A stretch of 37,514 bases of DNA from Archaeoglobaceae archaeon (GCA_025057895.1 JANXEF010000009.1:1-37514); one strand, 5' to 3'; shown: positions 1 to 37,514, numbered from the stretch's first letter. The notes: generated by a model not told the origin, from the letters alone. Made by a program: numbers and translations.

Positions 1-471
1 AACCTTTTTGAGTATTTCCTCATCTTCAACATCTATCGGAATGGCTATGTTTTCAAGTATTTCCATCGCCTTTGCAGCAGCCAATCTGTAACCTTTAGCA
101 ACCACTGTTGGATGTATCTCTTGATCAAGTAACTCTTCAGCTTTTTTCAGTAATTCTCCAGCGATTACTACTGCAGTAGTAGTACCATCTCCAACTTCGT
201 TGTCTTGTGTCTTTGCAACCTCTATCACCATCTTCGCCGCTGGATGTTCGACATCCATCTCCTTGAGTATTGTGACACCATCGTTCGTTATCGTTATATC
301 TCCTAAGCTATCCACAAGCATCTTGTCCATTCCCTTTGGACCTAAAGTGCTTCTAACAGCTTCAGCGATTATTCTAGCAGCAGTTATGTTCATCCTCTGC
401 GCATCTCTACCAACTGTTCTTTGCGTCCCTTCTTTAAGTATGAGAACAGGTGTTCCTTGGAGCACAGCCAT
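1..471 (-). CDS. ths: Thermosome (group II chaperonin) subunit, N-terminal part, cut by window edge
   Basis: This is the first 157 codons of an ATP-driven protein-folding chaperonin subunit; the rest lies left of the window. The protein begins [15 protein letters not shown] and shows the equatorial-domain signatures [18 protein letters not shown] and the nucleotide-binding GDGTTTAVV. The ATG at 469-471 is well supported by a strong SD sequence (GGAGGTG on the minus strand, about 475-482) and lies about 18 nt downstream of the transcription start predicted from a TATA box at 511-518. Family length is about 545 residues, so roughly 70% is missing here. A second thermosome fragment, the C-terminal part, is at the right edge on the same strand; whether they are paralogues cannot be decided because the two pieces do not overlap. 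Confidence 0.96.
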
Positions 472-510
472 TCAACCACCTCCTTACGAAGATTGGTGGA
501 TAGGTATTTC

Positions 511-518
511 TATATAAA
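511..518 (-). promoter_or_regulatory. TATA box of the left thermosome gene
   Basis: The minus strand reads ACTTTATATAG here, about 40 bp before the ATG. With the usual archaeal 25-26 bp spacing, transcription would start near 489, leaving a short leader that holds a strong SD. The inverted repeat ATCATA-TG-TATGAT at 530-543 lies just upstream of the box and could be an operator. Confidence 0.7.
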
Positions 519-529
519 GTTTTCGTTGA

Positions 530-543
530 ATCATATGTATGAT
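530..543. repeat. 14-bp inverted repeat upstream of thermosome promoter
   Basis: Six-base arms ATCATA and TATGAT are separated by TG. The repeat lies about 12-25 bp upstream of the TATA box, where an activator or repressor could bind. It does not match the CTAAC-N5-GTTAG type site that I recall for the A. fulgidus heat-shock regulator. A short AT-rich palindrome may also arise by chance. Confidence 0.35.
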
Positions 544-574
544 CCCTTTTTTGAAGAGAGACTTCATTGGTTAT

Positions 575-1125
575 CTAATCTAAGCTGATCACCCTATTTT
601 TTAGAACTCCTATCTTCTCTATCTCCGCCTCGACGAGATCGCAACATTTCAGTATCCTCAAACCTGCCAGAGTACTTTTAAGATTTGGAACTTTGAAAAA
701 TCTTCGATTTCAGCTATATATGGCTTGAGAGGTGCAAATGTGTCAAAACTTTTCGCTTTTGTCCACTGAATCTCTTACAACGATATCGTTGAAACACGTT
801 TATCCAGAATAAATCCAATGGTTTTTCAAAACATTTTTACACTTCTCTTTTAATACGGATGCAAGTTCACTTCGTAATCGATCCTATTTGAGACATGAGG
901 AATTAACATCTCCAATCACAGCACTTAGAAATTTTAAGAAGATTATCGGTTCTCCAGAAACTGGTATTACGAGCTCAACCCAAGAGCAACTATCTTTCCT
1001 GGCTTCTGTAGTTAAAAATTTCACTGAAGTTATTAGAAATTCTAGGGAATCGAATACCAACTTTTTCTTCGAGATCTCAAACTCTCTTCGTATACGTTAC
1101 CATTAGCAACAAATCTCCCAATCAT
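575..1125 (-). pseudogene. Decayed fumarylacetoacetate hydrolase (FAH) family gene
   Basis: No intact frame exists, but minus-strand fragments in shifting frames spell a FAH-family enzyme in the right order. The start MIGRFVANGNVYE at 1125 overlaps the stop of the macro gene as ATGA. After a frameshift come EFEISKKKLVFDSLEFL, then in another frame PGKIVALGL, then EPIIFLKFLSAVIGD, NRIDYEVNL, TCFNDIVVRD, IQWTKAKSFDTFAPLKPYIA, and finally GLRILKCCDLVEAEIEKIG with the tail VLKNRVISLD and stop at 575-577. NRIDYE, CFND and the WTKAKSFDTFAP block are hallmarks of the FAH/hydroxyhepta-diene-dioate isomerase family. About 60 residues usually found between the FDTFAP block and the C-terminal GDLVEVEIEGIG block are missing. 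With at least four frame changes, several stops and a deletion, this is a pseudogene; sequencing error alone is unlikely. Intact members cleave or isomerise acylpyruvates in aromatic catabolism. Confidence 0.9.
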
Positions 1126-1637
1126 TTCAGTGCCTCAACCTTTTTCTTAAAGATTTCTACCTGTTCTTTATTTATGTCTACTATGATCAATTTTCTTAGA
1201 TTTGTTCCAGTTTCTATGTGTTTTTTTATTTCTTCAACCATTATTTGTGCAACTTTATCCCTGGATAAACCCCCAACACCTGTTCCAAGTGCTGGAAGAG
1301 CTAAACTTTTTATTCCTAACTCTTCAGCTTTTTTCAAAGCTGCAGTCAATGCAAGCCTAACTTTTTGTTCATCTGTCTTAAAGTCAAGTCCCATCGTCGG
1401 ACTGTGAATCACAAACTTTGATTTCAACTTTCCAGCAGATGTGACAACGGCCTCACCTATATTTATCGGCCCTTTCTTAATAGCCTCTTCTTCGATCTCT
1501 TTTCCTCCTGCCTTCTTTATTGCTCCCGCGACACCACCAATCATATAAAGATGTGTATTTGCAGCGTTAACTATTGCATCGACTTCGAGTTTTGTTATGT
1601 CTCCGTGAAAAACTTCTATTTCAACACCGTAGAACAT
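1122..1637 (-). CDS. Macro-domain protein (ADP-ribose binding or hydrolase)
   Basis: A 171-residue single-domain protein. Macro-domain landmarks are in order: HGDIT (residues 11-15), VNAANTHL (23-30, the ADP-ribose-binding asparagines), GGVAGAI (34-40) and ALPALGTGVGGLS (about 113-125, the phosphate loop). Such proteins bind ADP-ribose and often remove it from proteins or nucleic acids, or deacetylate O-acetyl-ADP-ribose; which applies is not visible. It is cytosolic, with no signal peptide. It starts 22 nt after the helicase gene and its TGA overlaps the ATG of the downstream FAH pseudogene, so it belongs to a unit read from 4286. It differs clearly from what I recall of A. fulgidus Af1521. 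Confidence 0.9.
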   Translation of the reverse strand: MFYGVEIEVFHGDITKLEVDAIVNAANTHLYMIGGVAGAIKKAGGKEIEEEAIKKGPINIGEAVVTSAGKLKSKFVIHSPTMGLDFKTDEQKVRLALTAALKKAEELGIKSLALPALGTGVGGLSRDKVAQIMVEEIKKHIETGTNLRKLIIVDINKEQVEIFKKKVEALK

Positions 1638-1659
1638 ATTTGAATCTATACTCCCTTAA

Positions 1660-3282
1660 CTAAAGTGTCTTTCTAACCTCTTTAAATACTCCAAGATCTA
1701 CATAACCTCCTTTCATCTTCACGTATTCGAGAAATCTAGAGAGTAAAAAGTTTTTTCCTTCGAGTGCTTTAGCATTTCCAAGTGCGATGAACTTACCTCT
1801 AGCCCTCGTCAATGCAACATTGAAAAGCCTTTTATCCGAGGAGAAGTATAGGTTTTTCGTTGCAGTAGTCGAATAAACGATGACTTCCTTCTCTCTTCCC
1901 TGATAGCTATGAACAGTACTCACCTCACATCCGATTCCAAATTCATTTAGAATCTGCTTTATCATCTCTTTTTGTTTTACATAAGGTGTTATAATACCTA
2001 TTTCTTCATCTCTAATAACTTCAATGAGTTCATCACAGACCTCGAAAGCAATCTCTGCCTCTATTTCATTTATTTTCGAGTTTCCAACTCTCTTTTCTTC
2101 ACCATTACAATTGATAAAGATAACAGGTTTTGAGGGGTCCCCAATTTCTGGAATCTTCGTTTCAACTCTTGGAATCTTCACGTTGTAACATCTTTCATCT
2201 ATTTCGAGTTTACCATATACTTCTCTGGCCGAAAAACCTATTATTTCAGCATTGCATCTATAATGCCTACGAAGCCAAAGAGCACTACGATAGATGTTGT
2301 AAAGATAACTAAAGGCTGAAAATCTATGTGCATTTGGAATATTGACTTCATAAACCGGGGGAAGCTGGAATGGATCACCAACAACTACAGCTTTTTTAGC
2401 CCTTTCAAGCGCGATAAGTGCTGTTGACAAACAAGTATTACTAGCTTCGTCGATAAATATTGTGTCGAATTTAAAGTTCTTTAAAACACTCATCGCTCCT
2501 TTGAGAATTGTCGCTCCAGTTGCTATCTTCCCTTTTTTGATAATTTCTTCTTGTATTTTTGTGATTTCTCTATATGCAATTGCTATTTTGTTCGCAAAGT
2601 CTTCATAACTACTGAATTTTATTTGAGATAAAATCTTAGCTTCTATACTGTGTTTTTTCGCATTACCGAATATTTTCGAGGGATGACCAATACGTATTGC
2701 TTTATCTAGTTTTTCAAGCACATTATCGACTGCCACGTTTGTATTTGAGGTAATCCAAACTCTTTCTTCGTTTGATAGATATTTTACACTCTCAACGATA
2801 AAAATCGTCTTTCCAGTTCCCGGAGGACCAACTACAAGTAAAATCTCTCCCTCTTCAAGAGAACATACTGCAGAATAGCATTCTTTTTGCCATTTATCAA
2901 GCCAATCAGGAGAATATACTTTTTTTCCTCCACTCCAATATTCAAAATCTAGGATCTCATCTATTTTATCCAAAGCCTCTCTCCGCAAAGCTATGCTAAT
3001 CAAATTCTCTGCTTCGATTATTCTTTCTCCTTCCATTCTTTCAAACTCTTTGACAGCAAGAATGAAACCCTTTCTTGCTTTTCTAACATCTATTACAAAT
3101 CCAAAGGGAACTATTCCATCATCAACCCACGCGATAGAGCTACCAGCTTGAACTGCTCCAGAAGAAAATAGTATTAAAGTGTCTCCTTTTCTTGCAAGAA
3201 TTTCTACTTCAAATGCTTCCCTTTGAGACAATCTTTTCTCCAAAGTTATCTCTATTCTTTCTAGGAGTTTTTTCAAATTCAT
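1660..3282 (-). CDS. Superfamily 1 DNA/RNA helicase, UPF1/IGHMBP2-like
   Basis: A 540-residue SF1B-type helicase. Visible motifs: Walker A GPPGTGKT (residues 152-159), motif Ia-like TSNTNVAVDNVL (178-189), Walker B variant DEAS (278-281), GDPFQLPPV (302-310), and near the C-terminus TVHSYQGREKEVIVYS and NVALTRARG (motifs V and VI). The N-terminal 140 residues would be the small beta-barrel and stalk region. This DEAS/GDPxQLPP combination is typical of UPF1, SMUBP2 and archaeal relatives, which translocate 5' to 3' on RNA or single-stranded DNA. It is somewhat shorter than the roughly 650-residue archaeal homologues. Its ATG overlaps the stop of the radical SAM gene as ATGA, so the two are translationally coupled; the macro-domain gene follows after 22 nt. 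Confidence 0.92.
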   Translation of the reverse strand: MNLKKLLERIEITLEKRLSQREAFEVEILARKGDTLILFSSGAVQAGSSIAWVDDGIVPFGFVIDVRKARKGFILAVKEFERMEGERIIEAENLISIALRREALDKIDEILDFEYWSGGKKVYSPDWLDKWQKECYSAVCSLEEGEILLVVGPPGTGKTIFIVESVKYLSNEERVWITSNTNVAVDNVLEKLDKAIRIGHPSKIFGNAKKHSIEAKILSQIKFSSYEDFANKIAIAYREITKIQEEIIKKGKIATGATILKGAMSVLKNFKFDTIFIDEASNTCLSTALIALERAKKAVVVGDPFQLPPVYEVNIPNAHRFSAFSYLYNIYRSALWLRRHYRCNAEIIGFSAREVYGKLEIDERCYNVKIPRVETKIPEIGDPSKPVIFINCNGEEKRVGNSKINEIEAEIAFEVCDELIEVIRDEEIGIITPYVKQKEMIKQILNEFGIGCEVSTVHSYQGREKEVIVYSTTATKNLYFSSDKRLFNVALTRARGKFIALGNAKALEGKNFLLSRFLEYVKMKGGYVDLGVFKEVRKTL

Positions 3283-4286
3283 ACAAGATTCTTGAGCTTT
3301 TTACTCGCCAAAATGTAAGCTCTTTTCATTTCTTCACTGCTAAGTCTTCTTGCTATCTCAGGATATTCATAAGCTTTGAAAGCTGGATAATATTGAAACA
3401 TCAGATTAAACCTAACTTCCATTCCGAGATTTTCAGCGACCCAATCAACTATTTTTTTCGTACAACATTCTATGTGTTCTGGCATCACAAGATGTCTTAT
3501 TAGTAGTTCACCATTATCTTTTGCTCTTAGAAAGTTTCTCTGCACAATTTCTAAATATCTAGGAACTTTAGAATAACGTAGAGCACACTTATTGTCTCCA
3601 TATTTGAAGTCTCCAAGCCAAATGTCGACAAAATCCTCAATAATCTCGGCAAGCTCAGAACTGTGATACATGTTCGAGTTCCAGACAACAGGAATGTTTG
3701 ATTCCACATCAAGAAGTATTTCTGCAATTGTATGGGCGTGCTGATCAGGATTTCCTCCTACGAAGTTCACATTTCTACTTCCTTGCTTATATCTGTGGTC
3801 AATCATGTATGCGAGATCTCTTGTATGAGCGACGTAATCATCGCTGTAGACTATGTCATAGTTTTGACAGAAGACGCAGGCAAATGTGCAGCGATTGAAG
3901 AAGATTGTATGAGAGGGTATAAGCTCAGGTTCTTCACCTAAGTGAAGAAATTCACTGCTGAAATAACTCACAATTCCACACTTACAGAAACCTTTTTTTT
4001 CGTATCTGTTTACTCCACATCTTCTTTCACAAAAGTTACAGTTTTTCAACATCTCCAAAAGTATATCTCTCTTTAGATGAAGAAAAGAGTAATCCACTGG
4101 TTTCTCTTTTAGAAAATTGACATCTTCATTGAGTTTTTTCCTAAAATCATCTTTTAACTTTAAATGTATCTTCAAACCCTCCTCTAAACTTTCAAATTTA
4201 TCAGCCGGAATCCTCTTTGCTATCTGAAACTTCGCAACAGCTTCCCCTGAATTTATCAAGTAATATCTTTCAAGTCCCCTGATCAC
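3279..4286 (-). CDS. Radical SAM protein, PflX-like (COG1313 type)
   Basis: A 335-residue radical SAM enzyme. The SAM-cluster motif CTFACVFC (C133, C137, C140) has the canonical CX3CX2C spacing and is preceded by a second cysteine group, CNFCERRC (C83, C86, C90) with CKCG about residue 101. This two-cluster layout matches the PflX branch of pyruvate formate-lyase-activase-like proteins, whose substrate is unknown. No pyruvate formate-lyase-type glycyl radical enzyme is seen in the window. The start is GTG at 4284-4286, about 25 bp downstream of a TATA-like ATTTAATAAT, so the mRNA is probably leaderless. It is the first gene of the unit containing the helicase, the macro protein and the FAH pseudogene. 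Confidence 0.88.
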   Translation of the reverse strand: MIRGLERYYLINSGEAVAKFQIAKRIPADKFESLEEGLKIHLKLKDDFRKKLNEDVNFLKEKPVDYSFLHLKRDILLEMLKNCNFCERRCGVNRYEKKGFCKCGIVSYFSSEFLHLGEEPELIPSHTIFFNRCTFACVFCQNYDIVYSDDYVAHTRDLAYMIDHRYKQGSRNVNFVGGNPDQHAHTIAEILLDVESNIPVVWNSNMYHSSELAEIIEDFVDIWLGDFKYGDNKCALRYSKVPRYLEIVQRNFLRAKDNGELLIRHLVMPEHIECCTKKIVDWVAENLGMEVRFNLMFQYYPAFKAYEYPEIARRLSSEEMKRAYILASKKLKNLV

Positions 4287-4304
4287 GGAATGGATTATTC
4301 AACC

Positions 4305-4314
4305 ATTATTAAAT
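4305..4314 (-). promoter_or_regulatory. TATA-like box for the radical SAM-helicase-macro unit
   Basis: The minus strand reads ATTTAATAAT, centred about 26 bp from the GTG start at 4286, which predicts a leaderless transcript. Confidence 0.55.
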
Positions 4315-4326
4315 CTTTTACGGATT

Positions 4327-4332
4327 AAAAAA
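4327..4332 (-). terminator. Oligo-T terminator after malate dehydrogenase
   Basis: Six T residues on the minus strand, 20 bp after the mdh stop and before the promoter of the next unit. Archaeal RNA polymerase often terminates at such runs without a hairpin. Confidence 0.4.
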
Positions 4333-4352
4333 TGATGAAAATCAATAGAAAA

Positions 4353-5234
4353 TTAATAACCAATTTCTCTGAGTTTTTCTTTCAAAATTTCAGCTGATTT
4401 TCTGAGTTTTACTAGATCTTCATTACTCAAATCAATTTCTAAAGCTTCTGCACCATCTTTGCTTAACTTTGCTGGTACACCGATTGCTAAATTTCTCAAT
4501 CCGTATTCCCCATCGAGAACTACACTTGTCGGTATCACTTCACCAGTATCTTCAACAACTGCTTTTATCATCCTGTATATCGAAACAGCCGGACCAAAGA
4601 CCGTCGCTCCTTTTCTCTTTATAACTTCAGCAGCAACCTCTCTAGTATTTTTTTCAGCCAGTTCCCAATTTAAAGCTCCATGAAATCTCGCTATACTTTT
4701 TGCTACGAACATACTGTCCCCATGCTCTCCAATTATCCAAGCTTTTTCGACTTTTGCATTCATATCGTGAAGAACTCTTGCAAGTCGAGAAGAATCGAGT
4801 ACATTACCCATACCAAAAACTTCTTTTCTACTCTTTCCACTTTCTTTCCATGCAACGTATGTCATCAGATCCATCGGATTAGTTACCATCAATATCTTAC
4901 TCTCTGGGGAACTATCTACGATCTTTTTTGTAACTTCTTTGATGATTCCGGTATTTTTCATAGCAAGGTCAAGTCTTGTCATTCCCGGCTTTCTAGCAAA
5001 GCCAGCACTCACAATCACAACTTCACTTCCCTTAAGTAAGGAGTAATCTTTTCCTCCAATTATTTTTGGAAATTTTCCGATTGCAGATGCAGAATGTGAT
5101 AAATCCATCGCCTCTCCGATTGCAAGATCCTCTGCGATATCAACGAGAACAACTTCATCGACATCGAGATTCATAAGGCATGTAAAAGCTGTCACACTTC
5201 CAATTCTTCCAGCACCAACAAAGCCGATTTTCAT
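4353..5234 (-). CDS. mdh: Malate dehydrogenase (LDH-like family)
   Basis: A 293-residue NAD-dependent malate dehydrogenase, interconverting malate and oxaloacetate. Visible elements: dinucleotide-binding GAGRIG (residues 7-12), D32 at the end of beta-2 (NAD preference), R81 and R87 in ARKPGMTR (R81 favours malate over lactate), N119, D147/R150 in LDSSR, and catalytic H171 in GEHGDS. From memory it aligns nearly end to end with the 294-residue A. fulgidus enzyme. The ATG at 5234 lies 30 nt after the thioesterase stop, so the two are probably co-transcribed. No membrane segment. The enzyme links the C4 dicarboxylates of a partial citric acid cycle. Confidence 0.97.
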   Translation of the reverse strand: MKIGFVGAGRIGSVTAFTCLMNLDVDEVVLVDIAEDLAIGEAMDLSHSASAIGKFPKIIGGKDYSLLKGSEVVIVSAGFARKPGMTRLDLAMKNTGIIKEVTKKIVDSSPESKILMVTNPMDLMTYVAWKESGKSRKEVFGMGNVLDSSRLARVLHDMNAKVEKAWIIGEHGDSMFVAKSIARFHGALNWELAEKNTREVAAEVIKRKGATVFGPAVSIYRMIKAVVEDTGEVIPTSVVLDGEYGLRNLAIGVPAKLSKDGAEALEIDLSNEDLVKLRKSAEILKEKLREIGY

Positions 5235-5264
5235 ATATTCACTTACTTTTCAACAACTTAAAAT

Positions 5265-5681
5265 TTACTCAATTAACTCACTATCGATCTCACGGATGTA
5301 GAAAGTCGCGGTTGCTACTGCTAGAGTTTCACCTTTTTCATCCTTCAACTCTCCAAAACCCACTGCAACCTTAGAGCCTATATAGAGGGGTCTTGCTGTC
5401 GCTTTTACCTTTCCCCTCTGCACAGGTTTGAGATAGTGAACGTTAAGCTGCGAAGTCACTGCAATTTTACTTCTTGAAACTAGCTCTTTGTTTATGTTCA
5501 ATCCTATTGCAGAATCGAGAATGGTTGCTGCAACCCCCCCATGAGCAATTCCAAGAGCCTGGAAATGTTTTTCTTGAACCTCAAGAACTATTGAAATCGC
5601 ATTTTCTACTTCGACATTCAAACCAAGTAGTCTATACCAAGGCGCATTTCTAACCTTTTCTAGAAATCTTTCAAGAGTCAT
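5265..5681 (-). CDS. Hotdog-fold acyl-CoA thioesterase, PaaI/YdiI-like
   Basis: A 138-residue hotdog protein. The core motif HGGVAATILDSAIG (residues 47-60) carries the conserved HGG and the acidic D56 typical of PaaI-type thioesterases, which hydrolyse acyl-CoA or aryl-acyl-CoA esters, usually as tetramers. Substrate cannot be told from the sequence. The ATG at 5679-5681 lies about 25 bp from the TATA box at 5702-5709, so the transcript is probably leaderless. It is the promoter-proximal gene of a pair with mdh. It diverges from purE. Confidence 0.88.
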   Translation of the reverse strand: MTLERFLEKVRNAPWYRLLGLNVEVENAISIVLEVQEKHFQALGIAHGGVAATILDSAIGLNINKELVSRSKIAVTSQLNVHYLKPVQRGKVKATARPLYIGSKVAVGFGELKDEKGETLAVATATFYIREIDSELIE

Positions 5682-5701
5682 ATCTCTGTTTTGTAAAAAA
5701 C

Positions 5702-5709
5702 TTTATAAA
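5702..5709 (-). promoter_or_regulatory. TATA box for thioesterase-mdh unit
   Basis: The minus strand reads TTTTATAAAG, centred about 26 bp from the ATG at 5681, which predicts transcription starting at the start codon. Confidence 0.65.
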
Positions 5710-5736
5710 AATTATTCTAGTCACCTAAACTGAGTA

Positions 5737-5746
5737 AAATTTTTAT
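5737..5746 (+). promoter_or_regulatory. TATA-like box for purE operon
   Basis: AAATTTTTAT here predicts transcription starting near 5768. That is downstream of the ATG at 5759 region and therefore supports the internal purE start at 5817, which also has an SD. Confidence 0.5.
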
Positions 5747-5816
5747 CTTCGGACATATGCGCAACTCAGAAAAGAGCAAGATAGTTGAGAGTGAGAAAGT
5801 TAGAGAGGTGTTGAGT

Positions 5817-6275
5817 ATGAGAGCAGTAATACTGATGGGTTCAAAAGTTGATCTGAACTTCTGCAGGGAGATTGCAGATAAATTGAAGATTTTTGGGATA
5901 GAAAGTGATTTAAGGATAGCTTCAGCTCACAAAACTCCAGAACATGTTTTGGAAATTCTGAAAAGTTATGAGGATGAAGAGGTTGTCTTTGTTACAGTTG
6001 CTGGAAGAAGTAATGCACTCAGTGGTTTTGTAGATGCAAATACGACGAAGCCAGTAATCGCTTCACCACCAATCGGAGATAAATGGATCGATCTTTTCTC
6101 AAGTATAAGGATGCCATCTGGAGTTGCTCCTATGCTTGTTTTAGAAGCTGAGAACGTCGCTCTCGCAGTTGCCAAAATATTTGCGATAAGAGAAGAGAGA
6201 ATTAGAAATGCTGTCAAAGAATATCAGAAGAGAAAAAAGGACGAGATACTGAAATCTGATAAAGAGGTGGGTTGA
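5817..6275 (+). CDS. purE: PurE, N5-carboxyaminoimidazole ribonucleotide mutase / AIR carboxylase
   Basis: A purine-pathway enzyme forming CAIR. Visible motifs: MGSKVDLNF near the N-terminus, the phosphate-binding SAHKTPEH, VAGRSNALSGFVDA and MPSGVAP. The open frame extends 20 codons upstream to an ATG at 5757, but the start at 5817 is preferred: it has an SD (GAGGTG at 5805-5810) at good spacing, begins with the family-typical strand RAVILMGS, and the predicted transcription start near 5768 would exclude the longer form. From 5817 the protein is 152 residues. Whether it is the class I mutase or the class II carboxylase that uses CO2 directly cannot be decided; no purK is present in the window. 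Its stop overlaps the purC ATG by one base (TGATG). Confidence 0.94.
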   Translation: MRAVILMGSKVDLNFCREIADKLKIFGIESDLRIASAHKTPEHVLEILKSYEDEEVVFVTVAGRSNALSGFVDANTTKPVIASPPIGDKWIDLFSSIRMPSGVAPMLVLEAENVALAVAKIFAIREERIRNAVKEYQKRKKDEILKSDKEVG

Positions 6276-7276
6276 TGGGTAGTGTTAAAGATCTTTTAAT
6301 TCTTAAAAAGCCAGATTATGGCCTTGGTGAAGGTATTTTTGAGTTTTCAAATCGTTACTCTGTATTTGACTATGGAGAAATGCCGGATAAGATCGAAGGG
6401 AAGGGAGCTTCGCTTTGTTTAATTACGGCATTTTTCTTCGAAAAAATCGAAGAGATAGGAATTAAAACACATTATTCTGGCCTAATCGAAGGAGAAAAAG
6501 TTAAGAGATTTGATGAACTCAACAATGTAACGAATAGAATGAAGATCAAACTCGTTAGAGTGATCAAACCAGATAAAAAGAATGGATACGACTATTCTGT
6601 ATTTCATAGGGAGAGGAGTAATTTTCTTTTGCCTTTGGAAGTAATCTATCGCAACAAAATACCCGAAGGATCCTCTTTGCTTAGAAGGATTGAAAAAGGT
6701 GAAGTTTCGCCTAGAGATTTTGGACTAAAAGAGATTAAAGTAGGAATGAAGCTAGAGAAGCCAATAGTCGACTTTAGCACAAAATTAGAGGATGTAGACA
6801 GATATCTAAGTTACGAAGAGGCAAAAAAGATTGCTGGATTGAGTGACAGTGAGTTCAATGAGTTAAAGAGTATAACACTAAGGATCGATGATTTGATAAC
6901 CGAAAAAGTCTCCCGAGCAGGTCTTGAAAATGAAGATGGTAAAATCGAAGTAGCATTTGATGATGGACGCAATTTAATGATAGTAGATGCTGTTGGAACC
7001 CCTGATGAGTGTAGATTTAGTTTTGAGGGATTTGAAGTTAGTAAAGAGTTTCTTAGAAGCTATTACAGAAAAACAGAGTGGTATGAAAGGATAAAGAAGT
7101 TTAAAGGGAGAGAAAACTGGAGAGAAATAGTTGGAAGACCACCAAAATTACCTGATAACGCAAAAAAGGTAGTCTCAAATCTCTACATGTCTCTATGCAA
7201 TGAGATAACTGGAACTAGATTTTTCGATACTCCTAAACTAAAAGAGGTCGTTAAAGAGTTGAGAGAGGTTTTGTGA
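6275..7276 (+). CDS. purC: PurC, SAICAR synthetase
   Basis: A 333-residue phosphoribosylaminoimidazole-succinocarboxamide synthase, which joins CAIR and aspartate with ATP, directly after PurE in the pathway. Supporting segments: GKGASLCLITAFFFEK, the IKLVRVIKP strand, LPLEVIYRN (family LECVVRN-like block), and KIEVAFDDGRNLMIVDAVGT with PDECRFSF (family DEI.PDSSRFW-like block). It is longer than the bacterial 240-residue enzyme, as in other archaea. A TTG three bases earlier is in frame, but the ATG at 6275, overlapping the purE TGA and preceded by GAGGTG (6264-6269), is preferred. carA follows after 4 nt. Confidence 0.93.
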   Translation: MGSVKDLLILKKPDYGLGEGIFEFSNRYSVFDYGEMPDKIEGKGASLCLITAFFFEKIEEIGIKTHYSGLIEGEKVKRFDELNNVTNRMKIKLVRVIKPDKKNGYDYSVFHRERSNFLLPLEVIYRNKIPEGSSLLRRIEKGEVSPRDFGLKEIKVGMKLEKPIVDFSTKLEDVDRYLSYEEAKKIAGLSDSEFNELKSITLRIDDLITEKVSRAGLENEDGKIEVAFDDGRNLMIVDAVGTPDECRFSFEGFEVSKEFLRSYYRKTEWYERIKKFKGRENWREIVGRPPKLPDNAKKVVSNLYMSLCNEITGTRFFDTPKLKEVVKELREVL

Positions 7277-7280
7277 AAGT

Positions 7281-8351
7281 ATGAAAGCAGCAATTGCGCT
7301 TGAAGATGGGACTTATTTAGAGGGAAAAGCATTTGGTGCAGAAAAAACAGCTGTAGGGGAATTAGTTTTCTGCACATCGATGACAGGCTACGTTGAAGCG
7401 CTCACGGATCCAAGCTATAAGGGACAAATATTGATGATGACATATCCTCTAATCGGAAACTACGGTGTCTGTAAAGAAGATTTTGAAAGTGGTGGTGTTA
7501 AAGTTGAGGGTTTTGTTGTTAGAGAACTTTGTAAAAAACCGAACAACTTCAGAAGCGAAATGAGTGTTGATGAGCTCTTAAAGAGCTATGATGTTATTGG
7601 CATCGAAGGTGTTGACACGAGAATGCTCACGAAGAAGATAAGAATCTATGGTTCTATGAAAGCTGCGATAAGTGTTGAGATTGATAGAGACAAGCTGATC
7701 AAAATTGCGAAAGAGCAACCATCTATTTCTGACATAGAACTGGTTGACAAAGTATGTGTTAAGGAGCCAAAAAGAATCGATGTATCTGGAAAGTTAGAAG
7801 TTGTGCTCATCGATTGTGGAGTAAAGATGAGCATAATCAGACAGCTGCTGAAAAGGAAGATAAATATAACTCTAGTGCCATTCGATTTTCCTGCTAAAGA
7901 AATAATTGCAATGGATCCTGATGGTGTCTTCATATCAAATGGTCCAGGCGATCCAATGAGAGTTAAGGAAACTATTGAAACCGTTCGCAATATCGCTGGA
8001 AAATTTCCTTTAGCTGGGATTTGTCTTGGACATCAACTTACAGCCCTCGCATTCAAAGCAAAGACTTTCAAACTAAAGTTTGGCCATCATGGCAGCAATC
8101 AACCGACTAAAGATCTCGAAACTGGAAGAGTTTTCATTTCTAGCCAGAATCACAACTTTTCAGTGGATGAAAAAACTTTATCAAAAGATTTTGAGGTCAC
8201 ACAAATAAATCTAAACGATAAAACTGTTGAAGGATTTAAACACAAAGAATTGCCAATAATAACTGTACAATACCATCCTGAAGCTGGACCAGGACCACAT
8301 GATACGTATTTCTTCTTTGACAACTTTCTAAAAATGCTTAAAGAGTGGTAG
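7281..8351 (+). CDS. carA: CarA, carbamoyl-phosphate synthase small (glutaminase) subunit
   Basis: A 356-residue class I glutamine amidotransferase subunit that feeds ammonia to CarB for arginine and pyrimidine synthesis. The N-terminal CPSase domain shows [17 protein letters not shown] and YPLIGNYGV. The C-terminal amidotransferase has the nucleophile elbow GICLGHQ (C248) and the catalytic pair H332/E334 in [12 protein letters not shown]. Length is normal. It lies 4 nt after purC and ends 2 nt before the carB ATG, inside one operon. Confidence 0.97.
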
Positions 8352-8353
8352 GA

Positions 8354-11300
8354 ATGCCTAGAAGAGAGGATCTGAAAAAGATAATGGTTATTGGTAGTGG
8401 TCCAATAGTCATTGGTCAAGCTGCAGAGTTCGATTATTCAGGAAGTCAGGCTTGCAAAGCTTTGAGAGAGGAAGGATATAAAGTTGTTTTGGTAAACTCG
8501 AATCCAGCGACTATAATGACGGACCCAGATATGGCAGACAGGATTTACATCGAACCTCTGACTCTAGACTTTGTTACAAAGATTATTGAAAGAGAAGTTC
8601 CCGATGCAATTCTTCCAACACTTGGTGGACAAACAGCACTTAATTTGGCAATTCAACTCGATGAAACAGGAATACTTAAAAAATACGATGTTAAACTAAT
8701 TGGAGCAAATGCAGAAGCTATAAGAAAAGCTGAAGATAGAGAACTTTTCAAACAATGCATGTTAAAAATAGGACTTGAAGTTCCAAAGAGTAAAAGTGTG
8801 AATGATGTCCAATCTGCACTTGAATTTGCAGAAGATATAGGTTATCCAGTAGTTGTAAGACCCGCTTTTACACTTGGCGGAACTGGAGGTGGAATAGCAT
8901 ATAATAAAGAGGAGCTAAAAGAGATTGCCAATAAGGGTTTAAAGCTATCTTTGATAAAGCAAGTATTAGTCGAAGAAAATGTTATTGGTTGGAAAGAGTT
9001 CGAATTAGAGGTCATGCGGGATCTTGCAGACAACGTTGTCATCATCTGCCCAATAGAGAATTTTGATCCCATGGGTATACACACTGGAGATAGCATAACA
9101 GTAGCTCCTGCACAAACACTGACGGATTATGAGTACCAGAGAATGAGGGATGCTGCTATTGCAATCATAAGAGAAATAGGAGTCGAAACTGGTGGTAGTA
9201 ATATCCAATTTGCAATAAATCCTCAGAATGGAAGAATGGTCGCAATAGAGATGAATCCTAGAGTTTCCCGGAGTTCTGCACTAGCATCAAAGGCAACAGG
9301 ATTCCCAATTGCAAAGATAGCTGCGAAACTTGCAGTCGGTTATACTCTCGACGAGATTCCAAACGACATAACGAGAGAGACTCCAGCAAGCTTTGAGCCA
9401 ACTATTGATTACGTAGTTGTAAAAATTCCACGCTTTGCTTTCGATAAGTTTCCAACTGCAAATGCCATCCTTGGAACCCAGATGAAAAGTGTTGGCGAAG
9501 TAATGGCGATTGGAAGAACTTTCGAAGAAGCATTACAAAAAGCATTAAGAAGCCTTGAAATCGGAAGATATGGACTTGGATGTGATGGAAAGGATAGAAA
9601 TGTTAATAAAGAAGATATAATAAAGAAGTTAAGATTTCCGAATCATGAAAGAGTTTTTTACATCCGTTATGCTTTCCAACAAGGATTTACAGTTGAAGAA
9701 GTTTACAAATTGACTTACATCGACCCATGGTTCCTAGAGAAGATAAAAAACATTGTTGAATTCGAAGAAAGACTAAAAGAAATCGTTAAAAAATACAAAA
9801 TTGAAGATTTACCTAGAGAAGTGTTAAAGGAGGCAAAGAAACTTGGTTTCTCAGACAGACAGATTGCACACATATTCAAGGTTGATGAAATTGAGGTTCG
9901 TAAGATGAGAAAAAATAAGGGGATCAAGCCGGTTTACAAAATGGTCGACACATGTGCTGCTGAGTTTGAAGCAAAAACGCCTTACTACTACTCTACTTAC
10001 GAAGATGAAAACGATGCAGTTGCGACGAATAATAAAAAAGTTATGATCATTGGCTCGGGACCGAATAGAATTGGACAAGGAATTGAGTTCGATTACTGTT
10101 GTGTTCATGCAGTCTTTAGTGCTAAAGAAGAAGGATATGAGACTGTAATGGTGAACTGCAATCCTGAAACAGTATCAACAGACTACGACACTTCTGACAG
10201 ATTATTCTTCGAGCCAATAACATGTGAAGATGTCATGAATATATATGAAAATGAGCAACCAGAAGGCATTTTTGTACAATTCGGAGGACAAACGCCACTA
10301 AATATATCAAAAGATCTTGAAAAATTTGGTGCAAGAATTCTAGGAACTTCGGTTGATTCCATTGATATAGCGGAAGATAGAAAAAGATTTGATGAACTTC
10401 TCGAAAAGCTCGATATTCCAAGGCCGAGAGGTGGGATTGCTTCCAGTGTTGAAGAGGCAAAAAGAGTTGCAAAGGAAATAGGTTATCCAGTTCTCGTAAG
10501 GCCTAGCTACGTTCTTGGTGGTAGGGCTATGAAGATAATATATGATGAAAAGATGCTCGAAGAAATGACACTCGAAGCAATAGAAGTCAGTGAGAACAAA
10601 CCGATACTCATCGACAAGTTTATCGAAGATGCTATCGAAGTGGAAGTGGATGCGATCTGTGATGGTGAAGAAGTTTTCATTCCGGCGATAATGGAACATA
10701 TAGAAGAAGCTGGTGTTCATAGTGGGGACGCAGCTTGTGTTATCCCTCCAATTTCACTATCAAAAGAGATAATGGAAAAGATCGAAGAATATACAAAGAA
10801 AATTGCTTTGGCTTTGAAAGTAATTGGACTAATAAATGTGCAGTATGCTGTAAAAGATGGAATAGTTTACGTACTTGAGGCAAATCCAAGAGCTAGTAGA
10901 ACAGTCCCTTTCGTGAGCAAAGCTACTGGAATCCCTTTAGCAAAAATTGCAACGAAAATTGTACTCGGTAGAAAGCTTAGAGATTTCAAACTCAAAAAGC
11001 CTTTAGTGAGACACGTTGCGGTCAAAGAAGCCGTTTTTCCGTTTATAAAGCTTCCAGGAGTTGATGTTATTCTTGGACCTGAAATGAAATCAACAGGAGA
11101 AGTTATGGGTATAGATTACGATTTTGGCCTTGCTTATTATAAGGCTGAATTGAGTGCGGGAATGAGACTCCCCATGAGTGGTAACATACTCATAAGTGTC
11201 AAAGATCCAGATAAACCAAAGATATTAAAAGTTGCTAAAAGGTTTTTGGAACTTGGATTCAAGATATACGCCACTGAAAAGACTGCAAGGTATCTTAGAG

Positions 11301-11590
11301 AGAACGGAATCGATGTTGAACTCGCTTTGAAGGTTAGCCAAGGTAGACCAAACATAGTAGACATGATAATAAATGGACAGATTGATCTGATAATCAACAC
11401 ACCCACTGGAAAGATGGGAAAAACAGAAGGTTATGAAATTCGAAGAGCTGCAGTCGAATACGGAGTTCCATATATAACAACGATTCCCGGAGCAATCGCA
11501 GCTTTAAAGGCAATTGAAGCTGTTAAGAAGGGTGTGATTACAGTCAAGTCAATACATGAGTATCATGAAGAAATTCGAAGATTATCTTGA
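8354..11590 (+). CDS. carB: CarB, carbamoyl-phosphate synthase large subunit
   Basis: A 1078-residue subunit with two homologous ATP-grasp halves, which makes carbamoyl phosphate from bicarbonate, ammonia and two ATP. The first half begins with [18 protein letters not shown] and has [13 protein letters not shown]; the second half repeats these as [18 protein letters not shown] and [12 protein letters not shown]. The MGS-like allosteric domain covers about the last 130 residues, from [14 protein letters not shown] through INTPTGK. The gene is fused as one chain, whereas some archaea split it. The frame is open from a GTG at 8345, but the ATG at 8354 gives the family-typical start [16 protein letters not shown] and avoids overlap with carA. 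Its 3' end overlaps larB by 35 nt. Confidence 0.97.
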
Positions 11591-12251
11591 AAACCTCGTA
11601 AAGCTCGATTTTGATCGCGATGAAAGAGTAGCAAAACCAGAAGCTATATTTGGTGAAGGAAAGCCATTAGAGATCATTATAAGAATCGCAGAAGAGTATA
11701 AGAAAAAAGAGAAACCCGTGCTTTTTACAAGACTGAGTAAAGAGCAAATTTCAGCGCTTAAAAACCTTGGTGCAGAGATAAATGAAATTGCAAGAACTGC
11801 TGTTTTTGGAAGGGCAAGAGAGATAATAGGTAAGATAGCAATTTTAACTGCAGGAACTGCAGATATCCCTGTAGCTGAGGAGGCAAGAGTTACAGCAGAA
11901 TTCATCGGTCTCGAAACCTTAAAATTTTATGATATTGGAATCGCAGGACTACACAGAATAATTGAGCCAATCAGAGTTATCAGAAACAGTGAAATCGATA
12001 GTGTCATCGTTGTAGCTGGAATGGAGGGCGCTTTACCTTCTATAATCGCAAGCCTTGTAGATTTGCCAGTTATTGCTGTTCCAACCTCGATTGGCTATGG
12101 AGTTAATTTAAAAGGGATTTCAACACTTTTTGCAATGCTCCAAAGCTGTCCTTCTGGTGTTGCAGTTGTCAACATAGACAATGGTTTTGGTGCGGCAATC
12201 TTTGCCTCTCTAATCTCAAGGGTCAAGTTGAGAAAATCCAAAAACTTATAA
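11556..12251 (+). CDS. larB: LarB-like pyridinium-3,5-biscarboxylate mononucleotide synthase
   Basis: A 231-residue member of the LarB family, PurE-related proteins that carboxylate and hydrolyse nicotinate adenine dinucleotide in the first step of nickel-pincer nucleotide synthesis. Evidence: the PurE-like domain from about residue 90, [43 protein letters not shown] and VPTSIGYG, all LarB signatures. The N-terminal 85 residues are the LarB-specific extension. Two ATGs (11556 and 11565) are in frame; both overlap the carB end, so translation is probably coupled. No larC or larE is in the window, so involvement in a nickel cofactor is inferred from family. Its PurE kinship and position with purE and carAB are notable: all three handle CO2 or bicarbonate. 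Confidence 0.9.
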
Positions 12252-12253
12252 TT
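12246..12253 (+). promoter_or_regulatory. TATA box for adenosine-specific kinase gene
   Basis: TTATAATT overlaps the end of larB and is centred about 25 bp before the ATG at 12275, which predicts a leaderless transcript. Confidence 0.6.
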
Positions 12254-12274
12254 TTCCGAGTTCTTTTGAATTAT

Positions 12275-12757
12275 ATGAAGTTCGAAATAGTGAAGGTGGA
12301 AGTCCCGAAGGATTGCAATGTAATACTCGGTATGGCGCATTTTATAAAAACTGTGGAAGACCTATATGAAGCTCTTATGAATTCAGTCCCCGGAATTAGA
12401 TTTGGTTTAGCCTTTTGTGAGGCTTCGGGTAAATGTCTTGTCAGACACGAAGGAAATGATATTGAGTTAAGAGAGTTAGCTGCAAAAAAGGCTTTGGAAA
12501 TATCCTGTGGTCACAGTTTCATAATCTTCATAAGGAATGCATATCCAATAAATGTTCTCGGAAAAATAAAAGAAGTCCCCGAAGTTTGTAAAATTTTTGC
12601 AGCAACTGCAAATCCCCTTCAAGTCATAATAGTTGAGACAGAACAAGGAAGGGGAATAATTGGTGTTGTAGATGGCTTCAAGAGCAGAAGAATTGAAGAA
12701 GAAGGAGATATAAAGGAAAGAAAAGATTTCTTGAGGAAAATAGGATACAAAATTTGA
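12275..12757 (+). CDS. Adenosine-specific kinase family protein (DUF355/COG1839)
   Basis: A 160-residue protein whose whole length matches my recollection of the archaeal/bacterial COG1839 family: VILGMAHFIKTVEDLYEALM, GIRFGLAFCEASGKCLVR, GNDIELRELA and the C-terminal GRGIIGVVDG. The annotation as adenosine-specific kinase comes from structural-genomics work on the family; physiological role is poorly known. A TTG at 12266 is in frame, but the ATG at 12275 sits at the transcription start predicted from TTATAATT and gives a typical N-terminus. It is probably monocistronic, followed by an oligo-T run at 12761. Confidence 0.85.
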   Translation: MKFEIVKVEVPKDCNVILGMAHFIKTVEDLYEALMNSVPGIRFGLAFCEASGKCLVRHEGNDIELRELAAKKALEISCGHSFIIFIRNAYPINVLGKIKEVPEVCKIFAATANPLQVIIVETEQGRGIIGVVDGFKSRRIEEEGDIKERKDFLRKIGYKI

Positions 12758-12760
12758 GAA

Positions 12761-12766
12761 TTTTTT
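12761..12766 (+). terminator. Oligo-T terminator after COG1839 gene
   Basis: TTTTTT three bases after the stop codon, in a non-coding gap of 113 bp before the next gene. Confidence 0.45.
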
Positions 12767-12842
12767 AATATCCATTGAAGAAAAAATGTTTACAAAATTC
12801 GCGATGAAAATCAAAAAGAAGTGAACTCCTTAAGAGCAAAGT

Positions 12843-12849
12843 CTATAAT
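12843..12849 (+). promoter_or_regulatory. TATA box for NfeD-ksgA unit
   Basis: CTATAAT is centred 25 bp before the GTG start at 12871, which predicts leaderless initiation at GTG. Confidence 0.6.
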
Positions 12850-12870
12850 CCCATGTCTATGACTTGATCT

Positions 12871-14151
12871 GTGAAGAGAATTGCATTACTATTGTTTTTC
12901 ATCGCAACAGCGAGTGCAAGTGAGGTGATTTTAGTTAAAATAAAGGGTGAGATTACTGAGGGAACATTTATTGAGATCCAAAATGCTTATGAGGTTGCAA
13001 ATAAGGAAAATGCTGATCTTTTACTCGTCGAAATCGATACACCAGGAGGACTTTTCTCATCTACTCAGAAAATAGTAGAGATTTTTCTCAGAAGTGAAAT
13101 ACCAGTTGTTGCCTATGTCGATAGGGGATCAATATGCGCATCTGCTGGAACTATAATTCTTCTCTCTGCACACATCACAGCTCTTGCAAATGGGACTGCA
13201 ATAGGTGCAGCAACTCCTGTTGGCATGACTCCAGGAACTGAAAATAAGACTATAAACTACATAGCAACTTATGTGAAAGATATCGCAAACACCAGAGGAA
13301 GAAATGCTGAAATTGCAGAAAAATTTGTAAAAGAAGCTTTGAGTTTAACTGCAAGAGAAGCTCATGAGCTTGGAATTGTTGATGTCCTCGCAGACAGTAG
13401 AGAAGAGCTTCTGAAGAAACTAAACAGTAGAATAATAATTTTGAACGGAAAAGAAGTGAAGATAGATACAAAAAACTATCGAATAATCGAAGTTAAAAAG
13501 CCATTAAGGGCTGAGATCTACGGATTCATTTCAAATCCTGCCGTAGCTGTCATTTTGCTAATGGCAGGTATTTATTTACTCATCTTCGGTTTAACTTCCC
13601 CAGGAATGCTTGCAGAGATTGTTGGTGCTGTCTTGTTACTCTTAGCTCTTGCTGGTTTTGGATTTATAAGCGTAGACTATCTTGGAATTTTGTTGATAGT
13701 TCTTGGGATTTTGTTCTTGATCGCAGAGCTTTTAACTCCCACTTACGGAGCTCTGAGCATAGCATCCATTATTTCGATAATCTTAGGTCTTGTAATTCTG
13801 GTTAAAGAACCTCTAATGCCACTCGAATTCTACGATTTCTTCCTAAAATTTGCTATTGGAATTGGAGTGGGTATAGCTATCGTAATGACTTTCATGATCT
13901 CAAAGATCATGAAGATAAGAAGGAAAAGGAGTGAAATGGGTGAAGTTGTTAGACTAAAAGGAGAAGTTTTGGAATTTAAGGATGGAAAAGGATTTGCAAG
14001 AGTTCGTGGAGAGATCTGGAACATAGAGTCTGAAGATGATTTGAAAAGAGGAGATGAAGTTCTAGTTATTTCTAGAGAGGGACTGAAATTGAAGGTGAGA
14101 AAAGTTGAAAATCGAGGAAGCGTTGAAATTGGAGACAAAAAAATGGATTGA
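12871..14151 (+). CDS. Membrane-bound serine protease, NfeD/ClpP class (1510-N type)
   Basis: A 426-residue membrane protease of the NfeD family. Residues 1-16 form a signal peptide ending ATASA. The ClpP-like domain follows: DTPGGLFSS, then SAGT with the likely nucleophile S91, and NKTINY with likely general base K126, matching the Ser/Lys dyad described for the Pyrococcus horikoshii 1510-N protease. Three or more membrane segments lie at about 215-330, and a C-terminal NfeD OB-fold ([20 protein letters not shown]) at about 355-415. Homologues cleave stomatin-like partners; no stomatin gene is in the window. Start is GTG, placed by the TATA box. The last 47 nt overlap the DUF357 gene. Confidence 0.92.
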
Positions 14152-14368
14152 GAGGCTTAAGGAGAGACTTTCAGAAGTTAAAGGGGATAAAAGATTTATT
14201 AGAAACATAAAAGCTTATTTTGATGATAGTAATTACTTTCTGGATAAAGGAGATTTTATAAGAGCTTTTGAATGTATTGTTTGGGCATGGGCCTGGCTTG
14301 AAATTGGTTTAGAGGTGGGAAAGATTGAGATTGGGACAGCACATGCTGATAAACAGGAGAATTGCTGA
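14105..14368 (+). CDS. DUF357 family small protein
   Basis: An 87-residue archaeal protein of unknown function. It is mostly helical, with the family-typical block [28 protein letters not shown] at about 45-72. It starts at TTG, preceded by an SD-like GGTGAG (14094-14099), inside the end of the protease gene; it ends inside the start of ksgA, overlapping by 44 nt. This nesting suggests translational coupling. Neighbouring KsgA and a HemK-like methyltransferase suggest a link with ribosome maturation or translation, which is inference only. Confidence 0.85.
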
Positions 14369-15056
14369 AAGAATAGTGAAATATGCAGAGCTAGGAAAGA
14401 AAGATGTGGTTTTCGAAGTTGGTTGTGGAACTGGGAATCTAAGTGTGGAAATTTTGAAATTCTGCAAAGTAATTGGAGTTGAAAAAGATGTGAGATTGGT
14501 CAAATTTTTACAAAAAAGGTTCAAAAGAGAAATAGACATCGGAAAATTCAATTTAATCCATGGTGATGCTCTAAAATTGGATTTTCCTTTCTTTACAAAA
14601 TTCGTTTCGAATATTCCCTACGAGATATCCTCACCGCTGATTTTTAAGCTTCTCAAATGCAACTTTGTTCTTGCAGTTGTAATGCTTCAAAAAGAATTTG
14701 CAAAAAGACTATGCAAAGAAGATAGTAGACTTGGCGTTATTTCAAAAGCTCACTGTACTTCAAGAATTACAGAAATCGTTGGAAGAGAGAACTTCGAACC
14801 AAAACCAAATGTCGAATCGGCAATAGTTTTAATCCGCCCTAAACCAGAAATAGAGGTTAAAAATAGAGAACTCTTTGAAAAATTTGTAACTTTTTCCTTT
14901 TCAATGAGGAGAAAAAAGCTTCAAAATATAGTCAAAGAATTCGAGAGGAGACATGGTATTTCTTTTGATCTTGATCCAGATTTGACTCATAAAAGACCTG
15001 AAGAAATAGGCGCAAGAAATTTTGCAAGGATTGTAGATGATCTACGAACCAAGTGA
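14325..15056 (+). CDS. ksgA: KsgA/Dim1, 16S rRNA adenine dimethyltransferase
   Basis: A 243-residue SAM-dependent enzyme that dimethylates two adjacent adenines near the 3' end of 16S rRNA during late small-subunit maturation. It shows RLGQHMLIN at the start, the SAM motif [10 protein letters not shown], the catalytic [10 protein letters not shown] (NxPY), and [12 protein letters not shown]. The start is TTG at 14325; an SD (GAGGTG, 14312-14317) and the conserved LGQH at residues 3-6 leave little room for another start. It overlaps DUF357 upstream and the methyltransferase downstream by 20 nt. Confidence 0.96.
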
Positions 15057-15573
15057 AGATAGTGAACTCCTTCTTGAAACTGCATTACAGGAGGTTAAAG
15101 AAGAAGATACTGTTATTGAAATAGGAGCTGGTAGTGGTTTTGTTTCTGAAAAATTGATTAGAAAATGCAGTTTTCTAATCACAACCGATATTTCACCATT
15201 CGCTACAAAAAATTTGAGAAAGAAGGGATTAAATGTAATTAGAACTGATATTGCTAAGGGAATAAAAAAGAAATTTTCTTTGGTGCTCTTCAATCCACCA
15301 TATCTAGAGCTTGAAGAGGAGATAAAAAGAGATTTTTGGGAGGATTGTACAGTTCATGGTGGTAGAGAAGGAATTGAAGTTATATGTAGATTTTTAGATA
15401 CTTTAAAGGATTTCATGGAAAGAAAAGGGAGAGCAATATTAATCGTTTCATCAATCAACTGTTCTAGGGTTTTTGAGGAAATCCATAAGAGAGGATATAT
15501 TTTCGAGATAATTTCTGAAAAAGGATTATTTTTTGAAAAACTATACGCGATCAGGATTTCACTACAAGAATGA
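15037..15573 (+). CDS. HemK/Mtq2-like protein glutamine methyltransferase
   Basis: A 178-residue class I methyltransferase. Evidence: the N-terminal [12 protein letters not shown] typical of the archaeal/eukaryotic HemK2 branch, the SAM motif [11 protein letters not shown] and the catalytic [10 protein letters not shown]. Archaeal and eukaryotic members methylate the GGQ glutamine of release factor 1 together with a Trm112-like partner; that partner is not in the window. It lacks the N-terminal helical domain of bacterial PrmC, as expected of this branch. It overlaps ksgA by 20 nt and its last 23 nt overlap the convergent regulator gene. Confidence 0.9.
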
Positions 15574-16090
15574 AATCCTCATCTTCTACTCTCGTACCAT
15601 CTTCTTTTTTTGCAATTCCATTCTCTACAATGATTTTCTCTCCACACCTAGGATTTCCAGGACTGGATACAACAACGTAAACACCATCGTTTACACAACT
15701 CAATCTCTTTATCTCCCTTCTACAATCCTTACACTTTCTGTAATCAAGTATTAGGGAAAGCTTCTCCGCAACTTCCTCACTCATGTGATGTTCAAGTTCG
15801 CAGCCGAGTTTTTCGGCAACGTTTTCATCGATTCCAATATATTTAAAGAAACTCGAGGCTATGAGATAGTGCTTCTTGACTTTCTCAGCAATTTTTTCTC
15901 CACTTCTTGTCAAAATAACACCTCTGTAGGGGCTATAATCAACATAACCCTTTTCTTTTAATTTTAAAAGCATTTCTGTTACGCTTGCTGGCTTTACGTT
16001 AAGAATTTTAGCTAAATCTCCAGTTTTCGCAACTTTTCCTTTCTTCTGCAAATCGTATATAGCTTCTAGATATTCTTCAATTCTTTCCAC
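15551..16090 (-). CDS. DtxR/MntR-family metal-dependent transcriptional regulator
   Basis: A DtxR-type repressor, likely Fe(II) or Mn(II) sensing. Residues 1-60 are the winged helix ([37 protein letters not shown]); the dimerisation/metal domain follows with [15 protein letters not shown], whose C-E-H residues match family metal ligands; the C-terminal part has CKDC, a further cysteine and an SH3/FeoA-like tail. The frame is open from TTG at 16108, but the GTG at 16088-16090 is preferred because a TATA-like AATTTATTAA (16111-16120) lies 26 bp upstream; from there the protein has 179 residues. A. fulgidus has a studied DtxR homologue, MDR1, that represses its own operon. No transporter gene is adjacent here. 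Confidence 0.88.
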
Positions 16091-16110
16091 AATGTGAGTT
16101 GTATTCAAAA

Positions 16111-16120
16111 TTAATAAATT
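16111..16120 (-). promoter_or_regulatory. TATA-like box for the DtxR-type regulator
   Basis: AATTTATTAA on the minus strand, 26 bp from GTG at 16090. A second AT-rich, partly palindromic stretch at about 16148-16170 could hold another promoter or an operator; AT richness makes both uncertain. Confidence 0.45.
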
Positions 16121-16185
16121 TCGGCTTCATCAGTAAAATAGAAAATTATTAAATATATATAATTTATATAGTTAATCTCACCAAA

Positions 16186-16977
16186 TCACACTTCAAAAGT
16201 AATTCTCAATCCATTTCTGAGTGCCGGAGCGAATCCAAAAACAATAAGGACAAACTTGATGAAGTTCTTGAGATTTTCCTTTTCTTTGCCCACCTCGATG
16301 AAATATAGTATGAAGCCTACGATTATAAATTTTACTACTGGCAAAGCAATAGGACCAAAGTTATCAACAATTAGTCCTGGAAGAACATGAATTTCCACGT
16401 AACCATGGTACTGGATCCCTATAAAACTAGCAAAACCATCTAGCATGTGAGAGAACATGACTAAAATGCTGAGTATATTCCTTGTTTTTCTTGAAATAAC
16501 ATAATATCCTGTTGTAGTTAGTAAGGCGAAACTCATAGCATATGGGATGACTAGTGGATGAACTATTTTAAGGTTAGAGAAGAGCAGAATGGAAACACCA
16601 ACGGCAAAAGATGTACCTATTAAAGCGTAGGGGGCGTAATATTTCTCCCCTAAGAGTCTTTTTGATATAATCAAAGTAGAAAAAGCTATGAAGAATATTA
16701 GGAAAAAGATTAATGGAGACATGAAAAGATACGAAATTGGTGGTTGCAAAAAACCTGCATCTTCAACTACCCTAGCAGATGCACCGAGAATTATGTATGG
16801 AATCGTTGCAAGTACGAACTTATGTCCGATTCTAAACCTTCTATCAAGAAATCTATAAAGAAGAAAGACTGCTAATACAAGAATTACGGCCCAAGTGATC
16901 GTGTTAACGACATTATATCCTTCCTTATATACTATTGAATCTATGTAATACTTTTTGATGAAACCCCAAATGTCCAT
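16186..16977 (-). CDS. DUF63 family multi-pass membrane protein
   Basis: A 263-residue membrane protein with about seven or eight hydrophobic segments. It matches the archaeal DUF63 family through its start (FIKKYYIDSIVYKEGYNVVN), GASARVVEDAGFL, LDGFASFIGI and HVLPGLIVD, and the C-terminal RNGLRITFEV. Function is unknown. The conserved acidic and histidine residues between helices (EDAG, HMLDG) hint at transport or an enzymatic centre, which is speculation. It starts 21 nt after the TPD nuclease stop, with a TATA-like ATTAATAAAC in the gap, so it may be read both from upstream and from its own promoter. Confidence 0.88.
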   Translation of the reverse strand: MDIWGFIKKYYIDSIVYKEGYNVVNTITWAVILVLAVFLLYRFLDRRFRIGHKFVLATIPYIILGASARVVEDAGFLQPPISYLFMSPLIFFLIFFIAFSTLIISKRLLGEKYYAPYALIGTSFAVGVSILLFSNLKIVHPLVIPYAMSFALLTTTGYYVISRKTRNILSILVMFSHMLDGFASFIGIQYHGYVEIHVLPGLIVDNFGPIALPVVKFIIVGFILYFIEVGKEKENLKNFIKFVLIVFGFAPALRNGLRITFEV

Positions 16978-16998
16978 GAAAAAGCTCTGTATGGTTTA

Positions 16999-17883
16999 TT
17001 AATCTTCTTTCTCCACAACAAACCCCATATTTTTTAGTATTCTTATAACTTCGCTATTGTATGGAAATCGATGGCAATCCGCGTATCTCATTATAAAATC
17101 TTCTGTAATTTTCAGAGGATTCCCATCTATTTCTTCATCCACAATGACTTTTATTTTCATTTCGAGCAACTTATTCTTTAGATCTGCCCCAAACTCACTT
17201 CCATCACTCACTTCTATACCTTCCAAACATCCGAGCCAAAAGATCACAAGACCTTCTCCAAAAATTTCTCTGTATTTTAGAAACTGTTTTTTAGAGTAGA
17301 TTTCATAAACTCTATGGTCTGCAAAAAGAGATTTGCTTTCAATCCATCTAATTTTTCTTTCAAAAATTTCCAAAGGCTCTTCAAAAAGGAAATCCGGTGT
17401 CTTTTGAGTTTTAAGCTCTTTTTCTCTTTTGAATTTAATTTTAAGATTTTTTAGTTCTTCTTCAACTATCCTTTCTCCAATTTGTCCAAAAACACATTGA
17501 ATTTTCGTTGCGATTGGAGAATAAACAAAATCCATGGTAACAGCTCTGTAAACCAAATCAGATAATTTGGAATCGAGAATATCAGGATTTATAAGTGCTT
17601 TGTTGATTTCCTTTGTAGAAAAATCCATTGCCTTTAGCAGAAGTCGAACTTTCATCACTGGTGTTAAATTTAACCATTTAGGAAATCTATTATTTTTTCT
17701 CCAGCATTCAAGGATTTCTTTACCTCTCTTCAAGAAAAAGTGATAACTATTTTTTACATTCTCGACTTTCTTTTGGATGAGAATTGAATGCAAAATGCCA
17801 CGAGGAAAGTTGAATTTATCAAGATCAGAAATTTGATTTACTCCATTTCTTATCTGAAAGTATTCCTGAACTGATAATCTCAT
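16999..17883 (-). CDS. TPD-motif PD-(D/E)XK-like nuclease, CDIN1 (C15orf41) family
   Basis: A 294-residue protein resembling archaeal homologues of human CDIN1. The C-terminal half has the restriction-fold signature: FGQIGERIVEEEL (132-144), TPD at 162-164, and IESK (E182, K184), fitting a PD-(D/E)XK active site. The N-terminal half is helical, possibly nucleic-acid binding, with PRGILHSIL. Human CDIN1 binds codanin-1 and is mutated in congenital dyserythropoietic anaemia type I; archaeal function is unknown. A GTG start at 17895 is possible, but the ATG at 17883, overlapping the pcc1 stop as ATGA, is preferred. Neighbours are Pcc1 and a RecJ-like nuclease. Confidence 0.82.
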   Translation of the reverse strand: MRLSVQEYFQIRNGVNQISDLDKFNFPRGILHSILIQKKVENVKNSYHFFLKRGKEILECWRKNNRFPKWLNLTPVMKVRLLLKAMDFSTKEINKALINPDILDSKLSDLVYRAVTMDFVYSPIATKIQCVFGQIGERIVEEELKNLKIKFKREKELKTQKTPDFLFEEPLEIFERKIRWIESKSLFADHRVYEIYSKKQFLKYREIFGEGLVIFWLGCLEGIEVSDGSEFGADLKNKLLEMKIKVIVDEEIDGNPLKITEDFIMRYADCHRFPYNSEVIRILKNMGFVVEKED

Positions 17884-18083
17884 ATTTGTTCGCACATCTT
17901 TATGTGCATGAGGTAATCATCGATTGCATAGAGCAATGAACTGATCCTAGAAGTTTTTATCTCTATCTTTATCTTATTCCCCTCAGCATAACATTTACAC
18001 CAATCTGGATCATCTACACTCAAAGCTCTCGATACTTTTTCTGCGTCTTTGCTTTCTATTTCTAAGCGAGCATAACACAGCAT
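17880..18083 (-). CDS. pcc1: KEOPS complex subunit Pcc1
   Basis: A 67-residue dimerisation subunit of KEOPS, which makes t6A at position 37 of ANN-decoding tRNAs. The Pcc1 pattern is visible: a first beta strand (YARLEIES), a helix ending ALSVDDPDW, then KIKIEIKTSRISSLLYAIDDYLMHIKM. The start region overlaps the 3' end of the DHH nuclease by 22 nt, and the stop overlaps the TPD nuclease start. No other KEOPS gene (Kae1, Bud32, Cgi121) is in the window. Short length is slightly below the usual 75-90. Confidence 0.86.
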   Translation of the reverse strand: MLCYARLEIESKDAEKVSRALSVDDPDWCKCYAEGNKIKIEIKTSRISSLLYAIDDYLMHIKMCEQI

Positions 18084-19372
18084 AACCTATCAACCTCCTT
18101 GAGAAATTCCTCGATCTTTCCACTTGGAATGCTTGCACCTGCTGCCACTCGATGCCCACCACCTATTCCATTTACTTTAATTGCCGAAAGACGCATTACT
18201 TCTGCTAAGTCGAGTTTCTGAGCAATTTTTTCTGTTGTCCTCGCTGAAACTTTTGCCTTTCCATCTTTTTTGATGTTTAAAACTACTAAAGGTTTATCTG
18301 GGAAAAGATAACGAGACAAGATAGTTGCAACAGGACTTGTAGATGGTGCATCATCCATAACAAGGTAACGGATACAGAAACCATCTCTTACTTCATTTCT
18401 CTTTTTTTGTACTTCTTCAAGAATCTCTATCTTAAACTTCTCTGAAATTTCAATACCTTCTTTCAATGCTTTTTCATCACCAAGCAGGATACTAAAAGCT
18501 GTGCTCGTTGCACCAATTCTTCCACAAGAATTAACGATATCAACAAGCGTTATAGAATTTTTTATTGGTAGATTTTTGACTAAAATTCTCTTTCCAATTA
18601 TCTGTTCAAAAACACCTTCATAAGCTCCTATTTTAAGTAATCTTAATGCTAAAGCATCTGCAAGTTTTTGTAATTCTTTTGTCGTGAGTTCATCTACTTC
18701 TTTATCTCCTTCAATTCCAATTTTTTTAAAAAACTGCTGAAGTTCATCCTCTTTCTTGTAAAAATCTAAAAAAGGTTCAAAACTCGTCGTTAAAGCTTTA
18801 GAAAGCTTTCCAGATGATAAATTAACGCTTCTGTTCACTTCAATACACCCTAATTCAATCCCTTCTTTTAAAATCTCTCCATTTAGTCCTGTAAATCTTT
18901 GTTTATCTCCAACTGCTCCTAGAACAGCTAGAGATGCCAAATCTCTATTATCTCCAAATTCTCTTGCAAATATGTATGCAACACCACTTGCAGAGACCTC
19001 GTAAGATCCATCGATACCAAAAAGATGAGGATTTAGATGGAAAAAGGTTTTTCTTGGCTTTATATCCCCGTCGGGTCTATGATGATCAAGTATTATTACG
19101 TCTGAATTTATGCTAGAAATTTTTTCACTGTATCCACTGCCCATATCCACGAAAATAGAAAGGGGTACATCTTCCGGTTCAAAATCATTTAAACCCTTCA
19201 AAAAACTGATCTGAAAGTTCTTATTTATTCTAAAAAGCGCCTTAGCCAAAATCGCTCCAGCTGATATCCCGTCAGCATCGTAGTGAGTATATATTCTCAC
19301 AAATTCATGCTTCAGAAGCAAATTTACAGCCTTTTTGGCAGTTTCCTTAATTGTTGAGTCCAAATTCATCAT
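18062..19372 (-). CDS. RecJ-like DHH/DHHA1 exonuclease (GAN-type)
   Basis: A 436-residue DHH-superfamily phosphoesterase. The N-terminal THYDADG (H30, D32, D34), VDMGSG (75-80) and DHH (96-98) are metal-binding motifs; SGVAYIFA and AVLGAVGDKQ follow; the C-terminal DHHA1 domain has GIGGGHRVAAGASIP. Archaeal members include GAN, which partners GINS in the replisome and digests single-stranded DNA or RNA, so a role in replication or repair is likely. Start MM at 19372 overlaps the aspartate kinase stop by 26 nt. The second ATG at 19369 is equally possible. Overlaps on both sides indicate one transcription unit. Confidence 0.9.
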   Translation of the reverse strand: MMNLDSTIKETAKKAVNLLLKHEFVRIYTHYDADGISAGAILAKALFRINKNFQISFLKGLNDFEPEDVPLSIFVDMGSGYSEKISSINSDVIILDHHRPDGDIKPRKTFFHLNPHLFGIDGSYEVSASGVAYIFAREFGDNRDLASLAVLGAVGDKQRFTGLNGEILKEGIELGCIEVNRSVNLSSGKLSKALTTSFEPFLDFYKKEDELQQFFKKIGIEGDKEVDELTTKELQKLADALALRLLKIGAYEGVFEQIIGKRILVKNLPIKNSITLVDIVNSCGRIGATSTAFSILLGDEKALKEGIEISEKFKIEILEEVQKKRNEVRDGFCIRYLVMDDAPSTSPVATILSRYLFPDKPLVVLNIKKDGKAKVSARTTEKIAQKLDLAEVMRLSAIKVNGIGGGHRVAAGASIPSGKIEEFLKEVDRLCCVMLA

Positions 19373-20735
19373 GTACTATTCTAACAGCGTCTATACCATC
19401 TTCCGACTTTACTACAAAAGATACATTGTATTCCGAACAACTTTGGCTAATCATTACTACATTTATCTTGTTTTTACCCAGGGCTGAGAAAATTCTTCCC
19501 GCAACCCCTGGTGTTCCAGCCATCCCTGCACCAACCGCACCTATCACTGAGACATTCTCCATTTTGCTAACTTTGATAACTCCATTCTCAATTCTTCTTA
19601 AAGCCTGATAAGCCTTTTCAAGATCCTTTAGATCGACGACTATCGACAGACTCAGCTCAGAAGAACTCTGTGCAACCATTATGACATTTACTTTTTCTTC
19701 CGAGAGAATTTTAAAAACTTCAGCCATTATCTCAGCAAAGTCAAACCCTGCTCCACTTACATTAACAATTCCAGCTTTTTGGATCAAACTAAGAGCTTTA
19801 ACAACATCTTTGCTTTCTTTCATATCAGCACAAATGACTGTACCTTCAACATCAGGATTGAAAACGTTCTTTATCCTCACAGGAATGTTTCTCCTCATCA
19901 CAGGTATCAAAGCAAGAGGATGTAGAATTTTTGCTCCAAAATGTGAGAGTTCCATCGCTTCCTGATATGAGATCTGCGGTATGAACTTTGCATTTGGAAC
20001 AAACTTTGGATCACAAGTCATAATACCATCGACTTCTTTCCAGAGCCAAACCTCATCAGCGTTAAGCGCGGAGGCTAATATTGTTGCAGTATAATCACTT
20101 CCTCCTCTTCCAAGGGTTGTTATACTCCCATCATCCGCACAGCCTATGAAGCCAGTTACTACAGGAACTGTTTTCTTTATTTTCAAAAGAGGTTCAATTC
20201 TCGTTCTTATAAGTTCGTAGACTCCTGGAAGAGGTTTCGCTTTGCCATAATTTTTATCAGTCAGAATCCCCGCATCACAACCAGTAAGTGCAACAGAATC
20301 AACACCTATCGATAGCAGAGAAGCGGAAAAAATTGGAGCCAACAATCTCTCACCAAAAGAAATTATGTAGTCCTCACTTCTCTTAGTTAACTCACCTAAA
20401 TAGCTTATTCCAAGAAGGACTTTTTCAAGCTCATCAAAAAGTTTTTCGAGGGCATGTATAACTCTATTTTTTATATCCTCATTCAAAACTGCCCTCTCAA
20501 CTGCTTCATAATGTCTTTTCATCATTTCTGCTATAAAAAGTTTTATATATCCTGCTGAAGGTTCTGAGCTGCACTTCTTTGCAGCGTTAATTAACGCATC
20601 TGTCACACCAGACATCGCCGAGACCACAACAACTATCTCCTTTCCATTTGTAAATTTTTTTACAAGATTAGCGCTATGTAGAATACCTTCTCCATCTTTC
20701 ACACTAATACCACCGAATTTCATCACAATTCTCAT
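19347..20735 (-). CDS. lysC: Aspartate kinase, monofunctional with two ACT domains
   Basis: A 462-residue aspartokinase, the first step to threonine, methionine and lysine. Kinase motifs: VMKFGGISVKDG at the start, VVSAMSGVTDALI, YIISFGERLLAPI, TLGRGGSDYTAT and VWLWKEVDGIMTCDP. Two ACT-type regulatory domains occupy about 305-462 (VNVIMVAQSSSELS; KINVVMISQSCSEYNVSF), implying feedback control. The frame stays open 51 codons upstream, but these have no family similarity and would cross the TATA box at 20760-20765; the ATG at 20733-20735 gives the family start. It is the first gene of the unit with the DHH nuclease, Pcc1, TPD nuclease and DUF63. Confidence 0.95.
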   Translation of the reverse strand: MRIVMKFGGISVKDGEGILHSANLVKKFTNGKEIVVVVSAMSGVTDALINAAKKCSSEPSAGYIKLFIAEMMKRHYEAVERAVLNEDIKNRVIHALEKLFDELEKVLLGISYLGELTKRSEDYIISFGERLLAPIFSASLLSIGVDSVALTGCDAGILTDKNYGKAKPLPGVYELIRTRIEPLLKIKKTVPVVTGFIGCADDGSITTLGRGGSDYTATILASALNADEVWLWKEVDGIMTCDPKFVPNAKFIPQISYQEAMELSHFGAKILHPLALIPVMRRNIPVRIKNVFNPDVEGTVICADMKESKDVVKALSLIQKAGIVNVSGAGFDFAEIMAEVFKILSEEKVNVIMVAQSSSELSLSIVVDLKDLEKAYQALRRIENGVIKVSKMENVSVIGAVGAGMAGTPGVAGRIFSALGKNKINVVMISQSCSEYNVSFVVKSEDGIDAVRIVHDEFGLNN

Positions 20736-20758
20736 ATTCCCAAAAATCCGGCTAGGAA

Positions 20759-20766
20759 ATATAAAG
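20759..20766 (-). promoter_or_regulatory. TATA box for the aspartate kinase unit
   Basis: Minus-strand CTTTATATTT, centred about 27 bp from the ATG at 20735. It predicts a leaderless mRNA and rules out the longer open frame as the coding start. Confidence 0.65.
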
Positions 20767-20829
20767 CTGTCGAACGTAAAAATCGAAAAGATTATCAATC
20801 CTTTTTTGCAAAAAGACATTGGGGTCTTC

Positions 20830-21462
20830 ATGGAGTTTTCGAGAGAAACTTTCTTCAGATGGAGATATGAAGCAAATTTTGAGCACAAGATAATGCTAGC
20901 TATTGCTTTTGCTCTTTTAACAGGTCTGTGTGCTCAGATACGCATTCCAATTCCCTGGACCCCTGTTCCAATTACGATGCAAACCTTTGCAGTATTTACA
21001 AGTGCAATAATTCTCGGAAAAAAGTGGGGAGGAGTTTCACAAGCAATCTACGTTTCGCTTGGTGCATTTGGTATTCCATGGTTTGCAGGATTCAAGGGAG
21101 GATTTGCAGCAATTCTTGGACCAACAGGAGGTTATCTGCTTGGTTTTATAATCGCTGCTTTCTTTGTTGGTTATTTCATAGATCGTTACATCGCTTCTAG
21201 ATTCTTCATAACACTACTTCCATTGATGCTCTTTGCAAACTTTGTCATAATTCATGGTCTTGGTTGTTCATGGTTATATGCATGGCTCTCGATTATGGGG
21301 CAAAGTCCAACGATCTTACAAATTCTGATGATGGGTTCTATACCTTTCATTCCGGGAGATATTACGAAGATACTTGCAATTTCCGCAATAGGGAAAGCAA
21401 TTACTCCCAAAGTTTCCTATAACGGCGAAGTGGATGCAAAGAAAAAATATAGGTTATTCTAA
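20830..21462 (+). CDS. bioY: BioY, biotin ECF transporter substrate-binding component
   Basis: A 210-residue membrane protein with about six hydrophobic segments. The BioY signature is clear: ALLTGLCAQIRIPIPWTPVPITMQTFAVF, then LGAFGIPWFAGFKGG and GPTGGYLLGF. The S-component binds biotin and works with an ECF energy module (EcfA, EcfT), which is not in this window; solitary BioY can also function. The open frame begins at a TTG at 20806, but the ATG at 20830 is the more likely start. Divergent from aspartate kinase; ends at a bidirectional terminator. Confidence 0.93.
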   Translation: MEFSRETFFRWRYEANFEHKIMLAIAFALLTGLCAQIRIPIPWTPVPITMQTFAVFTSAIILGKKWGGVSQAIYVSLGAFGIPWFAGFKGGFAAILGPTGGYLLGFIIAAFFVGYFIDRYIASRFFITLLPLMLFANFVIIHGLGCSWLYAWLSIMGQSPTILQILMMGSIPFIPGDITKILAISAIGKAITPKVSYNGEVDAKKKYRLF

Positions 21463-21483
21463 TTTTTTTAATTTTTAAAAAAA
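21463..21483. terminator. Bidirectional oligo-T terminator between bioY and a lipoprotein gene
   Basis: The 21-bp gap between the two convergent stop codons is only T7, AA, T5 and a run of seven A. It gives a U-tract on either strand and would stop both convergent transcripts. Confidence 0.65.
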
Positions 21484-21717
21484 TTATGGTTCAAAACTAA
21501 TATTTTCAAGACTTTCGAGTTCACTTATAAGCATTTCTAGTTCTTGGAATTCTTTTTCAAGATTTTCAATTTCTTTAGTAACGTTTAAGTTTGTAATTGC
21601 AATCTTACTGGGTGTTGGTACAGGTGTTAAATCCGGAGTAGGAGTTGTCTGAGTTTTCCTTTCCTCTACACAACCAAGAAAAACGATTATGAGAACCAAA
21701 AAAATGAGAATTTTCAT
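21484..21717 (-). CDS. Small putative lipoprotein
   Basis: A 77-residue secreted protein with no recognised family. Residues 1-15 form a hydrophobic signal ending FLGC, a lipobox-like site (C16), so the mature protein is probably lipid-anchored outside the cell. A Thr/Pro-rich linker (TTPTPDLTPVPTP) follows, then a short acidic helix with heptad-like leucines (IENLEKEFQELEMLISELESL) that could form a coiled coil. It starts 24 nt after the secreted coiled-coil gene upstream, so the two are probably co-transcribed and may interact outside the membrane. Function unknown. Confidence 0.7.
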   Translation of the reverse strand: MKILIFLVLIIVFLGCVEERKTQTTPTPDLTPVPTPSKIAITNLNVTKEIENLEKEFQELEMLISELESLENISFEP

Positions 21718-21741
21718 TCAAATCCTCCTCCCAAATACAAT

Positions 21742-22428
21742 CTATACCCCTGCTAGTAAATCTTCTGTACGCTGGTCTTGCCTCATCTCTATCCATTTTC
21801 TCACGAGCTTTTTTGCTTCGGCGAATGCTTTGTTGAGTTCTAACTTTAATTCTTTGAAATCCCCTGAAATGTCTTCTCCCTTTCCAAATTTTTCTTCTAT
21901 CACATTTAGTGTAGCATTTGCTTCATCGATTGCATTCCTTAAGACCAAAACATCAAGTCCAACACTTTTGAATCTATCCTCAAGCTCGTAAAGTCTCTCT
22001 ATTATTTCTCTAGCTCTTTCAATTGCAGTTTGGTGAGCAAGAAATCTCATTTCTTTCGAAACATTTTTTCTGATATCCATAATCACACTACGGAGCTCTT
22101 CAATATCTTTTGAATTTGCCACTTTCTTTTTCACTTCTTCCATTTGACGTTCAACATTATTTATCCTTTCCTGCATCTTCAATTTTACATCTTCGCTTAT
22201 ATTAGAATTTTCAACCATCTGCCTCAATCTTCCCATCCATCTCTCGCATTCCATATTCCATCTCATAAATTTTTCTTTTTTTTCGACAAAAGTCTCTTTA
22301 GCACCAGTTCCAGCAATTTTTACTTGATCAACTACTGCATTTCCGCGTTCACTTCTCTCAGAAGCCATAACAGGTGCGAATATTACAAACCCAAGGACGA
22401 GCAAATTTACAAACCACTTCATTCGCAT
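21742..22428 (-). CDS. Secreted coiled-coil protein of unknown function
   Basis: A 228-residue protein with an N-terminal signal sequence (hydrophobic stretch WFVNLLVLGFVIFAPVMAS) and then an almost wholly helical, highly charged body (about 50-225) with heptad-like patterns such as ERINNVERQMEEVKKKV and ERAREIIERLYELEDRF. One cysteine pair is absent; a single Cys lies near residue 62. I recognise no family. In-frame TTG (22434) and GTG (22431) precede the ATG at 22428, which is chosen because the TATA box at 22452-22459 is 27 bp upstream. It probably forms an extracellular or surface coiled coil together with the downstream lipoprotein. Confidence 0.72.
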   Translation of the reverse strand: MRMKWFVNLLVLGFVIFAPVMASERSERGNAVVDQVKIAGTGAKETFVEKKEKFMRWNMECERWMGRLRQMVENSNISEDVKLKMQERINNVERQMEEVKKKVANSKDIEELRSVIMDIRKNVSKEMRFLAHQTAIERAREIIERLYELEDRFKSVGLDVLVLRNAIDEANATLNVIEEKFGKGEDISGDFKELKLELNKAFAEAKKLVRKWIEMRQDQRTEDLLAGV

Positions 22429-22451
22429 CACCAAAGTTTTTGATCTCGAAG

Positions 22452-22459
22452 TATATAAA
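22452..22459 (-). promoter_or_regulatory. TATA box for the secreted coiled-coil/lipoprotein pair
   Basis: Minus-strand CTTTATATAC, about 27 bp from the ATG at 22428. The rest of the divergent gap to 22630 is very AT-rich; another TATA-like CTTTATAAG occurs near 22517-22525, but no further gene is seen there. Confidence 0.6.
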
Positions 22460-22630
22460 GAAACTTTCGATTTTTAAAATTAACTCTTTTGAATTGTTTT
22501 CTAATGAATTTCAAAGCTTTATAAGATTTCATTTTGCTTTAAAAATCTTAAAAACTAAATTGAAATAGAAAATTAAAAGTTTTATTGGTTTTTACAATAA
22601 CTCTATTAAATGAAACGTAACATCTAAAAC

Positions 22631-23236
22631 ATGGACATAATAGTTGGTGGTGGAAAATTTGGTTTGAAAGTTGTTGAATATATGCTGAACAAAAACCGTG
22701 ATTTCATAGTTCTCGATCCCAATGAGAATTGTGAAGTCGCAAAGAAATTTAAAGATAAATTTGTAAAAGCTGAAGCCAAAGAATTGACAAAATTTGTAGA
22801 AAAATTAAAACCTGAATGGATTTTTCCTACCGCACCAATTCATGTGGCTGCTGAGGCTTTTAAAAATCAGTTCAAAACATGGAACGAGAAAATCAATGAG
22901 ATAATTGCAGGATTCCCGATGAAAGTCGTTGTATCTATTGGTAAAGGAAATTTGGTTGTAAGCTACAACAGAGACAAACTGTGCATATCAAATTGTAATT
23001 CACCAGATTTTTGTCCGGTGACAAAGATTAAACGTCCTTGTCCTATGTTTGAACTCGTAAATTTTGCATGTCCAGAAGCTAAAGTTCTTATCAGTCACCA
23101 GCTATCCCCGGGTATAGGTGCGATAAAGGGCGAAGATTTCATCGAAGTGATCAAAGATTCGAAAAAAATGGAAAAAATCGTAATTGCTACTGCCTGTAGA
23201 TGTCACGGTGTTTTAACAGCTCTAATCAAACCTTAG
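22631..23236 (+). CDS. Rossmann-like protein with seven cysteines in the C-terminal half, function unknown
   Basis: A 201-residue protein. The N-terminus DIIVGGGKFGLKVVEYML and VLDPNE (residues 2-32) look like a TrkA-N type dinucleotide-binding unit with a G-G-G-x-x-G turn. The second half has cysteines at 118, 122, 128, 137, 147, 189 and 191, including CPV, RPCP and ACRCHG motifs, which could bind an iron-sulfur cluster or other metal, possibly as a redox or sensor protein. I do not recognise a named family. The ATG at 22631 has a weak TATA-like CTATTAAAT about 25 bp upstream. It is convergent with DNA ligase; the 3' ends overlap by 11 nt. Confidence 0.8.
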   Translation: MDIIVGGGKFGLKVVEYMLNKNRDFIVLDPNENCEVAKKFKDKFVKAEAKELTKFVEKLKPEWIFPTAPIHVAAEAFKNQFKTWNEKINEIIAGFPMKVVVSIGKGNLVVSYNRDKLCISNCNSPDFCPVTKIKRPCPMFELVNFACPEAKVLISHQLSPGIGAIKGEDFIEVIKDSKKMEKIVIATACRCHGVLTALIKP

Positions 23237-24881
23237 CTTGCAGCTCATAAAGCTCTTCCAATCTCTTTATCGTATCAGCTTCTCTAATATCTTTATCATC
23301 TCTCAAGCGAATGAAACGAGGAAAACGCAGTGCAAAACCGCTTTCGTATTTTGGACTTTTCTGAATTTCCTGATAAGCAACTTCAAATATGTGTTTTGGA
23401 AGAAATTCAACGATTTTGCCTTCTCTATAGACGATTATTTGCTTGAAAAGCTCCGTCAATTCTTCAAGATCCTCATCTGTGAAACCTGTTGCAACTTTAC
23501 CTACTCTGAGCAAATTGCCAGTTGTGTTGTCGATACATGCAAGTTCATAAGAACTTATTAGATGACTCCTCTTACCCTCCCCCCACTCTCCACCAACCAC
23601 TACCAAATCAAGTGTATCCATAATTGATTTCAGCTTTAGCCAATGTTTTCCTCGTTTTCCAGGGACGTAAGGAGAATTTGGATTTTTCAACATAACTCCC
23701 TCATGTCCTGCGTTTATAGCTTCGTTGAAAATTCTCTCTACCCTGTCTTTCTCATCTGTTATTATCTGTTCAGAAATCTTTATCCTCTCTGATTCAGTTA
23801 CATACTCTCTCAAAATTCTTCTTCTTTCTTTCAGTGGCTTATCTATCACCTCTTCATCTGCGTAGAGAATATCAAATACAAGAAGTTGAAGTGGTATCTT
23901 TTCCATCATTTTTGAGATTTCATGTTTTCTCCTGAACCTTCTCAGAACTTGCTGGAACGGCATAGGTTTTCCATCTCTAATAGCGATGACTTCTCCATCA
24001 AGAATAACACCTTCCCTTACCGATCTCTTAACGTCTTCTACGATTTCTGGTAAAGCATTTGTGACATTTTCGAGCCTTCTAGAATAAATTCTGAGCGTAT
24101 TGTTTCCCCAATGGATCTGGACCCTGCTTCCATCGAACTTCCACTCTACTGCAATGTTTCCATTTTCAATCGCTTCATCAAAACTTTCAGCAACTTGTGC
24201 AAGCATCATCCTAACCGGAATTCCAATTTGAATTTTCATCTTTTCCAGCCCTTCTTTACCATAATTTTTCGCTGTCACAGCAACTTTACCAAGATCGTTT
24301 GTAATCATGTAGGCTCTTTCCACTACTTCTTCATCAACAAAATAGGCTCTTGCAATTGCATCCCTAACAATCCCTTCACCAACTCCAAGACGCATCTCAT
24401 TCATGATCAACCTTGTTATGTATTTCGCTTCAACAGGCGACGTCTGCCCATAAAGACCAGTTAAAAGCAAAATCTTTCTCTTTCTACTCCCTTCTCCAGT
24501 TAAACTTGCGATATCATCAAGAATTTCTCTTACTAGGCGGATCGTTAATTCTTCAGATTCAAGAGTGAGCATGCTTCTTTCAGTTATGAGTTTCTCACTA
24601 ACAAGTCCTAAATCTCCGAGTTCTCGAACCATGTCCTCAATTTTATCTTTTTTCTTGCCACTAACGTTTTCTAGAGCTTCGTATAACAAACCTACACCAA
24701 CTCCAAGCTCTCTCTCATCCCAAGAAGGATATACTTTGCCCATTATGAAAAGGATTGTGTTATATAGATCCCCCTCATCCTCTATTTTTCGAATAAAGTC
24801 CGCAATTCTTTCAGTTAATTCGATTGTGGAAGAAATACCTTCAATACTTTCGCAGAACTCCGCAAAATCTCTAAATCTCAT
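23226..24881 (-). CDS. lig: ATP-dependent DNA ligase (archaeal type I)
   Basis: A 551-residue ligase that seals nicks in replication and repair. The adenylated lysine is K248 in motif I, EWKFDGSR. Other motifs: SRRLENVT (motif Ia region), ILDGEVIA (motif III), EGVMLKNP (motif IV region), and HWLKLKS (motif V). An N-terminal helical DNA-binding domain covers about 1-215 and the C-terminal OB-fold about 420-551, with VGKVATGFTDEDL. Length is normal for archaea (about 560). The ATG at 24879-24881 lies about 23 bp from an AT-rich TATA-like element. It is monocistronic as far as can be seen. Confidence 0.97.
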   Translation of the reverse strand: MRFRDFAEFCESIEGISSTIELTERIADFIRKIEDEGDLYNTILFIMGKVYPSWDERELGVGVGLLYEALENVSGKKKDKIEDMVRELGDLGLVSEKLITERSMLTLESEELTIRLVREILDDIASLTGEGSRKRKILLLTGLYGQTSPVEAKYITRLIMNEMRLGVGEGIVRDAIARAYFVDEEVVERAYMITNDLGKVAVTAKNYGKEGLEKMKIQIGIPVRMMLAQVAESFDEAIENGNIAVEWKFDGSRVQIHWGNNTLRIYSRRLENVTNALPEIVEDVKRSVREGVILDGEVIAIRDGKPMPFQQVLRRFRRKHEISKMMEKIPLQLLVFDILYADEEVIDKPLKERRRILREYVTESERIKISEQIITDEKDRVERIFNEAINAGHEGVMLKNPNSPYVPGKRGKHWLKLKSIMDTLDLVVVGGEWGEGKRSHLISSYELACIDNTTGNLLRVGKVATGFTDEDLEELTELFKQIIVYREGKIVEFLPKHIFEVAYQEIQKSPKYESGFALRFPRFIRLRDDKDIREADTIKRLEELYELQAKV

Positions 24882-25006
24882 ATGGATTTGTTTGCAAAAT
24901 ATTAATTAACTTTTTCCATTTCAGTTTTAATTCTCAAAGCAAAAGAGTAGAGTGTTCTACAATTTCCCCATATCCATCCAGTAAATTAATTCTAAGAAAA
25001 GATTAA

Positions 25007-25023
25007 TCAAAAAATTAAAAATT
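25007..25023 (-). terminator. Oligo-T terminator after alba
   Basis: The minus strand just after the alba stop has two T-runs, TTTTTAATTTTTT, in a 144-bp gap that otherwise shows no gene. The remainder of this gap up to 24881 holds only the ligase promoter region. Confidence 0.5.
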
Positions 25024-25025
25024 TT

Positions 25026-25295
25026 CTATTTTGAAATTCTTATCTCGATTGTAGAAACGTTTATTTTCTTCCCATCTTGCGATTCGAGCTCTTCTGTGTC
25101 AATTCTGATATCTTTAATCTTTAGTCCTTTGATAAACCTATTCCTCACTATTTCTACAACATCTATTGCTCTGCCAATAGCTTTCCCTCGGGCCTTAACT
25201 GTGACTTCATTCGTTCCCTCGTTCAACTGTGTCAGTGTTGCGAGGACGTAGTTCATCACAGGTTTTTTGCCTACAAGAATTACACTCCCGACCAT
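25026..25295 (-). CDS. albA: Alba, archaeal chromatin / nucleic acid-binding protein
   Basis: An 89-residue Alba protein, an abundant DNA- and RNA-binding dimer that compacts chromatin in archaea. The family core is present: [20 protein letters not shown] (K9, K10 in the loop used for nucleic acid binding), [20 protein letters not shown], and [10 protein letters not shown]. The frame is open 10 codons further to a TTG at 25325, but the ATG at 25295 gives a protein whose ends match A. fulgidus Alba as I recall it (89 residues), so this start is preferred; a GGGGATGG stretch just upstream may act as a weak SD. Confidence 0.94.
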
Positions 25296-25363
25296 ACCAT
25301 CCCCGGATGCAGTTCGCTCAAACAATTTAAATTTTGCTTCAAAATAAATTTAAGGAACGAACA

Positions 25364-26833
25364 TTAAATTAACATGTTCAAACCCTCTAGGAAAGCTTCG
25401 ACCGAAGCCATAACTATATCTGCTCTCGCCCCTCTCGCAGTTACAACTCTGTTCCCTCGCTTTAGCTGAATCACAACATCCACAAGGGCATCTGTTCCTC
25501 CAGTGATTGCTTCGACATGATAGCTAACGAGTTTGATATCTGCGTAGCTTTTCACTGCCCTTCTAATTGCGTTAATCGCAGCATCAACTGGGCCAACTCC
25601 AATTGCTGTCTCTATTTTCTCTTCACCGTCAATTTTTAATCTCACACTTGCCATTGGAGTCGTGTTCTTACCTGTAACTATCGCAAAGTCTTCAAGCTTT
25701 ACCTTCTTTTCACTCTTTATCTGTAGAACTGTTTCAACTATCGTCTTAACATCTGCATCTGTTACTCTTTTACCCCTATCTCCCAGCTCCTTTATTCTTA
25801 GAAGTATTTCATCCATCTGCTGCTGATTAGCTGAGTAACCAAGTTCTTTCAATATAGCCTCAACACTAGCTCTGCCAGCGTGTTTTCCAAGAACTAAAAC
25901 TCTTTTTCTACCTATTACCTCCGGAGAGATCGGTTCATATGTTCTCGAATCTTTTAAAAGTGCTGAAGTGTGGATTCCACTTTCATGTGTAAAAGCATTC
26001 TCTCCAACTATCGGTTTATTTGGTGGTACAACTACCCTTGTAAACTTTTCTACCAATTTTGAAGCTTGATAAAGTTTTTCTTTGTTTATATTCAACTTTA
26101 TTCCATATAAAAACTCCAAAACCATAGCGATTTCTTCTAGTGCTGCATTTCCTGCTCTTTCGCCAATACCATTAATGGTTGCATGAAACTCGTCTGCTCC
26201 ACTCTTTACCGCGTATACAGTGTTCACAGTTGCAAGTCCGAAGTCATCATGACAGTGAATTGCGACTGGTTTCTTTATTTCTTTCTTTAACCTCTTAATA
26301 ATCTCTTCAGTCTTTTCAGGAGTTAAAACTCCTACTGTGTCAGCAAAAGTAAGTCTTTCTGCTTTTGACTCTTCTCCTGCCTTAAGCAAAGAAATCACAA
26401 ACTCGAAATCTGCACGAGAAGCATCTTCTGCTCCAAACTCAACTATTAGTCCTCTCTCTCTGGCATACTCAATGGCTTCAATACTTTTCTCTATTACATA
26501 TTCTTTTTCTTTTCTTGGAAATTTAGCGTGTATATGGTAATCCGATGATGGAGCAACCATGAATATGGAATCAGCATTCGCATCCGCAGCTGAGTCGATG
26601 TCTTCTTTTTTGATTCTTGCAAAACTACAAATCTCTGCTTTTAATCCTCTCTCAGATATTTGCTTTATCGCTTCAAAATCACCTCTTGAGGAAATTGCAG
26701 TTCCGGCTTCTATTATATCTACACCCAATGAATCTAGCGTTTCAGCTATCATCACTTTTTGCTCAACTGTAAGCGATACACCTGGCGTTTGCTCACCATC
26801 CCTAAGCGTTGTGTCAAGAACTAATATTCTCAC
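25364..26833 (-). CDS. Citramalate synthase or 2-isopropylmalate synthase (LeuA/CimA family)
   Basis: A 489-residue acyl-CoA/2-oxoacid condensing enzyme. The TIM barrel shows LDTTLRDGEQTPGV (metal and substrate site), GIGERAGN and the metal ligands HCHDD; HESGIH follows, and the C-terminal LeuA dimer domain, a probable allosteric site, runs from about 375. The segment IEAGTAISSRGD resembles archaeal CimA (IEAGSAxTSxGE) more than typical LeuA (IEAGFPxSS), and length matches the Methanocaldococcus CimA (491). Citramalate synthase would feed isoleucine from pyruvate; LeuA would feed leucine. The choice is not certain. Start is GTG at 26831-26833, 26 bp from a TATA-like TTTTTTAAC. Confidence 0.9.
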   Translation of the reverse strand: MRILVLDTTLRDGEQTPGVSLTVEQKVMIAETLDSLGVDIIEAGTAISSRGDFEAIKQISERGLKAEICSFARIKKEDIDSAADANADSIFMVAPSSDYHIHAKFPRKEKEYVIEKSIEAIEYARERGLIVEFGAEDASRADFEFVISLLKAGEESKAERLTFADTVGVLTPEKTEEIIKRLKKEIKKPVAIHCHDDFGLATVNTVYAVKSGADEFHATINGIGERAGNAALEEIAMVLEFLYGIKLNINKEKLYQASKLVEKFTRVVVPPNKPIVGENAFTHESGIHTSALLKDSRTYEPISPEVIGRKRVLVLGKHAGRASVEAILKELGYSANQQQMDEILLRIKELGDRGKRVTDADVKTIVETVLQIKSEKKVKLEDFAIVTGKNTTPMASVRLKIDGEEKIETAIGVGPVDAAINAIRRAVKSYADIKLVSYHVEAITGGTDALVDVVIQLKRGNRVVTARGARADIVMASVEAFLEGLNMLI

Positions 26834-26854
26834 ATCGCATCCAAATCAAATGGA

Positions 26855-26863
26855 GTTAAAAAA
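26855..26863 (-). promoter_or_regulatory. TATA-like box for the LeuA/CimA gene
   Basis: Minus-strand TTTTTTAAC centred about 26 bp from the GTG start at 26833. Moderate support only, because the element is a poor match to TTTATATA. Confidence 0.4.
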
Positions 26864-26880
26864 CTTGTCTATAACCTGAA

Positions 26881-27384
26881 TTAGTAATTCTGATCCGAAC
26901 AATTGCTGACAATATAGAAAGAGTTTCTTAATTTTTCATAAGTTTCTTCGAGAGCTTCAGGAATTATTTGAACATCTGCAAGCACAGGCATGAAAGATGT
27001 GTCGCCATTCCATCTCGGAACCACATGGACGTGCAAGTGTTCTGCAATTCCTGCTCCAGCAACTTTTCCAATGTTTATTCCTATGTTGAAACCATCAGGA
27101 TTCATACAATTTTTTATAGCTTTGATGGAAAGAGAGATTAGATTCATGATTTCTGTCATTTCTTCTCCATCTAGATCTTCGACCGATGGAACATGACGAT
27201 TTGAACAGACCATAACGTGTCCCGGATTGTATGGATTTCTGTTCATCATTATAAAGCTTTTATTGGCCCTATAGACTACGAGAAAAGTTTTATTGTTTGT
27301 TTTTAAAGCACTACAAAAAACACATTCCTTTGGTTTTGGTGCAAGAATGTAACGAATTCTCCATGGAGCAAAGATTCTTTCCAT
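26881..27384 (-). CDS. HIT-family (histidine triad) nucleotide-binding hydrolase
   Basis: A 167-residue HIT protein. The histidine triad HLHVHVVPRW (about 119-128) is intact, and PGHVMVCSNRHVPSVEDL is a family block. The CVFC near residue 22 is a common zinc site, paired with later ligands. Members hydrolyse nucleotide phosphoramidates or dinucleoside polyphosphates; the exact substrate is unknown. The frame opens at TTG (27390), but the ATG at 27384 gives the typical start MERIFAPWRIRYI. Its TATA-like element at 27403-27410 overlaps the end of the upstream regulator gene. Confidence 0.93.
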   Translation of the reverse strand: MERIFAPWRIRYILAPKPKECVFCSALKTNNKTFLVVYRANKSFIMMNRNPYNPGHVMVCSNRHVPSVEDLDGEEMTEIMNLISLSIKAIKNCMNPDGFNIGINIGKVAGAGIAEHLHVHVVPRWNGDTSFMPVLADVQIIPEALEETYEKLRNSFYIVSNCSDQNY

Positions 27385-27402
27385 AGACAAAATCAGATTC
27401 AG

Positions 27403-27410
27403 ATTTTAAA
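27403..27410 (-). promoter_or_regulatory. TATA-like box for the HIT gene
   Basis: Minus-strand TTTAAAAT, about 22 bp from the ATG at 27384 and overlapping the stop codon of the winged-helix gene. The spacing is a little short. Confidence 0.4.
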
Positions 27411-27717
27411 TGTTTCCCAAAGCTTTTTCTAGTCTCAGAAATTCCTCGAATATCTGACTTTTTATTTTACGAATGACTTCTTTGGGCTCCTCCGCAGCAT
27501 ATTTGTAACCAAGCCATCTTTCTTCTACAAGTCTTCTTTTTACTATCCCTCTTCTCGTCAACTCTTTTAATCTTTCTCTAACAAATCTCGTTGAAAGACC
27601 AAGCTCTCTAGCAATCTCCCTGACTCCAAGTTCTTTTTTCTGAAGAAGTGAATATATTCTAACATCTGTCGGTTTTAGCCTAACTTTTTCTAGAAGTTCG
27701 ACGATTTCAGTTAACAT
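27406..27717 (-). CDS. Small winged-helix transcriptional regulator
   Basis: A 103-residue protein with an N-terminal winged helix-turn-helix: IYSLLQKKELGVREIARELGLSTRFVRERLKELTRRGIVKRR (about 21-62), then a wing with YKYAAE and a C-terminal helix probably for dimerisation. No ligand domain is present. It has a strong SD (GGAGGTGA) just upstream of the ATG at 27717, unlike most genes here. It is divergent from the two-gene radical SAM unit with only 68 bp between start codons, so it may control that unit and itself. The family is not identified beyond HTH class (MarR/ArsR/TrmB-like). Confidence 0.8.
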   Translation of the reverse strand: MLTEIVELLEKVRLKPTDVRIYSLLQKKELGVREIARELGLSTRFVRERLKELTRRGIVKRRLVEERWLGYKYAAEEPKEVIRKIKSQIFEEFLRLEKALGNI

Positions 27718-27757
27718 TCATTCACCTCCAACGTGTGAAGTTTTGAGATCATAATCT

Positions 27758-27765
27758 ATTTAAAC
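27758..27765. promoter_or_regulatory. TATA-like element shared by divergent genes
   Basis: ATTTAAAC is centred about 25 bp before the ATG at 27786 on the plus strand and also lies about 44 bp before the minus-strand regulator at 27717, where transcription would start near 27738, leaving a leader that contains the SD. The TTTAAA core reads the same on both strands, so one box could serve both directions. Confidence 0.45.
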
Positions 27766-27785
27766 ATTGCGAAAGTATAATTACT

Positions 27786-29174
27786 ATGATCGACAAAGTT
27801 ACGATGTTTTCTCATTTCGTCAATCCATTTACAAAAATCGCCTTAAAGCAGATTGCTTGCTACTGCGAAGAATGCAAGAAGAATAGACTTGAAATAGCTC
27901 TTGAATTATTCGTTGAATGCCGTAAAAACGCTTGTTGGAAATGTAAAACTGCTGAAAAAATCGTTGAACCTATACTCTTAAAAGGATGTGAAAGTTTCAA
28001 CGCAACTCCTGAAGAGATGAAAACAAAATTCAGAGACCCATACTGGCGTAAAGGTCTTGCGAATGTAATAAGAGGACTTGCAGAATTTGGAGTTAAAAAA
28101 CCCTTCATTCCAGGAGCACCTTTTCAGGTTGTTTGGGATATAACCTATGCTTGCAATCTTCGATGCAAACACTGTTATGCAACTGCTGGTAAAGCTCTAG
28201 ATGATGAATTGACAAAAGAGGAGGCAATAAATACGATCGACTCTCTTGAAAGACTTGGAGTGACGATCATAGCATTCTCTGGTGGAGAGCCTTTGGTGAG
28301 AAAAGATATCTATGAACTTACAAAATACGCCTCTGAAAAGGGTATCTACATAGCTATAGCGACTAACGGGACTATGATAAATGATGAGAGAGCAAAGAAA
28401 CTGAAAGAGAGTGGTGTCAGTTATATTCAGATAAGCCTTGATGGAATGAGAGAGACTCATGATGCCTTTAGGGGAATTAGAGGTGTTTTTGATAAAACCA
28501 TAGAAGGTATCAAGAAAGCTGTTCAACATGACTTCTTCGTAAATGTCTCGATGACGGTCACCAAATACAACTACCAAGAAGTAATAGAAGTGATAAAATT
28601 ATGTGAAGATCTCGGAGTCAATTGGTTCATGCACTATAATTTCATTCCCACTGGAAGAGGAAGAGAAATATTTAACTCCGATATCACTCCCGAAGAAAGA
28701 GAAAAGCTGCTAAGGATGCTTTATGAGAGAAATTTGAATTCAAAGATAAGTATCCTATCAACTGCACCTCAGTTTGCAAGAATAGCTCTTCAATGTTCTA
28801 ATGGTATAATTCCAACACACTTCTACAATTTAAATGCTGGAGAGAGGTTCAAAAAACTTGCTGAGTTCATTGGGGGTTGTGGAGCAGGAAGATTCTATTT
28901 TGCAATCAAAGCAAATGGAGATATTACTCCTTGTGTTTTCTTTCCGCTTGTTGTTGGAAATGTAAGATCTGATGATCTCGAAGAGTTGTGGAAAAAGAAC
29001 AAGATTTTTGAAGATCTTAGAAACAAAGATAAGCTCGAGATTTGTGGAGGATGCGAATATCGATATGTTTGTGGAGGTTGTAGGGCGAGAGCTTACAATT
29101 ATTTTGGAAGTTATTTGAAACCAGATCCTGGCTGCATTAGGAATAGGATGGTTTGGAAAGAAATAGTTTTATGA
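27786..29174 (+). CDS. Radical SAM/SPASM-type protein with cysteine-rich N-terminus
   Basis: A 462-residue radical SAM enzyme. The SAM motif is CNLRCKHC (C123, C127, C130), followed by FSGGEPLVRKD and the barrel. The C-terminal SPASM/Twitch-like domain has CGAG, CVFFPL and CGGCEYRYVCGGCRARAY plus a final Cys, for additional iron-sulfur clusters. The first 70 residues hold seven cysteines (25, 27, 30, 45, 50, 53, 68), possibly another cluster. Members of this class mature peptides (PqqE, anSME) or modify haem precursors (AhbC, AhbD); I cannot choose. No obvious precursor peptide gene is adjacent. Its stop overlaps the next ATG as ATGA, indicating coupling with the B12-radical SAM protein. Confidence 0.9.
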   Translation: MIDKVTMFSHFVNPFTKIALKQIACYCEECKKNRLEIALELFVECRKNACWKCKTAEKIVEPILLKGCESFNATPEEMKTKFRDPYWRKGLANVIRGLAEFGVKKPFIPGAPFQVVWDITYACNLRCKHCYATAGKALDDELTKEEAINTIDSLERLGVTIIAFSGGEPLVRKDIYELTKYASEKGIYIAIATNGTMINDERAKKLKESGVSYIQISLDGMRETHDAFRGIRGVFDKTIEGIKKAVQHDFFVNVSMTVTKYNYQEVIEVIKLCEDLGVNWFMHYNFIPTGRGREIFNSDITPEEREKLLRMLYERNLNSKISILSTAPQFARIALQCSNGIIPTHFYNLNAGERFKKLAEFIGGCGAGRFYFAIKANGDITPCVFFPLVVGNVRSDDLEELWKKNKIFEDLRNKDKLEICGGCEYRYVCGGCRARAYNYFGSYLKPDPGCIRNRMVWKEIVL

Positions 29175-30523
29175 TAACATTGATTAATCCAAATGTAAAG
29201 GTTGAAGTAGTAAAAACTCTTGAAATAGTCTCTCCCCCACTTGGTCTAGGTTATCTAGCCTCTGTTTTGCGTGAACGAGGTTTCAAGGTTAGAATCATTG
29301 ATGACCTTGTTGAGAAATTAAGTATTCAGGAATTAATCAGAAAAATAAAAGATTCTATAATTGTTGGGATTACTTCTACCACTCCAACTTTTAAATCTGC
29401 TCTTGAATATGCAAAAAAAATCAAAAAGACACTTCCAAATGTTTTCATAATCCTAGGAGGAGTTCATGTTACTTTTCAACCTGAAAAAACTCTAGAAAAT
29501 GACTTCGTTGACGCTGTATGTATTGGAGAGGGAGAAAAAACCATTTTAGATGTTGCAGAGAGAATTGAATCAGAAAAGAATCTAAAAAACATCAGAGGAG
29601 TTTACTACAAAGAAGAAGGAAGAATAAGAAAAAATCCTCTGCGGGAATTCATCGAAAACCTCGACTCAATTCCTTTTCCAGCATTTGATCTAATGCCGCT
29701 TGAAAATTATACTCTTCTAGGAAAAAAACTGGAAGTTTTTCCAATGATAACTTCCCGTGGTTGTCCTTTTGCTTGTAGATATTGTAGTTCATCACTCTTC
29801 ATGGGGCATCGATTCCGAGCAAGGAGTGTAAAAAACGTGGTTGATGAGATCGAGTGGCTTGTTGATGAATTCTATGCAAGACATATAGCATTCGGTGATG
29901 ACACTTTCACTCTGAACAAGAGGAGAGTAGAGGAAATCTGCAAAGAAATAAGAAAGAGAGGTATAGAAGTGACTTGGAGTTGCTCCTCGCGTATCGATAC
30001 AATAAACAATGATTTGCTGAAAATGATGAAATCTGCTGGATGTACCGCGATTTATTATGGAGTTGAGTCTTCTAGTAAAAGAATCATTGATTATTATAAA
30101 AAAAGAATTTCAATTGAAAAAGCGGTAGAAGTTGTAAAATTTACTAAAAAACTAAAAATAACAACCATTTGTTCTTTCATAATTGGAGCACCTATTGAAA
30201 CTAAAAATGAAATGGAAGAAACACTTAAACTTGCAATAAAGCTTGATCCCGATTATGCACAATTCTCGATTCTCACACCATATCCGGGCACTGAAATCTA
30301 CGAAGAAGCAAAGGAGAAGGGTTTACTATTGACAGAAAATTACGACGAATACACAGCAGGTAATCCTGTCTTAAGAACTCAGATTTCTAAAGAAGAACTT
30401 GCGAAATTCTTAAGAAGATGTTATATCCGATTCTATCTCCGACCAAAATTCATGATTCGAGAAATTAAAAAAAGAAATTTTGGTGTAATTATGAAAGTGA
30501 TAAAGAAAGTAATAAAGAGTTGA
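29171..30523 (+). CDS. B12-binding radical SAM protein
   Basis: A 450-residue protein with an N-terminal cobalamin-binding-like Rossmann domain (about 1-140: INPNVKVEVVKTLEIVSPPLGLGYLAS, ILGGVHVTF, CIGEGE) and a radical SAM barrel beginning SRGCPFACRYC (C198, C202, C205). No DxHxxG motif is evident, so base-off cobalamin binding would use other residues. Members methylate unactivated carbons or rearrange substrates (P-methyltransferases, hopanoid and bacteriochlorophyll methylases). The start ATG at 29171 overlaps the upstream stop; the frame extends to a TTG at 29153. Ends 5 bp before the convergent iorA stop. Confidence 0.9.
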   Translation: MITLINPNVKVEVVKTLEIVSPPLGLGYLASVLRERGFKVRIIDDLVEKLSIQELIRKIKDSIIVGITSTTPTFKSALEYAKKIKKTLPNVFIILGGVHVTFQPEKTLENDFVDAVCIGEGEKTILDVAERIESEKNLKNIRGVYYKEEGRIRKNPLREFIENLDSIPFPAFDLMPLENYTLLGKKLEVFPMITSRGCPFACRYCSSSLFMGHRFRARSVKNVVDEIEWLVDEFYARHIAFGDDTFTLNKRRVEEICKEIRKRGIEVTWSCSSRIDTINNDLLKMMKSAGCTAIYYGVESSSKRIIDYYKKRISIEKAVEVVKFTKKLKITTICSFIIGAPIETKNEMEETLKLAIKLDPDYAQFSILTPYPGTEIYEEAKEKGLLLTENYDEYTAGNPVLRTQISKEELAKFLRRCYIRFYLRPKFMIREIKKRNFGVIMKVIKKVIKS

Positions 30524-30528
30524 TTTTG

Positions 30529-32394
30529 CTAGTTCTCAGATTTTCTTTTTATCGCTTTCTTTCGACATATTTGACTACAGACTCCGCATCCAACACATAT
30601 AGTGGTATCTATACGCACTTTTCCATCGTAGATCAACGCAGGACATGTAAAGGTATTTATACATTCCATGCAGAGATCGCAATCTTCCGTAACAACAAGC
30701 GGGAAAATCTTTCCTTCTTCCTTTCTCTTTCTTGCCCATATTATGGCGCATTCTTGTCTTGCAATTACTACTGCAACTCTTTCATGTGTCAAAGCTCTTC
30801 TAAGGACTTCAATTGTTCTTCTAATGTTGTATGGATTAACTATTTCGACAAAATCGACTCCACAACCTCTAACAATATCTTCGATGATGACTTTTTTTCC
30901 TTTTTCCCCACACGCCTTAAAACCGGTTCCTGGATGAGGTTGATGACCCGTCATACCAGTAGTTAAGTTGTCAAGGATTACCAAAACGAACTTTGCTTCG
31001 TTGTAAACTGCATTTATCAATGCCGGGATTCCAGCATGGAGAAATGTAGAGTCGCCAATCGTAGCGATAACCCTATCTTTGAGTACATGGGCCAATCCAT
31101 TTGATACTCCAACGCTTGCCCCCATACAAATTGTTATATCTACAGCTTCGAGTGGTTTATTGATTCCGAGAGTGTAACAACCGATATCGCTTGGGAGACA
31201 GGCATTTCCAAGCTCTTTTACAACTTTTCTTATTGCATAAAATGTAGCTGTGTGTGGACAACCTGGACATAAAACTGGAGGTCTCGAAGGGGCTAAATTC
31301 TTCATTTCTTCTCTCTTAGATGTAGATTCATCATAATCAATACTTGGTTTAATACCCAAAACTTTGGAAATGCCCATCTCGACTATTGTGAGATTGTATT
31401 CGTAATCTTGAGGGAGATAACCATCCATCTTACCATAAGTCTCGATTCCCATCGCTCTTAGGTGAAGCTCAAGAAACGGATCAACTTCTTCAACCACTAA
31501 TACACCATCGAGGTTAGAGGAGAAGGTTTCTACCAGTTTCCTAGGCACTGGATGTGCAGAGGAGAGTTTTAGTATTGGAATCTTCAACTTCAAGTTGTTT
31601 ATAGCTTCTTTAACGTAACTGTAGCTAAGACCGCAGGCTACAATTCCAATTTTACCATCCCCATCCTCAATCCAATTCATTTCCCAGATATTGAAGAACT
31701 TTTCAATCTCAGCAATCTTTTTATTTAAAACTGGTTTAAGTTTTCTCGCATTAGCAGGTAAAAGAACATCTGTTTCTGGTCTTTTTTTCCAGTTCACTTT
31801 TTCGGTTTTTTTATTAGGTAATTTTCCAAGGGTAACAACCCCACTTGCGTGGCTTAGTCTTGTGTAACTACGCAGTATTATAGGCAAAGAAAATTTTTCT
31901 GAAATCTCAAAACACTTTTTTGTTATCTCTTTTAACTCGCCAACGCTCGAAGCTTCGATTACCGGAATTTTTGCAATCTTGCCGTACCATCTGTTATCCT
32001 GTTCATTTTGACTGCTGTGCATTGTAGGATCATCTGCAGATACGAGGAGAAGTCCACCTCTTGCTCCAACATATGCAAAACTCAGCAAAGCATCTGCTGC
32101 AACGTTGACTCCAACGTGTTTCATACATGCCATACCTCTTTTACCCGCAAGAGAAGCTCCAATAGCAACTTCAAGTGCTACTTTTTCATTGGTCGAATAT
32201 TCAACGTAAAAATCAAGCCTACCTCTGAGCAATGTACATGCGTTGCTAAGCGTGTCGAGGATCTCCGATGATGGAGTCCCAGGATATGCGGCGCATACAT
32301 CTACTCCAGCTTCAAGTGCTCCCCTTGCAATTGCTTCATTCCCAAGTAGAAAGACTTTTTCCCCAGCGTCATCTCTGATGACATCTTTAAGCAT
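30529..32394 (-). CDS. iorA: IorA, indolepyruvate ferredoxin oxidoreductase alpha subunit
   Basis: A 621-residue subunit of the enzyme that oxidatively decarboxylates aryl pyruvates (from tryptophan, phenylalanine, tyrosine) to aryl-acetyl-CoA with reduction of ferredoxin. The N-terminal half shows AYPGTPSSEILDTL; the middle has CPGCPHTATFYA and the TPP site GDSTFLHAGIPALINAVYN; the C-terminal ferredoxin domain has CDLCMEC and CVGCGVCSQIC for two clusters. Length is typical. The partner iorB is not adjacent here, unlike in many archaea. The ATG at 32394 lies about 25 bp from TATA-like minus-strand GTTTTAATC. Confidence 0.96.
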   Translation of the reverse strand: MLKDVIRDDAGEKVFLLGNEAIARGALEAGVDVCAAYPGTPSSEILDTLSNACTLLRGRLDFYVEYSTNEKVALEVAIGASLAGKRGMACMKHVGVNVAADALLSFAYVGARGGLLLVSADDPTMHSSQNEQDNRWYGKIAKIPVIEASSVGELKEITKKCFEISEKFSLPIILRSYTRLSHASGVVTLGKLPNKKTEKVNWKKRPETDVLLPANARKLKPVLNKKIAEIEKFFNIWEMNWIEDGDGKIGIVACGLSYSYVKEAINNLKLKIPILKLSSAHPVPRKLVETFSSNLDGVLVVEEVDPFLELHLRAMGIETYGKMDGYLPQDYEYNLTIVEMGISKVLGIKPSIDYDESTSKREEMKNLAPSRPPVLCPGCPHTATFYAIRKVVKELGNACLPSDIGCYTLGINKPLEAVDITICMGASVGVSNGLAHVLKDRVIATIGDSTFLHAGIPALINAVYNEAKFVLVILDNLTTGMTGHQPHPGTGFKACGEKGKKVIIEDIVRGCGVDFVEIVNPYNIRRTIEVLRRALTHERVAVVIARQECAIIWARKRKEEGKIFPLVVTEDCDLCMECINTFTCPALIYDGKVRIDTTICVGCGVCSQICRKKAIKRKSEN

Positions 32395-32413
32395 AATCCC
32401 AATTCTTAACCAC

Positions 32414-32421
32414 GATTAAAA
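32414..32421 (-). promoter_or_regulatory. TATA box for iorA
   Basis: Minus-strand GTTTTAAT about 25 bp from the iorA ATG; predicts leaderless transcription. It lies in the 80-bp divergent gap shared with mtaD. Confidence 0.5.
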
Positions 32422-32444
32422 CTCTTTCCATTTGAGTTGGAAAT

Positions 32445-32454
32445 CTTTTAATAC
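32445..32454 (+). promoter_or_regulatory. TATA box for mtaD
   Basis: CTTTTAATAC centred about 25 bp before the ATG at 32475; predicts leaderless transcription. Confidence 0.55.
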
Positions 32455-32474
32455 TCCTAAAAGATCCTTTTTCT

Positions 32475-33737
32475 ATGTTCGATTTAGTCGTAAAAAACGG
32501 TCTTTGTCTTGTTGATGACAGATTCTTAGATTGTAACATTGGAATAGAAGGTAATAAAATTGCTTACATTGGAAAAAACAAAGTCAAAGGTGAGGAAGAA
32601 ATCAATGCTAGAGATTGTCTCGTATTACCTGGTTTTTTCAATGCTCATACCCATTCAGCAATGACTCTTCTTCGTGGTTATGCTGAAGCTCTTCCACTAA
32701 ATCAATGGCTTGATAAAGTATGGAAAATCGAAGCTATGCTTGATGAATCTTCGATTTACTGGGGCTCTATGCTTGCATGCATCGAAATGTTGAGAAATGG
32801 AGTCACATGTTTTGCAGACATGTATATACACATGGATAGTGTAGCAAAAGCTGTTGAAGAGAGTGGAATTAGAGCAGTTCTGGGATATGGAATGGCAGAT
32901 AGAGGAATAGAAGAGAGAATTGAGAAGGAAATAAGAATTGCAATGGATTTCAGCGAGAGATGGAATGGAAGGAGTAGAGTGAAAGTTATGCTAACGCCAC
33001 ATGCGATATATACTTGTTCTAAAGAGTTTCTATCAATAATAAACAAAATAGCAAAAGAAAAGGGAATTTTAAAACACATACATGTCTCCGAGACACTGTG
33101 GGAAGTTAAGGAATCAAAGAAAAAATTTGAGAAAACGCCAGTTGAACTTCTAGATTCCATAGGCTTTCTCGATAAAAAAACAATATTAGTTCACTGTGTC
33201 TGGCTGAGCGATGCTGAAATCAAAAAAATTGCTGAAAAAGAAGCTAGCGTAGTCCACTGCCCTTCAAGTAATCTAAAACTTTCATCAGGAATAGCAAGAG
33301 TTGCTGAAATGGTTGAAAGTGGTATTGATGTGGCAATTGGAACGGATGGTGCTGCGAGTAACAACATGTTAAATCCACTTCTCGAGGCTAGAACAGCAGC
33401 TTTACTACAGCAACTCAGAAGGAAGTTCTTAAATCCTTTGAAATACTTAGAAATGGTTTCTAAAAATGGATATATGATATATGGAATTGATGGAGGAGAG
33501 ATAATGGAAGGAAAAATCGCAGATATTGTCATCTTTGAACTTAAACTTCATCATATGCCTTTTTATGACTACAAAAATTCTCTGCTCTTCTCTTCAACTG
33601 GAAATGAAGTAAGAGATGTCATAGTAGATGGAAAGGTTGTATTGGAAGATAGAGAACTCGTTTATGTAGATGAAGAAAGAATATTAGATAAAATCTTAGA
33701 TAAAATCAGCAAAATTATTTCCCAAAATGGAGACTAA
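32475..33737 (+). CDS. mtaD: 5-methylthioadenosine / S-adenosylhomocysteine deaminase family amidohydrolase
   Basis: A 420-residue metal-dependent amidohydrolase of the MTA/SAH deaminase group. Metal ligands and motifs: NAHTHSAMTLLRG at about 56-68, HIHVSETLWEVKE, VHCVWLS, VHCPSSNLKLSSG and the catalytic GTDGAASNN. Members deaminate MTA, SAH, adenosine or 5'-deoxyadenosine, the by-product of radical SAM enzymes (DadD in methanogens); which substrate applies is not visible. The stop at 33735-33737 abuts the convergent CaiB-like gene with no gap. Confidence 0.93.
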   Translation: MFDLVVKNGLCLVDDRFLDCNIGIEGNKIAYIGKNKVKGEEEINARDCLVLPGFFNAHTHSAMTLLRGYAEALPLNQWLDKVWKIEAMLDESSIYWGSMLACIEMLRNGVTCFADMYIHMDSVAKAVEESGIRAVLGYGMADRGIEERIEKEIRIAMDFSERWNGRSRVKVMLTPHAIYTCSKEFLSIINKIAKEKGILKHIHVSETLWEVKESKKKFEKTPVELLDSIGFLDKKTILVHCVWLSDAEIKKIAEKEASVVHCPSSNLKLSSGIARVAEMVESGIDVAIGTDGAASNNMLNPLLEARTAALLQQLRRKFLNPLKYLEMVSKNGYMIYGIDGGEIMEGKIADIVIFELKLHHMPFYDYKNSLLFSSTGNEVRDVIVDGKVVLEDRELVYVDEERILDKILDKISKIISQNGD

Positions 33738-34718
33738 CTACCAAGGAAATCTTATAATTTTTGTTTTTCTTCCCTCAAATTCAATCTCGTCAATCAGACT
33801 TTCTCCAAGTACTTCTTCAAGTTTTTCGATTTCTTTAGCCCTGTATACTTCAAAAACCGGAATATCTGCAAATCTTAATTTCTCTACAGCTTCTTTTGTT
33901 GTTAAAACTGCGATTCTTTTTTCAATCTCCTCTTTTATTCTCTTGTAATCGTTCATCGCCTCTAATAGGGTTATATTTGGAATTCCAAGTACATTACAGA
34001 GTCTTTTCCAAAAATGCTCCTCTGTTACGATACCAAGAGTTATATATCCATCTTTTGTCCTGTAAACATCGTATCCAGGATTTCTTGTTAATTCTCTCAC
34101 CATTCCCAAGCCATTAATAAGAGATGTCAAGTGAACGGGTATGCCAAAAATTGCAGATCTGAGCATACTTATGTCTATTCTTTTTCCAACACCAGTTCTT
34201 TCTCTTTCGATCAGGGCAGAAAGAATTGCTATGACTGCAATCATCGATGATGCAAAATCTGCAAATTGGATATTAGGGTCAATAAATTCCCCTTTTCCGC
34301 AAATTTCAAGGATCCCAGTAAGTCCTAGTATGTTCAAATCGTGTGCTGGGAATTTTGATAGCTTGCTTTTCTGTCCAAATGCTGAAATAGAACAATAGAT
34401 TATTACAGGATTTATTTTGGAAACAGTTTCGTAATCTATTCCAAGTTTCTTTGCAGTTCCTGGACGAAGTCCCTCGACGATGACATCAGATTTTTCAGCA
34501 AGTTCTAGAAACTTCTTTTTCCCTTCTTCTGTTTTTAAATCTATTCGAATGATCTTTTTTCCAAAATTGAATACAGTATACATTTCACCAATCATTCTTG
34601 CTGGATCGCCGTAGGGGGGTTCTATTTTTGTTACTTCTGCCCCCAATGAAGCAAGGATTCTTGTACAGAACGGGACAGGATAATAGAATGCGACCTCCAA
34701 AACTTTTGCATCGAGCAT
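33738..34718 (-). CDS. CaiB/BaiF class III CoA-transferase or alpha-methylacyl-CoA racemase
   Basis: A 326-residue family III CoA-transferase fold protein. Typical blocks: VTKIEPPYGDPAR near the N-terminus, EGLRPGTAKKLGIDYETVS, PAHDLNILGLTGI and FADFASSMIAVIA. The His/Asp in PAHD and the Asp of FADFAS align with the catalytic His/Asp of AMACR (recalled from structures), so racemase activity is possible; formyl-CoA transferase-like activity is the alternative. It is shorter than the usual 360-400 residues. The ATG at 34716-34718 lies 25 bp from the TATA box at 34741. A regulator gene is 46 bp upstream on the same strand. Confidence 0.88.
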   Translation of the reverse strand: MLDAKVLEVAFYYPVPFCTRILASLGAEVTKIEPPYGDPARMIGEMYTVFNFGKKIIRIDLKTEEGKKKFLELAEKSDVIVEGLRPGTAKKLGIDYETVSKINPVIIYCSISAFGQKSKLSKFPAHDLNILGLTGILEICGKGEFIDPNIQFADFASSMIAVIAILSALIERERTGVGKRIDISMLRSAIFGIPVHLTSLINGLGMVRELTRNPGYDVYRTKDGYITLGIVTEEHFWKRLCNVLGIPNITLLEAMNDYKRIKEEIEKRIAVLTTKEAVEKLRFADIPVFEVYRAKEIEKLEEVLGESLIDEIEFEGRKTKIIRFPW

Positions 34719-34738
34719 GGAAGATGTATTTCCAACGG

Positions 34739-34747
34739 AATATAAAC
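34739..34747 (-). promoter_or_regulatory. TATA box for the CaiB-like gene
   Basis: Minus-strand GTTTATATT centred 25 bp from the ATG at 34718; good match, leaderless prediction. It gives the gene its own promoter despite the regulator gene just upstream. Confidence 0.65.
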
Positions 34748-34764
34748 CTGTCTCAAATTGTGCT

Positions 34765-35145
34765 TCATTTAAGTGTTATCAGACCTTCAAACTTCTCCTT
34801 CTCTAATTTTTCCATCGAATGGATTAATTCCAGCAAAGATTTTGCCCAAATTTCGATTGCCTTTGTCATCCTCTTCTTGAACTCTTCGAAAGGAATAGGT
34901 TTATACAAATATCTATAACCTCCTGATCTCAGTATTCTATAATCTCTCTCTACAAAACTCTTTTCGATTAATTTTTGCAGCGATTTGTAAACCGTACTTT
35001 TATCTTTATCAAGAATTTCAGCTATTTCCTCAACAGTCGCAGGGTTTTTCTTGAGGAGCGTTATGTATACTTCCATGTCAAAACAAGAAATGTCAAATGC
35101 ACACTTCAAAGTACATTTGAGATGATCATCGCATTTGATTTCCAT
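34765..35145 (-). CDS. TrmB-like winged-helix regulator with four N-terminal cysteines
   Basis: A 126-residue regulator. A winged helix occupies about 23-85: VYITLLKKNPATVEEIAEILDKDKSTVYKSLQKLIEKSFVERD, resembling the TrmB/MarR HTH, with SGGYRYLYKP as the wing. Preceding it is a short cysteine-rich segment with C5, C11, C15 and C21 plus H8, which could bind zinc or an iron-sulfur cluster and sense redox state. A C-terminal helix completes the protein; no sugar-binding domain. It sits between the CaiB-like gene and a divergent UPF0200-UPF0201 gene and could regulate either. Start ATG at 35145. Confidence 0.8.
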   Translation of the reverse strand: MEIKCDDHLKCTLKCAFDISCFDMEVYITLLKKNPATVEEIAEILDKDKSTVYKSLQKLIEKSFVERDYRILRSGGYRYLYKPIPFEEFKKRMTKAIEIWAKSLLELIHSMEKLEKEKFEGLITLK

Positions 35146-35204
35146 GTTTCAACTTCTTTTTTAAATTTTTTAAAATTTTCTCTTCACAACTATGATTCTC
35201 TACA

Positions 35205-35215
35205 GTATATTTAAA
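35205..35215 (+). promoter_or_regulatory. TATA box for UPF0200-UPF0201 gene
   Basis: GTATATTTAAA, centre about 35210, predicts transcription from near 35236, leaving a 10-nt leader with AGGGG just before the ATG at 35246. Confidence 0.55.
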
Positions 35216-35245
35216 TTTCGAAGTTAAATCTTTCTAGGGGTTAGA

Positions 35246-36184
35246 ATGATCATCGCATTTGTTGGTTATTCTCTATCTGGAAAGAGTACAGCATCGGAAG
35301 TTGCAAAGGAACTTGGAATTCCAGTAGTTAATATGGGAGATGTGATAAGAGAAGAAGCAACTAAACGTGGATTAGAGCAAAATTCTGAAAATCTTGGAAA
35401 AATTGCGGATGAGATACGAAAAAAAGAAGGAATAGATGCAATAGCAAAGAGATGTATCCCAAAAATAAGATCTCACGGCCCTATTGTTCTCGTTGACGGA
35501 ATAAGAGGAATAGATGAAATCAGATTATTGAAAAAAGAGTTCAAAAATATTTTCATCATATCTATTGAGGCTCCACTCGAAGTTAGATTCCAGAGAGCGA
35601 GGCAGAGGAAGAGAAGTGATGATGTTCTTAGAATCGAAGAACTGATAGAAAGAGACAAAAGGGAAGAGTCTTGGGGAATAAAAAAGGCTATGGAAATTGC
35701 TGACTTAACAATTGAGAACGTGGGAGATCTTGAAAGTTTTATAGAAAAAATAAGAGCTGTTCTCAAGAAATTGATGAGTGTCGAAATCGAGATTGAAACT
35801 TTCCTACACCCAACAGAAGATACTGAAAAGGTTGTAAAAGCAGTCAAAAATCTATTCCCAGATGCAAAGATAGAAATCGAAAATGGAAAACTCTTTGCTG
35901 TGGCAAGAAGTGTTAGACACTTTAAGGAATTGCTCAAGAAACAGAGAATATTAGACACAGCAAGAAGTGAGCTTTTGAGAGGAAGAAAAGAAAATGAAAT
36001 AATTATTTTCATAAACAAGCAAGCTGCCACTGTTTCAAGAATTAACTTCTGTGATGAGGATGCAGTGCTATCACCTCTAAGAATTACATTTAGGTTAATC
36101 AACGTTCCATTTCAGAGGTTTTTAGCTTATCTTACACCGATAACGAAAGATGGAAAACCAATCAACGAAATAGAAGAGCTATGA
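35246..36184 (+). CDS. UPF0200-UPF0201 fusion: dephospho-CoA kinase-like P-loop domain plus RNA-binding-like domain
   Basis: A 312-residue two-domain protein. Residues 1 to about 180 are a nucleotide kinase-like P-loop domain: AFVGYSLSGKST (Walker A, about 4-15), GDVIREEA, VDGIRGIDEI and ARQRKRSDD. Residues about 185-312 are a small domain of the UPF0201/COG1325 type, with a strand-helix start SVEIEIETFLHPTEDTEKV and RLINVPFQRFLAYLTP. I recall the A. fulgidus protein AF_1395 with the same UPF0200/UPF0201 architecture. The COG1325 partner has been likened to ribosomal or exosome-related proteins; function of the whole is unknown. Translationally coupled (ATGA) with the downstream DUF98 gene. 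Confidence 0.87.
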   Translation: MIIAFVGYSLSGKSTASEVAKELGIPVVNMGDVIREEATKRGLEQNSENLGKIADEIRKKEGIDAIAKRCIPKIRSHGPIVLVDGIRGIDEIRLLKKEFKNIFIISIEAPLEVRFQRARQRKRSDDVLRIEELIERDKREESWGIKKAMEIADLTIENVGDLESFIEKIRAVLKKLMSVEIEIETFLHPTEDTEKVVKAVKNLFPDAKIEIENGKLFAVARSVRHFKELLKKQRILDTARSELLRGRKENEIIIFINKQAATVSRINFCDEDAVLSPLRITFRLINVPFQRFLAYLTPITKDGKPINEIEEL

Positions 36185-36672
36185 ATGCTATACATAGAAT
36201 TTTACTTGTAACTGACGGTTCAGTAACTGCAATAATCGAAGCCGTTGCACAGAAAGAAGTAACTGTAGAAACCGTACTTCAGGAGATTTTGTATGCCAAT
36301 GAGGAAATAGCAAGAAGACTTGGAATAAACGAGGGAGAAGAAGTGAATCATCGAATTGTATATCTTAAAGCTGGTGGAAAAATCTACGCAAAAGCTATTT
36401 CTTATGCTGCCATCAAAAGGCTTCAAAACAGTTTTAGAGAGGATCTCATGAGAGCGGATATACCTATAGGAAAAATAATGAGAAAACATAAAATAGAGGC
36501 TAGAAGAGAGATAAGATGGAGTAAAATAATGCAAGATATACTACTTGCGGAAGAACTCGGTGTTAAAAAACCCCTCTTTATTGTAAGAAATTACAAGGTG
36601 ATTCATAGAAATGAAATTCTGATAGACATAACAGAATTCTTTCCTATCGAGAGATTTGAAGATTGCGTCTAA
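36181..36672 (+). CDS. DUF98 family protein, chorismate lyase-like
   Basis: A 163-residue protein of the DUF98 family, which includes chorismate pyruvate-lyase-like members such as mycobacterial Rv2949c. Matching segments: ILLVTDGSVTAIIEAVAQKEV, a REDL motif in NSFREDLMRADIPIGKIMRKH, and EILIDITEFFP at the end. The basic stretch HKIEARREIRW may form the anion-binding site. In archaea with tetrahydromethanopterin, a chorismate-derived precursor is plausible but unproven. The ATG at 36181 overlaps the preceding stop as ATGA. It is convergent with the thermosome gene at the right edge. Confidence 0.82.
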   Translation: MNAIHRILLVTDGSVTAIIEAVAQKEVTVETVLQEILYANEEIARRLGINEGEEVNHRIVYLKAGGKIYAKAISYAAIKRLQNSFREDLMRADIPIGKIMRKHKIEARREIRWSKIMQDILLAEELGVKKPLFIVRNYKVIHRNEILIDITEFFPIERFEDCV

Positions 36673-36720
36673 TCCATCACTTATTCAAAAATAGAGTGTC
36701 TTTTAATAAACTCATGAGTC

Positions 36721-36739
36721 AAAAGAAAAATTTAAAAAG
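36721..36739 (-). terminator. Oligo-T terminator after right thermosome gene
   Basis: Minus strand has CTTTTTAAATTTTTCTTTT a few bases after the thermosome stop. The plus strand of the same gap (36673-36745) has CTTTTAATAAAC, which could end the DUF98 transcript. Confidence 0.45.
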
Positions 36740-36745
36740 CTGGAA

Positions 36746-37514
36746 TTAGAATTCAGGCATTTCTTCGCCTTTACCTTTCTCTTTCTCCTTTTCAAGTCCC
36801 TTAGCTGCGATTACATCATCGACCCTCAAAATCATCACTGCGACTTCAGTTGCAGATTGTATTGCTTGTGTCTTAACTCTCAGCGGCTCGATTACACCTC
36901 TCTCCCTCATTTCAACGATCTTTCCAGTATCAACATCAACACCAGCATATTTCTGTCCTTTCTCATGTGCAGATTTTAGATTGACTATGACGTCAATTGG
37001 ATCAATTCCAGCGTTTTCTGCAAGTGTTCTAGGTATTATTTCAAGTGCATTTGCAAAAGCTTCAATAGCAAGCTGTTCTCTTCCTCCAACACTTGGTGCC
37101 CACTGCTTTAGCCTAAGACTGAGCTCCATTTCTGGGGCTCCACCACCTGGAACAACTTTTCCACTCTCGAGAGCAACTTTTGTGACTTTGATCCCATCGT
37201 TTAGAGATCTCTCAACCTCGTCAACTACATGTTCACTGCCCCCGCGGACAAGAATTGTTACAGCTCTTGGATTCTTGCAACCTTCGACAAAGACCATCTT
37301 CTCATCGCCAACTTTTCTTTCTTCAACTAGTTCAGCTTCACCAAGATCTGCTGGGCTTATTTCTCTAAGATCTGTCAGTATTTTCGCTCCCGTTGCCTTT
37401 GCAAGCTTTTCTATATCACTCTGCTTTACCCTCCTCACCGCAAGTATTCCGACCTTTGCTAGATAGTATTGCGCAAGATCATCTATGCCTTTTTGGCAGA
37501 ATACAACGTTTGCT
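36746..37514 (-). CDS. ths: Thermosome subunit, C-terminal part, cut by window edge
   Basis: This is the last 256 or so residues of a thermosome subunit; the 5' part lies right of the window. It starts within the apical/intermediate region ([20 protein letters not shown]) and shows [36 protein letters not shown], the NAGIDP equatorial motif and [17 protein letters not shown]. The end is short and charged ([10 protein letters not shown]), without the glycine-methionine tail of some paralogues. The corresponding family region is about residues 290-545. The left-edge fragment covers about 1-157, so the pieces are non-overlapping and separated by about 130 residues in family numbering. Confidence 0.96.

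What the first reader, a model, noticed from the sequence alone, without database searches (positions are those of the whole stretch)
27406..30523. Coupled SPASM-radical SAM and B12-radical SAM genes with a divergent regulator
A SPASM-type enzyme with seven extra N-terminal cysteines is ATGA-coupled to a cobalamin-type radical SAM protein. A small winged-helix gene, with a strong SD unlike most neighbours, is divergent from them across 68 bp. The pairing suggests a two-step modification of one substrate (cofactor, lipid or peptide), possibly under dedicated control. No precursor peptide or transporter is seen.
Basis: partly seen in the sequence, partly recalled or inferred. Interest (0 to 1): 0.6.

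Follow-up and report, generated by a model that had tools for sequence, protein, structure and literature searches.

The report
Archaeal membrane-lipid cross-linking gene pair
Two coupled enzyme genes in an Archaeoglobales archaeon very probably weld the two tails of its membrane-spanning lipids together and then add methyl groups; both enzyme types are known, but the small regulator gene beside them looks like an undescribed switch for this membrane-toughening step.

Summary
In detail: a SPASM radical SAM gene (27786-29174), ATGA-coupled to a cobalamin radical SAM gene (29171-30523), with a divergent winged-helix gene (27406-27717). The genome is an Archaeoglobales MAG. The SPASM protein is not AhbD, AhbC or NirJ and not a RiPP maturase. 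It matches GMGT synthase (Gms), which cross-links the two chains of tetraether lipids: six-helix N-terminal cap, same cysteine pattern, presence/absence across Thermococcales that follows GMGT phenotype, and Tes (tetraether synthase) in the same genome. The partner is best read as the GMGT methylase Gmm; that identity is inferred, because the paper describing Gmm was not available. The pair is contiguous in 14 of 20 sampled Halobacteriota genomes that hold both, and is ATGA-coupled in a Thermococcus too. Of the seven N-terminal cysteines only four (C27-x2-C30, C50-x2-C53) are conserved, and only in one clade: a probable metal site in the cap. The winged-helix gene is divergent from gms in at least 17 relatives, even where the methylase gene is absent, and in one relative sits divergent from a second lipid-type radical SAM gene instead. 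A dedicated regulator is therefore plausible. Verdict: a new member of a known kind, with an apparently new candidate regulator.

The parts
27406..27717 (-). Small winged-helix DNA-binding protein (103 aa), candidate local regulator
   Evidence: HTH_24/TrmB/HTH_5 above Pfam cut-offs; Lrs14/Sta1-like NCBIfam hits far below cut-offs. Orthologues (48-75% id) divergent from gms in at least 17 other genomes in several different gene contexts.
27718..27785 (.). 68-bp divergent promoter region: SD of the HTH gene, a degenerate TTC-N8-GAA-type element (about 27726-27739), a conserved GATCATAA block and a shared TTTAAA TATA-like box
   Evidence: Sequence; comparison of 18 relatives' intergenic regions; motif strong in the A. 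fulgidus group, weak in the window itself (3 mismatches, shuffle p 0.17).
27786..29174 (+). GMGT synthase (Gms) homologue: six-helix N-terminal cap, radical SAM core (C123/C127/C130), SPASM domain with two auxiliary clusters
   Evidence: Pfam PF04055 and PF13186; below cut-off for every NCBIfam equivalog; AlphaFold model pLDDT 85.8 with six N-terminal helices; closest solved fold SuiB; family distribution.
27864..27944 (+). CxxC-x19-CxxC motif (C27, C30, C50, C53) in the N-terminal cap, probable zinc or Fe-S site
   Evidence: Conserved in the clade that contains the window protein (C30 becomes D in some DPANN/Thermoproteota members), absent in other Gms clades.
29171..30523 (+). Cobalamin-binding radical SAM protein (450 aa, CX3CX2C at C198/C202/C205), putative GMGT/GDGT methylase (Gmm-like)
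   Evidence: PF02310 plus PF04055; nearest NCBIfam models HpnJ and BchE, both at less than 55% of cut-off; contiguous with gms in many archaea; co-occurs with gms in Thermococci, 9 of 9.

Best explanation
The pair is a membrane-lipid tailoring operon (gms-gmm). Step 1 (family membership shown, activity inferred): the SPASM enzyme is a GMGT synthase. Its radical SAM cluster makes a 5'-deoxyadenosyl radical that takes hydrogen from one biphytanyl chain of a GDGT made by Tes; auxiliary [4Fe-4S] clusters help to join that carbon to the other chain, giving an H-shaped lipid (GMGT). Step 2 (inferred): the cobalamin radical SAM enzyme transfers methyl groups from methylcobalamin to unactivated carbons of the cross-linked (or uncross-linked) core. 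The ATGA overlap couples their translation. Step 3 (inferred): the divergent winged-helix protein binds the shared 68-bp promoter and sets expression of both itself and the operon, probably in response to temperature or redox state.
For: Gms: the published enzyme has an N-terminal six-helix domain, RS domain, two-helix bridge and SPASM, with RS cysteines C123/C127 and AuxI cysteines C370/C372 (PMC11186832). P0001 has RS cysteines at 123/127/130 and six N-terminal helices in a confident model, and relatives carry the matching GGCGCG doublet. Best PDB fold is SuiB, the template used in that paper. Family presence tracks phenotype: present in G152 (length of P. horikoshii, a GMGT producer) and G153 (length consistent with T. 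guaymasensis), absent in G142 (T. kodakarensis), G185 (P. yayanosii) and G134 (P. abyssi). Tes is in the same genome at 743 bits against a cut-off of 450. Pair: contiguous in 14 of 20 sampled Halobacteriota genomes with both; ATGA or -1 nt coupling in two Thermococci; methylase-family orthologues in Thermococci only with gms, 9 of 9, Fisher p = 5e-4 ignoring phylogeny. Lipid context: UbiA prenyltransferase next to gms; clusters with a third radical SAM family whose S. acidocaldarius members lie where GrsA and GrsB are expected. HTH: divergent from gms in at least 17 genomes, and divergent from that third family in G249, where gms lacks it.
Against: No lipid data for this organism. P0001 is only about 47% identical to the presumed T. 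guaymasensis Gms and lies in a separate clade. In 6 of 20 genomes the two genes are apart, and some Archaeoglobaceae hold only one of them. The nearest named relatives of P0002 (HpnJ, BchE) are not methylases. The proposed operator is degenerate in the window.
Confidence: 0.72

Rival explanations
1. The SPASM protein is GMGT synthase but the B12 enzyme does something other than methylation (for example desaturation, ring formation or a rearrangement of the lipid core), as HpnJ and BchE do.
For: Closest curated models are HpnJ (259.8 bits of a 577.6 cut-off) and BchE (256.5 of 481.35), both non-methylating. A second B12-type family also neighbours gms and could be the methylase instead.
Against: The second family is widespread outside gms-bearing archaea (328 of 398 genomes of one phylum) and present in T. 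kodakarensis, so it fits a ring synthase better; the P0002 family is confined to gms-bearing Thermococcales. Methylated H-shaped lipids are abundant in hot anoxic sediments (PMC5572230).
Confidence: 0.2
2. The pair modifies a haem-type or other tetrapyrrole cofactor (AhbD/AhbC/NirJ-like step).
For: Top NCBIfam hit of P0001 is AhbD (TIGR04545, E 3.7e-89); BchE is a close model for P0002. No protein above the AhbD cut-off elsewhere in this 79%-complete genome.
Against: AhbD score is 300 of 500 bits and covers only residues 115-452, leaving out the 110-aa cap. A relative with an 82%-identical gms has separate AhbD/AhbC-type genes at 40% and 36% identity. The published Gms homologues were explicitly separated from AhbC/AhbD.
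Confidence: 0.04
3. The pair is a RiPP-type peptide maturation system whose precursor was missed.
For: SPASM enzymes and B12 radical SAM enzymes are typical RiPP maturases; SuiB and SkfB are the nearest folds.
Against: No small ORF recurs next to the pair in relatives; the only recurrent neighbours across contexts are the two enzymes and the HTH gene. The N-terminal cap is helical, matching the Gms description, not a RiPP recognition element.
Confidence: 0.03

Closest known systems
GMGT synthase Gms (Li et al. 2024, PMC11186832; Garcia et al. 2024)
   Same: Six-helix cap + radical SAM + SPASM, RS cysteines at 123/127, GGC(G/A)(C/A)G AuxI motif, found in strict anaerobes that also have Tes, adjacent or near to the B12 partner in Thermococcales.
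   Different: About 47% identical to the presumed T. guaymasensis enzyme; separate clade with an extra CxxC...CxxC motif in the cap, lacking in the Thermococcus forms and in a second Archaeoglobaceae paralogue group.
GMGT methylase Gmm (Garcia et al. 2024, PNAS; title and topic from citing papers, details from memory)
   Same: Radical SAM lipid-tailoring partner that co-occurs with Gms.
   Different: Sequence of Gmm not available here, so direct homology was not tested.
AhbD / AhbC / NirJ
   Same: Same SPASM superfamily; AhbD is the highest-scoring curated model.
   Different: Below cut-off (300 of 500 bits), no N-terminal cap, separate paralogues in relatives.
HpnJ / BchE cobalamin radical SAM enzymes
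   Same: Same domain order, nearest curated models to P0002.
   Different: Scores less than 55% of cut-offs; Archaeoglobales are not known to make hopanoids or bacteriochlorophyll (general knowledge).
Lrs14/Sta1-type archaeal winged-helix regulators
   Same: Size and HTH fold, weak HMM similarity (31-32 bits).
   Different: Far below family cut-offs (80-90 bits); tied to tetraether-tailoring genes.

Membership tests
GMGT synthase (Gms) | Radical SAM CX3CX2C plus SPASM with two fully ligated auxiliary clusters | tested here: met
   C123/C127/C130; C365, C383, C420, C423, C429, C432, C450 invariant.
GMGT synthase (Gms) | N-terminal domain of six helices | tested here: met
   Helices 4-11, 14-23, 34-42, 51-70, 75-82, 85-101.
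GMGT synthase (Gms) | Beta-hairpin inserted in the bridging region | tested here: inconclusive
   Residues 343-351 have pLDDT under 50 in the model.
GMGT synthase (Gms) | Over 420 aa, over 30% identity, E < 1e-50 to a verified Gms | tested here: inconclusive
GMGT synthase (Gms) | Distribution follows GMGT production | tested here: met
   Present in P. horikoshii-length genome; absent in T. kodakarensis-, P. yayanosii- and P. abyssi-length genomes (phenotypes).
GMGT synthase (Gms) | Substrate GDGT available (Tes in the genome) | tested here: met
   Tes 743 bits against 450; PDB 7tol E 5e-156.
GMGT synthase (Gms) | Produces GMGT | not testable with these tools
   Needs expression and lipid mass spectrometry.
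GMGT methylase (Gmm) | B12-binding plus radical SAM architecture | tested here: met
   PF02310 and PF04055; C198, C202, C205 invariant. That Gmm itself has this architecture is from memory.
GMGT methylase (Gmm) | Co-occurrence with Gms | tested here: met
   9 of 9 Thermococci with the orthologue have gms; but the partner occurs without gms in three Archaeoglobaceae genomes.
GMGT methylase (Gmm) | Homology to the published Gmm sequence | not tested
   Paper not held.
AhbD (haem b synthase) | Score above TIGR04545 cut-off | tested here: not met
   299.5 bits of 500.
RiPP maturase system | Conserved precursor peptide gene nearby | tested here: not met
   No recurrent small ORF of 45 aa or more across contexts besides the HTH gene.

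The most novel reading that the evidence does not exclude
The winged-helix gene encodes a dedicated, autoregulated switch for tetraether tailoring in Archaeoglobales that controls gms-gmm here and a ring-synthase-like gene in relatives, and the CxxC...CxxC metal site in the Gms cap marks a functionally distinct Gms subtype.
Probability: 0.35. Interest if true: 0.6.

Novelty: new member of a known kind. Interest (0 to 1): 0.42.

Why it matters
Cross-linked and methylated tetraethers are among the most heat-resistant known membrane lipids and are used as environmental biomarkers. A conserved gms-gmm operon in Archaeoglobales points to a source organism group for them. To my knowledge no transcriptional regulator of this cross-linking has been described; the divergent winged-helix gene gives a concrete one to test.

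Tried and rejected
AhbD/haem reading: rejected on score, coverage and separate paralogues. RiPP reading: rejected, no recurrent small ORF. Looking for P. furiosus by its rubredoxin to anchor Gms: no identical match in the held genomes, best 87%. Fetching the Gmm paper: not held. A TTC-N8-GAA palindrome as a common operator: strong in the A. fulgidus group but only weak in the window, and the test is partly circular because the pattern came from the same sequences. The second B12 family (Y) as the methylase: less likely, since it is widespread and present in T. kodakarensis.

Full report
What is there. The HTH gene has a GGAGGTGA Shine-Dalgarno; the SPASM gene has none and probably starts close to its transcription start, with a TTTAAA TATA-like box in the shared gap. 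The genome is an Archaeoglobales MAG: 1.01 Mb in 40 contigs, 79% complete; nearest named relatives are Archaeoglobales/Archaeoglobaceae MAGs.

The SPASM enzyme. No curated NCBIfam equivalog claims it; the best, AhbD, reaches 299.5 of 500 bits and covers only residues 115-452. The 110 residues before that form six helices in a confident AlphaFold model (mean pLDDT 85.8), which is the architecture published for GMGT synthase: six-helix N-terminal domain, radical SAM domain, two-helix bridge, SPASM (PMC11186832). The RS cysteines of the verified M. okinawensis enzyme are C123 and C127, the same numbers as here, and its AuxI pair C370/C372 fits the GGCGCG motif of many relatives (GGCGAG in the window protein). 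Its nearest solved folds are SuiB and SkfB, with Tes further down.

Distribution anchors the family. Genomes in the collection are unnamed, but contig lengths equal (from my knowledge) those of well-known species: 2,088,737 (T. kodakarensis), 1,716,818 (P. yayanosii), 1,765,118 (P. abyssi), 1,738,505 (P. horikoshii), 2,178,400 (A. fulgidus), 1,560,622 (A. profundus). The P0001 family is absent from the first three and present in P. horikoshii. PMC11186832 reports that T. kodakarensis and P. yayanosii lack gms and GMGT, and PMC7356043 reports over 15% GMGT in P. horikoshii. A 1,920,914-bp genome (G153, probably T. guaymasensis, the discovery species) carries a 480-aa homologue as about its twentieth gene; it is 46.6% identical to P0001. 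The window's genome also has Tes, which makes the GDGT substrate.

The partner. P0002 is a B12-binding radical SAM protein that fits no curated equivalog. Homologues adjoin gms in Archaeoglobaceae, other Halobacteriota and Thermoproteota, and in two Thermococci with ATGA or -1 nt coupling. In 20 sampled Halobacteriota genomes that hold both, the genes are contiguous in 14 (9 co-directional, 5 convergent) and apart in 6. In Thermococci, orthologues of the partner occur only in genomes with gms (9 of 9; Fisher p = 5e-4, ignoring phylogeny), often 5-9 kb away and in the opposite orientation, so the link is not one inherited arrangement. Garcia et al. 2024 described a GMGT methylase, Gmm, as the second enzyme of this pathway; the paper is not held, and I rely on its title in citing papers and on memory. 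Methylated H-shaped tetraethers are abundant in sediments above 80 C (PMC5572230). I therefore read P0002 as Gmm-like, with moderate confidence.

A third lipid-type enzyme. A second B12-type radical SAM family (Y; in this genome at L139:360-1826) also neighbours gms or its partner: Y-gms-X in G153, gms-X-Y in L025 and L214, gms-Y in L017 and L114, near gms in L124, X-Y in A. profundus (X stands for the P0002 family). In the S. acidocaldarius-length genome its members lie at 1354 kb and 200 kb, consistent with GrsA (Saci_1585) and GrsB (Saci_0240), the GDGT ring synthases; this is inferred from gene order only. A UbiA prenyltransferase directly precedes gms in three MAGs. These neighbours all point to membrane lipids.

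The N-terminal cysteines. Of the seven, C25, C45 and C68 are not conserved. C27, C30, C50 and C53 form CxxC-x19-CxxC, conserved in the clade of the window protein (C30 is sometimes D) and missing in the Thermococcus forms and in a second Archaeoglobaceae paralogue group. In the model the first pair lies in a small hairpin and the second at the start of a helix, an arrangement typical of a zinc site; this is inference.

The regulator. Orthologues of the HTH gene stand divergent from gms in at least 17 genomes with different flanking genes, including genomes where the methylase gene is missing and including the paralogue group without CxxC. In G249, whose gms-gmm pair lacks it, an orthologue (57%) is divergent from the Y gene by 94 bp. 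The HTH thus follows tetraether-tailoring genes rather than one locus. The gap regions of the window's genus share a GATCATAA block and a TATA-like box, and in the A. fulgidus group there is a GTTC-N8-GAAC palindrome; in the window the palindrome is degenerate. A regulatory role is plausible, not shown.

Verdict. The pair is a gms-gmm type lipid-tailoring operon: known enzyme kinds in a lineage where, as far as I know, they are not characterised, with an apparently undescribed candidate regulator.

Noticed in passing
L139:360-1826 (own genome C11); L112:14995-16617; L114:5513-7132; L214:6167-7792; L120:5434-6882: A second B12-type radical SAM family that clusters with gms and/or its partner, widespread in Thermoproteota and consistent in position with GrsA/GrsB in an S. 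acidocaldarius-length genome.
   Followed up: partly
L170:3044-3346: HTH orthologue divergent (94 bp) from the Grs-like gene in a relative whose gms-gmm pair has no HTH next to it.
   Followed up: partly
L011, L013, L032, directly upstream of gms: UbiA-family prenyltransferase and a MarR/GbsR-like regulator on the same strand just before gms; the two Diapherotrites-labelled MAGs carry an Archaeoglobales-like gms and may be misbinned or reflect transfer.
   Followed up: partly
L211, L213, L216 (Thermococcus/Pyrococcus gms loci): A different winged-helix gene (GbsR/MarR-like, about 156-164 aa) and a 105-aa membrane protein gene beside gms, i.e. another candidate regulator in another lineage.
   Followed up: no
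L119:3807-4796 (A. veneficus-length genome): gms homologue interrupted by an in-frame TGA, split into 329 and about 137 aa; may be a pseudogene.
   Followed up: no
L002:7394-8188: The methylase-type gene next to gms looks broken (264-aa piece, internal segment missing).
   Followed up: no
window 32475-33737: Amidohydrolase resembling 5'-deoxyadenosine/MTA/SAH deaminases (below curated cut-offs), 2 kb downstream; could dispose of the 5'-deoxyadenosine that radical SAM enzymes release, but was not seen beside gms in other contexts.
   Followed up: partly
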